Below are positions 1 through 64,000 of a stretch of DNA of 64,000 bases, piece by piece. This DNA comes from Gottschalkiaceae bacterium SANA (GTDB lineage: Bacteria; Bacillota; Clostridia; Tissierellales; GPF-1). Position 1 is the first letter of the stretch. Each line of letters starts with the position of its first letter. The position numbers and the translations under genes are program-made. The DNA lies in NCBI GenBank assembly GCA_036323355.1, contig AP028876.1, forward strand, positions 1,116,001 through 1,180,000, read 5' to 3'. The notes below the pieces were generated by a model. That model worked only from the letters and a program-made list of their open reading frames with translations, searched no databases and was not told the origin of the DNA.

Positions 1-1
1 C

Positions 2-145
2 CGCCATGGTTTGGTGGCAGCGGTCATGTGTGAAGATGCAGCGAAGGTCCTTTATCTAGCGAAAACAATGGGTATGGTAGAACGTCTACCACAAGAAGAG
101 ATTGACTATAATCGTGAGCTTTTCTTGAATACCTATGGACAATAA
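2..145 (+). CDS. C-terminal fragment of an unrecognised protein
   Basis: The window opens inside a reading frame that runs from base 2 to a TAA at 143-145 and gives 47 residues, ending in LFLNTYGQ. I see no motif that identifies the family. The iron alcohol dehydrogenase gene starts 40 bases downstream on the same strand, so the two may share an operon. The frame is open from the window edge and its codon use resembles the neighbouring genes, which is the only support for it being a real gene end. Confidence 0.55.
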   Translation, partial: RHGLVAAVMCEDAAKVLYLAKTMGMVERLPQEEIDYNRELFLNTYGQ

Positions 146-185
146 ATAGAAAAACCGGGTACACTGGGGAAAAGGGGGAATAGCA

Positions 186-1304
186 ATGAATACAATTGCA
201 TTGACATTGCCGAAGCGAGTTTTGATTGGCGAGGGTGTATTAAAACAACTTGCGGAGGAAATGAAGGGATTTTCCAAAAAAGGAATGATCATAACCGGGG
301 GAAACTCGGTCAAGCGTTCAGGAACTTTGAACCGGGTACTGGAAGAATTAGCGGCCTTTGATTGCTTGGTTTATGATCAGGTAAGCTGTGAACCTACAAC
401 AGAGATGGCAGATATGGCCAGAAAGGCGGCTCGAGAATTTGGCGCTGGATTTGTGATCGGCCTTGGCGGAGGAAGCGCCATGGACGTGGCAAAGACGACT
501 GCTGGACTTTATGGTTTGGATGAATCGACGCAAGCTTGTATGGATCTTAAGACCTTTGACAAGAAGAATATTCCCTTTATCGGGATTCCAACAACAGCGG
601 GAACAGGGAGTGAAATTACGCTAAATGCCGTGTTGTATAGCAAGACGACAAAGAACAAACAGAGCATTGCTGCAAGTTGGTTTCAGGCGGAAGTCGCTTT
701 GATTGATTCTGAATTGACGATTTCGATGCCTGCCGCTTTGACAGCGGCCACAGGAATGGATGCCTTGACTCATGCCATTGAATCTTATACGTCAACTGTT
801 GCAAATGAGGTGACCAAGGCCATTGCCTTGGAAGCAATTGAAGCCATTGGCAAGGGTTTGATTCCGGCCTGTGAGAACGGAGAAGACCGGGAGGCTAGGC
901 TTTTAATGGCCAAGGGTTCTGCTCTTGCTGCACTGGCATTTTCTCAGACCGGTGTTGGGATCGCTCATGCGATTTCTCACCCTTTAGGTGCTGAATTTCA
1001 TATTTCTCATGGGGTTGCCAATGCGATTTTATTGCCCGAGGCGATACGATTTAATCGAGTGGTTTGCGAAGGGGACTATAAGCAGATTGCAAAGGCTCTT
1101 GGAATGGAGGATGCGGAAGTTGGAATTCGCAAGTGGTTGAGTCTTCTTCCGATTCCGAAAACCTTGAGCCAAGCTGGGTACGAACGAGGCCATGAAGAGT
1201 CGATTTTAGAGAAGACTTTTCTTTCTCGATCGCTGAAAAAAAATCCGAGACAAGCATCTAGGGAAGATGTATTGATGCTGATCGAATGGTGTGAAGGGAG
1301 ATAA
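186..1304 (+). CDS. Iron-containing alcohol dehydrogenase
   Basis: This is a 372-residue group III (iron-dependent) NAD(P)-linked alcohol dehydrogenase, likely reducing a short aldehyde or oxidising an alcohol in the cytoplasm. The nucleotide-binding motif GGGS is at residues 94-97 and the PTTAGTGSE motif near 135-143. The four metal ligands of the family can be placed at Asp192, His196, His261 and His275, with the usual spacings of 4 and 14. A GGGGG-type ribosome-binding site precedes the ATG. It lies upstream of the acetoin dehydrogenase operon, separated by one small membrane protein gene and a terminator, so a role in the same C4 or alcohol metabolism is possible but inferred. The substrate cannot be read from sequence. 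Confidence 0.9.
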   Translation: MNTIALTLPKRVLIGEGVLKQLAEEMKGFSKKGMIITGGNSVKRSGTLNRVLEELAAFDCLVYDQVSCEPTTEMADMARKAAREFGAGFVIGLGGGSAMDVAKTTAGLYGLDESTQACMDLKTFDKKNIPFIGIPTTAGTGSEITLNAVLYSKTTKNKQSIAASWFQAEVALIDSELTISMPAALTAATGMDALTHAIESYTSTVANEVTKAIALEAIEAIGKGLIPACENGEDREARLLMAKGSALAALAFSQTGVGIAHAISHPLGAEFHISHGVANAILLPEAIRFNRVVCEGDYKQIAKALGMEDAEVGIRKWLSLLPIPKTLSQAGYERGHEESILEKTFLSRSLKKNPRQASREDVLMLIEWCEGR

Positions 1305-1308
1305 AAGG

Positions 1309-1830
1309 ATGAAAGTATATCAACATACACGCGTTTTGGTGGCGATTCAATTGCAGGCGTTGATGATGGTGGTAATTGGATCTTATGGGTTGTGGCAGAC
1401 AATCAAACAGGTGCCGGGATGGCCTTTATTTGCCATGGTTGGCCTTGTAGGGCTGGTTTCTGCTTTTCGAATGGTGGTTCAAGGAACCCATCCGGAAAAA
1501 ATCGAAATCGATGATCGTGAAATTCGAATGACATCCTTTGGTCGAACCAAACGATTCCGTTTAAATCAATTGGCGCAATTTCGGATCAAGGATTTAGATC
1601 CTCGTCGAAAGGTATTTATTCGTATTGCTGACGAAGATGGAACAAAGGGACGATATTGGTTAAGCTTTGACAAGTACAAGGATGCTGAAGACTTAACTTT
1701 TTGGCTTCACGATTTGGAGTATAAGTTAAACCCTAACGACCTCAAGTACCATAATCGGATGTTGGCTGAAAAGAAGGCTGCGAAGAATGCGAAAAAAAGC
1801 CCGGAGAAGAATCCGGATCATAAAGAGTAA
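1309..1830 (+). CDS. Small membrane protein of unknown function
   Basis: The likely start is ATG at 1309, nine bases after GGGAG; an in-frame start at 1291 would overlap the upstream gene. The 173-residue product has two hydrophobic segments (about residues 9-30 and 36-54), then a soluble, basic, charge-rich tail ending in a lysine-rich stretch. The layout resembles proteins with a membrane-proximal PH-like beta domain, but I do not recognise a named family. It follows the alcohol dehydrogenase gene by four bases and ends at a strong terminator, so the two are probably co-transcribed. Confidence 0.7.
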   Translation: MKVYQHTRVLVAIQLQALMMVVIGSYGLWQTIKQVPGWPLFAMVGLVGLVSAFRMVVQGTHPEKIEIDDREIRMTSFGRTKRFRLNQLAQFRIKDLDPRRKVFIRIADEDGTKGRYWLSFDKYKDAEDLTFWLHDLEYKLNPNDLKYHNRMLAEKKAAKNAKKSPEKNPDHKE

Positions 1831-1840
1831 GAGTGAGTGA

Positions 1841-1876
1841 GAACGAAAATTCTAAGGAATTTTCGTTCTTTTTTTG
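1841..1876 (+). terminator. Rho-independent terminator
   Basis: GAACGAAAATTC and GAATTTTCGTTC form a 12-bp stem with a four-base loop, followed by a run of T. It separates the alcohol dehydrogenase unit from the regulator and dehydrogenase operon. Confidence 0.9.
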
Positions 1877-1885
1877 TTTGTTCCA

Positions 1886-1914
1886 TTGCATGAAAAAGGA
1901 AGCCGTGTTACAAT
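1886..1914 (+). promoter_or_regulatory. Promoter of the sorC-aco operon
   Basis: TTGCAT (1886-1891) and TACAAT (1909-1914) are separated by 17 bases, a good sigma-A-type match. It lies just after the upstream terminator. Confidence 0.7.
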
Positions 1915-1937
1915 ACAAGTGACAAAAGAACAAGTGC

Positions 1938-1951
1938 TGAGCAAATGCTCA
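1938..1951 (+). promoter_or_regulatory. Candidate SorC operator palindrome
   Basis: TGAGCA and TGCTCA are perfect inverted 6-mers around AA, about 24 bases downstream of the -10 box and upstream of the regulator gene. The position suits autorepression of the whole operon by the adjacent SorC protein. Binding is inferred. Confidence 0.5.
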
Positions 1952-1982
1952 TACTCAACACAAAACATACCAGGAGAGTAAA

Positions 1983-2969
1983 ATGGATCTAGAAAAAAAG
2001 CAGCTCATAAAAATTGCAAAGATGTACTATGACGAGGGGATGACCCAAGATGAAATTGCAAAACGATTGAGCCTCTCACGTCAAAAGGTGAATCGAATGA
2101 TGAAGCGATTGATTCCAGAAGGAATCGTTCAAATTTCGATTGATGATTCCTTGGATGAGTATGTGGAACTGGAGAAAAGCTTGGAAGCAGAATTGGGATT
2201 GGAAGAAGCGATTGTTATTCAATCGGATTCTGATCTGCATATTCTTTTGAATCAATTGGGAAAAGCCGGAGCAGAGTATTTGGATCGAGTGATCAAGCCA
2301 CAAACCAATGTCGGTATCGCATGGGGAAGAACCCTTGGCTATATGACAGATCACTTGAAAAAACCCCGACAAAGCTTTCGAGGATCGATCGTGCAATTTG
2401 CCGGAGGCGCGCCCATCGATATCGATGGACAAGGCGTAGTCGCCGATATCAATAAGTACTGGAAGAAACAATCAGGTGAAATCACTCGGGTCATGGCGGA
2501 TGTCCTAGGAGGCACACCCTATTTGCTCCACACCCCCTTGTTTATGGAAAGCCCTGAAGCCATGACAATTTTACGTAAGGAACCCAGTGTGGCCCGAGTT
2601 TTCAATCAAATGAGCTTATGTGACTTGATGATGGTCAGTCTCGGAGGCGTAGGTCAACATCTCACTCCATTTCGAGAACATCTTTTAACACGCAGCCAGC
2701 TTGATTATTTGCAAGCAAGAGGGGCAGTCGGGAATGTAGTATTTCGATATTTCGACATTCAAGGAAGATCCATAACCACGCCATTTGATGAGCATGTTAT
2801 GTCGCCGGAACTCGAGGTGATGAGAAAGATTCCCAAACGAATTTGTGTTGCGGGTGGCGAGGAGAAAATAGAAGCGATTCTGGGAGGAATTCGCGGGGAA
2901 ATTGTGAATGTATTGATTACAGATTATGAAACGGCTCAGGCGGTGTTATCACTGTCAAAGGTCGAATAA
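1983..2969 (+). CDS. SorC/DeoR-family transcriptional regulator
   Basis: This 328-residue protein has an N-terminal helix-turn-helix (about residues 18-40, containing MTQDEIAKRLSLSRQKV) followed by a SorC-type sugar-binding/oligomerisation domain to the C-terminus. SorC proteins usually sense a phosphorylated sugar or related small molecule. It starts the operon, ending only 16 bases before acoA, and a palindrome lies in its own leader. It therefore probably controls the dehydrogenase genes and itself. The acetoin systems I know best are controlled by the sigma-54 activator AcoR, so a SorC regulator here points to different induction logic, and possibly to a substrate other than acetoin. Confidence 0.88.
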   Translation: MDLEKKQLIKIAKMYYDEGMTQDEIAKRLSLSRQKVNRMMKRLIPEGIVQISIDDSLDEYVELEKSLEAELGLEEAIVIQSDSDLHILLNQLGKAGAEYLDRVIKPQTNVGIAWGRTLGYMTDHLKKPRQSFRGSIVQFAGGAPIDIDGQGVVADINKYWKKQSGEITRVMADVLGGTPYLLHTPLFMESPEAMTILRKEPSVARVFNQMSLCDLMMVSLGGVGQHLTPFREHLLTRSQLDYLQARGAVGNVVFRYFDIQGRSITTPFDEHVMSPELEVMRKIPKRICVAGGEEKIEAILGGIRGEIVNVLITDYETAQAVLSLSKVE

Positions 2970-2985
2970 GAAAGGGAGGAACAAA

Positions 2986-3945
2986 ATGAGCATTGAACGC
3001 GAAACACTATTGGAAATGTATCTGCGTATGAATCAGGCGCGCGCATTTGAAGAAAAAGTAAAATGGGGATTTGCACGAGGTATGATCCATGGCACAACCC
3101 ATCTTTCTATTGGACAGGAGGCGTCTGGTGTTGCTTCTTGTATGGCCTTGGATGAAGGTGATAAAGCTTCTTTATCTCATCGTGGTCATAGTGCGGCAAT
3201 CGGCTTTGGTGTTGACTTGAAAAAAATGATGGCTGAGCTTTTAGGTCGCGCTAACGGATATTGTAAAGGCAAGGGCGGATCTATGCATATTGCCGATATC
3301 GAAAGTGGCAACTTGGGTGCTAATGGAATCGTAGGTGGAGGATTTTCTATCTCTGTCGGTGCGGCTCTCACTCAACAATATCAAGAGACTGGGAATGTAG
3401 TTCTTTGCTTTGCAGGCGACGGTGCGACCAATGAAGGAAACTTCCATGAGTCACTAAACCTTGCTAGTATTTGGAAACTTCCCGTAATTTTTTACATCGA
3501 GAACAACCTGTACGCAATGAGTAATCCACTTGAAAAACATATGAACATTACCGACATTGCAGATCGTGCGGCTTCCTACGGAATGCCGGGTGTAATCTGT
3601 GACGGCAATGATGTATTTGATGTGTATCAAACTATACAAGAAGCAGCGAAACATTGTCGCGAAGGCAAGGGACCTGTTTTGGTTGAATCGAAGACCTATC
3701 GTTGGGACGGTCATTCAAAATCTGATGCACAGGCCTATAGAACCATGGAAGAGAGAAAAGAATGGATGGCGAAAGATCCGATTCTTCGACTTCGCAACCA
3801 TATGATTGAAGAAGGAATTAAGACGGCGGAAGAAGTGGATGCCATGGACGCCAAAGCGAAACAAGATATTGAAGATGCATTCGAGTTCGCTTGGAACAGT
3901 CCAGAACCTGATGTCAGCACACTTACAGAAGACGTTTACGCATAG
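2986..3945 (+). CDS. acoA: Acetoin dehydrogenase E1 component, alpha subunit
   Basis: This is the TPP-binding alpha subunit of a 2-oxoacid-dehydrogenase-type complex. In the acetoin system E1 cleaves acetoin to acetaldehyde and passes the acetyl unit to lipoyl-E2. The 319-residue product has the TPP/magnesium motif from GDG (144-146) to NN (173-174). ATG at 2986 is preceded by GGGAGGA; an in-frame upstream start at 2926 lies inside sorC and lacks a ribosome site. acoB follows after 12 bases. The short form and the company of a lipoyl-bearing E3 favour the acetoin type over pyruvate or branched-chain complexes, but substrate is inferred. Confidence 0.9.
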   Translation: MSIERETLLEMYLRMNQARAFEEKVKWGFARGMIHGTTHLSIGQEASGVASCMALDEGDKASLSHRGHSAAIGFGVDLKKMMAELLGRANGYCKGKGGSMHIADIESGNLGANGIVGGGFSISVGAALTQQYQETGNVVLCFAGDGATNEGNFHESLNLASIWKLPVIFYIENNLYAMSNPLEKHMNITDIADRAASYGMPGVICDGNDVFDVYQTIQEAAKHCREGKGPVLVESKTYRWDGHSKSDAQAYRTMEERKEWMAKDPILRLRNHMIEEGIKTAEEVDAMDAKAKQDIEDAFEFAWNSPEPDVSTLTEDVYA

Positions 3946-3957
3946 GAGGGGAAAAAA

Positions 3958-4947
3958 ATGAAAACAATGACGTACGCGGAAGCGATTCGAGAAGCGATGT
4001 CAGAGGAAATGAGACGTGACGAAAATGTTATGTTCATGGGAGAAGACATCGGACTATACGGTGGTGCCTTCGGAATCTCTGTAGGCATGCTAGATGAATT
4101 TGGCGAAAAACGCGTGAAAGATACACCAATTTCAGAGGCGGTAATCGCCGGAGCAGCAGCCGGAGCGGCTGCAACAGGTCTTCGTCCGATTATGGAGATC
4201 ATGTTCTCTGATTTCTTTACGATTTCAATGGATGCTTTGGTTAACCAAGCTGCGAAAATGCGTTACATGTTTGGTGGCAAGGCACAGGTGCCTATGGTAT
4301 GCCGTACACCGGGTGGATCTGGAACTGGAGCGGCAGCGCAGCATTCACAGTCTTTGGAAGCGTGGTTCTGCCATGTACCGGGAATCAAGGTGGTAACACC
4401 ATCAACACCTGCAGATGCCTATGGACTATTGAAAGCATCGATTCGTGATAACAACCCAATTGTCTTTATTGAACAAAAACTTTTGTACCGAACAAAAGGT
4501 GAAGTGCCTGTAGATCAAGACGATTTTATTATTGAATTAGGTGTCGCTGATGTCAAGCGACAAGGTACAGATGTGACCATTGTCACTTACGGACGTATGG
4601 TTCAACGTGCTTTGGAAGCAGCTGAAATTGCGGCTGAAAAAGGTATCAGTGTTGAAGTTGTTGACCCGCGTACCCTTCAACCTCTTGACAAGGATACCAT
4701 CATTAAGTCTGTTGAGAAAACTGGCAAGTTGATTGTTGTTGTAGAGGCAGCTCAAACCGGCAGCTATGCAGGTGAGATTATTGCCAGTGTTACAGAAAGC
4801 GACGCATTCGATTTCTTGGACGCGCCGGTTCAACGACTTTGCGGCAAAGATGTACCAATTCCTTACAACCCAACATTGGAAGCTGCCGTTGTTCCTCAGG
4901 TAGATGAAATTGTTGCAGCGATTGAAAAAGCGGTTAACCGCGGTTAG
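3958..4947 (+). CDS. acoB: Acetoin dehydrogenase E1 component, beta subunit
   Basis: This 329-residue protein is the transketolase-like beta subunit that completes the E1 active site with AcoA. It carries the N-terminal pyrimidine-binding domain, including [13 protein letters not shown] and the DTPISE segment, and a C-terminal transketolase domain with [11 protein letters not shown] and [20 protein letters not shown] precedes the ATG. Length matches the family. It sits third in the sorC-acoABCL operon, with 11 bases before acoC. Confidence 0.92.
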
Positions 4948-4958
4948 GTGGTGAAAAG

Positions 4959-6281
4959 ATGGCAGCAGAAGTAATTATGCCCAAGGCTGGCATGGCTATG
5001 GACGAAGGGACCGTCGTACAATGGTACAAGCAGGTAGGCGACTCCATCGAACAAGGCGAGGCAGTTTTGGAGATCTTAACAGATAAAGTAAATATGGATG
5101 TTGAAGCAGAGGCTTCAGGCGTCTTGCTTGCGCAATTAGCAAAAGAGGGCGATGTTCTTCCTGTATTTACGGTGATTGGGTATATTGGCGCAGAGGGGGA
5201 AGCAGTTCCCCAAGCGACAGCATCAGCTGAAACAGTGGCTGCGGCACCTGAGGAGACTGCAACAGCGAAAGCAGTAGCAGCGGCTCCAGTGGCGAAAGTG
5301 ACTTCCGATGGGAAGCTACGTGCAACACCAGCAGCAAGAAAGATTGCCAGAGACAAGAGTCTTGATTTGGCCAGTGTTCCAGGAAGCGGAGCCAAAGGCA
5401 GAATTCATGCTGTTGATGTTTTGGAATTCCGCCCTCAAGCAGATGCTTCTATTCTTGCAAAGCGTATAGCAGCGGACATGGGTGTGGATTTAGATTCGAT
5501 TGCTGGAAGCGGTGCACGCGGACGTGTGTTGAAGGCTGATTTGATGGCGACTCAACAGCAGGCAGCGCCTGTCGTTATGGAAGCCAAGGTGGAAGATACC
5601 TTGATTCCGTACAAGGGAATTCGAAAAGTCATTGGCGATCGGATGCAAGAAAGCTTCTTTACAGCTCCTCATGCAACTTTGACTATTGAAATTGATATGA
5701 CAAAATCTATCGAGATGAGAAAATCATTGGTGGATGCTTATAAAGATTCTATTGGTGAGAAGCCTTCCTTCAACGATATGGTGATCTTGGCTGTGGCTAA
5801 AGCATTGAGAGCGCATCCTGGAATCAATTCCACTTTGACGGATGAGGGCATCTTGCAACATGGCAATATCAATATCGGATTTGCAGCGGCAACAGCAGAA
5901 GGCATGTTGGTTGTGCCAGTGATTCGAAATGCGGATCAAAAAGACTTCAGAAAATTGGTTGTCGAAGCGAAAGACTTGGGTCGTCGTGCGGTGAAAGGCA
6001 AGATCTTACCAGATGAGATGCAGGGAAGTACTTTCACCATTTCAAATTTAGGCATGTTTGGCATTACGGAATTCACTGCGATCATTAATAAACCGAACGC
6101 GGCAATTTTGAGTGTAGGCGCAATTATTGAGCGTTGTGTACCCGTGAATGGAGAGATTGCAATTCGATCCATGATGAATGCAACAATCAACTTTGACCAT
6201 CGCATTGTTGATGGCGCACCGGCTGCTAAATTCTTGCAGACCCTCAAACAAAATCTTGAGAATCCGTACTTGATGTTATAA
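4959..6281 (+). CDS. acoC: Acetoin dehydrogenase E2, dihydrolipoyllysine acetyltransferase
   Basis: E2 transfers the acetyl group from lipoyl-lysine to CoA. Of 440 residues, 1-80 form a lipoyl domain with the modified lysine at Lys43 in TDKVNMD. An Ala/Glu-rich linker follows, then two peripheral-subunit-binding domains in tandem (about 120-156 and 163-196, each with a GSGAxGR motif), then the catalytic domain from about 215. The catalytic DHRIVDG motif places the active His near 414. One subunit-binding domain is the usual number, so the second is notable. Its lipoyl domain is nearly identical to that of the downstream E3. Confidence 0.93.
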   Translation: MAAEVIMPKAGMAMDEGTVVQWYKQVGDSIEQGEAVLEILTDKVNMDVEAEASGVLLAQLAKEGDVLPVFTVIGYIGAEGEAVPQATASAETVAAAPEETATAKAVAAAPVAKVTSDGKLRATPAARKIARDKSLDLASVPGSGAKGRIHAVDVLEFRPQADASILAKRIAADMGVDLDSIAGSGARGRVLKADLMATQQQAAPVVMEAKVEDTLIPYKGIRKVIGDRMQESFFTAPHATLTIEIDMTKSIEMRKSLVDAYKDSIGEKPSFNDMVILAVAKALRAHPGINSTLTDEGILQHGNINIGFAAATAEGMLVVPVIRNADQKDFRKLVVEAKDLGRRAVKGKILPDEMQGSTFTISNLGMFGITEFTAIINKPNAAILSVGAIIERCVPVNGEIAIRSMMNATINFDHRIVDGAPAAKFLQTLKQNLENPYLML

Positions 6282-6293
6282 GGAGGAGAAGCA

Positions 6294-8009
6294 ATGGCAG
6301 CAGAAATTATTATGCCAAAGGCCGGTATGGCCATGGATGAAGGAACGATTGTACGTTGGTACAAAGAGATTGGCGACCCGATTGAACAAGGGGAAGCAGT
6401 TTTGGAGATCTTGACGGATAAAGTAAATATGGACGTGGAAGCAGAAGCCTCTGGTGTCTTGCTTGTACAACTCGCTAAAGAGGGCGATGTATTGCCTGTA
6501 TTTACTGTAATTGGATTTATTGGCGCGGAAGGTGAAGAAGTATCAGCGGCACAAGCTGCAGTATCTGCGGCACCGGCTGTTTCCAAGAAGGATCAAGCAG
6601 AACCAGAAGCGAATCAAGAGGCGGTTGCCTCCGATGCTTATGATGTGGTTGTCTTGGGTGGTGGTCCTGCTGGCTATGTTGCAGCGATCAAAGCGGCACA
6701 GCTTGGTGGTAAAGTTGCTCTAGTGGAGAAGATCCGCGTGGGCGGTACCTGTTTGAATCGTGGTTGTATTCCAACAAAAACTTATGTCAAAAATGCGGAG
6801 ATTTTAGAGCATGCGAAACATGCAGCTTCAAGAGGTATTCTCTTTAACGACGCGAGTTTTGAATTGGATATGGAGAAAATTGTTGGCTACAAGGATCAAG
6901 TTGTGAATACGTTGACTTCTGGCGTTGCGGGTCTTTTGACAAGCTACGGAGTGGACCAGTACAACGAGCTTGGCCTTATTACCGCAGATAAAAAAGTTCG
7001 ATTGGCATCTGGCCAAGAGCTGGAAACCAAGAAGATTATTTGGGCTGGCGGTTCCAAGGTAGCTCAGATTCCGATTCCAGGTATTGATCATGAACGCGTT
7101 TTGACAAGTGATACGATTTTGGATTTGAAAGAAGTGCCCGAGAGCTTGGTAGTCATCGGCGGCGGAGTCATCGGTTGTGAGATGGCAGAGATCTTTAATG
7201 CCTATGGAACCAAGGTGACGATTGTTGAGTTGGCTGATGAGTTGTTGCCAATGATGGAATTGGAAATCTCGCAAGCGCTTCGTACACAATTTACGAAAAA
7301 AGGTATTACGATTTTAACGGGTCGTAAGGTTGAGAAGTTTGAAGGCCAAGCTGACAAAGTGACTGTGACAATTGATGGCGGAGACACCATTATTGGAGAA
7401 CGTGCTCTTGTTAGCATCGGTCGTGTACCAGATCTTTCGGGACTTGGTGAATTGGATCTTGAAATGAATCGCGAACGTGTGGTTGTTGACGACAAGATGG
7501 AAACAAGCGTGAAGGGTATTTATGCCCCAGGCGACATCAATGGACGTCATATGCTTGCGCACGCTGCATTCAAAATGGGTGAGGTAGCAGCAGCCAACGC
7601 TATGGGTCATGCTGAACTTGTGGATCTTTCCATCGTACCGTCTGCGGTTTATCTATTACCGGAGATTGGTTCGGTCGGTTTGACTGAAGCAGAAGCCAAA
7701 AAGAAATATGGTGAAGTTCTAGTGGGCAAGTTCCCATTTTCGGGAAATGGCCGTGCTTTGGCTTCAGGTGAAACGGTTGGCATGATCAAGGTAATTGTTG
7801 AACCCAAATACTTCGAGCTAATTGGAACCCATATTTATGGACCAGCTGCAGCAGAGATGATCAATGAAGCGGCAGCCTTGATGGCAGCCGAAGTACCTGC
7901 GGATATCATTGCAGATACGATTCACGGTCATCCAACGTATTCAGAAGCCTTTATGGAAGCTTGTGCAGATGCATTGAAACGTTGTATCCACTTGCCGAAA
8001 AAAGCATAG
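6294..8009 (+). CDS. acoL: Dihydrolipoamide dehydrogenase (E3) with N-terminal lipoyl domain
   Basis: E3 reoxidises dihydrolipoamide with NAD. The 571-residue product is about 100 residues longer than a plain E3 because residues 1-80 are a lipoyl domain with Lys43. A linker (about 81-114) leads to the FAD motif GGGPAG (122-127), the redox disulfide Cys153-Cys158 in GGTCLNRGC, an NAD motif GGGVIG, and the C-terminal HGHPTYSE active-site His-Glu pair. A strong AGGAGG site precedes the ATG. As I recall, lipoyl-bearing E3s occur in clostridial acetoin systems. It is the last gene of the operon. Confidence 0.94.
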   Translation: MAAEIIMPKAGMAMDEGTIVRWYKEIGDPIEQGEAVLEILTDKVNMDVEAEASGVLLVQLAKEGDVLPVFTVIGFIGAEGEEVSAAQAAVSAAPAVSKKDQAEPEANQEAVASDAYDVVVLGGGPAGYVAAIKAAQLGGKVALVEKIRVGGTCLNRGCIPTKTYVKNAEILEHAKHAASRGILFNDASFELDMEKIVGYKDQVVNTLTSGVAGLLTSYGVDQYNELGLITADKKVRLASGQELETKKIIWAGGSKVAQIPIPGIDHERVLTSDTILDLKEVPESLVVIGGGVIGCEMAEIFNAYGTKVTIVELADELLPMMELEISQALRTQFTKKGITILTGRKVEKFEGQADKVTVTIDGGDTIIGERALVSIGRVPDLSGLGELDLEMNRERVVVDDKMETSVKGIYAPGDINGRHMLAHAAFKMGEVAAANAMGHAELVDLSIVPSAVYLLPEIGSVGLTEAEAKKKYGEVLVGKFPFSGNGRALASGETVGMIKVIVEPKYFELIGTHIYGPAAAEMINEAAALMAAEVPADIIADTIHGHPTYSEAFMEACADALKRCIHLPKKA

Positions 8010-8056
8010 ATAGTCGAACAAAAAAAGGGAAAAGTGCATGTTTAGGGAAAGATGGG

Positions 8057-8078
8057 AAGTCCGCAGGTTTGCGGGCTT
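8057..8078 (+). terminator. Weak terminator-like hairpin after acoL
   Basis: AAGTCCGCA and TGCGGGCTT form a nine-pair stem (one G-U) with a four-base loop. The following sequence has only scattered T, so termination may be partial. Confidence 0.4.
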
Positions 8079-8096
8079 TCGTCTTGTCTATCGGTA

Positions 8097-8105
8097 TGAT
8101 ATAAT
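8097..8105 (+). promoter_or_regulatory. Extended -10 promoter element
   Basis: TGATATAAT fits an extended -10 box (TGNTATAAT). No good -35 is visible 17 bases upstream. It would give the orphan EIIB gene its own transcript. Confidence 0.5.
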
Positions 8106-8159
8106 TATCCTAATACAAAGTTTAGAGGACTTATAAATTCAGAATATGAGGAGATAAAG

Positions 8160-8444
8160 ATGAAAAGAGTTTTAGTTGCCTGTGGAACAGGTATTGCTAC
8201 ATCAACAATGGCTGCAAAAAAATTAGAGGCAGCTTTGGAAAAACGCGGTTTGTTGAAAGAAGTAAAGATTCAACAATGTACCGTAGCGGAACTTCCTATG
8301 AAGGCGCCGGACTTTGATTTGGTTATTGTAACAGCGCGTGTTGCTCAAAAATTTGATACGCCTGTTGTTCAAGGACTTCCATTTTTGACAGGTGTTGGTA
8401 TTGACAAGACTGTAGATGAAGTTATTGAGAAATTAGGCTTATAA
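8160..8444 (+). CDS. PTS galactitol-type EIIB component (orphan)
   Basis: The 94-residue protein matches the GatB-like EIIB fold: the N-terminal ACGTGIATST loop carries the phospho-acceptor Cys8. EIIB normally passes phosphate from EIIA to a sugar bound in EIIC. No EIIA or EIIC lies next to it here, and it has its own promoter-like element and terminator. It may serve a transporter encoded elsewhere, or act as a regulator by phosphorylation state. The nearby SorC gene is the only sugar-related neighbour. Confidence 0.85.
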   Translation: MKRVLVACGTGIATSTMAAKKLEAALEKRGLLKEVKIQQCTVAELPMKAPDFDLVIVTARVAQKFDTPVVQGLPFLTGVGIDKTVDEVIEKLGL

Positions 8445-8467
8445 ACGAAAAGAGTTAAGGGTGAGGA

Positions 8468-8499
8468 CTTGATGCTGAAAATCAGCATCAAGTTTTTTT
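8468..8499 (+). terminator. Rho-independent terminator
   Basis: CTTGATGCTG and CAGCATCAAG form a perfect 10-bp stem followed by seven T. Confidence 0.92.
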
Positions 8500-8569
8500 G
8501 ATTACAAATGGTTGGAAGCGCATCAGCTCGTGTAGGAATAGAATAGACGGAAAAAAGGGGGGAGAAAAA

Positions 8570-9949
8570 TTGAGAGAAGTAGAAGTCTTTGCTTGCTTGT
8601 TTGCCGGGCTCACTTGGATCTTATGGCTACAAAAAAGGGAAAAGTTGCAGAAAATAGGGAGATTGATTGCCTTTATTTCTCTTTTGATCATGATTCTGCA
8701 TGGCGTGGTTGAGGGTGCTCGTTGGTCGTTACTTCCACTCTACGGAGTGATTGTACTTGGTGTAATGATGGGCTGGAGAGAAAAGAGATCTAGGCTCACC
8801 TTTGCAGGGATGATAGGAATGCTTTTACTGTCGGCTGTACTGTCAGTTTTGTTTCCTGTTGGGCAAATGCCAAAACCTACTGGCAGATATTCGATTGGAA
8901 CGGTGACCTATGATCGGATCGATAAAGGAAGACAGGAAGCTTATACAGAGGCTGTTGGAGATGAAAGAAAAATTAAAATTCAATTGTGGTATCCTGCAGA
9001 GACTGTAGAAGGATTGGATCTTGTGCCATGGCTTGTGGAGGGAAGACCCGTGGCGAGAGCTTTGGCTAAGGAAATGAAACTTCCGACTTTTGCTTTGGAT
9101 CAAACTGCCTTGGTTAAGTCCCATGCCTATGATTCAGCGCCGATTTCTACAGATGAGCTTGCTTATCCAGTGGTTATTATTTCCCACGGGTGGACGGGTT
9201 TTCGAAATTTACATTCCGATCTTGCAGAAGAACTGGCCAGTGCAGGCATGATTGTTATTGGAATTGATCATAGCTATGGGTCGCTAATCACTGTTTTTAA
9301 TCATGGTGAAGTGGTGTATAATCTGCCAATGGCCTTACCGAGTCGTGCAGAAACGCCAGATTTTCTTTCCTTTGCCCAGCGATTGGTCAATACTTATGCC
9401 GGAGATATTATTTTTGTGCTTGATGAATTGGAAGACTATCAAGCCGGTGCTCTGGGGCCAAATTTTGTTGGAAAATTTGATTTAGATCGCATTGGTGTTC
9501 TTGGTCACTCGACAGGAGGGGGAGCTGGAGTTGAAGTTGCTTTGATGGATTCCCGAGTACAAGCGGTTATGGGGATGGATGCATGGGTTGAACCGATTGA
9601 AAAATCCCTTGTAGACAAAGGCCTTGATATACCGGCCTTGTTTTTGAGAAGTGAGCAGTGGGAAAATGGAGAAAATGATGGAGTTTTGCTGCCTTTGCTT
9701 GAAGAAAGCTCGGGTCCAATTACCTTACTCCAAGTCGATGGTACTTTCCATTTAGATTTTTCCATGGCCTATATGTATTCGCCAGTTACATCGGAACTTG
9801 GGATTACGGGTCCTTTAAATCCAAAAGAATCTGCTATCATACAGCGAGAACTTGCCAGGCAATTTTTTGAAAGACAGTTGCAAGAATCGACAAGCCCATG
9901 GAAAATCGATCAATGGGAGGCCGTTCGAAAAATCTATGAAGAAAAATAA
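8570..9949 (+). CDS. Membrane-anchored alpha/beta hydrolase, PAF-acetylhydrolase-like
   Basis: The start is set at TTG 8570, seven bases after GGGGGGA. The in-frame ATG at 8498 overlaps the previous terminator and has no ribosome site. The first 100 residues or so hold three or four hydrophobic segments, so the enzyme is membrane-anchored. The soluble part has the nucleophile elbow GHSTGG, an upstream SHGWTG segment for the oxyanion hole, an acid candidate in GMDAW, and a late GTFHLDF histidine. This order resembles platelet-activating-factor acetylhydrolase and dienelactone hydrolase relatives. The substrate is unknown, probably an ester. Confidence 0.8.
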   Translation: MREVEVFACLFAGLTWILWLQKREKLQKIGRLIAFISLLIMILHGVVEGARWSLLPLYGVIVLGVMMGWREKRSRLTFAGMIGMLLLSAVLSVLFPVGQMPKPTGRYSIGTVTYDRIDKGRQEAYTEAVGDERKIKIQLWYPAETVEGLDLVPWLVEGRPVARALAKEMKLPTFALDQTALVKSHAYDSAPISTDELAYPVVIISHGWTGFRNLHSDLAEELASAGMIVIGIDHSYGSLITVFNHGEVVYNLPMALPSRAETPDFLSFAQRLVNTYAGDIIFVLDELEDYQAGALGPNFVGKFDLDRIGVLGHSTGGGAGVEVALMDSRVQAVMGMDAWVEPIEKSLVDKGLDIPALFLRSEQWENGENDGVLLPLLEESSGPITLLQVDGTFHLDFSMAYMYSPVTSELGITGPLNPKESAIIQRELARQFFERQLQESTSPWKIDQWEAVRKIYEEK

Positions 9950-9950
9950 A

Positions 9951-9986
9951 AACCCCGAATTCTCCTTTGAAGAATTCGGGGTTTTC
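9951..9986. terminator. Bidirectional terminator between convergent genes
   Basis: ACCCCGAATTCT and AGAATTCGGGGT form a stem with A-rich and T-rich flanks on both sides. It serves the hydrolase gene on the plus strand and ftsH on the minus strand. Confidence 0.88.
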
Positions 9987-9987
9987 C

Positions 9988-12102
9988 TTATTCATTGATT
10001 GGTTCGGGAGCCTTGTCCGATTCTTCCGGATCAACAAGTGACTCTTCTGATTCTTCTTGTTCAACTGGTGGTTCTTCCGGATTTTGATGTTTTTCAATCA
10101 ATGTACGGAAGGTATCACCGGTAATGGTTTCGTGTTCCATCAGATACTCAGATACTTCACGAAGTAGCGATTCATTTTCCTTGAGCAAGGCAGTCGCACG
10201 ATCGTGCTGTTCGCGGATCATAAGTCGGATCTCGCGGTCTACTTCTTCTGCTGTGGCATCCGAGCACTCCAGTACCCGATTGGATCCTAGGTATTGACTC
10301 TCGACACGTTCAAGACCAACCATGCCAAATTTGTCGCTCATACCGTAGAGGGTGATCATGGTTCTTGCTGTTTGTGTTGCTTGGGTAATATCGTTGGATG
10401 CACCCGTTGATTTTTGTCCAAAGATGATTTCTTCAGCAACTCGACCGGACAACATAACAGCGATGCGATCTAGCATTTCTTCCTTGGTAATCAAGAATTT
10501 TTCTTCACCAGGTAATTGCATGGTGTAACCAAGGGCCCCTTTGGTTCGAGGTACGATGGTAATCTTGTGAACAGGGTCAGCATTTTCAAGAAGTTCTCCT
10601 GCAAGGGCATGACCGACTTCGTGGAAAGCAACCCTCTTTTTCGTATCGTCCGAAAGAATTCGATCTTTCTTTTGTTCTCCAGCGATAACCACTTCGATTG
10701 CTTCTTCCAAATCTTCTTGGGCCACAGCGCTTCGTTTGAATCGTACAGCACGAATAGCGGCTTCGTTTATAATATTGGCAAGTTCTGCACCACTTGCTCC
10801 AGCTGATGCTTTAGCAATGGCCTCAAAATTTACATCTTCACCAAGTTTTACAGCCTTGGAATGAAGTTCAAGAATGGCGATTCTTCCCGGTAGATCGGGT
10901 CGCTCAACAACGATTTGACGGTCGAAACGGCCAGGCCGCAAGAGGGCGGGATCTAAAATTTCTGGTCGATTGGTAGCACCAAGAATGACGACGCCATTGG
11001 AGGAATCAAAGCCATCCATTTCTTTTAGTAATTGGTTTAAGGTTTGTTCTCGTTCGTCGTTTCCGCCCATCATCCCGTCGCGGCGTTTGCCTACGGCGTC
11101 TATCTCATCGATAAAGACAATGCAAGGTGCTTTTTCATTGGCCTGCTTAAAGAGGTCACGGACCTTTGCTGCGCCGGCACCGACGAACATTTGTACAAAT
11201 TCCGAACCCGAGATGGAGAAGAAAGGTACCTTGGCCTCACCAGCAACGGCTTTTGCCAAAAGTGTTTTACCTGTTCCTGGAGGACCAACAAGCAAGGCTC
11301 CCTTTGGAAGTTTTGCTCCGATGGAACGGTATTTCTCTGGTTGATTTAGAAAGGTAACAATTTCGAGCAGGGAGTCTTTCGATTCCTGCTGACCTGCCAC
11401 ATCCTTAAAGGTAAGTCCAGTTTGATCTTCAGCGTAAATTTTGGCATTGGATTTGCCAAAGTCCATAACACCACCGCCACCTCTTTTGGTGATGCTGCCT
11501 AATAAGAAGCGCCACATAAAGAAGAAAAGGGCCATGGGTAAAATCCAGGTTAGTAGAAAGTTCAAATACGGATTGTTCTCAACAGAAACACCGCCGTATT
11601 TTTCAACACCCCAAACCTTTAGATTGGCTAAAAGTTCTGGATCATTTACGCGATCTGTATAAACTTCTTTGTCCATGCTTTGGACTGTAGTAATTTTTTT
11701 TGATAGGGCGACTTCAGCATCACTGGGAAGGACAACATCGTCTTCTAAAGTAATGTAGATTTTGTCGCTGGCAATTTGTACTTCTTCAATGACTCCGTAG
11801 GAGCCGAGGGCTTCGAATTCACTGTATTCTAATTCCTGCGTGGTGCGATTGGAGAAGAACAGGTTGGCGATAACGATACCAACAAAGATCATGGCAAGAA
11901 AGCCATAGTTAAAGGGTTTTTTTATTTTTCCAGTTGGTAACTTTGGTATTCGATTGCTGTTCTTGTTTTGACCATCTTTTTCAGGTCCTTTTGGGGGCCA
12001 TGCGGAATGACGGTTGTCTTGTTTCTCATCCTGGTTGGAATCTGAATCTTTCGGCAACCAAGGTTTTGCTAGTCTTCTATTATTATTATTATTATTGTCC
12101 AT
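9988..12102 (-). CDS. ftsH: ATP-dependent zinc metalloprotease FtsH
   Basis: FtsH is a membrane-anchored AAA+ protease that degrades misassembled membrane proteins and some regulators. The 704-residue product has a 65-residue cytoplasmic N-terminal extension rich in Asn, Lys and Pro. Transmembrane helices lie at about 67-84 and 181-201 around an external domain. The AAA module has Walker A GPPGTGKT (273-280) and Walker B IVFIDEID, and the zinc site is HEVGH with a downstream Glu. Residues 3-8 are six Asn from an AAT triplet run. The acidic Glu/Pro-rich tail is poorly conserved in the family. It is transcribed divergently from carAB. Confidence 0.96.
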
Positions 12103-12196
12103 ATTCTCACATTCCTTTCAATGGTATGACTTTATCAAATAACACTCTTGAAAACAAGAAAGAACCGATAAATATCCCTTAAACTTTTTTTAAACA

Positions 12197-12225
12197 TTGA
12201 CATTGAACCCTTTGAATGGTATCTT
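12197..12225 (+). promoter_or_regulatory. Promoter of carAB
   Basis: A consensus TTGACA (12197-12202) is followed after 17 bases by TATCTT (12220-12225). The transcript would start near 12232 and carry about 148 bases of leader before carA. Confidence 0.72.
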
Positions 12226-12277
12226 AAGGAAAAGAATCTTTAAACTAGTACGAGATACTGGTAAGGTGATCATTCAA

Positions 12278-12295
12278 ATAGTTGGAGACAACTAT
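12278..12295 (+). other. Leader hairpin upstream of the carA attenuator
   Basis: ATAGTTG and CAACTAT form a perfect 7-bp stem with a GAGA loop, between the promoter and the leader terminator. It could be part of an attenuation fold. Confidence 0.45.
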
Positions 12296-12314
12296 GTTTA
12301 TTTGAGCGATTTAT

Positions 12315-12345
12315 GCCTTCCGGATTCCGGGAGGCTTTTTCTTTT
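12315..12345 (+). terminator. Attenuator terminator in the carAB leader
   Basis: GCCTTCCGG and CCGGGAGGC form a nine-pair stem (one G-U) with an ATT loop, followed by TTTTTCTTTT. It lies 35 bases upstream of carA and downstream of its promoter, so it must be read through for carAB expression. Confidence 0.75.
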
Positions 12346-12347
12346 AA

Positions 12348-12366
12348 TTCGACCCAGAGAGGCGAA
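12348..12366 (+). promoter_or_regulatory. Candidate PyrR-binding RNA hairpin next to the carA ribosome site
   Basis: TTCG and CGAA close a stem with a bulged A, then a CC/GG pair closing a CAGAGA hexaloop. The PyrR-binding consensus has a CNGNGA hexaloop flanked by 5' C and 3' GG with a purine bulge below. The hairpin ends two bases before the AAGGAGGGG ribosome site at about 12369-12375. A role in UMP-dependent translational control is inferred. Confidence 0.45.
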
Positions 12367-12379
12367 AAGGAGGGGTTTT

Positions 12380-13435
12380 ATGAAAGCGACACTAATCTTA
12401 GAAAATGGCCGCGTATTTCGCGGTGAGGCCTTTGGCTATCGACACGATGTAACCGCAGAAATTGTTTTTCAAACCGGCATGACCGGATATCAAGAGGTGT
12501 TGACGGATCCGTCCTATTATGGACAGGCCGTGGTTATGACACACCCGCATATTGGAAACTATGGGGTCAATCTTGATGTGAGCCAGGGACGTACCGCCTT
12601 TGCCAGCGCATTGATTGTTCGATCTCGCGCTCAAGCGACACGTCATTATAAAGAAGAAATGGATTTGGATTCCTTTATGAAGTATCACCATGTTGTTGGT
12701 CTTCAAGGTATTGATACCCGGGCATTGACCAAAGAAATCCGGGTCAAGGGAACCATGAAGGCATTAATTACTTTCTCGCCTTTAAGCAAGCGTCAGATTG
12801 AAGAGCGTTTTAGACGATTCGATTTGAAGCGTCATGCCATGGAAACAACCTGCTCTGCGACTTATCAACGCGGTGGAGACGGACGTCAAATTGCGGTAAT
12901 GGATTTTGGAATCAAGGAAAATATCCTAAGGGAATTGGAAAAACGAAATTGCAAGATGACAATCTTTCCAGCGGATACGCCAGCAGCGACTGTGCTGGAA
13001 ATGAATCCAGAGGGTATTGTTCTTTCCAATGGTCCTGGAGATCCAATGGATTTGCCGGATATTATTGAAGAAGTGAAAAAACTAATGACAGTCAAACCCG
13101 TACTGGGTATCTGTCTGGGACATCAATTGTTGTGTCTGGCAACGGACGGGAAAACGGGCAAACTTTCTTTCGGTCATCATGGGTCCAATCATCCAGTGGA
13201 GCGCTTGGAAGACGGCATGACCTTTATAACAGCACAAAACCACAACTATACAGTTGTAGAAATGCCTTCTGTTATGGAATGCACCTACCGCAATCTGAAC
13301 GATGACAGTGTAGAGGGAATGAAGCATAAAACCCTACCTGTGATTTCGGTTCAGTTTCATCCGGAAGCAGGTCCGGGTCCTTATGATGCGGAAGATGTTT
13401 TCGATGCATTCATGACAATGATGGGAGGTCAATAA
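12380..13435 (+). CDS. carA: Carbamoyl-phosphate synthase small subunit
   Basis: CarA is the glutaminase subunit that supplies ammonia to CarB for carbamoyl phosphate, feeding pyrimidine and arginine synthesis. The ATG at 12380 follows AAGGAGGGG; the longer in-frame form starting at 12197 would translate through the leader hairpins and is rejected. The 351-residue product has the CarA N-terminal domain (TGMTGYQEVLTDPSYYGQ) and a class I glutamine amidotransferase domain. The nucleophile Cys lies in GICLGHQ and the His/Glu pair in QFHPEA. Its stop overlaps the carB start by one base (TAATG), so translation is coupled. Confidence 0.95.
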   Translation: MKATLILENGRVFRGEAFGYRHDVTAEIVFQTGMTGYQEVLTDPSYYGQAVVMTHPHIGNYGVNLDVSQGRTAFASALIVRSRAQATRHYKEEMDLDSFMKYHHVVGLQGIDTRALTKEIRVKGTMKALITFSPLSKRQIEERFRRFDLKRHAMETTCSATYQRGGDGRQIAVMDFGIKENILRELEKRNCKMTIFPADTPAATVLEMNPEGIVLSNGPGDPMDLPDIIEEVKKLMTVKPVLGICLGHQLLCLATDGKTGKLSFGHHGSNHPVERLEDGMTFITAQNHNYTVVEMPSVMECTYRNLNDDSVEGMKHKTLPVISVQFHPEAGPGPYDAEDVFDAFMTMMGGQ

Positions 13436-16400
13436 TGAAAAACAATCAAGATAAAAAGGTATTGGTACTTGGTTCTGGTCCCATCGTAATAGGACAGGCA
13501 GCAGAGTTTGACTATTCCGGTACCCAAGCGTGCCGTGCATTGAAGGAAGAAGGTTGTGAGGTAATTTTGGCCAACTCCAATCCGGCAACGATTATGACGG
13601 ATCCGGAGATTGCTGATCGTGTTTACATTGAACCGTTGACCGTGGATTGGATGGAGGCATTGATTGAGAAGGAACGGCCCGACGCGCTTTTGGCCAATGT
13701 TGGGGGACAGACAGCTTTAAATCTGGCCATGGACTTGGCGAATAAGGGTGTTTTGAAGCAATATAATGTTGAAATGCTGGGTACTTCTATCGAAGGAATT
13801 TATAGAGGTGAAGACCGGGAAGCGTTCCGTGCTTTGATGAAAGAAATTGGTGAGCCAATTATCGAGTCTCAGATTGTGACAACGGTGGAAGGCGGACAAG
13901 CCTTTGCTGATCGTCTAGGCTACCCTGTAGTTGTGCGTCCAGCTTATACCCTGGGCGGATCCGGAGGCGGCATTGCGAAAACGGAAAAGGAACTCTTGGA
14001 AATTCTGCCGGAAGGCTTACAGCGTTCCCCTGTTACTCAGTGTTTGGTGGAACGGGCGATTCTAGGTTGGAAAGAAGTTGAATACGAGATCATGCGGGAT
14101 TATCAGGGCAATCGCATTGTGGTCTGTAATATGGAAAACATCGATCCTGTGGGGATTCATACGGGTGACAGCATTGTTGTGGCACCAAGCCAAACCCTAT
14201 CGGATACGGAATACTATATGCTGAGAACGGCATCCTTTCATATCGTGGATGCGGTGGAAATTATTGGCGGATGTAATGTGCAATTTGCCCTTCATCCGGT
14301 AACCGGCGAGTATGCTGTTATTGAGGTCAATCCTCGGGTGTCTAGGTCCTCGGCATTGGCTTCTAAGGCAACGGGCTATCCCATTGCCAAGGTGGCAACG
14401 AAACTCGCTTTAGGATACCGTCTGGCGGATGTAGAAAACTCCATTACCAAAAAGACAACGGCCTTTTTTGAACCAGCTCTGGACTATATTGTTGTGAAGT
14501 TGCCCAAATGGCCATTTGATAAGTTTCCAGTGGCAAAGCGGACTCTGGGAACGCGAATGATGGCGACGGGGGAATCCATGTCCATCGGAGCAAACTTCTC
14601 TCAGGCACTTTTAAAGGGGATCCGTTCCATCAATCCCAAAAGACAAACCCTGACAGATCCTGCTTTATTCAATGTGTCTTTTGACAAATTAAAACTAGCG
14701 GTAGAATCACCCAATGATGAGAGACTCTTTCATCTAGCGGAATTGATACGCCGTCGATACGGTCTTGATCGTTTGGAACAGATGACGGGCATTATGCGAT
14801 TTTTCTTGGCGGCGTTCGAAACGATTATTCAGGAAGAGGAAGCTTTGCGCAGTCAAATGGTGGGCGAGCTTTCAGTAGATAAGTTGCTCGAATTAAAACG
14901 CTTAGGATTTTCAGATGCCGGTATTGCGGATTTATTGGACACGGATCAAGCAGCGATTCGCCAGATGAGAAAAGAAAATAAAATCAAAGCGACCTTTAAA
15001 ATGGTAGATACTTGTGCGGGTGAATTTGAAGCGGTATCCCCCTACTTCTACTCGACTTATGAGGAAGAAGATGAAGGTCCAGTGACGGATCGAAAGAAGA
15101 TTGTGGTTCTAGGTTCCGGTCCCATTCGCATCGGACAGGGCATCGAGTTTGATTATGCGTCGGTGCACGCCATGCAAGCCTTGGAGCGACAGGGATATGA
15201 AACCATTATGATTAACTGCAACCCGGAAACCGTAAGTACGGATTTCGACTTGGCGGATCGACTCTACTTTGAGCCGATTACCTTTGAAGAGGTGATGAAT
15301 GTCATTGAGAAGGAAAGGCCAGAAGGGGTTATGGTACAGTTTGGCGGACAGACTGCCATTGACTTGGTGGAAAGTTTGTCTGATGAAGGGGTTAAGATAT
15401 TTGGTTCCTCTTATGAAGCCATTAATCTAGCAGAAGAGAGAAAAGATTTTGATCAATTGCTTGAGCAGCTGGGATTGCCGCGACCCAAAGCGGGAACGAC
15501 GCGGGATTTGAACGAGGGATTGGCTATTGCAAAATCTTTCGGTTATCCGGTTCTTGCAAGACCTTCTTATGTGATCGGCGGACAGGGCATGGCAATTTTG
15601 GCCAATGAAGAAGAATTACAGCGTTATTTGGAAAATTTCTTTATCCAGTATCAGGATGGACGGGTGCAGATTGATCAGTATATTCAGGGTAAGGAATTAG
15701 AAGTGGATGTGATCTCGGATGGGGAAAATTGTTTGATCCCAGCGATCATGACTCACCTTGAACCTTCGGGAGTCCATTCCGGAGACAGTATTACAATTTT
15801 ACCGTCGCCGTTTTTGGAACAAGAAATCATCGATCAGGCGGTGAATGCGTCTGAGAAGCTTGCGGCCGGATTAAAGGCGGTTGGATTCTTGAATATCCAG
15901 ATGATCTGGGCCGATAAGCTCTATGTGATTGAAGCAAACCCTCGGGCATCAAGAACCTTGCCGATCTTATCCAAAGTAACAGAGGTGCCGATGACGGAGA
16001 TTGCAATCCGTGTCATGCTAGGGGAAGAGTTGAAAGATTTGGGTTTTGGAACGGGTCTAATGGAAGCGAAACTGCCGTATGCCGTCAAGGTGCCGGTATT
16101 TTCCATGGAGAAGTTACCAGGAGCAGAAGTTATGTTGGGACCAGAAATGCGTTCAACTGGCGAGGTTTTGGGATTAGGGACAACACCGGAAGAGGCGATG
16201 CGAAAGGGTATGATCGCCGCTGGGGTGCCATTCCCAGAAAAAATCCGAATTCTTGCTATGGTACGGGATGTGGAAAAGCCGCGACTTCAGGAAATTATCA
16301 AGGGAACCCAAGGTTTGCAGGTGGAATGGACAGCGACTGGGGGAACAGCGAAGCTTTTTGAGGATGAGGGAATTACCTGTTCGAAAGTGGAGAAGATTCA

Positions 16401-16626
16401 GCAGAACGATGAATTGTTAACAGAGATTCGTCAAGGTGATTATGATTGGGTCTTAAATCTGCCGACCAAGGGAAACGATGCAACGCGGGATGGATTTTTG
16501 ATTCGCCGTGCAACCCTTGAATCGGGGAAAACTCTATTTACCTCTTTTGAAACTTTTGAAACTGCCTTCGGCCAGTGGCAATTGGTGGAAGCTGAAAAAC
16601 GATTCTATCCATTGATGAAAAAATAA
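13435..16626 (+). CDS. carB: Carbamoyl-phosphate synthase large subunit
   Basis: CarB makes carbamoyl phosphate from bicarbonate, ammonia and two ATP. The 1063-residue product has the expected internal duplication: two ATP-grasp halves each opening with a GSGPIxIGQ-type motif (near residue 11 and about 560), and a C-terminal MGS-like allosteric domain of about 130 residues. Length matches full-size CarB. It is co-transcribed with carA and followed by a strong terminator. Confidence 0.97.
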   Translation: MKNNQDKKVLVLGSGPIVIGQAAEFDYSGTQACRALKEEGCEVILANSNPATIMTDPEIADRVYIEPLTVDWMEALIEKERPDALLANVGGQTALNLAMDLANKGVLKQYNVEMLGTSIEGIYRGEDREAFRALMKEIGEPIIESQIVTTVEGGQAFADRLGYPVVVRPAYTLGGSGGGIAKTEKELLEILPEGLQRSPVTQCLVERAILGWKEVEYEIMRDYQGNRIVVCNMENIDPVGIHTGDSIVVAPSQTLSDTEYYMLRTASFHIVDAVEIIGGCNVQFALHPVTGEYAVIEVNPRVSRSSALASKATGYPIAKVATKLALGYRLADVENSITKKTTAFFEPALDYIVVKLPKWPFDKFPVAKRTLGTRMMATGESMSIGANFSQALLKGIRSINPKRQTLTDPALFNVSFDKLKLAVESPNDERLFHLAELIRRRYGLDRLEQMTGIMRFFLAAFETIIQEEEALRSQMVGELSVDKLLELKRLGFSDAGIADLLDTDQAAIRQMRKENKIKATFKMVDTCAGEFEAVSPYFYSTYEEEDEGPVTDRKKIVVLGSGPIRIGQGIEFDYASVHAMQALERQGYETIMINCNPETVSTDFDLADRLYFEPITFEEVMNVIEKERPEGVMVQFGGQTAIDLVESLSDEGVKIFGSSYEAINLAEERKDFDQLLEQLGLPRPKAGTTRDLNEGLAIAKSFGYPVLARPSYVIGGQGMAILANEEELQRYLENFFIQYQDGRVQIDQYIQGKELEVDVISDGENCLIPAIMTHLEPSGVHSGDSITILPSPFLEQEIIDQAVNASEKLAAGLKAVGFLNIQMIWADKLYVIEANPRASRTLPILSKVTEVPMTEIAIRVMLGEELKDLGFGTGLMEAKLPYAVKVPVFSMEKLPGAEVMLGPEMRSTGEVLGLGTTPEEAMRKGMIAAGVPFPEKIRILAMVRDVEKPRLQEIIKGTQGLQVEWTATGGTAKLFEDEGITCSKVEKIQQNDELLTEIRQGDYDWVLNLPTKGNDATRDGFLIRRATLESGKTLFTSFETFETAFGQWQLVEAEKRFYPLMKK

Positions 16627-16660
16627 AGGGTCAAGTTATTGAGTCTACAAGTTATATGGA

Positions 16661-16685
16661 AGCAGCCTGCGGGCTGCTTTTTTTT
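16661..16685 (+). terminator. Rho-independent terminator after carB
   Basis: AGCAGCC and GGGCTGCT form the stem, followed by eight or more T. Confidence 0.92.
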
Positions 16686-16767
16686 ATAAAAAGGGATTCA
16701 CTCTTTTTGCATACTGGGAAATAAGGCTAGAATGGAAAACAGGATGAGGTTGAAGAAAACTAATGAA

Positions 16768-16814
16768 TTGACAAAGTTTGGGAATCATGGTAAATTAACA
16801 ACATCGGAATCCGA
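16768..16814 (+). promoter_or_regulatory. Promoter and small palindrome upstream of padR
   Basis: TTGACA (16768-16773) and TAAATT (16791-16796) are 17 bases apart. The palindrome TCGGAATCCGA (16804-16814) lies at about the transcription start and could be a PadR autoregulatory site, though it is short. Confidence 0.5.
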
Positions 16815-16829
16815 GGTTAGGAGAAAAAG

Positions 16830-17153
16830 ATGAATAAAGAATTGAGAAAAGGAATTAATCCATCGCTGATTTTAGCGCTTTTAGAGAATGAATCCTTATA
16901 TGGTTATGCACTCATTGAACGATTGATGCTCAAGACGGGTGGTGCCTTGGAATGGAAGGAAGGTACCCTCTATCCACTACTTCATCAAATGGAAGCAAAG
17001 GGATGGGTTCAATCAGAATGGCAGGTGGCGGAAGGACGTCGCAGAAAAGTATATAGCATTACAAAAAATGGACGTGGAGAGCTGCAAAAACAAAAAGAAG
17101 AATGGGTGGCTTTGCAGTCAGCCATAGGCAGCGTTTTGGGGGAATCAATATGA
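16830..17153 (+). CDS. PadR-family transcriptional regulator
   Basis: The 107-residue protein is a compact PadR winged-helix regulator, with the typical GYALIERL and EGTLYPLLHQME segments and the RRRKVYSIT wing. Its stop overlaps the next start (ATGA), coupling it to a HAAS-type membrane protein. PadR plus HAAS-domain proteins is a common Firmicute pairing in which the regulator represses its own operon, often in response to envelope stress or a toxic compound. The signal is not deducible here. Confidence 0.92.
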   Translation: MNKELRKGINPSLILALLENESLYGYALIERLMLKTGGALEWKEGTLYPLLHQMEAKGWVQSEWQVAEGRRRKVYSITKNGRGELQKQKEEWVALQSAIGSVLGESI

Positions 17154-17983
17154 CAGAAGAAAAAAGACAAGAAGAGTTTATACGAAGAATCACCGATCAG
17201 ATTCACGATCAACAACGAGCCAATCAGATTAAAGATGAAATGCGCGATCATTTGGAAACCGCGGTCGCTGATTATATGGAAATGGATCTTTCGCTAGAAG
17301 AAGCGGGAGCAAAAGCGCGCAAGCAAATGGGAGACCCGGCTGCCTTGGGCTATGCATTGGAAAAGTCGAAGAAACAAAAGATGACAAAACTCGAGGGGAT
17401 AAGCTATGCACTTTTGCTATTGCAGAGTCTGGTGGCATTGCGCGTGATTCAACGTGCGAGTGTCAATTTTTCTTGGATAGAAATGGGAATTGTCTTTTTG
17501 ATGGTCGGTGTGACTTTATTTTTTGTTGTGATGACAGTGGGGAAACAAAAGCAGGATTACGGGATGCCTTTGATGGTGATTCGGCCCAATAAAGGATTTT
17601 CTTCTTTGGATCAGGTGACAACGGGAATTTTGTTATTTTGTATCGGATTGATGACCATGGGGGTGATGGCGAGTTTTCTTGATGGAGAAAGCATAAGCAT
17701 CCCTTTGATGAATTGGCTTTTTATGGTTTCTATCATGTTGACAACGATAAACGGACAACGCCAAGGCAAAGCCATTTATACGGAGGGGATTCAATTCAAT
17801 CGGGGAAAACTTCTGTCTTGGTCGGAGTACAAGTCGTATCGAGTCTTGGTTTCGCACACGAAAAGAGGCAAGGTCTATCAGATTAAACTCTACGGAGGAA
17901 AGATAGAGCCTATTATCGGGGTGGAAATGAGCCAGTTATCTACAGTGGAAGCATTGATTTCGGAGTGCCTGACAGTCAATTAG
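17150..17983 (+). CDS. HAAS-domain-type membrane protein (paralogue 1)
   Basis: The ATG at 17150 follows GGGGGAA and overlaps the padR stop by four bases. The 277-residue product has a soluble N-terminal helical domain (about residues 1-75, with EEAGAKARKQMGDP) typical of the HAAS/permease-prefix domains encoded after PadR genes. Four hydrophobic segments follow, then a C-terminal soluble PH-like domain with YRVLVSHTKRGKVYQIKLYGG. It is a close paralogue of the next gene, so the pair is a tandem duplication. Function is unknown. Confidence 0.75.
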   Translation: MTEEKRQEEFIRRITDQIHDQQRANQIKDEMRDHLETAVADYMEMDLSLEEAGAKARKQMGDPAALGYALEKSKKQKMTKLEGISYALLLLQSLVALRVIQRASVNFSWIEMGIVFLMVGVTLFFVVMTVGKQKQDYGMPLMVIRPNKGFSSLDQVTTGILLFCIGLMTMGVMASFLDGESISIPLMNWLFMVSIMLTTINGQRQGKAIYTEGIQFNRGKLLSWSEYKSYRVLVSHTKRGKVYQIKLYGGKIEPIIGVEMSQLSTVEALISECLTVN

Positions 17984-18035
17984 AAGAAAATCGTGTATAG
18001 ATGGCGGTTATAAGCAGCGGTTTGGGGGAAGCAAT

Positions 18036-18875
18036 ATGACAGAAGAGAAAAGACAAGAAAAATTTATTCGCCGAATTACCGATCAGATTCACGATGGGGA
18101 ACGAGCAAATGAAATTGAAGATGAAATGCGCGATCATTTGGAAACGGCGGTCGCAGACTATAGGAAAATGGGTCTTTCTCAAGAGGAAGCAGGAAAAAAA
18201 GCGCGCATGCAAATGGGGGATCCGGCTGCTCTGGGTTTCGCACTGGAGCACAACGCGCCAAAGCGCTGGACGAAGTGGCATGCTTTGATTATTTTATTGA
18301 TGGCCTTGCAAGGTATGATTGCAAGCCGATTTGTATTCACTTCATGGGCAAAGGGCGTATTTAATTGGTTGGATCTTCTACTTGTAGGCGCCATGATCGT
18401 CATCGCAAGTGTCATGGTCTGGAACAATTTGAAGAAGCAGACACAACAGGGCAAGCAACCCCTTATGGTGATACGAGCCAACGAAACGCTCTCGTCTCTG
18501 GATCGCGTGACCACTGGAATGTTGTTTTTTGGAATGGCTCTTGTTGTCCTAGGAACAGTGATGAGTATGTTTGGAGATGAAAGAACGACAGTTCCTGTTA
18601 TGAATAGTTTGTTTTTGGCAACCAATTGGATTGTGATATGGACAGGACAGCGAGTGGGATCGGCGGTATATGCAGAAGGCATTCAATTTAATGGAGGGAA
18701 GCTTTTATCTTGGTCGGCCTACAAGTCCTATCGCGTATTGGTTTCTCATACGAAAAAGGGCAAGGTCTATCAGATTAAACTCTACGGAGGAAAGATGGAA
18801 CCGATTCTTGGCGTGGAATCGAGCCAATTAAGAACGGTCGAAACCCTTGTTTCTCAATATTTGAATCATGCATAA
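18036..18875 (+). CDS. HAAS-domain-type membrane protein (paralogue 2)
   Basis: This 279-residue product is a tandem paralogue of the preceding protein. The N-terminal domain and the C-terminal stretch around YRVLVSHTKKGKVYQIKLYGGK are nearly identical, while the central membrane segments have diverged. The 50 bases upstream, including the GGGGGAA ribosome site, resemble those upstream of the first copy, so the duplicated unit took in the end of padR. It closes the operon at the terminator at 18884. Confidence 0.75.
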   Translation: MTEEKRQEKFIRRITDQIHDGERANEIEDEMRDHLETAVADYRKMGLSQEEAGKKARMQMGDPAALGFALEHNAPKRWTKWHALIILLMALQGMIASRFVFTSWAKGVFNWLDLLLVGAMIVIASVMVWNNLKKQTQQGKQPLMVIRANETLSSLDRVTTGMLFFGMALVVLGTVMSMFGDERTTVPVMNSLFLATNWIVIWTGQRVGSAVYAEGIQFNGGKLLSWSAYKSYRVLVSHTKKGKVYQIKLYGGKMEPILGVESSQLRTVETLVSQYLNHA

Positions 18876-18883
18876 ACATCAAT

Positions 18884-18906
18884 CAGCCTTTGGGCTGTTT
18901 TTTGTT
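18884..18906 (+). terminator. Rho-independent terminator
   Basis: CAGCC and GGCTG form a short stem followed by TTTTTTGTTT. Confidence 0.75.
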
Positions 18907-18977
18907 TGAAATCAAACATCGGGTATTTTGTACTTTCTAATTGTAAGAAAATGTAAGGCTTTATCAGGGAGAAATGG

Positions 18978-19006
18978 TTGTTCTAAATAAGGGATTCCTT
19001 TACAAT
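18978..19006 (+). promoter_or_regulatory. Promoter of the lipoprotein gene
   Basis: TTGTTC and TACAAT lie 17 bases apart, 47 bases upstream of the gene. Confidence 0.6.
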
Positions 19007-19053
19007 AGTAGTCAAGAGTAAGAATTTGTAAGATATTGTAAAGGAGAAATTTT

Positions 19054-21087
19054 ATGAGAAAACGGAGATTGAGAGTATTTGGAATCGGATTGTTGATTTT
19101 ATTATTGGCGACCGGATGTTCGGCACAAAAAGAAGTGCCGGCCACAACGGAAACTGGAGAGAGTACATTTTCAGCAAGTGAATCAGGAACAGATGAGTCG
19201 ACAATGACAGGATCCGGCGCGGCAGAAGTGTCGGAAGAGAATGCTGCGATTGCATTGACTAAGACGGCCCTTGCAGAGACGGACTGGATCGGTATTCAAA
19301 TGGAGGAAGAACGGATTGATATGCCAGTGAATGAGGCGTTTCTAGCAGCCTTAGCATTTGATACGTGGGAACCGGTTGAAGAGGAAATCGAGTCCGAGGA
19401 AGTGATGCGGTTTGCAGTCGGTAATGGCGAGATCGTGATTCTTGAAGGTGCGGCTTATCTATTGACGGATCACGGTATGGACTGGTATCGAACACCCGAA
19501 GATGTTCACTTTGAAGTAATGAATTACTTTGAAGATAACTTTGCCATGTCGGCACGTGGCATGCTATTCAATGACGAGTATATGTTTGCGGAATACTATC
19601 ATGACACGATTCCCACTCTCGGAAATTTAGAAACCTTCGACGGACGCGGCCCTCTGGTTTGGGAGATGGTGAGATACGCTTGGGCTCGATTCACCTATGA
19701 AAATGATGAAGAAACGGTTCGAGCATTGTACGATGAAGATTTGGACGGTTATCTTGTAAGTCGAGAGATGGCTATTCAAGAATGTAAGAAGTACTTTGAT
19801 TTTGATGAAGCAGCTACGGAGTTTTCTTCGGTAAACTTTTATTTGCCAGAGGTGGATGGTTTTGAGCTTTGGTATACAGGTCCTGATATGGAAGATCGAT
19901 CTAATTTCCAAAACGGCTGGGGATATGCCTTTGGTGGAATAAAGGAAATTGGAAAAGAGCAGTACGAGATACGTTTGGTTGATTATGTGGACAGTTCGCA
20001 AACCAGAATCAACAAGACCAATGTCATGGAAATTTCTTTTGATAGAGAAGGAAATATTCGATTTGATCGGGGATATGAAGAGGTTCCATCCTATGATTTG
20101 GCCGATACAGCACCAGATTTACAAGCGATTGAAATTGTCAAGGAATATGATTATATGAATGGCGTTTTTTTGGGTGAAACGGATGATGCCTATTTCTATA
20201 TTGCTGATGATGGCGAATGGGTTTCCTACTTGAAATTAGATAAGGCGTCTATGGAGATGACCACGATTTATGCACCCGATATGGCGGATGAAGAATTTTC
20301 CTACCGCGTGGAACAGCATGGAGAAGAGTTCTTCTTCTATACCAATAAAAATGTGCGCATTACGGATGCCGAATGGAATTTAACTGAAACGGTGGCATAT
20401 CCAAAGGCTATTGTGGAAGGACTGGAATCTTATTGGGAGCAATATGGCGAGCCAATCTATTTTGGAGAAGCGCTGTCTGATGATCGAAGCATGTTTGCCT
20501 ATGTGGATGAAGAGGGACTGAAATTGATTCAGAATGATACGAATGAAACAAGCCTTGTTGTTCCGCGGGAAGGTGATGGCGGCCTTACAGAAGCCATTTG
20601 GTGTTTGAATCCACGATTTGCCGATCATGACACAAAGATTGTGACATCTCGAACCAGGGACTGGGATTCTGGATTCACTGTTTATGATATAAAGACTGAA
20701 ACAAGCAAGACGGAATCTGGTTATGTTATGCCGTCAGATTGGCTGATTGCCGGTGATCGCGGCTTCTTTATGAGTGATAAATCCAATTTGTATTTTTATG
20801 ATTTTCAATCGAATGAGGTGAAAGATTTACCTCTTGAGGGATATTGTTCTGAAGTCAGTGACATAAGCTATTTGCTAGCCAATGAATCCTATGCGACTTA
20901 TTTTGATACAAAGGGTGATGTGAAGACCTTGGTCTTGCTGGATCTGGCCTCTTGGTCGATCGTACAAAAGGCAACCATAGAAAATATGGATGTTGGGTTT
21001 AACTTTTTAGCGAGCAATGGTGATGTGGGTGTTTCTTACAGCTTTAGCTGGACCGATCATGGCTATGCGATTATGAGAAATGAGTAA
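19054..21087 (+). CDS. Lipoprotein of unknown function
   Basis: The 677-residue product begins with a basic tip, a hydrophobic stretch and a lipobox ATGC with the modified cysteine at residue 22, so it should be lipid-anchored outside the membrane. A Ser/Thr/Glu-rich linker (about 23-70) leads to a strongly acidic body rich in aromatic and Asp/Glu residues. The second half has repeated short beta-like stretches (DDAYFYIADDGEWVSYL and similar) that resemble a beta-propeller. I recognise no named family. It is monocistronic, with its own promoter and a shared terminator. Confidence 0.8.
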   Translation: MRKRRLRVFGIGLLILLLATGCSAQKEVPATTETGESTFSASESGTDESTMTGSGAAEVSEENAAIALTKTALAETDWIGIQMEEERIDMPVNEAFLAALAFDTWEPVEEEIESEEVMRFAVGNGEIVILEGAAYLLTDHGMDWYRTPEDVHFEVMNYFEDNFAMSARGMLFNDEYMFAEYYHDTIPTLGNLETFDGRGPLVWEMVRYAWARFTYENDEETVRALYDEDLDGYLVSREMAIQECKKYFDFDEAATEFSSVNFYLPEVDGFELWYTGPDMEDRSNFQNGWGYAFGGIKEIGKEQYEIRLVDYVDSSQTRINKTNVMEISFDREGNIRFDRGYEEVPSYDLADTAPDLQAIEIVKEYDYMNGVFLGETDDAYFYIADDGEWVSYLKLDKASMEMTTIYAPDMADEEFSYRVEQHGEEFFFYTNKNVRITDAEWNLTETVAYPKAIVEGLESYWEQYGEPIYFGEALSDDRSMFAYVDEEGLKLIQNDTNETSLVVPREGDGGLTEAIWCLNPRFADHDTKIVTSRTRDWDSGFTVYDIKTETSKTESGYVMPSDWLIAGDRGFFMSDKSNLYFYDFQSNEVKDLPLEGYCSEVSDISYLLANESYATYFDTKGDVKTLVLLDLASWSIVQKATIENMDVGFNFLASNGDVGVSYSFSWTDHGYAIMRNE

Positions 21088-21094
21088 AAAAGGA

Positions 21095-21135
21095 AAAACG
21101 GAAGAGATCAGGCGATCTCTTCCGTTTCTTTTTTA
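21095..21135. terminator. Bidirectional terminator
   Basis: AAACGGAAGAGATC and GATCTCTTCCGTTT form a 14-bp stem followed by CTTTTTT. It serves the lipoprotein gene and overlaps the 3' end of the convergent MFS gene. Confidence 0.9.
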
Positions 21136-22364
21136 ATTCTTGATGATTTGTGTTCTGCTTGATCTAAGAACTGCATGGCGATGGTTGAGACAATAGCGAT
21201 AAAGGCTACGATCTTCCATGTGCCTGAAATGGCGTATCGAGGAATTAAATTCCCGACGATCAAAGGACCAAAGGTGAAGCCGAGTCCCATGACAATGGGT
21301 AGTACGGCATTCATTCGTCCGCGATGGGAAGCGGGGGTGTGATTGGCTAGAAAGGGCATAAAACTAATGGTGACAATAATCTCGCCCAAGGTAATAATAA
21401 AGCAGGCTAGAATAAAGGCTGTCCTGCTTTCTACGAAGCCAAGCATGCCAAAGCCGATGACATAGCCGATGCCTCCGATCACGATTTTCTTGATTTCTCG
21501 CAAGTTTTCAAAGCCTTTGGTTATCAAAGGTGTGAAGAGAATCACAGTGAATCCGTTAAGGGCGGCGAGTTTGCCATAGAGTGCGGCACCCTCTCCTGGA
21601 TTCATGGCTTCTACATGCATAGGCAATAAGAAGCCCCATTGGGAGTAGACAAAATTATAGCCAAGGGCGAAGAGTGCAAACCAGATCAGAAGAGGACGAC
21701 GGAATAAAACGGCAAGTATGCTGCCTTCTTCGCTTGCTTCAGGTTCCAGTTCAACTTGTTTGATCTCTTCATTTTGGCTAGGGATGGTTTCTTTTATAAA
21801 GAAGAAGACCAAAGCTAATGAAGCAAGCCCAGTGATTGCATCGCCTAAAAAGAACCATTTTAAATGATTTTCAAAAAGCATCCCACCAATAATGGGTCCA
21901 ATGGCGAAGCCCAAATTAAAGCCTAAATAGGATAAAGAATAAGCGCCAGCCCGATTTTCTACGGTGGTCAAATCAGCAATCATGGAAGAATGAGCGGGAT
22001 CAGCCATCATAAAGAAGACGCCAGCTCCCATCATCATATAGACCATGGGCATGGATGGTTCCACAAAGGCGCAGGCACCAAAGAGTAAAACTGCTGTTCC
22101 TTCACAGAAAAGGAGTACTGGTTTTCTTCCAATTGTATCAGTCAATTTTCCACCAATGAGACTGGCAGGCATGGAGAGAACGCCGGATACGGCGATCCAG
22201 AATCCAGCTTCGGGTGTGGAAAGTCCAATTTTCTTTGTTAAGATCAGTGTCATCATCGGCCAAACAAAGGCGCCTATTGCATTAACGACTCGTGCGAGGA
22301 AGATGATATAGACCTCCCGGGGAAGACCTTGATAGGGGCTAAGTAAGTTTGAGATTTTTTTCAT
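21108..22364 (-). CDS. Major facilitator superfamily transporter, drug-exporter type
   Basis: The start is taken at 22364, where AGGAGGG precedes the ATG by about eight bases; a longer in-frame form from 22424 would run through a leader hairpin. The 418-residue protein has 12 predicted membrane segments and the MFS motif A form GGKLTDTIGRKP after helix 2. A charged central loop (about 195-225) is typical of the family. It resembles proton-driven multidrug exporters. The 245-base leader with a small ORF and terminators suggests drug-inducible expression. Confidence 0.85.
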   Translation of the reverse strand: MKKISNLLSPYQGLPREVYIIFLARVVNAIGAFVWPMMTLILTKKIGLSTPEAGFWIAVSGVLSMPASLIGGKLTDTIGRKPVLLFCEGTAVLLFGACAFVEPSMPMVYMMMGAGVFFMMADPAHSSMIADLTTVENRAGAYSLSYLGFNLGFAIGPIIGGMLFENHLKWFFLGDAITGLASLALVFFFIKETIPSQNEEIKQVELEPEASEEGSILAVLFRRPLLIWFALFALGYNFVYSQWGFLLPMHVEAMNPGEGAALYGKLAALNGFTVILFTPLITKGFENLREIKKIVIGGIGYVIGFGMLGFVESRTAFILACFIITLGEIIVTISFMPFLANHTPASHRGRMNAVLPIVMGLGFTFGPLIVGNLIPRYAISGTWKIVAFIAIVSTIAMQFLDQAEHKSSRIKKETEEIA

Positions 22365-22386
22365 GTGTGTTGCCCTCCTTATAAAA

Positions 22387-22412
22387 ATACGCCGTGGAAA
22401 TCCACGGCGTAT
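22387..22412 (-). terminator. Second leader hairpin adjoining the MFS ribosome site
   Basis: ATACGCCGTGGA and TCCACGGCGTAT form a perfect 12-bp inverted repeat around AA. On the minus strand it is followed by TTTTTAT and then at once by AAGGAGGG. It could act as a terminator or hold the ribosome site apart. Confidence 0.65.
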
Positions 22413-22432
22413 CAAATCTATCAATAAGAAAT

Positions 22433-22460
22433 AAAAAAACGCAGACTGAAGATGTCTGCG
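22433..22460 (-). terminator. Leader terminator upstream of the MFS gene
   Basis: On the minus strand CGCAGAC and GTCTGCG form a 7-bp stem with a seven-base loop, followed by seven T. It lies between promoter and gene. Its 5' arm can instead pair with a stretch of the leader ORF (22528-22534). Confidence 0.75.
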
Positions 22461-22501
22461 GGACGAAGTTTATATAAGCTGAAATAAGCCTGAAAAGGCT
22501 A

Positions 22502-22582
22502 TCAATAAAGAGTCATCGATGAGGCATGCAGACAAGAAACTATGAAAATGTGATGAATGTTTTTTATGCTGCTCCCTAGCAT
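22502..22582 (-). CDS. Putative leader peptide of an attenuator
   Basis: A 26-codon ORF starts at ATG 22582, nine bases after AGGAG, and ends with TGA at 22502-22504. The product begins MLGSSIKNIHHIF. It lies directly downstream of a good promoter and upstream of two terminator-like hairpins and the MFS exporter gene. Codons 17-19 contain TGTCTGC, complementary over seven bases to the 5' arm of the leader terminator. This is the layout of a ribosome-stalling leader that controls a resistance gene. Function is inferred from architecture. Confidence 0.6.
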   Translation of the reverse strand: MLGSSIKNIHHIFIVSCLHASSMTLY

Positions 22583-22615
22583 CGCGCATCGCTCCTTTTT
22601 TGTAAATCTTCTCTT

Positions 22616-22644
22616 ATACTATGTGAAGATCCATTTATTGTCAA
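22616..22644 (-). promoter_or_regulatory. Promoter of the MFS leader
   Basis: On the minus strand TTGACA (22644-22639) and TAGTAT (22621-22616) are separated by 17 bases, just upstream of the leader ORF. Confidence 0.72.
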
Positions 22645-22731
22645 GATTGGTAAGGAACAATCCGATATTTTTGTTTTATCGGGTGATATGGTAAAATAAG
22701 CGTGACTTTCAAAGGATAAGGAGTGATTGAA

Positions 22732-25035
22732 ATGGATATCAATCAACAGATCAGCAAGGAACTTTCGCTTAAGCCCAATCAGGTGAAGACTGCGATCGAA
22801 TTATTAGACAGTGGTAATACGGTGCCCTTTATCGCCAGGTATCGAAAAGAAATGACCGATGAAATGACCGATGTGCAACTGCGCGATTTACAAGAGCGCT
22901 TGACCTATCTTAGAAACCTTGCACAGCGGAAAGATGACGTCATTCGTCTGATTGAAGAACAAGGAAAGTTAACAAAAGAATTAAAGACAAGCATTGAGCA
23001 GGCAGATACGCTTCAGCGTGTTGAAGACTTGTATCGCCCTTATAAGCAGAAGAAACAGACCCGCGCAACCAAGGCGAAGGCAAAGGGACTTGAGCCTTTA
23101 GCAGAACGTTTGATGGCTCAGCTTGAGACCGAGGGGAATCCAAAAGAGTGGGCAAAAGCTTATCTCAATGAAGAACTGGAAGTCTTGAGTGTCGAGGATG
23201 CCATTAAGGGCGCCATGGATATTTTGGCGGAGCAAGTTGCGGACGATCCCGATATGCGAAAAGAGATTCGGGTCATGACTTGGAAGGAAGGCGCGATCAC
23301 ATCGAAAGCGACTGATCCAGACGAAGTGACTGTGTTTGAGACCTATTATGATTTTAAGGAAAATCTGAATACCATGGCTAACCACCGTGTCCTCGCCATT
23401 AATCGCGGGGAGAAGGAGAAGAAGCTTAAGGTGAAGCTATTATCTCCCGATGAGAAGATTCTTTCCTGGATGAAAGGGCGAATCATCACGAACCCACGAT
23501 TCGTTGGCATGGAGATTCTTTTATCAATGTTGCAAGATGCATACAAGCGATTGTTGCAGCCTGCGATAGAGCGGGATTTGAGAAAAACCCTGACCGAACG
23601 GGCGGATGAAAGTGCGATTGAGGTCTTTTCAAAAAATGCAAAATCACTCTTCTTGATTGCTCCGATTCGTGATGCAGTCGTCATGGGATTTGACCCGGCA
23701 TATCGCACAGGGTGTAAAATCGCCATCGTTGACGACACCGGAAAGCTCTTGGAATTTACCACGGTTTATCCAACTATGCCCCTGAACAAAGTGGAAGAAA
23801 CGAAGAAAACATTGAAAAAAATGATCCGAACCCACGGTGTCAATTTGATTGCCATTGGCAATGGTACGGGCAGTCGTGAGTCTGAATCGATTGTTGCTGA
23901 GATGATTGGCGAGATGGAAGAAACCGTGTATTACACCATTGTAAACGAAGCAGGTGCTTCTGTGTATTCAGCGTCGAAGTTGGCGCATGATGAATACCCG
24001 GATATCAATGTATCGATTCGTGGCGCTATTTCTATTGCTAGACGATTGCAGGATCCCTTGGCTGAATTAGTAAAAATCGATCCAAAGTCGGTTGGTGTTG
24101 GCCAGTATCAGCACGATGTCAATCAAAAGAGACTGGGAGAAAGCCTAAACGCCGTAGTTGAGGATTGTGTCAACCATGTTGGCGTGGATCTAAATACTGC
24201 TTCCGCTTCGCTTTTATCCTATGTTTCTGGTATTAATGGAACGATTGCCAAGAATATGATTACCTATAGAGAGACCAATGGCAAATTTATGAGTCGAAAA
24301 GCGATTTTAAAGGTTCCCCGTTTGGGACCCAAGGTTTTTGAACAATGTGCGGGTTTCTTGCGTGTGATTGAATCGAAGAACCCCTTGGATCAAACCGCTG
24401 TCCATCCGGAAAGCTACCAAGCTGTAGAACGTCTCTTGGCCCTTTTGGGTTATACCCAGGAGGATGTGCGCAACCATCGCTTGGAGGATATGAATCAACG
24501 GATTGATCGGCTGGTTCCGAAAGAAAAAAGAGAATCTTCCATGCAGGCAAAGGGTGGCCAACGACTTCATGGCTTGGACGCCTTAAAGCAGATTTCTTTT
24601 GAGGATCCAAAAAAATCCAAGCGTAAAGATCAAGCACAACATCATAAGAAGAGCATGCGATTTTTGTCCGAGCAATTGGAGATTGGAATTCCGACCCTTG
24701 TAGATATGATGGAAGAGTTGAAGAAACCGGGGAGAGATCCTAGAGAAGATATGCCAAAGCCAATCTTTCGATCTGATGTGTTAAAAATGGAAGATTTGCA
24801 AGTGGGAATGGAAGTGCCGGGAACGGTGAGAAATATCATCGACTTTGGTGCCTTTGTGGACATTGGAGTGAAGCAGGACGGATTGGTGCATATCTCAGAA
24901 TTGAGCGATAAGTATGTACGTGACGCCATGACAGTGGTTTCCATAGGTGATACAGTTCGTGTAAAGATTATTGCTGTGGATCAAAAACGAGGAAGAATCT
25001 CTTTGAGTATGAAGGGGATCAAACAACCGAAATAG
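22732..25035 (+). CDS. tex: Tex family S1 RNA-binding protein
   Basis: Tex is a conserved cytoplasmic nucleic-acid-binding factor related to eukaryotic Spt6. ATG at 22732 sits eight bases after AAGGAG; GTG at 22723 overlaps that site. The 767-residue product shows the family layout: an N-terminal helical region (VPFIARYRKEMTDEMTD), a YqgF-like RNase H fold around MGFDPAYRTGCKIAIVD, helix-hairpin-helix repeats (about 490-580), and a C-terminal S1 domain (MEVPGTVRNIIDFGAFVDIG). It is monocistronic with a strong terminator. Confidence 0.95.
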   Translation: MDINQQISKELSLKPNQVKTAIELLDSGNTVPFIARYRKEMTDEMTDVQLRDLQERLTYLRNLAQRKDDVIRLIEEQGKLTKELKTSIEQADTLQRVEDLYRPYKQKKQTRATKAKAKGLEPLAERLMAQLETEGNPKEWAKAYLNEELEVLSVEDAIKGAMDILAEQVADDPDMRKEIRVMTWKEGAITSKATDPDEVTVFETYYDFKENLNTMANHRVLAINRGEKEKKLKVKLLSPDEKILSWMKGRIITNPRFVGMEILLSMLQDAYKRLLQPAIERDLRKTLTERADESAIEVFSKNAKSLFLIAPIRDAVVMGFDPAYRTGCKIAIVDDTGKLLEFTTVYPTMPLNKVEETKKTLKKMIRTHGVNLIAIGNGTGSRESESIVAEMIGEMEETVYYTIVNEAGASVYSASKLAHDEYPDINVSIRGAISIARRLQDPLAELVKIDPKSVGVGQYQHDVNQKRLGESLNAVVEDCVNHVGVDLNTASASLLSYVSGINGTIAKNMITYRETNGKFMSRKAILKVPRLGPKVFEQCAGFLRVIESKNPLDQTAVHPESYQAVERLLALLGYTQEDVRNHRLEDMNQRIDRLVPKEKRESSMQAKGGQRLHGLDALKQISFEDPKKSKRKDQAQHHKKSMRFLSEQLEIGIPTLVDMMEELKKPGRDPREDMPKPIFRSDVLKMEDLQVGMEVPGTVRNIIDFGAFVDIGVKQDGLVHISELSDKYVRDAMTVVSIGDTVRVKIIAVDQKRGRISLSMKGIKQPK

Positions 25036-25040
25036 ATGAA

Positions 25041-25073
25041 TGAGGTGCAGAAGATTTCTGCACCTCATTTTTT
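25041..25073. terminator. Terminator between convergent genes
   Basis: TGAGGTGCAGA and TCTGCACCTCA form an 11-bp stem followed by six T. It serves tex and overlaps the 3' end of the minus-strand gene. Confidence 0.92.
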
Positions 25074-26151
25074 AGAATAGAAGAAACGAAAGAAGGAGAA
25101 TGACAAGTCCAATATAGATCAGCTTGCCAACTGGATGACCGGCATTGACGGTGTAACCGCCGCTGAATCGTTTTGGCACCCAAAGGGTTGGGTCGTTGGG
25201 GTTGTAATAAAAGAGGCCGCCCTTCCAATACTGATCCTCGTCCGGGGAGACTAAGTTCTTGTTTACTGGTTCCTCTGCCATGATAGTCAAGCGTTGTCCG
25301 TGATCGCCAGTGGTTGCATAGTAGATGGCGATACCGCCGAAGGCAATAATGAAGGTTGCTATTGAGGAAGCCGGATACAGCCATTGTGGCAGGGCCCAGA
25401 TTGCACCTAGTTGAACCACAGCCAATAGAATAGCAACCAGGTTGGCTAGGAGAACCATATATAGGCTCATGCGGTCACGGGCGATTTGATAGCGGATTAC
25501 AGCGGTCTTGGGCCGTGCAGGATCAATCAAGCGTTTGGCTTGATAATGCTTGTTGGAAAAAAAATAAAAGATAGCGACTAGGATCAGTATCAACCCTGCG
25601 TTTTGGTGAACCGCGAAAGGTGTCTTCTCTACAAAATCGTTGGGTTGCCCCATCAGGTCCCAATGAACAGGAAGTGGATTGGGCAGGGCGTCGTAATTCA
25701 GAATTAAAAGGATCCAGGTTGCCGCTGCAATAGCCATGGCCAGCCAAAATCCCAGATGGATATTTCTGGGAAGGGTTGGGCGGGGCGCGAGATCGGCGGT
25801 CCGCACTATTTTAATCTCGGGATCAGTGGGAAGACCGAGTTTCATTTGTTTTAGGCGGCGATGGAAATAGATTTGGAGTCCCCAGAGGAGCAAGATCCAA
25901 TAAATAATGCCAAATCCTTCGGGTGTGGGTTTCACAAGTACAGAAACAATGGGAATCAGTATAAATCCAAAGAGATAAGCCCTGCGAAAGTCCTTGATTG
26001 CTTTTTTCAAGACGGCTTGGACTTGAGCATTCAATTGTTGTTTCTCTGAAAATTGAACCCCAAACCAGTGCTTGCCGGCTTGTTTTTTTCCGCGTTGAAA
26101 ATCAGGTAAAAAGTAACCTACAATCAGTAGAATCATCCATAGAATCCACAT
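25072..26151 (-). CDS. Multi-pass membrane protein with DUF1648 and DUF5808 domains
   Basis: The 359-residue protein has about eight hydrophobic segments. The stretch around NYDALPNPLPVHWDLMGQPN matches DUF1648. The C-terminal region with DEDQYWKGGLFYYNPNDP resembles DUF5808. Such proteins are often encoded directly after a YtrA-type GntR regulator, as here (two bases between genes), and are linked by context to envelope or antimicrobial-peptide responses, as with B. subtilis SdpI for DUF1648. Function in this organism is unknown. Confidence 0.82.
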   Translation of the reverse strand: MWILWMILLIVGYFLPDFQRGKKQAGKHWFGVQFSEKQQLNAQVQAVLKKAIKDFRRAYLFGFILIPIVSVLVKPTPEGFGIIYWILLLWGLQIYFHRRLKQMKLGLPTDPEIKIVRTADLAPRPTLPRNIHLGFWLAMAIAAATWILLILNYDALPNPLPVHWDLMGQPNDFVEKTPFAVHQNAGLILILVAIFYFFSNKHYQAKRLIDPARPKTAVIRYQIARDRMSLYMVLLANLVAILLAVVQLGAIWALPQWLYPASSIATFIIAFGGIAIYYATTGDHGQRLTIMAEEPVNKNLVSPDEDQYWKGGLFYYNPNDPTLWVPKRFSGGYTVNAGHPVGKLIYIGLVILLLSFLLF

Positions 26152-26153
26152 AG

Positions 26154-26534
26154 TTATGCCTCCTCCGTAAAGTCCTGCGTAATGGATTGTACCAGGGACT
26201 GTGTTTCTTTCAAGGAGAGACCCTTGACGTGAGCTTTTGCCAATAGGATGGTCAGGGACTCCTGCAAGTCCTTGTGGTCTTTTTCATCCATAGCAAAGTT
26301 TATGGCAATAAAAGCCCCCTTTTTCTTATTGATAACAACAAATCCGTCTTGTGCCAATAGGCGATAAGCCTTATTGACGGTATGGAGATTGACACCCAAC
26401 TCTCCACCTAGCTGGCGGACCGATGGCAGAGAAGCGCCCGGTGCCAGAGATTTTCTTGCGATTCCCAGAAGAATGGATTCATAGATCTGCGTATAAAGAG
26501 GTTTTTCACTATTGACATCGATTTGTAAAATCAT
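26154..26534 (-). CDS. GntR-family regulator, YtrA type
   Basis: The 126-residue protein has an N-terminal GntR winged helix (about residues 8-75, with PLYTQIYESI and LPSVRQLGGELGVN) and a short C-terminal helical tail for dimerisation, the size of the YtrA subfamily. It is the first gene of a two-gene operon with the DUF1648 membrane protein. A long inverted repeat overlaps its promoter, so it probably represses its own operon until an envelope-active compound is sensed. Confidence 0.9.
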   Translation of the reverse strand: MILQIDVNSEKPLYTQIYESILLGIARKSLAPGASLPSVRQLGGELGVNLHTVNKAYRLLAQDGFVVINKKKGAFIAINFAMDEKDHKDLQESLTILLAKAHVKGLSLKETQSLVQSITQDFTEEA

Positions 26535-26550
26535 ATTTTCTCCTTGTCAT

Positions 26551-26592
26551 GCTTGTTATATAAATATTATAACAAGCAAAAAAACTTGTCAA
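26551..26592 (-). promoter_or_regulatory. Promoter and operator of the GntR operon
   Basis: On the minus strand TTGACA (26592-26587) and TAATAT (26569-26564) are 17 bases apart. A perfect inverted repeat, GCTTGTTATA and TATAACAAGC (26551-26560 and 26568-26577), covers the -10 box. This suits repression by the adjacent GntR protein. Confidence 0.7.
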
Positions 26593-26595
26593 GGC

Positions 26596-26624
26596 TTGAC
26601 GAAACACTGAGTTCACCGTATAAT
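26596..26624 (+). promoter_or_regulatory. Promoter of the FMN riboswitch transcript
   Basis: TTGACG and TATAAT are separated by 17 bases, about 25 bases before the aptamer. It lies back to back with the GntR promoter. Confidence 0.8.
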
Positions 26625-26644
26625 GATGTCATAAAAGAATATTC

Positions 26645-26755
26645 TTCAGGGCAGGGTGAAATTCCCGACCGGCGGTGATAGTCCGCGAGCCGAAAGGCTG
26701 ACTTGGTGTAATTCCAAGACCGACAGTACAGTCTGGATGAGAGAAGAAGAGCGTT
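26645..26755 (+). ncRNA. FMN riboswitch (RFN element)
   Basis: The conserved RFN segments are visible in order: AGGGCAGGGTGAAATTCCCGA, CCGGCGGTGATAGTCCGCGAG, CCGAAAGGCTGACTTGG and a closing CAGTCTGGATGAGAGAAGA. The aptamer binds FMN and switches off expression. A terminator follows, so control is by premature termination, and the downstream gene is the riboflavin transporter ribU. Confidence 0.95.
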
Positions 26756-26767
26756 TGCTCGAAACTT

Positions 26768-26801
26768 ATCAGGCCCTATTTGGCTTGATTTTTTTATTTT
26801 T
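26768..26801 (+). terminator. FMN riboswitch expression-platform terminator
   Basis: ATCAGGCC and GGCTTGAT form an eight-pair stem (one G-U) with a six-base loop followed by a T-rich run. It lies between aptamer and ribU. Confidence 0.85.
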
Positions 26802-26838
26802 CCTGAGAATGTTCTTCCACTAAAGGAGGAAGAATATA

Positions 26839-27432
26839 ATGACTACATCAATGAAAACGAAATGGATTGTGAAGGTGGGTATGCTGTCCGCAGTTGCCTT
26901 TTTACTGCAGCTTTTGGAGCTTCCGCTTGGCATTTTTCCGGCATTCTTGCAGATTGACTTTTCGGACGTACCCGCGCTTTTGGCAGGCTTTTCTTTGGGA
27001 CCTGCGGCAGGGGTTGTTGTCGAGTTGATTAAAAATTTATTGCATCTGGTCCTGAAAAACAGCGGTACCGGTGGAGTCGGCGAATTGGCTAACTTCTTGA
27101 TTGGATCTGCGATGGTTATACCTGCAGCCATGATATACAAGCGTAAGCATAGTCGTCGCACGGCAATATACGGCTTGATTGCGGGCACGCTTGTGATGGC
27201 CCTCGTTGGAGTCTTGGCAAATCTCTATCTCTTAATTCCGTTTTATGCGAACGCATTCGGTATGCCAGTTGAAGCGATAGTCTCCATGGGAACTGTTGTC
27301 AATTCAGCGATCACCGACCTAACAACCTTGGTATTGTATAGTATTGTTCCATTTAACTTGTTGAAGGGCTTGTTGATTTCTATTGTGACTGTATTGATTT
27401 ACAAGCGCTTGTCGCCAGTGTTGCATAAGTAA
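26839..27432 (+). CDS. ribU: ECF transporter riboflavin-binding S component
   Basis: RibU is the membrane substrate-binding subunit of an energy-coupling-factor importer and uses a shared EcfAAT module encoded elsewhere. The 197-residue protein has about six hydrophobic segments and the N-terminal FLLQLLELPLGIFPAFLQID stretch typical of RibU, with IDFSDVPALLAGFSLGP following. The start follows AAAGGAGGA. The upstream FMN riboswitch supports riboflavin as the substrate. Confidence 0.92.
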   Translation: MTTSMKTKWIVKVGMLSAVAFLLQLLELPLGIFPAFLQIDFSDVPALLAGFSLGPAAGVVVELIKNLLHLVLKNSGTGGVGELANFLIGSAMVIPAAMIYKRKHSRRTAIYGLIAGTLVMALVGVLANLYLLIPFYANAFGMPVEAIVSMGTVVNSAITDLTTLVLYSIVPFNLLKGLLISIVTVLIYKRLSPVLHK

Positions 27433-27446
27433 AATCAAAAGAAAAA

Positions 27447-27580
27447 CGTCTTAGGGAGTAAATTCTTTTCTAAGGCGTTTTTTGAATTAAGTATCTACTA
27501 CTGGAATAAAACGCTGTCTAAGGCGTTTTTTGAATTAAGTATTTACTACTGGAATAAAACGCTGTCTAAGGCGTTTTTTT
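27447..27580 (+). repeat. Tandem 48-bp terminator-like repeats after ribU
   Basis: A first hairpin (ACGTCTTAG near 27446 with CTAAGGCGT at 27470) ends ribU. The unit from CTAAGGCG at 27470 to 27517 is then repeated at 27518-27565 with one visible mismatch, and begins again at 27566-27580. Each unit ends in AACGC...GCGTTTTTT, so the transcript meets three successive terminator hairpins. A related unit occurs near 30555-30630 on the other strand. Confidence 0.88.
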
Positions 27581-27618
27581 CTTTCGTTAGGGTATATGTG
27601 GAGAAAGGAGGGATTCAA

Positions 27619-27849
27619 ATGCGAAAACAATCTATATTATGGTGGTTATCAACGTGTTCTTTTGTTTTGGCAATGGCAGCGGGTGGATATACCTTGATTC
27701 GATTTTTTTACAATCGAATGACCTTGCCTGAAGGAGTCTGTCCGGTGTCTCCCATCGATGGATGGTTTAAAATAACCATTGGTATTGCACTTTTTTCTTT
27801 TGTTGTGAATGTGGTTCATGATCGTCAGTTGAAAAAACAGGAAGAGTAA
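27619..27849 (+). CDS. Small membrane protein of unknown function
   Basis: The ATG at 27619 follows AAAGGAGGG; an upstream in-frame start at 27598 is in the ribosome-site region and unlikely. The 76-residue product has two hydrophobic segments (about residues 6-27 and 48-66) joined by a short loop with Cys and Pro. I recognise no family. It lies alone between the repeat array and a terminator. Confidence 0.6.
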   Translation: MRKQSILWWLSTCSFVLAMAAGGYTLIRFFYNRMTLPEGVCPVSPIDGWFKITIGIALFSFVVNVVHDRQLKKQEE

Positions 27850-27897
27850 TAGGGGAGATCCAAAGAATGAGAAGGTGAGGGGCTCGGTAGAAAAATA

Positions 27898-27926
27898 AAA
27901 GGGAATCGAAGTTCGATTCCCTTTTT
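27898..27926. terminator. Bidirectional terminator
   Basis: AAAGGGAATCGAA and TTCGATTCCCTTT form a 13-bp stem with A and T runs on the two sides. It separates the small membrane protein gene from the convergent DUF2089 operon. Confidence 0.9.
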
Positions 27927-27932
27927 GTGCGT

Positions 27933-28316
27933 CTATTCAACAATAATCTCGACTTTTTCTCCATCTTTTGTGTCAACTTCGACAATCTTTCCTTCAGCGC
28001 CTTGCTCGATCATTTCTAAAACTTCGTCAAAATCGATATTATCAAGCGCTTTTAAATCCTCATCATCGGCATATTTGCTGGCCAACTTAAGGCCGACTTT
28101 TACTAAACCTAAAGGGATGTTGATATTGACCTTGTCCCCTTCGTTACCATCTTGTACACGAACACGCAGGAACTTTTTCTCTGTTGACGGTTTTTTGATG
28201 GATTCTTCTCTTCCTTCTTCGAGAGCTGCAAGTAATTCGAGTGCCTGATCTTGGGTGATCTTGCCGGATGTAAGCATCTCTAGAATTTGTTTTTTTTCTT
28301 CTGAATTTACACTCAT
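27933..28316 (-). CDS. SHOCT-like domain protein
   Basis: The 127-residue protein opens with EEKKQILEMLTSGKITQDQALELLAALEE, a short helical SHOCT-like motif also seen in YvlB/LiaX-type proteins. The rest is acidic and beta-rich, ending in KDGEKVEIIVE. Its start overlaps the stop of the DUF2089 gene (ATGA, 28313-28316), and that protein ends in a similar SHOCT-like stretch. It is the third gene of an operon. Role unknown, perhaps an envelope-stress partner. Confidence 0.72.
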   Translation of the reverse strand: MSVNSEEKKQILEMLTSGKITQDQALELLAALEEGREESIKKPSTEKKFLRVRVQDGNEGDKVNINIPLGLVKVGLKLASKYADDEDLKALDNIDFDEVLEMIEQGAEGKIVEVDTKDGEKVEIIVE

Positions 28317-28690
28317 GATTTATCCTCCTCACCACTGAGTAATTTTAGCGCTTCTTCGGTTGAAATATCACCGGCATCTAATTTTTTTAAAATGGATTTT
28401 CGATCTACTGATTTCTGTGGACCGGTTTGATATCCAAGCGCTTTGATAATTGAGTCGAGACGATTTCGAACAGTGGGGTAGGAGATGCTCAACTCTTTTT
28501 CAATCTCTTTAATATTACCCCTGTTTTTCACAAAGACCTCTAAAAAATAGAGTTGTTCTTTGTTTAGTTTCATAAATTTGTTTAATTGAAAATTACCTTC
28601 CAAGGCTGTTCCGCAATTTGTGCACTGCAATCGAGTGACTTTCAATTCGTGGGAACAGATTGGACAACTACCGATTACTTCGTTTTTCAT
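28313..28690 (-). CDS. DUF2089 family zinc-ribbon/HTH protein
   Basis: The 125-residue protein has an N-terminal zinc ribbon with four Cys (CPIC and CTNC), then a helix-turn-helix (about residues 35-80, containing IEKELSISYPTVRNRLDSI) and a C-terminal SHOCT-like helix (LDAGDISTEEALKLL). This is the DUF2089 layout and looks like a small DNA-binding regulator. It lies between a 101-residue unknown gene and the SHOCT-like gene in a tight operon, so it probably regulates these partners. Confidence 0.88.
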   Translation of the reverse strand: MKNEVIGSCPICSHELKVTRLQCTNCGTALEGNFQLNKFMKLNKEQLYFLEVFVKNRGNIKEIEKELSISYPTVRNRLDSIIKALGYQTGPQKSVDRKSILKKLDAGDISTEEALKLLSGEEDKS

Positions 28691-28699
28691 CTTGTCCTC

Positions 28700-29005
28700 C
28701 TATAAAATACGGATGGAGACCTTTGTCCCATCACGATCTTCTATGTCAACGAGTTCGTAGGGAATTCCAATATCAAGTGATTTTATCAGGATTCGTAAAT
28801 CGCTTGAATTGATTTTTTCAAGGAGTTCGACCCATTCTTCATCCTTGTCTTCCTTTTTTCCTTGTTTTTTTGCAATCCAAATTCCAAATCGTGCCCATGA
28901 TGCAAGCCACCGAAGGGGGATTGCCGGGATACGTATGGAGGGACCGTCTGTCGGTAAGACGACGATTTTAATTTTTCCTTTGCTTTTTATGGATTCAGAT
29001 GCCAT
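28700..29005 (-). CDS. Protein of unknown function, first gene of the DUF2089 operon
   Basis: The start is set at 29005, where AGGAGGTG lies seven bases upstream. The longer in-frame form to 29167 would add 54 residues from very AT-rich DNA without a ribosome site. The 101-residue product has a beta-like N-terminus, a hydrophobic Trp-rich stretch (PLRWLASWARFGIWIA) and an acidic C-terminus (YELVDIEDRDGTKVSIRIL) resembling the tail of the SHOCT-like neighbour. No family recognised. Confidence 0.65.
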   Translation of the reverse strand: MASESIKSKGKIKIVVLPTDGPSIRIPAIPLRWLASWARFGIWIAKKQGKKEDKDEEWVELLEKINSSDLRILIKSLDIGIPYELVDIEDRDGTKVSIRIL

Positions 29006-29060
29006 ATCAACACCTCCTACATCTATAGTATAGGATGATAATTCAAATATGTCAATAAAA

Positions 29061-29100
29061 ATATCAATAATATTAATTAATAAATTGATTATATTGATAT
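29061..29100. promoter_or_regulatory. AT-rich inverted repeat upstream of the DUF2089 operon
   Basis: ATATCAAT and ATTGATAT are perfect inverted arms at the ends of a 40-base AT-rich tract, with further ATCAAT/ATTGAT-like repeats between and nearby. It lies 55 to 95 bases upstream of the operon start and could bind the encoded HTH protein. Confidence 0.4.
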
Positions 29101-29180
29101 TTTGTTCTTTTAGCCAAGGTTTAAAGGGGTGATGATGAGTGAAAATCAATATTATTAAGTTGATCATTGATTTAATTAAA

Positions 29181-29209
29181 AGAAAAACCGCGAAGCTTAA
29201 AGCTCCGCG
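29181..29209 (-). terminator. Terminator of hisS
   Basis: On the minus strand CGCGGAGCT and AGCTTCGCG form a nine-pair stem (one G-U) followed by a T-rich tail. It begins inside the hisS 3' end. Confidence 0.8.
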
Positions 29210-30432
29210 ATTTCATTATCTCTACCAAACACCATAAAATGGGTATATCCCAGAGATTTTAATTGATTCAATTGTTTGCCTAGTTTTTTCTTACCCAAAA
29301 TGCAGGAAACTGTGGCGTCGACACGAAGTTTATCAGCGGCAGGCAAAATTTCTGTCCAATCCGCATCTTTCATATAGACAAGGGCAATCCGTTTTTCCGC
29401 CGTTTCTTTTTGCAGATTCTCTTCCATCAAGATTCCAATAATTCGTTCGAATCCAATTGAAAAGCCAACAGCAGGAACGCTGGTTTTTGAAAATCGTCCA
29501 ATCATTTCATCGTAGCGGCCACCGCCGGCAATGGAATAGCCGTAAGGTCCATAGCTTGCTTCAAAGATCAGACCGGTATAGTAGCCCATCCCGCGAACCA
29601 AGGTTGGATCAAATTCGATGATATAAGCATCTTTGCTGGTTGCTTTTACAGTTTTAACAACTCGAGTTAGAGCGGTTTTCACTTCTTCCTCGAGGGAAAG
29701 GGCAGCGAGTGTTTCCAGATTCATGGATTCAATGGATGTCAAGAAGGCTTCTACCGATTCAGGTGCGTATTCTTTTTTCAACATTTCTTCTTTTACGCCG
29801 TCGAAACCGACTTTGTCCAGTTTGTCTAGTGTAATGCAGACACCGCCGATTTGCGTTTCATCGAATCCAGCCGCAAGGATCATGGCGCTCAAGATTCGTC
29901 GATCGTTGATTCGGATGGTGAAATTTTCAAATCCAATGGCGGATAATGCTTTTGCAGTTGTAGTGATCAATTCGATCTCTGCATTTTCAGTTGGATCGCC
30001 AAGAATGTCGATATCACATTGCTTAAAGGAACGGAAGCGACCTTTTTGAGGGCGCTCTGCGCGGAATACATTGTCAACCTGAATAGCTTTAAATGGCATT
30101 TCCAATTCGTTTGAATGGTTGGAATAGAAGCGACTTAAAGGCAGAGTCAAGTCATATCGCAGACCCATGTCACAAACGTCATTTTCTTTAAGATTATCAG
30201 CGGCTAGATTTAATTTTGCTCCCCGCTTCAAGATCTTATAGATCATCTTCAGATTTTCACCGCCTTCGCTTCCTAAAAGAAGCGATAGAGATTCGATGGC
30301 CGGTGTCTCTATTCGATGGAAGCCATGAGACCGATACATCTCCAAAATCTTACCCTCCACCTCATCGCGTAATCGCATTTCAGATGGAAGAATATCACGA
30401 GTTCCCCTTACAGGGTTAGAACTAAATTTCAT
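29197..30432 (-). CDS. hisS: Histidyl-tRNA synthetase
   Basis: HisRS charges tRNA-His. The 411-residue protein shows class II motif 2 (FRAERPQKGRFRSFKQCDIDILG), the HisRS-specific LVRGMGYYTG stretch with its conserved Arg, motif 3 (GFSIGFERI), and a C-terminal anticodon-binding domain of about 85 residues. The presence of the catalytic Arg and anticodon domain argues against the regulatory paralogue HisZ. It is slightly shorter than typical bacterial HisRS (about 420-430), and the GMGYYTG form differs from the usual GLDYYTG, so a second hisS elsewhere in the genome is possible. Confidence 0.88.
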   Translation of the reverse strand: MKFSSNPVRGTRDILPSEMRLRDEVEGKILEMYRSHGFHRIETPAIESLSLLLGSEGGENLKMIYKILKRGAKLNLAADNLKENDVCDMGLRYDLTLPLSRFYSNHSNELEMPFKAIQVDNVFRAERPQKGRFRSFKQCDIDILGDPTENAEIELITTTAKALSAIGFENFTIRINDRRILSAMILAAGFDETQIGGVCITLDKLDKVGFDGVKEEMLKKEYAPESVEAFLTSIESMNLETLAALSLEEEVKTALTRVVKTVKATSKDAYIIEFDPTLVRGMGYYTGLIFEASYGPYGYSIAGGGRYDEMIGRFSKTSVPAVGFSIGFERIIGILMEENLQKETAEKRIALVYMKDADWTEILPAADKLRVDATVSCILGKKKLGKQLNQLKSLGYTHFMVFGRDNEIAEL

Positions 30433-30752
30433 TTCATTCCTCCTAAGTAAAATTCTTTCCTAACTATACCATAAATGAAGGGGACTGCCAAACAAGATGA
30501 TGAGGGTAAGGAATCAATCGTATGAGGAAAAATCTATGGAGTCGGTTCTTCCAATAAAAAAACGCCATAATCAGCGTTTTGTTCCAGTTGTATATAAATG
30601 AAAAAACGCCATAATCGGCGTTATGTTCCAGGTCCGCTTTTTGTTCAAGTACATTACAATGAAAAAAAGCGATAAGGTTAAGAGGAAATAACGCTTTAGT
30701 CAGCGTTTTGATCGAGTAGCATATAAGTAATTAAAAAAACGCCCGTAGGCGT
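30433..30752 (-). repeat. Cluster of terminator-like hairpins without a gene
   Basis: This 320-base gap holds the hisS promoter region and four GC-poor hairpins that work as terminators on the minus strand: AAAACGC...GCGTTTT near 30558-30581, AACGCC...GGCGTT near 30605-30622, AACGC...GCGTT near 30689-30708, and AAACGCC...GGCGTTT near 30737-30753. The first two share AAAAAACGCCATAATC at a 44-base spacing. On the minus strand the unit reads GGAACAAAACGCTGATTATGGCGTTTTTT, close to the ribU repeat unit. Confidence 0.75.
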
Positions 30753-31010
30753 TTAGGTTCCAATAACAATATGATCCAAAATATAATCATCAAAATAAAG
30801 GCGTACACGGCTTCCTCTATTTGCTTTTCGATAAAGTCGATAATCAACACCAAACTCTTCCGTAGCACCATTTGGATGTTGGATCTCTATGAAGTAAAGT
30901 TCAGTGGACTCATGTTTGCCTGAATGGCTAGTAATGCTTGTGTTTGCATGTTTTGAAAGGACGGTGGCTAGTTTTGCTTCCGTTTTTTTCTTTTTTAGAA
31001 ATGAAAACAT
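30753..31010 (-). CDS. Small protein of unknown function
   Basis: The start is placed at 31010, six bases after GGAGG; the longer form to 31055 lacks a ribosome site. The 85-residue product has a Lys-rich N-terminus (MFSFLKKKKTEAKL) and a beta-rich body (ELYFIEIQHPNGATEEFGVDYRLY). No family recognised. Its stop codon overlaps the first of four terminator-like hairpins. Confidence 0.6.
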   Translation of the reverse strand: MFSFLKKKKTEAKLATVLSKHANTSITSHSGKHESTELYFIEIQHPNGATEEFGVDYRLYRKANRGSRVRLYFDDYILDHIVIGT

Positions 31011-31115
31011 AGATCTCCTCCAAAGTTTTTTTTCATTATATAATGATTTAAACAAAATGGAAAGATGAAAACGGTTGTTTATCAGAAAATTTACAAATTG
31101 TTACGACGATGTGCA

Positions 31116-31140
31116 TAAAAAAACCCGCTCTAAGCGGGTT
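31116..31140 (-). terminator. Terminator of tRNA-Thr
   Basis: On the minus strand AACCCGCT and AGCGGGTT form a stem followed by seven T. Confidence 0.88.
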
Positions 31141-31216
31141 TGGAGCTAATGGGGAGAATCGAACTCCCGACCTATTGATTACGAATCAATTGCGCTACCA
31201 TCTGTGCCACATCAGC
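31141..31216 (-). tRNA. tRNA-Thr (anticodon CGT)
   Basis: The minus strand folds as a full cloverleaf of 76 bases. The acceptor stem is GCTGATG with CATTAGC (one G-U). The D arm contains GGTAGCGCA. The anticodon stem ATTGA/TCAAT closes the loop TTCGTAA, giving anticodon CGT for ACG codons. The T arm is GGGAG TTCGATT CTCCC. The 3' CCA is encoded after the discriminator U. Confidence 0.95.
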
Positions 31217-31235
31217 ATAATGTTTCGACTCATTT

Positions 31236-31264
31236 ATTATAGTACGATTGGAAGGCATTGACAA
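31236..31264 (-). promoter_or_regulatory. Promoter of tRNA-Thr
   Basis: On the minus strand TTGTCA and TATAAT are 17 bases apart, ending about 20 bases before the tRNA. Confidence 0.75.
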
Positions 31265-31318
31265 GAGCTAGGTGAAAAATATCTAAAGGGGTATGAATTA
31301 TTTGTAAAAGATTGGAGT

Positions 31319-31347
31319 TTGCAAAGCGAGGGTGATATCATTATAAT
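31319..31347 (+). promoter_or_regulatory. Promoter of the tsaE-tsaD operon
   Basis: TTGCAA and TATAAT lie 17 bases apart, about 30 bases upstream of tsaE. Confidence 0.75.
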
Positions 31348-31378
31348 GAATAGGAATCTGTAGAATGAAGGAGAATTC

Positions 31379-31864
31379 ATGAAGAAATGGATCTTGTCCA
31401 ATCTGCAAGAAACAGCGGATTTAGGACAGTTTATTGGAGAACAAATCAAGTATCGATTTTTACTTTGCCTTGATGGTGATTTAGGTGCTGGAAAGACAAC
31501 TTTTTCAAAATCATTGGCAAAAGGGTTTGGGGTTGAGGACATGGTTACGAGCCCGACATTTACGCTCTTACAAGAATATCAGGGGCGAATGCCCTTTTAT
31601 CATTTTGATGTCTATCGCTTGGGTGACGAAGAGGCTTTCTTGGCTCAAGGTTTTGATGAGTATTGGGATGAAGAGGCTTTGGTGGTGATGGAATGGGCAG
31701 AGATGATTCTTGAAATTTTACCAAAGGAACGTATGGAAATTCGATTCTTTCAGACGGCAAATGAAGAAGAACGGCTGGTTGAGGTGGAAGCCTATGGACT
31801 AGTCGCAGAGACTTTGCTTCAAAGAATTTGCGAGTTTTTTGCTGCAAAGGAGGTAGACGGATGA
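31379..31864 (+). CDS. tsaE: tRNA threonylcarbamoyladenosine biosynthesis ATPase TsaE
   Basis: TsaE is the ATPase that works with TsaB and TsaD in t6A37 modification of ANN-decoding tRNAs. The 161-residue protein has Walker A GDLGAGKTTF and the family segments SPTFTLLQEY and FDVYRL, with a slightly extended C-terminus. The stop overlaps the tsaB start (ATGA). It heads a five-gene operon. Confidence 0.95.
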   Translation: MKKWILSNLQETADLGQFIGEQIKYRFLLCLDGDLGAGKTTFSKSLAKGFGVEDMVTSPTFTLLQEYQGRMPFYHFDVYRLGDEEAFLAQGFDEYWDEEALVVMEWAEMILEILPKERMEIRFFQTANEEERLVEVEAYGLVAETLLQRICEFFAAKEVDG

Positions 31865-32571
31865 AACTATTGGCAGTTGACACATCATCGAAAACAGCAA
31901 GTGTAGCATTGGTATCGGAAGAAAAGCTCTTGGGGGAATTTACGGTACAGACAAAATTCACCCATTCACAGAGTTTAATGCCTATGGTTGATCAGATGTT
32001 GAAGCAGGCCGGGGTATCGATTACAGAGATTGACGGGTTTGCTGCTTCTATGGGACCGGGATCCTATACGGGGCTTCGGATTGGCATTGCCGCGGTCAAG
32101 GCTTTTGGATTTGCTTTGAACAAGCCTGTATATGGGGTTGAAACTCTTATGGCCATGACCGATCAGGCAAAAGATAAGATGGGAATTATTCTGGCCTTGA
32201 TTGATGCGAGACGTGATCGGGTGTATGTTGCAGGCATTCAGAGAGATGCCCAAGGTGAGCGTGTGGTTTTGCCGCAGCAAGCGATGGCGATCGAGGATTT
32301 GATTAGATGGATTGATGAACAGACGGATCCTGTTTATTTGTTGGGCGAGGGGACTATGCGGTATTATGAAGAGCTGAATACGGCTCAGCCTGTACCCAAT
32401 TTCCTTTCGAAACGATATATGACACCAACGGCAAGAACCATTGCTTGGCTAGCATTGGATCGATTGATGGCTGGCGAAGTAGCCGATCCTGACAGACTAA
32501 TACCCTGCTATTTGGCAAAAACACAAGCGGAAAGGGAATTGGAAGAAAGGCGGAAAAAGGATGAAAATTAG
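31861..32571 (+). CDS. tsaB: tRNA threonylcarbamoyladenosine biosynthesis protein TsaB
   Basis: TsaB is an inactive ASKHA-fold partner that dimerises with TsaD. The ATG at 31861 follows AAAGGAGG and overlaps the tsaE stop by four bases. The 236-residue protein has the LAVDTSSKTASVAL phosphate-binding strand and the family motif GPGSYTGLRIG. It overlaps rimI by 11 bases. Confidence 0.95.
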   Translation: MKLLAVDTSSKTASVALVSEEKLLGEFTVQTKFTHSQSLMPMVDQMLKQAGVSITEIDGFAASMGPGSYTGLRIGIAAVKAFGFALNKPVYGVETLMAMTDQAKDKMGIILALIDARRDRVYVAGIQRDAQGERVVLPQQAMAIEDLIRWIDEQTDPVYLLGEGTMRYYEELNTAQPVPNFLSKRYMTPTARTIAWLALDRLMAGEVADPDRLIPCYLAKTQAERELEERRKKDEN

Positions 32572-33016
32572 AGAAATGCAGCAAGGGGACATCCCAGCAG
32601 TTGTTGAAATTGAAAACCAGAATTTTCGCGAGCCTTGGACGCAGGCGATCTTCAAAGAAGAGATGGCTCAGGGGACCAGAACCTATTACATTGCAGAGCT
32701 TGAGGATCAAGTGATTGGATATATGGGTCTGATTTGGATCTTGGATGAAGGTCATATCACCAATGTCGCTATCGATGCGAAACACCAAGGCAAAGGGTAT
32801 GGACGGACGCTAATGACCCATGTTGCGAACATTGCATTCGGACGGGGCTTGGTCTCTATGACTCTTGAAGTTCGGGCGTCCAATGCCCGAGCTATTCACG
32901 TTTATGAGAGCCTAGGATTTATTAATGAAGGAACGCGACCCAAGTATTACGAAGGGCGCGAAGATGCTTACATCATGTGGCTTTACAAGGGGGACTGGGA
33001 TGAAAGAACGGTTTGA
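32561..33016 (+). CDS. rimI: Ribosomal-protein-alanine N-acetyltransferase RimI
   Basis: This 151-residue GNAT enzyme acetylates the N-terminal alanine of ribosomal protein S18 in characterised bacteria. It shows the acetyl-CoA loop of the GNAT fold (VAIDAKHQGKGYGRTLM) and the RimI-type ASNARAIHVYESLGF segment. Its place between tsaB and tsaD is the common Firmicute order. It overlaps the next gene by 17 bases. Confidence 0.92.
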   Translation: MKIREMQQGDIPAVVEIENQNFREPWTQAIFKEEMAQGTRTYYIAELEDQVIGYMGLIWILDEGHITNVAIDAKHQGKGYGRTLMTHVANIAFGRGLVSMTLEVRASNARAIHVYESLGFINEGTRPKYYEGREDAYIMWLYKGDWDERTV

Positions 33017-33692
33017 AGCCAATATCCAAAGAATGAAATGGTTGATGTGGGATCCAGATCAGCTGTTCTTGCAAATAAAAGCAAAGTCAAATTGGTTGTT
33101 TCCATTATTGGTGGTTATGATTGGTCTTCCCCTGATTGGTATGATTTTCCCCCATGCTGCAACGGGATTTGCTACTTTGGGAGAGTATATTGAATTTTAT
33201 CAAAAGACCGCTGTGGAAACGGGCGTTGATCCTGCTGAGGCTTCGTTGACGGCTCGCTATTATACGGATATTGTGATGCAAGGCTTTGGTATTCTGATGA
33301 TCTGGTTATTTAAATCATGGATGTGTGGCGGTCTGGCTAATGCAATGGACGGGGAAGGCGAATTGAAACAAGCCTTTTCTATTGTAGCGTGGGCATATCT
33401 GCCTGTTGCCTTTTCAAAGATGATTACCTTGTTGACTGCGGGATTGTTTGGAACGGGTTTGACTTTCCATTTGGCATCGTTTTTACCTGCAAGCATGCAG
33501 GTAAGTTTTCTGTTTTTGCTGCTTCGGGAAGTGAATCTTTTTGTAATTTGGTATCAGGTCTTGGTGATTCGCGGGCTACGTGTCGTCTATGGCGTTGAAA
33601 AAAAATTCGCAATTTTCATCGGCTTAGTGACTTGGATCGCCTATATCGGCATGAGTGTTGGATTTACCATTCTCTCATGGTATCAGTTTTAA
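33000..33692 (+). CDS. YIP1-family membrane protein
   Basis: The ATG at 33000 lies within the end of rimI after a G-rich stretch; a longer frame from 32925 would lie deeper in rimI. The 230-residue protein has five hydrophobic segments and the layout of the bacterial YIP1 (Yip1-domain) family, with a WAYLPVAFSKM motif after the central helices. It lies between rimI and tsaD, translationally linked to both. That place is unusual and does not by itself imply a role in tRNA modification. Confidence 0.75.
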   Translation: MKERFEANIQRMKWLMWDPDQLFLQIKAKSNWLFPLLVVMIGLPLIGMIFPHAATGFATLGEYIEFYQKTAVETGVDPAEASLTARYYTDIVMQGFGILMIWLFKSWMCGGLANAMDGEGELKQAFSIVAWAYLPVAFSKMITLLTAGLFGTGLTFHLASFLPASMQVSFLFLLLREVNLFVIWYQVLVIRGLRVVYGVEKKFAIFIGLVTWIAYIGMSVGFTILSWYQF

Positions 33693-33704
33693 GGAGGACA
33701 GAGA

Positions 33705-34727
33705 ATGGAAGTCATACGTACACTTGCAATTGAAACATCCTGCGACGAAACTAGTGTTGCAGTTTTAGAAAATGGCCGGCGGGTTTTATCCAATGTTATT
33801 TATACGCAGATTCCGATTCATCAAGCATTTGGAGGTGTGGTGCCAGAGGTGGCAAGCCGCATGCATGTTGAGAAGATCAATGGGGTGATAAGGCAAGCCC
33901 TAGAAGAAGCTGAAGTTGCTTTAGAAGAATGCGACCATCTTGCTGTGACCTATGGTCCAGGTTTGGTGGGTGCCCTCTTGGTGGGTTTGACCAGTGCAAA
34001 GGCAATCAGTTATGCCTTAAACAAACCCCTTGTTGGAGTGAATCATATTGAAGGGCATATCTATGCAAATTTTATTGCTCATCCAGAATTAAAACCACCC
34101 TTCATTTGTTTGGTGGTGTCTGGGGGCCATACTCATCTTGTAGAAATGAAGGACTATGGAGCGTATCGAATTTTAGGGCAAACTAGAGATGATGCGGCCG
34201 GGGAAGCCTTTGACAAGGTTGCCCGAGCTATAGGTCTCGGTTATCCGGGAGGACCAAAGGTTGATCGTTTATCAGAAGAGGGGAATCCCGAGGCCATTAA
34301 TTTTCCAAGGATCTTCTTGGAGTCAGATTCTTATGATTTTTCCTTTAGTGGATTGAAATCATCGGTATTGAATTATCTTCATCGCCATCGCCAAAAGGGA
34401 GAAGCGGTGAATGAGGCGGACGTAGCAGCGAGTTTTCAGGCTGCTGTGATCGAAGTCTTGGTGGAAAAAGCCTTTCGGGCAGCCAGTGAGTTTGGTTATA
34501 AAACCATTGCTATGGCGGGTGGTGTTTCAGCCAATCGCCATTTAAGAAGGGCCTTTCAGTCCCGGGCTGAAAAAGATGGACTGGACTTTTATTTTCCTCC
34601 AATCGAATTATGTACAGATAATGCAGCCATGATTGGTTGCGCAGGCTATTACCAGTTTCTGGCGGGGAAACGAGATGAGTTGGATTTAAATGCGATTCCG
34701 TCCCTAAAACTAGCCAATCTTGAGTAA
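33705..34727 (+). CDS. tsaD: tRNA N6-adenosine threonylcarbamoyltransferase TsaD
   Basis: TsaD transfers the threonylcarbamoyl group to A37. The 340-residue protein has the ASKHA ATP strand ([14 protein letters not shown]), the metal-binding HxxxH in NHIEGH, and the family segment [10 protein letters not shown]. Length is typical. AAGGAGG precedes the ATG. It closes the operon at a convergent terminator. Confidence 0.96.
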
Positions 34728-34764
34728 AATTGCATAATTCTTACAGAACTGTGGGAAACTTCAG

Positions 34765-34853
34765 GAAAATCGGGGATAACTCTGTGGATAGAGTGGATAA
34801 GTTTTAGAATTCTCTGAATATTCCCGATTTTCGTCAATCGGACTTGTGGATAA
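34765..34853 (+). promoter_or_regulatory. DnaA-box-like cluster within a 10-bp inverted repeat
   Basis: Between the convergent tsaD and ABC-F genes, GAAAATCGGG (34765-34774) and CCCGATTTTC (34823-34832) are perfect inverted arms. They enclose TGTGGATAG (34783-34791) and AGTGGATAA (34792-34800). A perfect TGTGGATAA, the reverse of TTATCCACA, follows at 34845-34853. DnaA binding is inferred from the 9-mer match. Confidence 0.5.
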
Positions 34854-34855
34854 AT

Positions 34856-34887
34856 AAAAAAGGCATGCAATCGCATGCCTTTTTTTT
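34856..34887. terminator. Bidirectional terminator
   Basis: AAAAGGCATGC and GCATGCCTTTT form a stem with an AATC loop and A/T runs on both sides, between convergent genes. Confidence 0.92.
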
Positions 34888-34924
34888 GACTTGTTTCCTA
34901 AATATTGGAGAAATATGAGGAAAG

Positions 34925-36844
34925 TTACTCTTCTTCCAGAATTTCAACGAGTTCGGTCCAGGATTCTAGGGCCTCATTGAGGGAGACTTCAGTTTCTTCC
35001 AAAGCCTGATGAATCAGGCGACTACGCTCAGGATCTGTATAGACTTCCTCCAAGCAAAGTTGTGCATGATAGTTCTCAATTGCGGATTCTTTTTCTGTGA
35101 TTGTATTTTCCAGTGCTTGCAAATTTTTCCTTCGTTGACGCTTTTTCTTTTCTTCGTCTTTGATTCGCTTTCGTTCAGCCTTCAAGGCGGTCTTATTCGT
35201 TGGAGCTGGATCTACTAAGGCGTCAATGACTTCATTTTTCTTTTCTAGGTAGTAATCGTAATTACCCATATAAGACTCGATTCCCGTTTCGGTTAATTCA
35301 AAAATTCGTGTAGCAACACGATTCAGAAAATAACGGTCGTGGGAAATAACGAAGAGAGTGCCGTCGTAATGCATCAAGGCATTTTCAAGGGCCTCTTTTG
35401 ATTCGAGGTCCAAGTGATTGGTTGGCTCGTCCATCAAAAGGAAATTGGCTTCAGAAAGCATAAGCTTTAAAAGAGCCAGACGTGCTTTTTCTCCACCGCT
35501 TAGAGCGTCGATATCCTTGAATAAATCGTCTCCGAAAAATAAAAAACGTGCCAAAAGAGACCGAATTCGATAATGGTCGAAGGTTGGATTTTCATCCCAA
35601 ATTTCATCGACGATGGTTTTGTTGGGATTCAAATTTGTGTGCTCTTGATCAAAATGTGCCGCGTGAACGTGATGACCGATATTGACTTCGCCGGCGGTAG
35701 GCAAAATTTCTCCTAGCAATACGCGAAATAGGGTTGTTTTCCCTACACCATTGGGGCCGATCAGGCCGATCCGTTCTTCGCGATAAATGGAAAGAGCAAG
35801 GTCTTGAAAAATCGATTGTTCTCCATAGGATTTACTTAAGCCTGATATCTGCAAGACTTCGTTGCCACTTTTAATGCTGGGGGAGAAGCGAAGCTTCATA
35901 TTGTCTTGCTCTCCGGAAGGGGTATCCATTTTTTTCATCCGCTCCAACATCTTTTGCCGGCTCTTGGCTTGCCGAATCGATCGGGCGCTCTTGCGATCCA
36001 TAAAGTCGCGGATCATCGATTCCTGACGCTTAATTTCCTTTTGCTGAATCATGTATCGCTTTTCCAGTTCGGCATATAGCTTCTGCCGATGGACGATAAA
36101 ATCGGAATAATTGCCAGGAAAGGAATCCAGCTGTTGATGGTGGAGATGAAGAATGCGGTGTACAGTCGCATCCAGAAAATATCGATCATGAGAGATGACA
36201 AGGACCGCTCCCGGATAGTCGCGGATATATTTTTCTAACCATTCGATGGCTGCAAGATCCAAGTGGTTGGTGGGTTCATCCATGAGAAGAAGGTCTGCCT
36301 TTTCTAGGAGAAGTTTGGCTAGGATGACTCTGGATTTTTGACCGCCACTTAATTGATTAACGGGTTTAGAAAATTCTTCTTCAGTGAAACCGAGTCCCCG
36401 AAGTGCGCCACGCAACTCTGATTCGCAGGCGTATCCATTTGCCTTGGTATAGGTATCCTGCAAATGGGCATAGCGTTCCATCAAACGGGGAAGGCGATCA
36501 GGGTGCTCGGCCTGAGCAGCAATTTCATGCTCCAGTTGACGCATCTCTTCTTCCATCCGGAAGATCGGGGCGAAGACCTCTTTGACTTCGTCGTAGACCG
36601 AATTTTCGCTAGTAATATGTGTATTTTGTTTCAGATAGCCAACTCGAATGGTTTTGGGAATCATAACAGAGCCAGAATCTGCCGAAATTTGATCGGTCAG
36701 AATGCGGAAGAGGGTTGTTTTACCCGTACCGTTAGACCCGACGAGCCCTACTTTCTCTCGATGATTGATAGAAAATGAGAGATTTTCGAAGATGGTTTCT
36801 CCAACAAAGGATATGCTCAATTGTGAGATGTTTAGTACTTTCAT
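34925..36844 (-). CDS. ABC-F family ATP-binding protein
   Basis: ABC-F proteins are soluble twin-ATPase factors that act on the ribosome, in translation or antibiotic protection. The 639-residue product has two ABC modules: Walker A GSNGTGKTT and GPNGVGKTT, signatures LSGGQKSR and LSGGEKAR, and Walker B LLMDEPTNHLD twice. They are joined by the interdomain linker (about 245-315, rich in Lys/Arg/Glu). A C-terminal coiled coil (about 540-639) resembles the YdiF/Uup type. It has no membrane segments. It is probably a housekeeping ABC-F rather than a resistance factor; no leader peptide was seen. Confidence 0.92.
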   Translation of the reverse strand: MKVLNISQLSISFVGETIFENLSFSINHREKVGLVGSNGTGKTTLFRILTDQISADSGSVMIPKTIRVGYLKQNTHITSENSVYDEVKEVFAPIFRMEEEMRQLEHEIAAQAEHPDRLPRLMERYAHLQDTYTKANGYACESELRGALRGLGFTEEEFSKPVNQLSGGQKSRVILAKLLLEKADLLLMDEPTNHLDLAAIEWLEKYIRDYPGAVLVISHDRYFLDATVHRILHLHHQQLDSFPGNYSDFIVHRQKLYAELEKRYMIQQKEIKRQESMIRDFMDRKSARSIRQAKSRQKMLERMKKMDTPSGEQDNMKLRFSPSIKSGNEVLQISGLSKSYGEQSIFQDLALSIYREERIGLIGPNGVGKTTLFRVLLGEILPTAGEVNIGHHVHAAHFDQEHTNLNPNKTIVDEIWDENPTFDHYRIRSLLARFLFFGDDLFKDIDALSGGEKARLALLKLMLSEANFLLMDEPTNHLDLESKEALENALMHYDGTLFVISHDRYFLNRVATRIFELTETGIESYMGNYDYYLEKKNEVIDALVDPAPTNKTALKAERKRIKDEEKKKRQRRKNLQALENTITEKESAIENYHAQLCLEEVYTDPERSRLIHQALEETEVSLNEALESWTELVEILEEE

Positions 36845-36998
36845 TTAATCGCTCCTTTAGTTCCGTATCTATTGTATGAGTGCTACCTGTTAATGTCAAT
36901 GAAATAACGGTTTAGGGCTAGCGATATCGTTTGCAAATTAACAATAACTTCTTTATAATAAGAATAGGATTGTGGAGATCTCAATAGGGAGTGATAAA

Positions 36999-37637
36999 AT
37001 GCAGCGTAGCAGTAATATTTCGATGGCGGTCATTCGTCGACTGCCAAAATATTTTCGATACTTGAATGATTTATCAGAAAAAGGTGTGAATCGGATTTCA
37101 TCCAAAGAGCTAAGCCAGATTACAGGGTTTACGGCTTCTCAAATTCGACAGGATTTGAATAATTTTGGTGGATTTGGCCAACAGGGTTACGGTTATAATG
37201 TAACCGGATTGCGGGATGCCATTGCATCAATTATCGGATTGGATCGAAAATATCGGGTTGTAATCGCAGGGGCAGGTAACATGGGTTCAGCGATTGCCAA
37301 TTATACTGGCTTTCATTCTTCAGGGTTCGAGGTATTAGCTTTATTTGATACCCAAGAAGATTTGATCGGCCGCGAAGTTAGCGGCAAACCGATCCGTGAT
37401 ATCCGAGAGTTGGGCACCTATATCGATGATCATCGTGTTGAAATTATTGTGATTGTTACACCAAAGCATGCAGCACAAGGGATTGCAGATATTGCTGTTT
37501 CTCGTGGTGTAAAAGGGATTTGGAACTATGCACCGGTTGATATTCGGGTACCGGAGGATGTAGTTGTTGAAAACGTACATTTAAATGAAAGCTTGTTTAC
37601 CTTGTCATATTTGATGAAAGAAAAGGTAGAAGATTAA
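36999..37637 (+). CDS. rex: Redox-sensing transcriptional repressor Rex
   Basis: Rex senses the NADH/NAD ratio and represses fermentation and NAD-regenerating genes. The start at 36999 follows GGGAG; an upstream start at 36972 is less supported. The 212-residue product has the N-terminal winged helix (ISKAVIRRLPKYF-like region, then SSKELSQITGFTASQIRQDLNNFG) and a Rossmann domain with GAGNMGSAI. In Clostridia Rex often controls alcohol dehydrogenases and butyrate genes, so the Fe-ADH genes of this window are possible targets, but I found no clear Rex box at them. Confidence 0.94.
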   Translation: MQRSSNISMAVIRRLPKYFRYLNDLSEKGVNRISSKELSQITGFTASQIRQDLNNFGGFGQQGYGYNVTGLRDAIASIIGLDRKYRVVIAGAGNMGSAIANYTGFHSSGFEVLALFDTQEDLIGREVSGKPIRDIRELGTYIDDHRVEIIVIVTPKHAAQGIADIAVSRGVKGIWNYAPVDIRVPEDVVVENVHLNESLFTLSYLMKEKVED

Positions 37638-37662
37638 GAACTGGGTTTCCAGTTCTTTTTTT
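37638..37662 (+). terminator. Terminator of rex
   Basis: GAACTGG and CCAGTTC form the stem with a GTTT loop, followed by seven T. Confidence 0.88.
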
Positions 37663-37684
37663 CACGTCAAAGGGAGTGTTGTTA

Positions 37685-38551
37685 ATGGAGAAGTTGCAGG
37701 AAATTCGATTGTCATGGTTTGATATTCGGGCGACCGTGGAAAGTGGACAGTGCTTTAGATGGCGTATTTTGGATGATACTCGTTATATGGGGTGGATCGG
37801 TAGATTTTGCGTTGAAGTTGAGCAGAAACAAGATGCGGTACTCGTTCGATTTCCAGATGAATTATCGAGTAAAGAGGTTCAACGGTATTTTGATGAGAAG
37901 CGTAACTATTCAGGAATTCTGGCCGAGTGGACAGCTAGTGAGGATCTAGGAATGATCGTCGATCGCTGGGGAGGGATTCGCATTCTTAGACAGCCCCTAG
38001 ATGAAATGATTATTTCTTTTATCCTGTCTCAAAATAACAATATTCCAAGAATTCAAACCATGATTGAACGATTTTGCACTCGTTATGGAGAACCGGTAGA
38101 AATGACTAGCGGGGATCAAGGTTTTGCATTTCCTCAAAATTGGGATCAACTGGAAATCTCAGAAGCAGACCTCAGATTTCTTGGGTTTGGTTACCGAGCG
38201 AAATATGTAGCGGGGGCTATTCAAGTTTTTCAGACTGGCGAGTACACTGATATTGAATTTTCAAAATTGACCTCTCTTGAACAGGAGGCCAAGCTTCTGG
38301 ATTTGCTGGGTGTTGGAAAGAAGGTCGCCGCTTGTATTCGACTATTTGGTTTGGGCGATTTTTCAGCTTTCCCTATGGATGTTTGGGTCCTTCGGATTAT
38401 GAGAGAGAGATATCTGCAAGAAACCAGTTCGCCGAAGGAAATCGAGGCATATGCAGAAAATGTCTTCGGCGAAAATCGAGGATATATACAACAATTATTA
38501 TTTCATGAGTATCGAATGAGAGAGAGGGAGAAAAATGGAAGCGAAAGTTGA
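37685..38551 (+). CDS. 8-oxoguanine DNA glycosylase (OGG1-type HhH-GPD)
   Basis: This is a base-excision repair glycosylase/lyase for oxidised guanine. The 288-residue product has an N-terminal TBP-like domain (VESGQCFRWR), then the helix-hairpin-helix LLGVGKKVAACIRLFG with the catalytic Lys of the family, and the following FPMDVWVLRIM with the catalytic Asp. ATG at 37685 follows GGGAG. The 3' end overlaps the next gene by 17 bases. Confidence 0.9.
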   Translation: MEKLQEIRLSWFDIRATVESGQCFRWRILDDTRYMGWIGRFCVEVEQKQDAVLVRFPDELSSKEVQRYFDEKRNYSGILAEWTASEDLGMIVDRWGGIRILRQPLDEMIISFILSQNNNIPRIQTMIERFCTRYGEPVEMTSGDQGFAFPQNWDQLEISEADLRFLGFGYRAKYVAGAIQVFQTGEYTDIEFSKLTSLEQEAKLLDLLGVGKKVAACIRLFGLGDFSAFPMDVWVLRIMRERYLQETSSPKEIEAYAENVFGENRGYIQQLLFHEYRMREREKNGSES

Positions 38552-39800
38552 CAAGCGGCAAACGGTACTGGCAAAAACCATACGATGGCTACTAAGTGGA
38601 TGGCGGTTTGTTGGCCTCAGTATTGTATTTTTGCTTCTCTATAAATTTATTGTGGCTGATGCCAGAGTGGGCTGGCTGTTAGGCTCTGTTCACGTGGTTG
38701 TAGTTGCCTTTGTTTTGGCATATTTTTTGGATCCGCTGGTGCGTAGAATTGAAAAGTATTTTCATTTGAAGCGAACCTGGTCTGTCGTTCTTACCTATGG
38801 ACTGATCATCTTTGTCGGCTATTTGTTTGTGAAGAGCGCTTTGCCGAGCATCTGGGAAAGTATACTCTTGTTGATTCAAAACGGGCCGGGATATTTAAAT
38901 GAGATTAATCGGATTGTCATCGAGAACCGATTTAATTTGTCTCCAAATATATTGGAATTTATACAAGTCCAACTGGATGGGTGGAATGCCAATGCAGGTG
39001 GAATGTTGGGGGATGCCTTTGGTGTGATCCTTAATGGCGCATTTAAAGTGACCAGTGTATTTGTTAAGTTTACGATTTCCATGTTTATCGCTTTTTATAT
39101 TCTCACAGGCTTAAAGGGAGGCGCAAGGAAGGCGCGACTGATGGCTTTTGGACTGCTGCCTCGAGATGTGGCGGAGCGTGTGGTTCATGCTGCAGCCCTT
39201 GCCGACCGTTCTTTCAAAGGATTCTTTATTGGAAAGCTTTTTGATTCCTTGATTATCGGGGCTATTTTTTTAATAACAGTAACGATCTTGAGTGGATTTG
39301 AGAACATTCAGTTTTTATACATTCCATTGATGGCATTGATTATTGCGATAACTAACATGATTCCGTATTTTGGTCCATGGATTGGCGGTATACCTTGCAT
39401 CATTATCTCTTTGTTTGCCGGACTTCACGAGGGTGCTGCGATGACACTGGTGATCCTTGCGATTCAACAATTTGATGGATTGATACTAGGACCAAAGATT
39501 CTGGGTGATGTGATGGGGATAACACCATTTTGGGTTTTGTCATCCATTACGGTAGGTGGTGCTTTATTTGGTCCTTTAGGTATGTTGATTGCTGTACCAA
39601 CGGCTGTGGTGATTATTGAATTGTTCACGGAATATGTCAATCGACAATTAGAGAAGAAAGGGATTGATGATCAGATCGATATGCCGCCGGGACCACAGAA
39701 AGGGAAAAATATGATGAAGCGTAAGAAACAGGATGGAATTTCTATTCAGATTACTCGTTCGAATGAAGAAACGGATCGGGATCAGAATCAGGATTTATAA
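38535..39800 (+). CDS. AI-2E family transporter (PerM/YdiK-like)
   Basis: The 421-residue protein has about seven or eight membrane segments and the family's conserved C-terminal stretch: NMIPYFGPWIGGIPCIIIS and FDGLILGPKILGD. A charged cytoplasmic tail follows (about 375-421). Members range from autoinducer-2 exporters to Na+/H+ antiporters, so substrate is unknown. It overlaps the glycosylase gene by 17 bases and ends before the groES promoter without a clear terminator. Confidence 0.9.
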   Translation: MEAKVDKRQTVLAKTIRWLLSGWRFVGLSIVFLLLYKFIVADARVGWLLGSVHVVVVAFVLAYFLDPLVRRIEKYFHLKRTWSVVLTYGLIIFVGYLFVKSALPSIWESILLLIQNGPGYLNEINRIVIENRFNLSPNILEFIQVQLDGWNANAGGMLGDAFGVILNGAFKVTSVFVKFTISMFIAFYILTGLKGGARKARLMAFGLLPRDVAERVVHAAALADRSFKGFFIGKLFDSLIIGAIFLITVTILSGFENIQFLYIPLMALIIAITNMIPYFGPWIGGIPCIIISLFAGLHEGAAMTLVILAIQQFDGLILGPKILGDVMGITPFWVLSSITVGGALFGPLGMLIAVPTAVVIIELFTEYVNRQLEKKGIDDQIDMPPGPQKGKNMMKRKKQDGISIQITRSNEETDRDQNQDL

Positions 39801-39827
39801 AATATTAGTAAACTCGTGACTTGTCCC

Positions 39828-39856
39828 TTGATTTTCTAGGGAAAGTTCACTATGAT
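39828..39856 (+). promoter_or_regulatory. Promoter of groESL
   Basis: TTGATT and TATGAT lie 17 bases apart, just upstream of the CIRCE element. Confidence 0.72.
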
Positions 39857-39869
39857 AGAGAGATAGAGG

Positions 39870-39896
39870 TTAGCACTCTTTGATTGTGAGTGCTAA
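39870..39896 (+). promoter_or_regulatory. CIRCE operator (HrcA site)
   Basis: TTAGCACTC, nine bases, GAGTGCTAA is an exact match to the CIRCE inverted repeat bound by HrcA. It lies between the promoter and groES, as expected for heat-shock control. Confidence 0.97.
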
Positions 39897-39915
39897 CGAG
39901 ATAAGGAGGAAGCAA

Positions 39916-40179
39916 ATGAATATTAAACCATTAGGAAAACGTGCAGTGATTCAACGGGTAGAAGCGGAAGACAAAACGACTAGCGGAATCATTTTAACGG
40001 GTTCAGCGAAAGAAAAACCACAATATGCAAGAATTTTAGCTGTGGGAGTCAATGAGGAAAACGAATTAAAGATCGGCGATCAAGTGATCTATAAGCAGTA
40101 TTCAGGCACGACAGTTAAGGTTGATGGAGAAGAGTATATTGTGATTGAGCTGGATGATATTCTAGCGATCATTGAATAG
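39916..40179 (+). CDS. groES: Co-chaperonin GroES
   Basis: GroES caps the GroEL folding chamber. ATG at 39916 follows AAGGAGGA; a frame start at 39880 lies inside CIRCE and is rejected. The 87-residue product is slightly shorter than the usual 94-97, with the mobile-loop region (EDKTTSGIILTGSAKEKPQ) present. It is followed by groEL after 12 bases. Confidence 0.95.
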   Translation: MNIKPLGKRAVIQRVEAEDKTTSGIILTGSAKEKPQYARILAVGVNEENELKIGDQVIYKQYSGTTVKVDGEEYIVIELDDILAIIE

Positions 40180-41835
<1,656 letters not shown>

Positions 41836-41848
41836 ATGGATAAATACA

Positions 41849-41881
41849 AAAAGAAGCCTTCATTTTGAAGGCTTCTTTTTG
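41849..41881 (+). terminator. Terminator of groESL
   Basis: AAGAAGCCTTCA and TGAAGGCTTCTT form a 12-bp stem followed by T. Confidence 0.93.
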
Positions 41882-41935
41882 TTATCAGATATAGCGGATG
41901 GGTATATATAAAGAAATATAAGTAGGAGGATTTAT

Positions 41936-42724
41936 ATGACATTTGATTGGATTTCGTATGTAATTAAAGCAATTGGTGTAATTTTAGTTCTTTGGATTGG
42001 CTTTATTGTCATTAAAGCAATCGTAAAACGAATTGAGAAGGTATTGAAAAAAAGAGATTTAGATCCTGGCTTAGAGAGTTTTGTTGTATCAATGTTACGT
42101 ATAGGACTCAAGGTACTTTTGATCATATCGGTCTTGGGTATGGTGGGTGTTGATACAGCATCCTTTGCAGCAATTATTGCGGCGGTGAGTTTTGCGATCG
42201 GGTTTGCTTTACAAGGTAGCCTGTCTAATTTGGCTGGTGGTGTGATGATTTTAATTTTTAAACCATTCACCGTCAATGAGTTTATACAAGGCGCAGGTCA
42301 TACGGGAGCTGTTAAGGAAATACAATTGTTTCAGACCCATCTTTTGAGCCCTGATGGAAAACGAATTATTATTCCCAATGGGGAACTATCAAATTCTAGC
42401 GTGGTGAATTACACGAGGGAAGCGACACGACGAATTGACTTTGTGATTGGAATTGACTATGGGGATGATCTCTTAAAGGCGCAGGCTGTGATCTTGGATA
42501 TTTTAAAGAAAGAGGAGCGTATTTTGACCGATCCAGCTCCATTTGTGGGGCTTATGGAGTTGGGTGACAGTTCGGTAAATATTGCCGTACGTCCTTGGGT
42601 GCAAACGGAAGATTATTGGCCAGTGTATTTTGCTTTGATGCAAGCATTTAAACTAGAGTTGGATGAGGCTGGTGTTCAATTCCCATATCCACATATGGAT
42701 GTAACGATGATCAATCCGCAATAG
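41936..42724 (+). CDS. Small-conductance mechanosensitive channel (MscS family)
   Basis: MscS channels release solutes during osmotic downshock. The 262-residue protein has three N-terminal membrane helices. The pore-lining TM3 lies in AAIIAAVSFAIGFALQGSLSNLAGGVMIL, which has the Ala/Gly packing of the family, followed by the beta domain (FKPFTVNEFI) and the C-terminal alpha/beta vestibule. AGGAGG precedes the ATG. It is monocistronic. Confidence 0.94.
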   Translation: MTFDWISYVIKAIGVILVLWIGFIVIKAIVKRIEKVLKKRDLDPGLESFVVSMLRIGLKVLLIISVLGMVGVDTASFAAIIAAVSFAIGFALQGSLSNLAGGVMILIFKPFTVNEFIQGAGHTGAVKEIQLFQTHLLSPDGKRIIIPNGELSNSSVVNYTREATRRIDFVIGIDYGDDLLKAQAVILDILKKEERILTDPAPFVGLMELGDSSVNIAVRPWVQTEDYWPVYFALMQAFKLELDEAGVQFPYPHMDVTMINPQ

Positions 42725-42748
42725 AAAAGGTTTTCATAAGGAAAGTAG

Positions 42749-42774
42749 ACGGCTGGGGGATCCCAGCCGTTTTA
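42749..42774 (+). terminator. Terminator of the mscS gene
   Basis: ACGGCTGGG and CCCAGCCGT form a nine-pair stem followed by TTTT. Confidence 0.82.
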
Positions 42775-42801
42775 AATTGTTAGACTTTTCCGGTGATTCT
42801 G

Positions 42802-42810
42802 TGATACAAT
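42802..42810 (+). promoter_or_regulatory. Extended -10 promoter element upstream of pyruvate carboxylase
   Basis: TGATACAAT fits an extended -10 box, about 110 bases upstream of the gene. The leader between contains two small hairpins (GTCTC/GAGAC near 42827-42840). Confidence 0.5.
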
Positions 42811-42919
42811 ATTGCCTATAAGTCGTGTCTCAGAGAGACAAGAGTACGTCATAGAAAGACGCTTATTACAAAAATGCTTGAAAAGAGATTCGGGAACGAA
42901 TCATTGAGGAGGGATGAAT

Positions 42920-45900
42920 TTGCGTAAGTTTCAGAAGGTTTTGGTTGCGAATCGTGGAGAAATTGCGATTCGAATCATCCGTGCCTGCCAAGAATTAGGA
43001 ATTCGGACCGTAGCTATTTATGCGGACGAAGATCGTTTGTCATTATTCCGTACCAAGGCGGATGAAGCCTATTTAATTGAAGACCCCAATCCGGTTGGGG
43101 CGTATCTAAATATGGATACCATTATTAAGCTTGCAAAGAAAAAGAACGTGGATGCGATCCATCCGGGATATGGATTTTTAGCGGAAAACCCCGTGTTTGC
43201 ACGACGTTGTGAAGAAGCTGGGATAGCGTTTATAGGCCCGACTGCTGAAATGATGATGGCATTGGGCGATAAGATCCAGTCGAAACTCGTAGCAAAGAGT
43301 GTTGGGGTGCCAACAATTCCTGGAGTGGAAGAACCAATAACGAGTGATGAAGACGCAATTCGATTTGCCAAGGTTGCTGGATATCCGGTCATGTTGAAAG
43401 CGGCAGCCGGTGGCGGTGGTCGTGGTATGCGGATTGTTAGAAAAGAAGAGAAATTGTTGCAAGAATTCCACTCTGCCCGTAGCGAGGCAGCAAAGGCCTT
43501 TGGCAATGATTCTATGTTTATTGAAAAGTATGTGGAACGTCCGAAACATATCGAGGTTCAGGTGTTGGGTGACAGCCATGGCAACTTGGTTCACCTTTAT
43601 GAGCGGGACTGCTCCATTCAACGCCGCCATCAAAAATTGGTGGAGTTTACTCCTTCTCTGGCATTGACGGACAAGCAGCGAGAAGCGATTTGTGCGGATG
43701 CCTTAAGAATTGCCGGTGCCGTACACTACCGGAACGCAGGGACCGTCGAGTTTTTGGTTGACGCAGCCGGGGATCATTACTTTATTGAAATGAATCCAAG
43801 AATTCAGGTGGAACATACCGTCACTGAGTTGGTTACAGGAATTGACCTGGTACAGAGCCAACTATTGGTTGCCCAGGGTTATGAATTGTCTTCTCCTGAG
43901 GTTGGAATTGCTAATCAAGCAGCCATTCAACCTCGTGGCTTTGCCATTCAATGCCGGGTAACAACAGAAGATCCACAGAATTCCTTTGCACCGGATACGG
44001 GACAATTGGATGTTTATCGAACGGGATCCGGTTTTGGTATCCGTCTAGATGGCGGAAATGGATTTGCTGGATCGGTGATTACGCCCTATTATGACAGTTT
44101 ATTGGTGAAAATTTCTGCCTACTCGCGAACCTTTAACGACACACGTCGCAAAGCGATCCGTGCAATTAGGGAGAGTAAAATTGAGGGTGTGAAGACCAAT
44201 CAGGGCTTCCTCTTAAATGTATTGAATCATCCTCGTTTTATTGCAGGAAAATGCGATACGGGCTTTATCGACGGAAATCCGAGTCTTTTTGACTTCCAAG
44301 AGAAGAAAAGCGATGAGCGTAAGCTCCTTCAATTTTTGGCTGAGAAGATTGTCAATGAAACCCACGGAAAGAAACCAGCCTTTGATGTGCCGGTTATTCC
44401 CGAAGTGGGCAATCCCCATGATCTGTCGGGTACCAAGCAACTCTTAGATCAAGGGGGTCCTCAAGCGGTTGTCAATTGGATTAAGGATCAAAAGAAATTA
44501 CTACTGACAGACACCACTTTCCGTGATGCCCATCAGTCTTTGATGGCGACACGAGTAAGAAGTCGGGATATGATTAAGATCGCCCGTGCAACTTCGACCT
44601 ATGGACGCGACCTATTTTCTGTTGAGATGTGGGGCGGTGCAACTTATGACGTTAGCTATCGATTTTTAAAGGAATCTCCTTGGGAACGTCTGGATGAACT
44701 CCGCAAGCGAATGCCAAACGTGATGTTCCAGATGCTACTTCGAGGATCGAATGCGGTAGGCTATAAAAACTATCCGGATAATGTCATTCGTGAGTTTGTG
44801 AAGGAAGCGGCCGATCATGGAATCGACGTGTTCCGAATCTTTGATTCATTAAACTGGTTGGAAGGCATGAAAATCGCAACAGAATCCGTCTTGGAGGCGG
44901 GTAAAATTGCCGAAGTTTGTATGTGCTACACCGGAGATATTTTAAATCCTGATAAAACCAAGTACGATTTGGCTTATTATATTTCCATGGCCAAAGAGAT
45001 TGAAGCGACAGGCGCACATATCCTGGGCATTAAAGACATGTCAGCTTTGCTGAAACCGGCTGCGGCGTATCAATTGGTTAAGGCCTTGAAGCAGGAAATC
45101 TCGATTCCCATTCACTTGCATACTCACGATACCTCCGGTAACGGCGTAGCCACGGTTTTAATGGCAGCTATGGCTGGTGTTGATATTGTGGACAGTGCTG
45201 TGAATGGTATGAGTGGATTGACCAGTCAGCCTGCATTAAACTCCATCGTAGCGGCTTTGGAAAATACCGAGCGCGATACGGGAATTGTAGCGGAAGAGAT
45301 GCAACAGATTTCTGACTACTGGGTTGCTGTGCGGGATGTCTATGCAGGATTTGAGTCTGACTTGAAATCGGGTACGGCGGAAATCTACAAATATGAAATT
45401 CCCGGTGGCCAGTATTCGAACCTGAAACCTCAGGTGGAAAGCTTTGGCTTGGGCCATCGTTTTGCAGAGGTAAAAGGAAAATATATTGAAGCGAACAAGT
45501 TATTTGGTGACATCATTAAAGTAACCCCATCTTCTAAGGCAGTTGGCGATATGGCGATCTTTATGGTGCAAAATGAGTTGGATGCGGCAAATATTTATGA
45601 CAAGGGAACGGAATTGGCTTTCCCTGATTCGGTTGTTGATTTCTTCAAGGGCATGATGGGTCAGCCGGTGGGTGGATTCGATAAGGCTCTTCAGAATATC
45701 GTATTGAAGGGTGAAGAACCAATACTTGTTCGTCCAGGTCAATTGTTAGAAGCCGTTGATTTTGACGCGATTCGAACAGATTTGGCAGTGCGATACGACC
45801 GAGAGTTTAGCATGACGGATCTTTTGAGTGCGGCGCTTTATCCAAAAGTATTTGAAGACTTCTTGAAATTCGGTGAAGAATATGGCGATTTCATTCGAAT

Positions 45901-46366
45901 GGAAAGCGATGTGTTCTTCCATGGCCTTCGAGAAGGGGAAGAAGCAAGAATTGATATGGCCAAGGGCAAGAGTCATATGGTGAAGCTTGTTGGTGTCAGT
46001 AAGATTGATGAAGAGGGCATGCGTCAGGTCGTCTTTGAAGTAGATGGATTCCGTCGAGAGGTTGGCGTGGAAGATAAAAATGCGGTAACCCTTTCCGCAA
46101 AAGCGAAAGCCGAGAAGGCGGATCCGGAGAATCAATTCCACATTGGAGCGGGAATTCCAGGTAAGATCATCGAGATCTTGGTCAAGGAAGGCGATTCGGT
46201 TTCGGAGAATCAACCACTGTTAATAGTCGAAGCCATGAAGATGGAAACGCAAATGGTTGCGCCGTTTGATGGGGCTGTCAGCCGCATTTTAATTCACAAG
46301 GATCAACAGGTGGAAAGCGGCGAATTGTTGATGGAATTGGCCGAAGGCTTTTTCGAAGAAGAGTAG
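42920..46366 (+). CDS. pyc: Pyruvate carboxylase
   Basis: Pyruvate carboxylase makes oxaloacetate from pyruvate, bicarbonate and ATP. I place the start at TTG 42920, six bases after AGGAGGG; the ATG at 42914 abuts that site and is too close. The roughly 1148-residue product has the biotin carboxylase domain (about 1-455, with AAAGGGGRGMR), the carboxyltransferase domain (LLLTDTTFRDAHQSLMATR), and the C-terminal biotinyl domain with the biotin Lys in EAMKMET. Length is full for the single-chain alpha4 enzyme. It supplies anaplerosis in a fermenter with an incomplete TCA cycle. Confidence 0.97.
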   Translation: MRKFQKVLVANRGEIAIRIIRACQELGIRTVAIYADEDRLSLFRTKADEAYLIEDPNPVGAYLNMDTIIKLAKKKNVDAIHPGYGFLAENPVFARRCEEAGIAFIGPTAEMMMALGDKIQSKLVAKSVGVPTIPGVEEPITSDEDAIRFAKVAGYPVMLKAAAGGGGRGMRIVRKEEKLLQEFHSARSEAAKAFGNDSMFIEKYVERPKHIEVQVLGDSHGNLVHLYERDCSIQRRHQKLVEFTPSLALTDKQREAICADALRIAGAVHYRNAGTVEFLVDAAGDHYFIEMNPRIQVEHTVTELVTGIDLVQSQLLVAQGYELSSPEVGIANQAAIQPRGFAIQCRVTTEDPQNSFAPDTGQLDVYRTGSGFGIRLDGGNGFAGSVITPYYDSLLVKISAYSRTFNDTRRKAIRAIRESKIEGVKTNQGFLLNVLNHPRFIAGKCDTGFIDGNPSLFDFQEKKSDERKLLQFLAEKIVNETHGKKPAFDVPVIPEVGNPHDLSGTKQLLDQGGPQAVVNWIKDQKKLLLTDTTFRDAHQSLMATRVRSRDMIKIARATSTYGRDLFSVEMWGGATYDVSYRFLKESPWERLDELRKRMPNVMFQMLLRGSNAVGYKNYPDNVIREFVKEAADHGIDVFRIFDSLNWLEGMKIATESVLEAGKIAEVCMCYTGDILNPDKTKYDLAYYISMAKEIEATGAHILGIKDMSALLKPAAAYQLVKALKQEISIPIHLHTHDTSGNGVATVLMAAMAGVDIVDSAVNGMSGLTSQPALNSIVAALENTERDTGIVAEEMQQISDYWVAVRDVYAGFESDLKSGTAEIYKYEIPGGQYSNLKPQVESFGLGHRFAEVKGKYIEANKLFGDIIKVTPSSKAVGDMAIFMVQNELDAANIYDKGTELAFPDSVVDFFKGMMGQPVGGFDKALQNIVLKGEEPILVRPGQLLEAVDFDAIRTDLAVRYDREFSMTDLLSAALYPKVFEDFLKFGEEYGDFIRMESDVFFHGLREGEEARIDMAKGKSHMVKLVGVSKIDEEGMRQVVFEVDGFRREVGVEDKNAVTLSAKAKAEKADPENQFHIGAGIPGKIIEILVKEGDSVSENQPLLIVEAMKMETQMVAPFDGAVSRILIHKDQQVESGELLMELAEGFFEEE

Positions 46367-46383
46367 ATGTAAAGAATAAATAG

Positions 46384-46428
46384 TAAAAAGCGTCCTACCA
46401 CAATTAAAAAGTGGTAGGACGCTTTTTT
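46384..46428. terminator. Bidirectional terminator
   Basis: AAAAGCGTCCTACCAC and GTGGTAGGACGCTTTT form a 16-bp stem between the convergent pyc and ABC permease genes. Confidence 0.95.
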
Positions 46429-46435
46429 TGTACCG

Positions 46436-48361
46436 TTACTTTTGTAAGGTGACGGGCAATTCATCGGTGTTGATTGGATAATACAAATCGTATATTTCTC
46501 GATCCTTGAAATAGATGGTTAGCTCATAATCGGTTTCTTCCCATGGGCGGTCGCCGTTCTCGTTGATGAAAGCAATTAAAGCTTCAATATCACGTGGATC
46601 ATTAATTGTTTTAGAAGCGTTTGAGTCATCAGTGGTACTTAGCCGAATGCTTTCTACAGCCGTGGGAGTCAAAATCAGACGTTCTAAACGCTCGGTAATT
46701 GCCAGTTGGTCGATTGTGCGGGCGTATTCCTTGCGCAGAGGCATGTTTAAAATGGTTTGTCCATCCTGGTCAAGAAGCTTAGCAAAGGCAAAAGCGTTAT
46801 ATCTTCGATCTGGCTGATAATCCGCGTAGGATTCGCTATTCAGTCCATTGATATCGGTGCGAAGGGCGCTTGTCAGCAACTCAATTTCATTTTTGTCGCT
46901 TATGTTAATTTCACGACCCGACACCAAGCTTGATGATAATGTTACGCTTTCTACATTACTAATTTCTGTGGAAAGAATCGGGAAGTTTAATTTTTTCACT
47001 TCAGGATCCGCCAGATACGCGAGGTAGGTCGTGTTCAAAAAGTTTTTATCCAGGGTATAACGCCGCCGACTTTCTCCGCCGTGCTCTAATTGATAGAAAC
47101 AATAAACCGTTTCGGTTCCTGGTGTTTCCTCTGGAAGAGTGGCAAGAATCATTTCAGCTTGCAGTGCTAAGGTTTTATCTTTCAAGCTCTGGTTGATGGG
47201 TTTAGGTTCTTCATCTTTGTGGTGATAATACCAGTCAGTGCCGGATACGGTAAATCCTTGTATGGAATCAGCCTTCGGTTGCCAGTTTTGAATACCAAAT
47301 AGATCCATGTGCATACAGCCAATCAAAAGGATGGTAATACTGGCAAAGACCAAGAATCCTTTCCAATGACTCATGATATGGAAGCTTTTTTGAATCAGCA
47401 CTTCTGCCAGGAAGAATCCGAAAAGTCCACCCAAAGCATATCCGATATAGAGCCAAAAAGAAATCCCGTTGGACAAAGCATAGAAAAAGGGTCCTGCAAT
47501 CAGCAGAAAGCTGAAGCCCATTCCATACTTAAAGAGGCGGTTGAGCTTAGTAAATGCGATGACATTGCCCGCAGCTTCCAAATGGCGAATGCGATACAAG
47601 AGGTATGAGCCGAAAAAGAACAGAAGCCCAGCAACAAGATATATCAAATCTTGAATAAATGGGAATGGGCCTTCTAGGCTAATGCGCATAATTGGCAACC
47701 ACCAGGAAAATTGATTCGAGAGATCGAGTGAAAATTCATAGGTCTGGATGAGCAAGCTCATATTTCCCAAAATCAAAAAGTACATGCCTAAAGGGAAGAG
47801 GTAAGCAATGATTGTAAACAAGCCGTGGGTTGCAATCATTCCGGTTAAAAATCCCATAAAGATGGTGATGGATGTATGCAGAAGCAAAAAGATGCTGCCG
47901 TGGATCATCCATTGAAGCAAATATTTCCATTCTAAAACGCTTTGGAATTCTGGCCTTAATCCTCGCAAAGCATAGACGACAATCCCTGTTAGCATTAAGG
48001 GGACCCAAACAGAGCAAAAGGCAATTAAGCCTCTTCCAATTAACAGATCCATCCGTGTTAAGGGTAGCTGATGCACCAAGTCCACCCGATTTTTTTGATG
48101 AAGGTGGCTAAAAATAATTAGTACACTCACAACCGGAGCAACCAAGAGATAGATGATCAGCAAAGGATGATCAAAGCTTTGAAAGTTTTTAGCGTATCGA
48201 ACCATTAGCTCCGAGATCTGTATGGAATTATGAGATCGAAACATCAGCATGCGGGTTGGCAGAATGCTTAACAACACGAAAGCCCAGCTAATACAAATCC
48301 ATTTGTACTGTTTGCAACCATTTAAGACGATGGCGCGAATACGTTTTATTCGATCAGTCAT
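46436..48361 (-). CDS. ABC transporter permease with a large extracytoplasmic domain
   Basis: The start is set at 48361 (GGAGGG upstream), overlapping the ATPase gene by eight bases; a longer form from 48382 is less likely. The 641-residue protein has about ten hydrophobic segments in its first 360 residues, then a large soluble C-terminal domain of about 280 residues. This matches ABC-2-type permeases of YtrC/YtrD-like systems that end in a receptor-like domain. It is the third gene of a GntR-ATPase-permease operon, likely an antimicrobial or envelope-stress transporter. Substrate unknown. Confidence 0.85.
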   Translation of the reverse strand: MTDRIKRIRAIVLNGCKQYKWICISWAFVLLSILPTRMLMFRSHNSIQISELMVRYAKNFQSFDHPLLIIYLLVAPVVSVLIIFSHLHQKNRVDLVHQLPLTRMDLLIGRGLIAFCSVWVPLMLTGIVVYALRGLRPEFQSVLEWKYLLQWMIHGSIFLLLHTSITIFMGFLTGMIATHGLFTIIAYLFPLGMYFLILGNMSLLIQTYEFSLDLSNQFSWWLPIMRISLEGPFPFIQDLIYLVAGLLFFFGSYLLYRIRHLEAAGNVIAFTKLNRLFKYGMGFSFLLIAGPFFYALSNGISFWLYIGYALGGLFGFFLAEVLIQKSFHIMSHWKGFLVFASITILLIGCMHMDLFGIQNWQPKADSIQGFTVSGTDWYYHHKDEEPKPINQSLKDKTLALQAEMILATLPEETPGTETVYCFYQLEHGGESRRRYTLDKNFLNTTYLAYLADPEVKKLNFPILSTEISNVESVTLSSSLVSGREINISDKNEIELLTSALRTDINGLNSESYADYQPDRRYNAFAFAKLLDQDGQTILNMPLRKEYARTIDQLAITERLERLILTPTAVESIRLSTTDDSNASKTINDPRDIEALIAFINENGDRPWEETDYELTIYFKDREIYDLYYPINTDELPVTLQK

Positions 48362-49235
48362 TTTGAGCGCCCTCCACTTCATATATAAAGATTTCTTCTA
48401 AGCTAAGCGGAATGAAATCACACACCACGGGATGAGTGGCTTGAACACGTTCAAAGATCTTACGTCGATTTCCACGTGCGATGATCGTGTATACGCTACC
48501 TGTTTTGCGTATCGAAATGGTGTCTAAATCATGCAAGGGAAAATCGATCGGTGTATTTTGATAGGCGACTTGAATCTTATGAAGATCATTCTTCAAGGTA
48601 TTCATTTCCCGGTCGAGAATTAACTGCCCATTTTCGATAATTGCGATGTGATCGCATAGGTCTTCCAATTCCCGAAGGTTATGGGATGAAATGATGATGG
48701 TGGTGGCTTTTAAGGTCACATCTTCGATCATCAGATCGCGTACCTGTTTTCGAATCATGGGATCGAGCCCGTCAATGGGTTCGTCTAGTACCAAAACGTC
48801 TACACCCTTGCAAAGTGTGAGCCAGAAGGTTGCCTGTTTTTGCATGCCCTTAGATAGGGTGCGAATTTTCTTTTGATCGCTGAATTGGAAGATACGCTTG
48901 AGGTGGTGGTAGCGTTGGTAATCCCAATTTGGATAAATACGCGAATAAAGTTTTGCCATTTCTTCCGTTGTATAATGAAGGTGATAAAGCGGCTGGTCGG
49001 ACAAGTATCCTATTTTCGCCTTTGCCTCGGGGTTTTCATAGATGGGCTTACCGTTTATCAATGCATCACCATCATCTTGGCGATAGATTCCTGCAAGGTG
49101 TTTGAGTAGGGTTGTTTTGCCAGATCCATTAGGACCAACCAATCCATAAATAGAGCCCTTGGGAATTGAGATGCTGATATCGTTGACCGCAACTAGATTT
49201 CCAAATCTTTTTGTCAGATGAATGGTTTCAATCAT
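48354..49235 (-). CDS. ABC transporter ATP-binding protein
   Basis: The 293-residue ATPase has Walker A GPNGSGKTT, a signature-like LSKGMQKQ (in place of LSGGQ), Walker B VLVLDEPIDGLDP, and a C-terminal extension of about 80 residues typical of YtrB/BcrA-like drug-export ATPases. It overlaps the GntR gene and the permease gene by eight bases each. It powers the adjacent permease. Confidence 0.93.
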   Translation of the reverse strand: MIETIHLTKRFGNLVAVNDISISIPKGSIYGLVGPNGSGKTTLLKHLAGIYRQDDGDALINGKPIYENPEAKAKIGYLSDQPLYHLHYTTEEMAKLYSRIYPNWDYQRYHHLKRIFQFSDQKKIRTLSKGMQKQATFWLTLCKGVDVLVLDEPIDGLDPMIRKQVRDLMIEDVTLKATTIIISSHNLRELEDLCDHIAIIENGQLILDREMNTLKNDLHKIQVAYQNTPIDFPLHDLDTISIRKTGSVYTIIARGNRRKIFERVQATHPVVCDFIPLSLEEIFIYEVEGAQND

Positions 49236-49614
49236 GAGGTTCCTCCTCGTTGTCTGAAATAAAGGGTGTTACTAAAGCGACAAGCCGCGCTTGAGAAATT
49301 TTTAAGTATTGCGCTTCATAAAGAAGGTGTTCAAGCTGCATAATGATTTGTTCTTTTCTCAATGGGTCGTGAATGTGTTCAGGGGAGGCAACAAAAGAGC
49401 CACGCCCTTGAATGGTATATAGGTAACCGGTTCGCTCTAATTCCTTGTAAGCCTTTTGAATCGTATTGGGATTCACTCCGGTAGATTGAGCGAGTTCCCG
49501 AACTGATGGCATACGCTCATCAGAAGACAATACTTCTCGAAGAATTAATTGGCGGATCTTCACCAACACTTGTTCATATAAAGGGATTCGATTATAGGGA
49601 TCGATTTGTATCAA
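49228..49614 (-). CDS. GntR-family regulator, YtrA type
   Basis: The 128-residue protein has the GntR winged helix (PLYEQVLVKIRQLI and MPSVRELAQSTGVNPNTIQKAY) and a short helical tail. It heads the GntR-ATPase-permease operon. In B. subtilis YtrA represses a similar operon until cell-wall antibiotics are present. A TGTATTA/TAATACA repeat in its leader is a likely operator. It is a paralogue of the GntR gene at 26154. Confidence 0.92.
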   Translation of the reverse strand: MIQIDPYNRIPLYEQVLVKIRQLILREVLSSDERMPSVRELAQSTGVNPNTIQKAYKELERTGYLYTIQGRGSFVASPEHIHDPLRKEQIIMQLEHLLYEAQYLKISQARLVALVTPFISDNEEEPHD

Positions 49615-49630
49615 AAGACCACCTCCTAAG

Positions 49631-49694
49631 TGTATTACGATGCATAATACAGTTCGATCACTTGTAGTGTAATTGAAGTAGATCTGTATGTCAA
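49631..49694 (-). promoter_or_regulatory. Promoter and operator of the GntR-ABC operon
   Basis: On the minus strand TTGACA (49694-49689) and TACACT (49671-49666) are 17 bases apart. Downstream, perfect arms TGTATTA and TAATACA (49631-49637 and 49645-49651) flank seven bases, between transcription start and gene. Confidence 0.7.
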
Positions 49695-49748
49695 GAGTAA
49701 GCTAATGGACCTTACAGATGAGGAAATAGGAAAATTCAAGCTTTAACC

Positions 49749-49777
49749 TTGACTAAGTGCCTTGAGTTTGCTAATAT
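49749..49777 (+). promoter_or_regulatory. Promoter of the guanine riboswitch-guaB transcript
   Basis: TTGACT and TAATAT are separated by 17 bases, 24 bases before the aptamer. Confidence 0.72.
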
Positions 49778-49800
49778 ACTTAATTAAGTCAAAAGAATAT

Positions 49801-49871
49801 TGCTCATATATCATCCGGGATTTGGCCGGAAAGTATCTACCAAAAAGCCGTAAACTTTTTGACTATGAGCA
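49801..49871 (+). ncRNA. Purine riboswitch, guanine type
   Basis: The aptamer has the P1 pair TGCTCAT/ATGAGCA, the loop segment TATCTACC, CCGTAAA and the J3/1 sequence GACTATG. The C in GACTATG is the specificity base, which pairs with guanine (adenine aptamers have U). It lies upstream of guaB, so guanine would lower GMP synthesis. The expression platform to 49941 includes a T run at 49913-49921, but I could not draw a clean terminator. Confidence 0.95.
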
Positions 49872-49929
49872 GACCTACGATAAGTGTATGGTTCTGCGCA
49901 TAGGCAAGGACTATTTTTTTATATTTTGA

Positions 49930-51417
<1,488 letters not shown>

Positions 51418-51460
51418 GTTTCTGATATAATTAATTAGTTATTCGATTAGAGGAGGAAAC

Positions 51461-52993
51461 ATGAAAAAAAGTTTGGTGTTGGTAATGGATTTCGGTGGGC
51501 AATACGCCCAGTTGATTGCACGACGTGTACGCGAATCAAAAACATATTGTGAAATTGTACCTTACAGAATCTCAGCGGAAGAAATTAAAAAAAGAGCGCC
51601 GGAAGGAATTATTTTCTCGGGCGGCCCGAATAGTGTTTATGCAGAAAATGCACCAGAAGTGGATCCAGCGATTTTTGAATTGGGAATCCCGGTTCTAGGC
51701 ATTTGCTATGGCGCACAATTGATGGCGAAAGCCTTCGGTGGTGAGGTTTCTCGCGCGACAGAGCGTGAGTATGGCAAGGTCGAGTTGCAGGTTGACAAGA
51801 CGGAAGGTCTTTTGAATGGAATGACATCATCAGTTTGTTGGATGAGTCATACGGACTTTATCTCGGAAGCACCTCAAGGATTTGAAGTCATTGCCCATAC
51901 AGACAGCTGTCCCATTGCAGGTATGCAGAATACAGAAAAAAAATTCTACGCGATTCAATTCCACCCGGAAGTGGAGCACACCGAGCAAGGAACGCAATTG
52001 CTCCTTAATTTCTTATACAAAGAGTGTGGCTTGACTGGTGATTGGGACATGGGAGATTATGCCCGTGAGACCATCGCTAAGATCAAAGAAGAGATTGGCG
52101 ACAAGAAGGCTATCTGTGCCCTTTCAGGCGGTGTAGACTCATCAGTAGCAGCTTTAATGGTTCACAAAGCCATAGGCGATAATCTAACCTGCGTGTTCGT
52201 CGATCACGGACTGTTGAGAAAAGATGAAGGCGATTGGGTTGAGAAAGTGTTTGGCGAGCGTTTTGATATGAAATTGATTCGTGTCAATGCGCAAGATCGT
52301 TTCTTATCCAAGCTGAAAGGCGTAACCGATCCGGAAACAAAACGTAAAATTATCGGTGAAGAATTCATTCGCGTATTTGAAGAAGAGAAGAACAAGCTCT
52401 CTGACGCGGACTATCTGGTTCAAGGAACCATCTACCCGGATGTTATCGAGTCTGGCGGTTCTGACGAAGCAGAAGTCATCAAGTCTCACCATAATGTGGG
52501 CGGACTACCGGAAGATGTTGACTTCAAATTGTGCGAGCCACTAAGAGAACTCTTCAAGGATGAAGTAAGAAAAGTTGGCTTGGAAGTTGGTTTGGACGAG
52601 GATCTCGTTTATCGTCAACCATTCCCAGGACCAGGACTTGCCATTCGTGTAATCGGTGAGATTACGGATGAGAAGTTGGAAATTCTTCGTGAAGCGGACT
52701 ACGTGTATCGAGATGAGATTGCAAAAGCTGGCTTGGATCGAGAGATCTGGCAATACTTTGCTGTTATGACAGGTCTTCGCAGTGTTGGTGTTATGGGTGA
52801 TGGAAGAACATACAGCTACACCATCGCACTAAGAGCCGTAACCAGCTCCGACGGCATGACGTCAGATTGGGCGAAGATTCCATTTGAAGTTCTAGAGAAG
52901 ATCTCTTCAAGAATCGTCAACCAAGTGGACCATGTAAACCGTATCGTGTACGATATTACAACAAAGCCACCATCAACAATTGAATGGGAATAA
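51461..52993 (+). CDS. guaA: GMP synthase (glutamine-hydrolysing)
   Basis: GuaA converts XMP to GMP. The 510-residue product has a class I glutamine amidotransferase domain (GICYGAQ nucleophile Cys, QFHPEVEHT), the ATP-PPase loop SGGVDSS, and a C-terminal dimerisation domain ending [11 protein letters not shown]. The gene is intact. Its last 270 bases and terminator are matched by a degraded copy at 61695-61923, which marks it as the insertion target of the accessory region that follows. Confidence 0.97.
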
Positions 52994-53004
52994 AATAACA
53001 GATC

Positions 53005-53042
53005 CCGCAAACCTTATGAAGTTAAGGTTTGCGGTTTTTTTC
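53005..53042 (+). terminator. Terminator of guaA
   Basis: CCGCAAACCTTA and TAAGGTTTGCGG form a 12-bp stem followed by seven T. A related but diverged terminator follows the second guaA tail at 61932. Confidence 0.95.
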
Positions 53043-53100
53043 ATTGTAGTTTTTTTCTCAAGCGAGATAGTCGTTGAATTCCAATTTTTTTATCCTATGT

Positions 53101-53262
53101 TTATTGTCGTTTGTTTTTAAGGAAATCGACATACATTTGTACTTTTGACAATTCTGTTTCCGTTAGATTTTCAACGATCAAGGATGTAGCGGAATTACTG
53201 AAAGTCTGGAGAGTGGATTGTTCAGTTTCTGCTTCGGAAGACAAATGAATTTTTTTATAGAA
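53101..53262 (-). pseudogene. Remnant of a small regulator-like C-terminus
   Basis: Reading the minus strand to TAA at 53101-53103 gives a frame whose end, VENLTETELSKVQMYVDFLKN, resembles the helical C-terminus of XRE-type regulators and antitoxins. The frame runs back to a stop near 53275 with no start codon or ribosome site. A truncated regulator of the inserted element is the simplest reading, but the match is by eye only. Confidence 0.35.
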
Positions 53263-53508
53263 ACAGTAGGATGGCTAATCCAAACAATACAATGCCTGAA
53301 GTTGTTTCTGGTGTGGCATTTTGCATATGCTCTGTTGTTTGATGAAGAGTTTATGCGTGACCTTGTAATTCAAGGGAGCAGGGGAAGATTGATGACGACT
53401 TCGTATTTGTATTTTGACGTACACCATAAGAATGCTTTATCCGTTGGACCATCCAGCGTGAAGAGCGGTGTTTCAATCAATTAGTCTTGCAAGGAGTGAA
53501 ATATGCGT

Positions 53509-53551
53509 ACAAAATCCTGCAACCAACGAATCTGGTTTCAGGATTTTGTAT
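53509..53551 (-). terminator. Hairpin downstream of the OFA-type MFS gene
   Basis: ACAAAATCCTG and CAGGATTTTGT are perfect 11-bp arms, continued by AACCA/TGGTT after one mismatch. On the minus strand it follows the MFS stop; the T tail is weak. Confidence 0.6.
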
Positions 53552-53571
53552 AAGAGGTATTATGTGAGTGT

Positions 53572-54792
53572 TTAGTACTTTTGAAGTTCTCTTGAAGCAA
53601 TTGGCTTATAGAGAAGTGATGCTAGCAAAGCCAAAATGCCAAAGAACAGCAATACAACGAAGGATGGGAAATACTGATCATATCTCATTTGAATGGAACC
53701 AATAAACATTGGAGTTGTTGACAAAATCAAGGTTCCAATGTTTGTAATGGAAAAATTCATCGAGAAATATTGATCTCCGTACAAGTATCGAACGAGAATC
53801 GGAGCAAGACTTGAACTACCTCCGAAGCAAAACATCACACAGGCTCCGCCAACGGCAAATGACAGCCAATTCTGAAAATGAAAACTGAAAACCATTAGCA
53901 ATAGAGCGATGGAGACTAAACCTCCCAAGGATCTATAGATAAAGGAGGCTCCGGTTTTATCAAATAGGATGCCCCATACGACTCGTCCTAAGCCATTGAA
54001 TAGCGAGATTGCACTAAAAATGGCGGCTGTAAAGGTCGTGGTCAGTAAAAAATCTTCTCGTAGAGCCGGAACCGTATGATTAATAATGGACATGCCGATT
54101 CCGCCGAGCAAAATATAGATGCTGATAAAGATATAGAAAGTTTTGGATTTCACTAATTCTACAGGCGTATAATCAATGGATTCGATAGCGGTTTTGTTTG
54201 ATTTTGGTAAAGTGTTTATTTCTCTACTAGAAGGGAAGTGTATGATGAAACTGGCGATCATTAAAATAGCAAACATGGAAACGCCTAAAATTCGAAAAAC
54301 GCCTTGCCAGGATAGTATGGTAACACCATATTCGCAAATTTGACCGAATATGGTGGTGCTCATCGCGTATCCCATTAGCAATACACCGGTTGCAAATCCG
54401 ATTTTGTCTTGAAAATACAAAGGGATCACACTAACACAGACGTTATAAATAACGCCAATTGAAAAGCCGCAGCACATGCTGTAAGTAAAATACAATTGCC
54501 ACGCATGGGTGACAAAAGTCGTAGCAATAAAACCAAATGAAAGAGTCATTGCAACTATTTTCATTAGTGATTGAGGCTTTACTTTTTGAATAATAAATCC
54601 TCCAGTAAAACTTCCGAGGGCAAAAGAAATAAAACATAGTGAAAAAGCCATAGAGGTTTGTGTTCTTAAAAAGCCCAAATCTTTCTCAATGGGAATGACA
54701 AACAATGAGAATGCATAACCTATTCCCATAAAGAGTAACACAATAATAGCGGTTAACAAGTATAACCATCTTCTAGTTTTGATATTTTCCAT
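53572..54792 (-). CDS. MFS transporter, oxalate:formate antiporter (OFA)-like
   Basis: The 406-residue protein has 12 hydrophobic segments and the OFA-type opening (WLYLLTAIIVLLFMGIGYAFSLFVIPIEKDLG) with NGLGRVVWGILFDKTG near helix 8. OFA members exchange small carboxylates or similar anions. It lies in the accessory segment, transcribed toward guaA and in the same direction as the PTS regulator upstream. It may export an end product of the cassette or import a related acid. Substrate is not deducible. Confidence 0.85.
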   Translation of the reverse strand: MENIKTRRWLYLLTAIIVLLFMGIGYAFSLFVIPIEKDLGFLRTQTSMAFSLCFISFALGSFTGGFIIQKVKPQSLMKIVAMTLSFGFIATTFVTHAWQLYFTYSMCCGFSIGVIYNVCVSVIPLYFQDKIGFATGVLLMGYAMSTTIFGQICEYGVTILSWQGVFRILGVSMFAILMIASFIIHFPSSREINTLPKSNKTAIESIDYTPVELVKSKTFYIFISIYILLGGIGMSIINHTVPALREDFLLTTTFTAAIFSAISLFNGLGRVVWGILFDKTGASFIYRSLGGLVSIALLLMVFSFHFQNWLSFAVGGACVMFCFGGSSSLAPILVRYLYGDQYFSMNFSITNIGTLILSTTPMFIGSIQMRYDQYFPSFVVLLFFGILALLASLLYKPIASRELQKY

Positions 54793-54803
54793 ATGACTCC
54801 TTG

Positions 54804-56747
54804 TTATTTGAAAATCTGAATAAACTCCTTGAAGTTGTTTGCCTCCAACATATTTTCGATCAACTCAATGTCACTGGTCAGGTCGGCCAATTGTTTAAAA
54901 ATAGTTTTAAATGAATCTGATTGATCGGGATCCAAAGCAATCATAAATACAATAGAAACTTTTTCATTATCCCATTGTATTGGTTTTTTTAAAGTCATAA
55001 TGCCAATTGCAGGTTTGATGATATGACCTTTGAATGAGTGCGGTGTTGCAAATCCATTGCCAACACAGGTTGGAGACAAGCATTCTCTTCTGAAGACGGA
55101 TTCAATAAACCCATCATCAACATAGTTTTGGGTTTGCATGCGTGTACCGAGTAAATTGATTACTTCTTTTTTATTTTTGCAATCGCTTTTTAAACAACAC
55201 AAATTACTTTTCACTTGCTTGAAAAATAAGTCATAGGATTCTTTGCGTGGTGAGGATGACTGGTCTGAGGTTTGGCTGAAAATATCACGCAAAGCATTCA
55301 TGGTTTTTTTTGACAGTGTTGGCGGAATCACGATTACTTCAATACCTTCTAAATGTAAGGGAACCGTAGAAATCACAAAATCCTGTTCATTTATTTTGAT
55401 TTTATTAGCTCTGTAAAGTGGAACGATGTCTTTGACGACAACATTGGGAAAAGCAGATTTTATTTTGGCTTCAATAAATTGAGAAGTCGACATTCCGCTC
55501 CCACATACAATAACGATTGAAGGGGTGTAACGTATTGTTTTTTGACGTTTCAGGGAAGCTCCTATATAAAGCGCGATATCGCAAATATCATCATCGTTTA
55601 TTAGACTATAGTGATTCTGTACCAATAAAGTTGAAATGTAGGTTGCGACTTCATATTCATAAGCCAAATCGTTTTTAATGGATTTTTTTAAGGGATTCTC
55701 CAGATAAATGGAATTCATAATTCGAATAAAAAGAGCATTTAAATGAATAAATAAAGAAATGATAAACTCTTTGTCTGCACTTAGGTTCTCATTAAATAAT
55801 TCATCAGCTATATTTATTATCTCCGTAATGCCATCAAAAGTTTCAGGTGAAATATTTCTGATATCATCAAGCTTTCTGTTTTGATAGATATCTTTTTTTT
55901 GATACTTGATTCCTGTAACATTGATGTATAGGTACTCTTTTTCATTTTGACTGACCCGGCAATTATAATGATCTTCCAGATGGTGAAGAATAAAATCTGT
56001 TATTTTCCATTCAAGTGTATTCTCAGATATTTCAATATTTTTCAACGTGCATAATTTATTGTCTTTTATACGATTGATCATAATGGCTAATTGCAGAACA
56101 ATGCTAATATAAGACTGGTCAGAAAAAACCAAATCGAAACGGATCTCAATCTTTTGAATTAGTTGACCAATGCATTTCAATTCTATTGCTGTAAAATGTT
56201 CTTGTAAGTTGTCGAGAGAGAGGTTACCTTTTTGTTTTGCAATTTTCTTTAAGACATAGACCAAAGTCATTCTTTTGTTGAACTCATCGCCATGAATGCG
56301 TATTCCGTATCTGGTCGATTTTTCCAAGTGAAGTTCATGCTTGGAAAATGATTTTTCCAATTTTTCGATATCATTCATGACGGTGCTTTTACTGATGAAC
56401 ATTTCATTCGATATCGCTTCCATGGAAATATAATCATCTTTCTCCAACATTTTCAAAGCAATTAGAAACTTTCGGTTCTCGGGTAATAAAAGATGATCAT
56501 CGGTATTGATTGCTAGTAAATTTTCAATAAAGGGTTTGCTTTTGTTTGGATACTCCAACCAAAAACCCTTCCCTGGTTTAGCGATAATCATACAATTAAC
56601 AAATGATAATTCGGTTCTTAGTTTTTTTATGTCATTTTTAACAGTTCGTGAACTGACTTGAAGTATGCAGGAAAGTTGAACGGAAGTCAGTTCTTTGTTG
56701 GCATGATAAAGGATTTTTAACAATTGCTTTTCACGTGGCAGTAACAA
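54804..56747 (-). CDS. BglG/MtlR-family PTS-controlled transcription regulator
   Basis: The start is TTG at 56747, five bases after GAGGTG. The 647-residue product has an N-terminal HTH (residues about 1-60), a second Mga-like HTH (about 85-150), two PRD-like regions (about 185-395), an EIIB-like domain with VCGSGMSTSQF (about 405-490), and an EIIA type-2 domain with GFATPHSF at the C-terminus. The layout is that of DNA-binding activators such as MtlR or LicR, not RNA antiterminators. Several expected PRD histidines look replaced (first PRD has Gln in LQLAIMINRI). It likely activates the PTS genes nearby. Confidence 0.88.
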   Translation of the reverse strand: MLLPREKQLLKILYHANKELTSVQLSCILQVSSRTVKNDIKKLRTELSFVNCMIIAKPGKGFWLEYPNKSKPFIENLLAINTDDHLLLPENRKFLIALKMLEKDDYISMEAISNEMFISKSTVMNDIEKLEKSFSKHELHLEKSTRYGIRIHGDEFNKRMTLVYVLKKIAKQKGNLSLDNLQEHFTAIELKCIGQLIQKIEIRFDLVFSDQSYISIVLQLAIMINRIKDNKLCTLKNIEISENTLEWKITDFILHHLEDHYNCRVSQNEKEYLYINVTGIKYQKKDIYQNRKLDDIRNISPETFDGITEIINIADELFNENLSADKEFIISLFIHLNALFIRIMNSIYLENPLKKSIKNDLAYEYEVATYISTLLVQNHYSLINDDDICDIALYIGASLKRQKTIRYTPSIVIVCGSGMSTSQFIEAKIKSAFPNVVVKDIVPLYRANKIKINEQDFVISTVPLHLEGIEVIVIPPTLSKKTMNALRDIFSQTSDQSSSPRKESYDLFFKQVKSNLCCLKSDCKNKKEVINLLGTRMQTQNYVDDGFIESVFRRECLSPTCVGNGFATPHSFKGHIIKPAIGIMTLKKPIQWDNEKVSIVFMIALDPDQSDSFKTIFKQLADLTSDIELIENMLEANNFKEFIQIFK

Positions 56748-56923
56748 ATTAACACCTCATTTCAGTCAAGGTTGATTTACGACGTCGAGTTTCCCAATAC
56801 TTGGTTACAGGATAACGTATAGAACACTTGTTATGCAAATACAAAAGTTGAAATCGGGTGGTTGCATAAATTGATACTTGGCGTGGGTACTTGGCTGAAG
56901 TGGATTGCCAAAGTAAGATTGTG
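56748..56923. other. Intergenic region between the PTS regulator and the alcohol dehydrogenase
   Basis: The 176 bases between these minus-strand genes hold no convincing gene. An 81-codon frame spanning 56749-56994 overlaps the alcohol dehydrogenase 3' end and has no ribosome site. Confidence 0.5.
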
Positions 56924-58111
56924 TTATCTCGCCGCGGTGTAGATGTTGATAATGTCTTGTTCGTCAAGTCTTTGGAATCCACCAATTGTTCCATTGCCTG
57001 TTGCAGCTGCTTTCTTAGCCATTTCTTTGATTTGCTCTTTTGTTGGATCGATTCCCAATTCGGTTAAGGAGGTTGGCATACCGATTTTTCTGCACCAGTC
57101 ATCCCATTGTTCAATTCCTTTTAGCGCCGTTTCTTCTAGACGATATAAATTGTGTTCAACAGCAAAAACGTTGATGGCGAATTGGGCAAAACGTTCAATA
57201 TTTGTTTTGTATACGTATTTGGCCCAGGAAGACCAGACGGCTGTTAATGAAGCGCCGTGAGTCGCTTCAAACATGGCGCTAAGTTCTTGTCCAAGTTTAT
57301 GGGTAGCGAAATCAGGCATGCGGCCGGTTCCTGTTAATCCGTTATGCGAGAGGCTTCCAGCCCACATTAGATTGGCCCGTACTTCGTAGTTTTTCGGCTC
57401 TTTTATCACTTTAAGTACAGAATCACGTACGGTTACGAGTAATCCTTCTGACATTTTGTCAATTAAATCAACATCAGGCGTATTGGTAAAGTATCTTTCC
57501 ATCGTATGCATCATTATATCGGCGGCGCCACTGCATGTTTGATAGGTTGGTAATGTGAAAGTTAATTCGGGATTCATAATTGCAAATAAAGGTCTTGCGC
57601 AATCATGATTGTACGATCTCTTCAAAATACCGTTGCTTTCTGTTTCAATATCAATGACGGTAGAGTTGCTGGTTTCGGAACCGGTAGCTGCGATGGTGGA
57701 AATGCATCCGATTGGAGCGATCTTTGTGGTAGAAACTTTACCCAAGAATAAATCTTCCAAATCAAAGTCATTGGCTAAACCATATGCTATGGTTTTCGAT
57801 GAATCGATTACTGATCCTCCGCCAATTGCAAGAATAAAGTCAATGTTTTCTTCTTTACATAATGCTACGCCTTCTTGTGCCTTTTTTAGTCTTGGATTTG
57901 GAACGACTCCTCCGAAATCGATATATTCAATTCCTTCCTTTTCGAGGCTTTTATGGACGGCATCCAACACGCCATTTTCTTTCAGAAACGTGCCACCATA
58001 GTGAATTAGTACTTTATGAAAGTTGCGTGACCTAATTTCTTTTCCGACCTCAGCATGTGTGTTTCTCCCAAAAACAATTCTTGTAGGAGTGGAAAATTCA
58101 AAATTCAACAT
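56924..58111 (-). CDS. Iron-containing alcohol dehydrogenase, butanol-dehydrogenase type
   Basis: The start is placed at ATG 58111, nine bases after AAGG; ATG 58120 is too close to that site. The 395-residue product resembles NADH-dependent BdhA-like enzymes: IGGGSVIDSSK for nucleotide binding, metal ligands in GAADIMMHTMERYF (Asp and His four apart) and in ATHKLGQELSAMFEATHG (two His 14 apart). It is divergent from the PTS operon across a region with two palindromes. In this cassette it could reduce the aldehyde released by the class II aldolase. Only distant similarity to the Fe-ADH at 186 is apparent. Confidence 0.9.
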   Translation of the reverse strand: MLNFEFSTPTRIVFGRNTHAEVGKEIRSRNFHKVLIHYGGTFLKENGVLDAVHKSLEKEGIEYIDFGGVVPNPRLKKAQEGVALCKEENIDFILAIGGGSVIDSSKTIAYGLANDFDLEDLFLGKVSTTKIAPIGCISTIAATGSETSNSTVIDIETESNGILKRSYNHDCARPLFAIMNPELTFTLPTYQTCSGAADIMMHTMERYFTNTPDVDLIDKMSEGLLVTVRDSVLKVIKEPKNYEVRANLMWAGSLSHNGLTGTGRMPDFATHKLGQELSAMFEATHGASLTAVWSSWAKYVYKTNIERFAQFAINVFAVEHNLYRLEETALKGIEQWDDWCRKIGMPTSLTELGIDPTKEQIKEMAKKAAATGNGTIGGFQRLDEQDIINIYTAAR

Positions 58112-58193
58112 AATATTCATCCTTTCTTTCCTTATAATATTTATTACGGTTTGATTATAGCAATAGTTTGCAAGTAGGAGAATTTAATAAACA

Positions 58194-58208
58194 TCACTTG
58201 GCAAGTGA
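58194..58208. promoter_or_regulatory. Palindrome 1 between the alcohol dehydrogenase and PTS genes
   Basis: TCACTTG and CAAGTGA are perfect arms around a central G. It shares TCACT...AGTGA with the second palindrome and lies near the divergent alcohol dehydrogenase start. Confidence 0.55.
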
Positions 58209-58304
58209 AATGGATTGTTGAAGGGGGAAAATCATTGGAAAAATGCTAGTTCGGCGGGATCTACAAGTCAAAAAAGAGTGAACCGGTGAATGCGCGGTAA
58301 TACA

Positions 58305-58321
58305 TTCACTAAATTAGTGAA
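58305..58321. promoter_or_regulatory. Palindrome 2 upstream of the PTS promoter
   Basis: TTCACTAA and TTAGTGAA are perfect arms around a central A. It ends 10 bases before the -35 region of the PTS promoter, the usual place for an activator site. Both palindromes share TCACT...AGTGA, suggesting one regulator. Confidence 0.6.
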
Positions 58322-58330
58322 AAGGATTGG

Positions 58331-58359
58331 TTTGTGAAAAATGAGGATGTAGATATAAT
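58331..58359 (+). promoter_or_regulatory. Promoter of the PTS operon
   Basis: TATAAT (58354-58359) has a weak -35 (TTTGTG at 58331-58336) 17 bases upstream. A weak -35 suits activator dependence. Confidence 0.6.
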
Positions 58360-58407
58360 GAAACCATAAGCAAAATAAAACAGACTGAAACGACGGAGGA
58401 ACTTGTA

Positions 58408-58863
58408 GTGAAGTTAGTAAATATGCTAGATGAACGATTAATTAAGTTTGATCTGGAAGTGAAGGGTAAAGATGATGCAATCAAACAAGTTGCAAAAATG
58501 ATGTTTGATGCGAATAAGGTAAATGATCTGGAACAATATATAAAAGGTCTTTTTGAAAGAGAAACTGAGTTTGCAACGGGAATTGGATTTGGAATTGCCA
58601 TTCCGCATTGCAAAGATGATTGTGTTCAAGATGCTGCTTTTACAATTGTTAAAATAAAGGAACCAATTGAGTGGGGAGCGATGGATGAGAATCTTGTTCA
58701 ATTGATTATCATGCTTGCTGCGCCAAACAATAGTGACAATGCTCATCTAAAAATGTTATCAAAGCTTTCTAAGAATTTAATGGATGAAGAGTTTAGATCC
58801 GGACTAAACTTAGCCTCATCTATTGAAGATATAAAAAAAACATTTGCCAAGAAGGGAGAATAG
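58408..58863 (+). CDS. PTS fructose-type EIIA component
   Basis: EIIA accepts phosphate from HPr and passes it to EIIB. The 151-residue product starts at GTG 58408, about nine bases after GGAGG. The phospho-acceptor His lies in the GIGFGIAIPHCK motif typical of the fructose/mannitol EIIA fold. It is the first of three PTS genes (IIA, IIB, IIC on separate chains) in one operon. Confidence 0.93.
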   Translation: MKLVNMLDERLIKFDLEVKGKDDAIKQVAKMMFDANKVNDLEQYIKGLFERETEFATGIGFGIAIPHCKDDCVQDAAFTIVKIKEPIEWGAMDENLVQLIIMLAAPNNSDNAHLKMLSKLSKNLMDEEFRSGLNLASSIEDIKKTFAKKGE

Positions 58864-58866
58864 AAG

Positions 58867-59175
58867 ATGTATATTCTATGCGTAACGGCATGTCCTGTAG
58901 GAATTGCACACACATATATGGCTGCGGCAAATTTAGAGAAAGCCATAAAGAATGCTGGACATGAGGTGAAAGTTGAGACCCAAGGAGCTCAAGGAGTAGA
59001 TAACGAAATCACAACAGAAGATATTGAAAAATGCGACGCTGTAATTATTGCGAGTGATATTAGAATTAAGAATCATGAGAGATTTAAGGAAGTTCCAACA
59101 TTAACGGTTGGTGTTCAAGAAGCGGTTAAAAAGACGGATGATATTGTAAAAGAATTATTGGAGGCGATTGGGTAA
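58867..59175 (+). CDS. PTS fructose-type EIIB component
   Basis: The 102-residue protein has the phospho-acceptor Cys in CVTACPVGIAHTYMAA, diagnostic of fructose-type EIIB, and the downstream VETQGAQGVDNEIT segment. It transfers phosphate to the sugar bound by EIIC. It starts three bases after EIIA and its stop touches the EIIC start at 59175. Confidence 0.95.
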   Translation: MYILCVTACPVGIAHTYMAAANLEKAIKNAGHEVKVETQGAQGVDNEITTEDIEKCDAVIIASDIRIKNHERFKEVPTLTVGVQEAVKKTDDIVKELLEAIG

Positions 59176-60266
59176 TGGCAGAAATTATACGAAAAAATTC
59201 AAAGAAAAAGAGTCAGGGCGCATTTTTAAAAGATTCAATTATGACCGGTATTTCCTATATGATTCCAGTCATTGTCGGCGGAGGTGTCTTGCAAGCGATT
59301 GCAAAGATGATGGGCGGTTATGACATCGGGAGTAATATGCAAGAAATTGATACCTTGGCTAAAGCGATCATGCTGATTGGCCAGAGTTTATGGAATTTTA
59401 CGGTTCCAGTGGTTGCAGCTTTTACTGCCTATGCGATGGCAGATAAACCGGGTATTGCACCAGGTCTTGCGCTTGGAGTGTTGGCTAATAGTATTGGCAC
59501 AGGATTTGTAGGTGGCCTTATCGGTGGTGTTATGGTTGGATATTGCGTCTTGATGATGAAAAAAATCAAAATTCCAAAAGGCTTGCAAGGTGTAATGCCG
59601 ATTCTCATTATTCCAACCGTTGCGACCTTAGTATGCGGCTTGGTTATGTACTACATAATTGGACATCCCATTGCTTGGCTTAGTATAACGATGCAAACTT
59701 GGTTGATAGGATTGGGAACGGGTTCTAAATTTGTATTTGGAGCAGTTGTTGGTGCGATGATGTGTTTTGACATGGGTGGACCAGTTGGAAAAGCGGCAGC
59801 AATGGTAACCAATGGCTTGAATGCAGACGGGTTCTTTATTCCAACTTCTGCAAAGATGTGTGCAGGGATGACGGCACCACTTGGAATCGCGATTGCCACT
59901 TTTATTGGTGGCAGGAAGAAATTTGATGATGTTGATCGTGAAAATGCAAAATCTGCAATGATGTTATCTTGTGTATATATCGAGGAAGCTGTTATTCCGT
60001 TCTTGGTCAATGATCCTATACGTGTGATTGTCTCGTGTATGATCGGTGGCAGTATTACCGGTGGCTTATGTATGGTTTCTGCATTGTCGTCTCCAGCTGT
60101 TCATGGCGGGGTCTTTGTTATTCCGATGACATCGAAACCATTGTTATTTGTTGGGCTTTGGTTGTTAGGGAGTTGTATTACAGGTGTTACATATGCACTG
60201 TGGAAAAAGCCGTTGGCAGATTCGGCAAATGCAACACAGGGGAAAATGTTATCAAAAACAGCATAA
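59175..60266 (+). CDS. PTS fructose-type EIIC permease
   Basis: The 363-residue membrane permease has about eight to ten hydrophobic segments and family stretches such as MTGISYMIPVIVGGG, DKPGIAPGL and GGPVGKAA. Fructose-family EIIC normally brings in ketoses or sugar alcohols as the 1-phosphate. The exact sugar cannot be read. It is translationally coupled to EIIB by a one-base overlap, and a terminator follows. Confidence 0.93.
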   Translation: MAEIIRKNSKKKSQGAFLKDSIMTGISYMIPVIVGGGVLQAIAKMMGGYDIGSNMQEIDTLAKAIMLIGQSLWNFTVPVVAAFTAYAMADKPGIAPGLALGVLANSIGTGFVGGLIGGVMVGYCVLMMKKIKIPKGLQGVMPILIIPTVATLVCGLVMYYIIGHPIAWLSITMQTWLIGLGTGSKFVFGAVVGAMMCFDMGGPVGKAAAMVTNGLNADGFFIPTSAKMCAGMTAPLGIAIATFIGGRKKFDDVDRENAKSAMMLSCVYIEEAVIPFLVNDPIRVIVSCMIGGSITGGLCMVSALSSPAVHGGVFVIPMTSKPLLFVGLWLLGSCITGVTYALWKKPLADSANATQGKMLSKTA

Positions 60267-60289
60267 GTATTAATAAAATCGGGAAACAG

Positions 60290-60319
60290 AAAATGGGGAT
60301 GATTACATCCCCATTTTTA
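60290..60319 (+). terminator. Terminator after the PTS EIIC gene
   Basis: AAAATGGGGATG and CATCCCCATTTT form a perfect 12-bp stem with an ATTA loop and T tail. It separates the PTS genes from the aldolase. Confidence 0.93.
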
Positions 60320-60362
60320 TCTTGAACATTTATAGCAAGGTGTTTCAATTAGGAGAGACTGA

Positions 60363-60391
60363 TTGACGTTAAAATTGAACGAGATATTATT
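60363..60391 (+). promoter_or_regulatory. Possible promoter of the aldolase gene
   Basis: TTGACG (60363-60368) is followed by TATTAT at 60385-60390 with 16-base spacing. It lies after the PTS terminator, so the aldolase may have its own transcript. Confidence 0.45.
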
Positions 60392-60481
60392 AAAATAAAT
60401 TATGAGAGCATTATTACTGAATCGCTCATTCGTCGTAATAGATGAGTGAGGGACAAGGTTTTATCTAAAGGAGATAGGATT

Positions 60482-61366
60482 ATGTATACATCAATGAAAG
60501 AAATGTTACTCCATGCACATAAAAATAATTATGCGATTATGGCGATTAACTGTGTAAATATGGAACAAGCAAAAGCAATTATTGAAAGTGCTGAAGAAGA
60601 AAAATCCGCTGTCATTGTAAATATTTCGCCGCGGCAATTGCGTTCGCATGCGAATGGAGATGTGATGGCAGCCATTGTTAAAACAATGGCTGATCAAGCA
60701 AGTGTGCCGGTGGCTTTGAATTTAGATCATGGTGTAAATGTTGAGGACGTCATTCAGGTATTGAAATGGGAATTTTCAAGTATTATGATTGATGCGTCAT
60801 CATTTGATTTTGAAGAAAATAAAAGTCGTACATTGATGGCCAGTGCATTGGCCCATGGTTTGGGAAAATCATGTGAGGCGGAATTAGGCCACGTAGGACT
60901 GGCGATGAACGCAGATGGTCAAAATGCTGATTATTTTACTAACGTAAAGCAAGCGCAAGAATTTGTTGAATTTACAAACTGCGATTGTTTGGCAGTTGCA
61001 ATTGGGACGGCGCACGGTTCTTACCCGAAAGGTATGATTCCAGAGCTCGATTTTGAACGATTACGTGAGCTGAAAAATACGCTTGATATGCCTCTTGTGT
61101 TACACGGCGGTTCTGGTGCGGGTGAGGAAAATATTAAAAAAGCTGTGGCCTATGGTATCAATAAGATTAACGTCTGTACAGATTTGATGAAGCATGCCAA
61201 AAATGCAACGGAAAAAGTACTAAAAGCGGAGCCTGACATTGAGTATATGGAAATGAATATGGCAGTGGAGGATGCTATGAAAGATTTTATTAAAAAATAT
61301 ATGCGTCTGATTGGTTCGAGCAATCGTTATACCTTTGAAAAAAATAAAGGTTTGGAGTTGGATTAG
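60482..61366 (+). CDS. Class II ketose-bisphosphate/ketose-phosphate aldolase
   Basis: The ATG at 60482 follows AAAGGAGA; a start at 60446 is rejected. The 294-residue zinc aldolase has metal-binding histidines in NLDHGVN, ELGHVG and VLHGGSGAG, and the phosphate-binding end of the barrel near VLHGGSGAGEENI. Family members cleave fructose-1,6- or tagatose-1,6-bisphosphate, or ketose-1-phosphates. With no 1-phosphofructokinase in this cassette, a PTS-made ketose-1-phosphate may be cut directly to DHAP and an aldehyde. That is inference. Confidence 0.9.
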   Translation: MYTSMKEMLLHAHKNNYAIMAINCVNMEQAKAIIESAEEEKSAVIVNISPRQLRSHANGDVMAAIVKTMADQASVPVALNLDHGVNVEDVIQVLKWEFSSIMIDASSFDFEENKSRTLMASALAHGLGKSCEAELGHVGLAMNADGQNADYFTNVKQAQEFVEFTNCDCLAVAIGTAHGSYPKGMIPELDFERLRELKNTLDMPLVLHGGSGAGEENIKKAVAYGINKINVCTDLMKHAKNATEKVLKAEPDIEYMEMNMAVEDAMKDFIKKYMRLIGSSNRYTFEKNKGLELD

Positions 61367-61694
61367 TAGTGAAAATATAATTGAGGGTGAACTAGGATTT
61401 CGAGGTCGCTGCTTACAAATAAAAAAACATGAAACTGAGCGGGTGTTTGTAAGAAGGAAAAAACTGAGATTTACGAAATGAGGATTGAAGGAAGAATGCG
61501 TGAACCTCATTGATGAAAGGTTTAAGGGTTCTTCCTTACGCATAAAAAGTATTTCTTTTAAGGTTGTCAAGGATATGTGAGGAAGTCGATTAATGTTAAA
61601 CGTGACCACCTATGATAATAATGAAGAGAAATGTATGGTTGTATACATGCCAGTTGTAGGGTTTGGAAGAGTAATTGATTCTGGGGTGTTTTAT
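61367..61694. other. Gene-poor junction before the guaA fragment
   Basis: These 328 bases hold no recognisable gene. A small frame starting at ATG 61593 runs into the guaA fragment and stops at 61767-61769. Its upstream part matches nothing I know and may have been made by the deletion in the fragment. No integrase or transposase remnant was found. Confidence 0.5.
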
Positions 61695-61923
61695 AAAGCG
61701 GGCTTGGATCGAAAGATCTGGCAATACTTTGCTGTCATGACAGCTATACTATTGCACTACGTGCTGTAACCAGCTCAGACGGCATGATAAGCGATTGGGC
61801 GAAGATTCCATTTGACGTATTGGAGAAAATTTCTTCAAGAATTGTCAACCAAGTGGATCACGTAAACCGTATCGTGTATGATATTACGACAAAGCCACAA
61901 TCAACAATTGAGTGGGAGTAAAG
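61695..61923 (+). pseudogene. guaA: Degraded duplicate of the guaA 3' end
   Basis: The segment matches bases 52724-52993 of intact guaA at about 85-90 percent by eye, including the last 20 codons ([20 protein letters not shown] then IEWE and TAA, with one Pro to Gln change). A 43-base deletion after ATGACA (junction near 61742), between two ACAG copies in the guaA version, shifts the frame. The fragment ends at the same stop codon and has its own terminator. It is the direct-repeat partner of guaA and marks the right boundary of the accessory segment. Confidence 0.95.
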
Positions 61924-61931
61924 TGAATACA

Positions 61932-61971
61932 AACCGTAACCTTGTTGAATACTAGGGTTGCGGTTTTTTTC
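61932..61971 (+). terminator. Terminator of the guaA fragment
   Basis: ACCGTAACCTT and AGGGTTGCGGT form a stem with G-U pairs followed by seven T. It is a diverged version of the guaA terminator at 53005. Confidence 0.8.
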
Positions 61972-62005
61972 TATCGGTTTTGCAAAAGGGAAACAAAGAT
62001 ATTGT

Positions 62006-62034
62006 TTGACAAGTGAAGCATGATAAATTATAAT
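62006..62034 (+). promoter_or_regulatory. Consensus promoter of the TetR gene
   Basis: TTGACA and TATAAT, both perfect, are separated by 17 bases. Such strength implies tight repression. Confidence 0.85.
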
Positions 62035-62066
62035 CAAAACAGCGTTTCAAAACATTGTTTTGATTA
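62031..62066. promoter_or_regulatory. TetR operator overlapping the -10 box
   Basis: TAATCAAAACA and TGTTTTGATTA are perfect 11-bp inverted arms spaced by 14 bases, covering the -10 box and transcription start. The adjacent TetR-family protein is the likely ligand-controlled repressor. Confidence 0.75.
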
Positions 62067-62084
62067 CTTGTGTGAGGAGAATGA

Positions 62085-62711
62085 ATGGCGAAACGAAGAG
62101 AAGGCGTATATGAGCGCATACAGGAATGCGCGATGAAGGAGTTTCTAGCCCATGGATTTAAAGATGCTTCCCTAAGAAGGATTGCAACGAATGCAGAAAC
62201 TGCAACGGGTTCCATTTACACTCGGTTTAAAGATAAGGGAGGGCTTTTTGACAGTCTTGTTGCGGAAAGCTATGAAGCGTTTAAAACTCATTTTGATCAT
62301 GAGGAAACCTTGTTTTTTGCCGCTGAAAAGTATCGGAATATTGAAAGAATGATGGAGTTTTCCAATGAGGTCATGGAAAAAAACTTAGACATGATCTATC
62401 AGTATCCAAGGGAGTTCAAGTTGCTTATCACCTGTTCGGCAGGGACTAAGTATGAAAATATCATCGATGAATTTGTTGATTATGAAGTTGAATCGACCAA
62501 GAAATTTCTAGAAGTCATAGGCAACAAACGGTATTTGGCAGGCGAGATTAGTGATGAGTTTTTGCATATTATCAGCAATTCCTATTTGAATGGTTTTTTT
62601 GAGATTATTCGACATGACATGCCTGAAGAAAAAGGGAGAAAATACCTCATGGATTTTGGAAAGTTCTATGGATGCGGTTTTTCGTGTTTTATGAAGAATG
62701 AGATCAGCTAG
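62085..62711 (+). CDS. TetR-family transcriptional regulator
   Basis: The 208-residue protein has the TetR N-terminal HTH (about residues 9-55, with ASLRRIATNAETATGSIYTRF) and an all-helical ligand-binding domain. It is preceded by a perfect promoter-operator and followed by an ABC transporter gene in the same direction. It probably represses itself and perhaps the transporter. Ligand unknown. Confidence 0.92.
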   Translation: MAKRREGVYERIQECAMKEFLAHGFKDASLRRIATNAETATGSIYTRFKDKGGLFDSLVAESYEAFKTHFDHEETLFFAAEKYRNIERMMEFSNEVMEKNLDMIYQYPREFKLLITCSAGTKYENIIDEFVDYEVESTKKFLEVIGNKRYLAGEISDEFLHIISNSYLNGFFEIIRHDMPEEKGRKYLMDFGKFYGCGFSCFMKNEIS

Positions 62712-62735
62712 TAAAATATACTTGACAATGAATGA

Positions 62736-62755
62736 AACCCTGGTTTTCCAGGGTT
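62736..62755 (+). terminator. Hairpin after the TetR gene
   Basis: AACCCTGG and CCAGGGTT form a perfect eight-pair stem with a TTTT loop, but no T run follows. It may be a weak terminator or an RNA end. Confidence 0.5.
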
Positions 62756-62768
62756 CAATTATTAGCCT

Positions 62769-62790
62769 TAAGTTAGCTATAGCTAACTTA
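62769..62790. promoter_or_regulatory. 22-bp palindrome upstream of the ABC transporter
   Basis: TAAGTTAGCTATAGCTAACTTA is a perfect palindrome between the TetR and ABC genes. The TTAGCTAtAGCTAA core resembles operators of DtxR/IdeR-family metal-dependent repressors. That identification is by eye. Confidence 0.55.
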
Positions 62791-62955
62791 TTGGGAGGTG
62801 ATGACCTGAGTGGGACTATTTGAAGTTTAATTTAGAGAGGTGATAAGGGTTTGCTTGACATGGAGGCATGTTTCTGAACATGTTTTCTATGCGGAGAACG
62901 GATTTATTTGCCAAAAAACAATAATGTGATGGGAAGAAAGGTAGGAGGTATGAAC

Positions 62956-64000
62956 ATGGAAAAGAACAAAAGGAAGTCCTTGTTAAATCGATTTGCTCCC
63001 TATATGGGGAAGAAAAAAGTGTTATTGCCATTTGCTTTAGTATTGTCGGGCTTGTCAGCGATTTTAAACATGATCCCCTTTGTATTGGTTTGGTATATTG
63101 CAAGAGAGATTTTGTCAAATCCTGCGGGAAATCAGCTTTCAAGTGTAGGAACTTATGCTTGGCTGGCATTAGCAAGCGCAATTGCGGGAGTTGTTGTCTA
63201 TTTTTTAGCTTTGATGTGTTCACATTTGGCGGCATTTCGCGTAGAAGTTGGATTGCAAAAAGTCGGTATGGAAAAAATAACGAATATGCCGTTAGGGTTT
63301 TTTGACCAGTATTCAAGTGGTAAATTGCGTAAAATCGTAAATGATGGAGCTGGAACTACGCATACATTTTTAGCGCATCAATTGCCGGACCTGGCAGGAA
63401 CGATACTTTCACCTATAATTCTTTTGGTTCTTATCTTTACCATGAATTGGAGACTGGGGTTTGCATCTCTTGTGCCAATCGTGCTGGGTTTTATCACCAT
63501 GAAGTTTATGACCTCCACAAAAGGCAAAGAGTTTCAAAAGAACTATTTCGATTCTTTGGAAGAGATGGGTGCTGAATCTGTGGAATATGTCAGGGGGATC
63601 CCCGTTGTGAAGACCTTTGGCCAGTCCATCTTTTCATTTAAACGTTTTTACAATAGCATCATACGCTATAAGGAAATGGTTCATGCTTATACATTGCTTT
63701 GGCGTTCACCCATGTCGTTTTATACAATTATTATGCAGTCTGCCGCTTTTTTCTTAATTCCAATGGGAATACTATTAATTGGAAAGGGCGATAATATTGC
63801 CCTTGTACTATCTGATTACATATTTTATCTTTTGATTTCCCCGATATTTACCATGCTATTGATGAAATCCATGTACTTTCAGCAAAATAGCATGATTGCC
63901 AAACAAGCTATTGACCGGCTGGACAATCTGTTTGCCTATCCAGAAATGGAGTATAGCGCTAATCCCAAGCATGTGGATCATTATTCCATTGAGTTTAAGG
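62956..64000 (+). CDS. ABC transporter permease/ATP-binding protein, N-terminal part
   Basis: The frame from ATG 62956 (seven bases after AGGAGG; ATG 62950 is too close) is open to the window end, giving 348 residues without a stop. It contains six membrane segments of an ABC type I exporter fold (about residues 20-320) with the coupling segment NMPLGFFDQYSSGKLRKIVNDG. The ATPase domain would lie beyond the window. It resembles the IrtA/YbtP-type half-transporters linked to siderophore handling, and the DtxR-like palindrome upstream fits that, but drug export is equally possible. Confidence 0.85.
   Translation, partial: MEKNKRKSLLNRFAPYMGKKKVLLPFALVLSGLSAILNMIPFVLVWYIAREILSNPAGNQLSSVGTYAWLALASAIAGVVVYFLALMCSHLAAFRVEVGLQKVGMEKITNMPLGFFDQYSSGKLRKIVNDGAGTTHTFLAHQLPDLAGTILSPIILLVLIFTMNWRLGFASLVPIVLGFITMKFMTSTKGKEFQKNYFDSLEEMGAESVEYVRGIPVVKTFGQSIFSFKRFYNSIIRYKEMVHAYTLLWRSPMSFYTIIMQSAAFFLIPMGILLIGKGDNIALVLSDYIFYLLISPIFTMLLMKSMYFQQNSMIAKQAIDRLDNLFAYPEMEYSANPKHVDHYSIEFK

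Follow-up and report, generated by a model that had tools for sequence, protein, structure and literature searches.

A predicted ribosome-mediated attenuator upstream of a putative MFS exporter gene in Gottschalkiaceae bacterium SANA

Does the short translated leader in front of a clostridial MFS gene decide whether the gene is transcribed? We analysed a 64,000-nucleotide stretch of the Gottschalkiaceae bacterium SANA genome (contig AP028876.1, positions 1,116,001 to 1,180,000; the window), in which an original prediction had placed, on the minus strand 5′ of the gene, a promoter, an AGGAG site, a 26-codon ORF, a terminator (T1) and the exporter ribosome-binding site (RBS). All of these were found at their claimed places (Table 1). 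The second hairpin (T2) is likewise present, but its stem is not the perfect 12 bp first described, as one pair is G–U and 11 are Watson–Crick. A short ORF led by a Shine–Dalgarno (SD) sequence is thereby found 5′ of an intrinsic terminator within one leader, as in ribosome-mediated attenuators; T1 begins ~40 nt past the ORF stop, and the leader RNA fold beats 200 dinucleotide shuffles (z = −3.6). A promoter scan of the region gave 7 promoter-like sites in comparison with 3.9 in shuffled sequences, and the TTGACA/TAGTAT pair is thus by itself weak evidence. An overlapping ORF of 39 aa (ATG 22589) was rejected, as its SD is only 2 nt away and its start codon is missing in a relative (L006, below), making the 26-codon ORF the right one.

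Table 1. Features of the MFS gene and its leader (positions in the window)
Feature	Positions	Strand	Details
Sigma-70-type promoter TTGACA-17-TAGTAT	22616..22644	minus	−35 at 22644-22639, −10 at 22621-22616; 10/12 matches
Shine–Dalgarno AGGAG of leader ORF	22592..22596	minus	9 nt spacing to ATG 22582
Leader ORF, 26 codons, MLGSSIKNIHHIFIVSCLHASSMTLY	22502..22582	minus	ORF listing and translation
Segment 1 TGTCTGC, codons 17-19, antiterminator 5′ strand	22528..22534	minus	pairing and folding tests
Terminator T1	22433..22460	minus	stem-loop 22460-22440 (5′ arm GCAGACA 22459-22453), seven-T U-tract 22439-22433
Hairpin T2	22386..22413	minus	11 Watson–Crick pairs and 1 G–U, loop ATTT, short U-tract
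RBS of MFS gene, AAGGAGGG	22373..22380	minus	read from sequence; kept in L005 and L006
MFS transporter, 418 aa	21108..22364	minus	MFS_1 169 bits; start 22364

The protein behind the leader is plausibly a drug exporter, judging by its nearest matches. Among curated families these are Tet(A/B/C)-type and other exporters, with scores far under the NCBIfam cut-offs, and among solved structures LmrP and NorA, at the weak similarity of E about 1e-7. A search of a plasmid collection returned MFS proteins at 35% identity or less and no named resistance gene. The divergent neighbour is a 770-aa ORF that we take to encode a Tex-like protein.

The core of the proposed switch is the complementarity of segment 1 to the T1 5′ arm over seven bases, for which comparison with shuffled sequences gave p = 0.024, or 0.002 for a slightly different region. 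The antiterminator and T1 share that arm and are mutually exclusive. To see the effect of translation, we masked the ribosome footprint and folded partial transcripts that stop right ahead of the T1 3′ arm. For the window leader, this gave an antiterminator probability of 0.002 without a ribosome, 0.97 with the ribosome at codons 1-2, 0.90-0.91 at codons 3-6, 0.76 at codon 7 and 0.62 at codon 8; from codon 9 onward it was at most 0.05. The same computation for two same-genus relatives gave 0.035 ribosome-free, 0.89 at codon 1 and about 0.9 over codons 1-3 in L006, and 0.000 ribosome-free, 0.97 at codon 1 and at least 0.95 over codons 1-2 in L005. A ribosome at codon 1 brought the antiterminator to at least 0.89 in all seven leaders tested, and none of 300 whole-leader shuffles matched the switch difference in any of the three genomes. 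The claim that an early-stalled ribosome frees TGTCTGC to block T1 is borne out in these computations, with 0.97 at codons 1-2 against 0.002 in the ribosome-free state and a difference beyond that of shuffles in three genomes. The hiding of segment 1 in the resting state was assessed by shuffling only the part 5′ of it (p = 0.003, 0.06 and 0.003 across the three genomes); as a simple duplex, the pairing that hides it in the window was not significant (p = 0.69), whereas the partition-function test was.

The ribosome position decides the state in silico in partial transcripts only, and its effect disappears when the complete T1 is folded at equilibrium. In the window, T1 then had a probability of at least 0.95 at every ribosome position, which makes this computation uninformative as a test of the switch, and antitermination must therefore be kinetic. 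A win of T1 at full-length equilibrium is what one would expect of a kinetic decision.

The relatives also show what evolution has kept. The identity of their exporters to that of the window is 94% in L006 and 76% in L005. The promoter, SD, 27-codon ORF, T1, T2 and RBS are all kept in both, with the leader SD at the same place, the promoter spacing at 17 nt and the boxes near consensus (11/12 in L006, 10/12 in L005). The start of the divergent 770-aa ORF gene is at the same place as well. Segment 1 is found in all three genomes and ends at ORF nucleotide 56 in the window, 59 in L006 and 56 in L005. The encoded peptide fares differently: that of L006 is akin to the window's, with 8 nonsynonymous codon changes and 1 synonymous, while that of L005 is unrelated. 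The expectation that the ORF and the TGTCTGC pairing would be conserved in relatives thus holds, the peptide itself not being kept, and the pattern across the three genomes of the genus is, on the evidence of their sequences, one of selection on frame and fold and not on the peptide.

We consider, with a probability of roughly 0.78, that the leader controls the MFS exporter gene by ribosome-mediated transcription attenuation. What happens in the cell (premature termination, its kinetic control, the inducer and drug export by the product) we infer, and the steps would be as follows. Two states are expected in unstressed cells. With no ribosome on the leader, its 5′ half would pair with segment 1 and T1 would form. 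Ribosomes running through the ORF would cover segment 1, and T1 would again form, so that in either state most transcripts end there. Arrest of a ribosome on the start codon or within the next few codons would free segment 1, which could take the T1 5′ arm on its emergence and let RNA polymerase read on. As the antiterminator depends on ribosome position, the predicted signal is a ribosome held at the start and not at an internal motif; as conservation extends to the frame and not to the peptide, any start-arresting agent is a likely signal, such as those of lincosamide, pleuromutilin or tetracycline type that arrest ribosomes at or just after initiation.

The distribution of the arrangement also bears on this. 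Applying one rule set to a background of the window and 15 sampled genome stretches (about 350 kb), we found that 2 of 112 spaced genes, the MFS gene among them, are preceded by an SD-led upstream ORF (uORF) and then a terminator. Among exporter homologues the same order was present in 14 of 21 at 46% identity or above, 1 of 10 at 40-46% and none of 15 below that, the last group including three paralogues from the window genome; the remaining 7 of the 21 close homologues lack it. On a tree of the MFS proteins, all 16 attenuator-bearing rows fall inside one group of 25 rows (branch support 94/88), and the attenuator label requires 5 changes in comparison with 13.4 in shuffles. Across families, repeated gain of such leaders rather than orthology is possible.

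The peptide and the position dependence bear on two alternatives in which the ribosome reads a specific signal inside the ORF. The arrest motif of ErmCL is IFVIS, and the window leader peptide contains HHIFIVS, so a macrolide-bound ribosome could be imagined to arrest at the resembling IFIVS. We nevertheless regard such ErmC-like control as very unlikely: L006 has HHSFIDS in its place and L005 nothing similar, leaving the motif unconserved, the codon changes against L006 are mostly nonsynonymous (8 against 1), and with the ribosome at codons 13-16 segment 1 is covered and the antiterminator has a probability of 0.00. The adjacent His codons 10-11, with a third His at codon 19, could similarly suggest an amino-acid-starvation attenuator that senses histidine. 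That is less probable still, since a ribosome at codons 10-11 brings the antiterminator to only 0.02-0.05, the L005 leader is without any His, and the gene behind the leader encodes an exporter-like MFS protein rather than a biosynthetic enzyme or a known uptake protein. In the folding model, the gene would stay off if the ribosome were arrested at the IFIV or His codons, and we favour stalling close to the start, of the VmlR kind, over peptide-specific stalling and histidine sensing.

Other explanations do without a ribosome signal. T1 and T2 might simply insulate the gene or lower its expression by constitutive premature termination, with the ORF and the pairing incidental; T1 winning at equilibrium in every state and the lack of a T2 antiterminator in the window would fit this. 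We find it unlikely, if less so than the readings above, as the arrangement is rare in the genome and concentrated in one MFS clade, the ORF is kept despite the divergence of its peptide, and the switch behaviour exceeds that of shuffles in three genomes. A structured leader with terminators 5′ of a transporter gene could also be a ligand riboswitch, a T-box or a protein-dependent attenuator, to which we give hardly any weight: a well-spaced ORF is kept, the switch is tied to ribosome position, and an Rfam search with the window leader and 16 related loci found no family at gathering score, the best being GcvB at 31.7 bits in comparison with a cut-off of 42. On sequence grounds, then, the window leader is outside the ErmCL group and outside every Rfam family. 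A candidate trans target was rejected separately: a 30-nt stretch of the leader (window 22562-22533) has a 93% match at L069 2509-2538 in the same genome, antisense to an aminotransferase-like gene, and was treated as chance because it lies within a coding gene and is eroded in the relative G002.

Returning to the attenuator and its second hairpin, T2 has a moderate U-tract of four or five U and is absent from the terminator-scan output for the window, while the same hairpin is scored as a terminator in L006. The alignment of the two shows two compensatory pair changes (T–A → C–G and G–C → A–T). When the T1 arm is masked, folding of the window gives T2 a probability of 0.97. The hairpin is probably another terminator, which would reduce leak. 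An antiterminator for it was sought in the window and none was evident, the best candidate having 4 pairs (p = 0.40), so that, should T2 be an efficient terminator, full readthrough would have no explanation; the window T2 would be either a poor terminator or a ceiling on expression. One could picture the MFS clade as carrying a distinct domino attenuator with a peptide-independent leader: segment 1, freed by a ribosome stalled at the start, would capture the 5′ arm of T1, and the 3′ arm of T1 thus released would capture the 5′ arm of T2, a single ribosome disarming the two terminators one after the other. This we hold to be doubtful; the chain of T1 3′ arm and T2 5′ arm is visible in L005 and in the class relatives, but amounts to only four pairs in the window.

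Among these class relatives, the family f39 shows three pairings: an SD-adjacent GGTCGY with the 3′ portion of the uORF, that uORF stretch with the 5′ arm of T1, and the 3′ arm of T1 with the 5′ arm of T2. Combined over all leaders, the p values were 1e-11 for GGTCGY–uORF, 9e-14 for uORF–T1 5′ arm and 6e-7 for T1 3′–T2 5′ arm, figures that are overstated as the arms were picked by eye and related leaders were counted as independent. Over the five leaders outside f39, p was 0.011 for GGTCGY–uORF and 0.0005 for uORF–T1, and for T1–T2, computed over three, 0.13. The uORF–T1 pairing covaries in the class relatives, with compensatory changes at 7 of 10 pairs and none of 500 shuffles reaching its score, in a register set by hand on conserved CCT/GGG cores. 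Three leaders (L056, L057 and L009) form the antiterminator with no ribosome present, and the resting state thus differs between lineages; what the lineages share is that the antiterminator is permitted by a ribosome at codon 1 and forbidden by one over segment 1.

Leaders with a short ORF were also seen in other settings. In an f39 genome (G479), a leader of the kind described above (GGTCGTGA ... ATCACGACC, with uORF, T1 and T2) is present on the minus strand of L089 (1397-1690) before a 92-aa ORF without a Pfam match, and the leader module is therefore not tied to the exporter alone. Tandem MFS homologues of the family f17 (L010 about 1400-1490, L012 about 1384-1444 and L040 about 1384-1444) have an SD-led ORF of 19-24 codons directly 5′ of the gene (MLKTRTETKTINLEEKQFT, MLKLRTESKITNLEENQFT, MLIDLYRNKMIINYKNKGIFYSNT), and no terminator lies between the short ORF and the MFS gene in these three loci, which suggests translational and not transcriptional attenuation. 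On the minus strand of L036, 5′ of an MFS gene, the 3′ end of the uORF (AACCTGTG) is perfectly complementary to CACAGGTT, which sits just before the exporter SD, and their pairing encloses the terminator; this could be a switch at the level of translation.

If the leader works in the way inferred, a clostridial intrinsic exporter would stay silent until ribosomes are blocked, an inducible trait that would be missed by standard susceptibility tests and by sequence-based resistance catalogues. No Rfam family covers the leader, and the exporter scores well under the curated resistance models that were searched. The drift of the peptide with kept frame and pairings would also offer a natural test of whether simultaneous sensing of several drug classes commonly relies on start-codon stalling rather than on nascent-peptide arrest.

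Several known systems share parts of this design. The BmrB leader of bmrCD in Bacillus subtilis also has a translated leader ORF, a terminator and antiterminator and a predicted anti-antiterminator; its target is a multidrug exporter, comparable with the putative exporter here, and in its published model, as in the window leader, the antiterminator is energetically weaker than the terminator (PMC4191407). BmrB, however, has 53 codons, its terminator lies within the ORF and its target is an ABC transporter (PMC4191407), whereas the window leader has 26 codons, T1 past the stop, T2 next to it and an MFS target. In mef(E)/mel of Streptococcus pneumoniae, transcription of an efflux gene is similarly attenuated via an intrinsic terminator and a leader ORF that is translated, but macrolide induction needs the 8-codon peptide MTASMRLR and the last hairpin is not terminator-like (PMC4335068), while the window peptide is unconserved and T2 is terminator-like. 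The erm(K) leader of Bacillus licheniformis resembles ours in the two adjacent Rho-independent terminators behind the leader ORF, and differs in its target, an rRNA methylase, and in the peptide MTHSMRLR required for erythromycin induction (PMC4335068). In mechanism, vmlR of B. subtilis is like the proposed switch: its uORF is part of a first stem-loop with the role of anti-antiterminator, and stalling at the start codon lets the antiterminator form ahead of the terminator (PMC9226507). It differs in its three-codon uORF, ABC-F target, extra SD-sequestering hairpin and NusG-dependent pausing (PMC9226507), and we saw by eye no sequence resemblance between the two leaders. Broad sensing by start-codon stalling has precedents in vmlR (PMC9226507) and toiL (PMC12121999), and the window leader, as modelled here, should be a fresh example of the known logic by which translation-blocking antibiotics are sensed, kept across one MFS clade.
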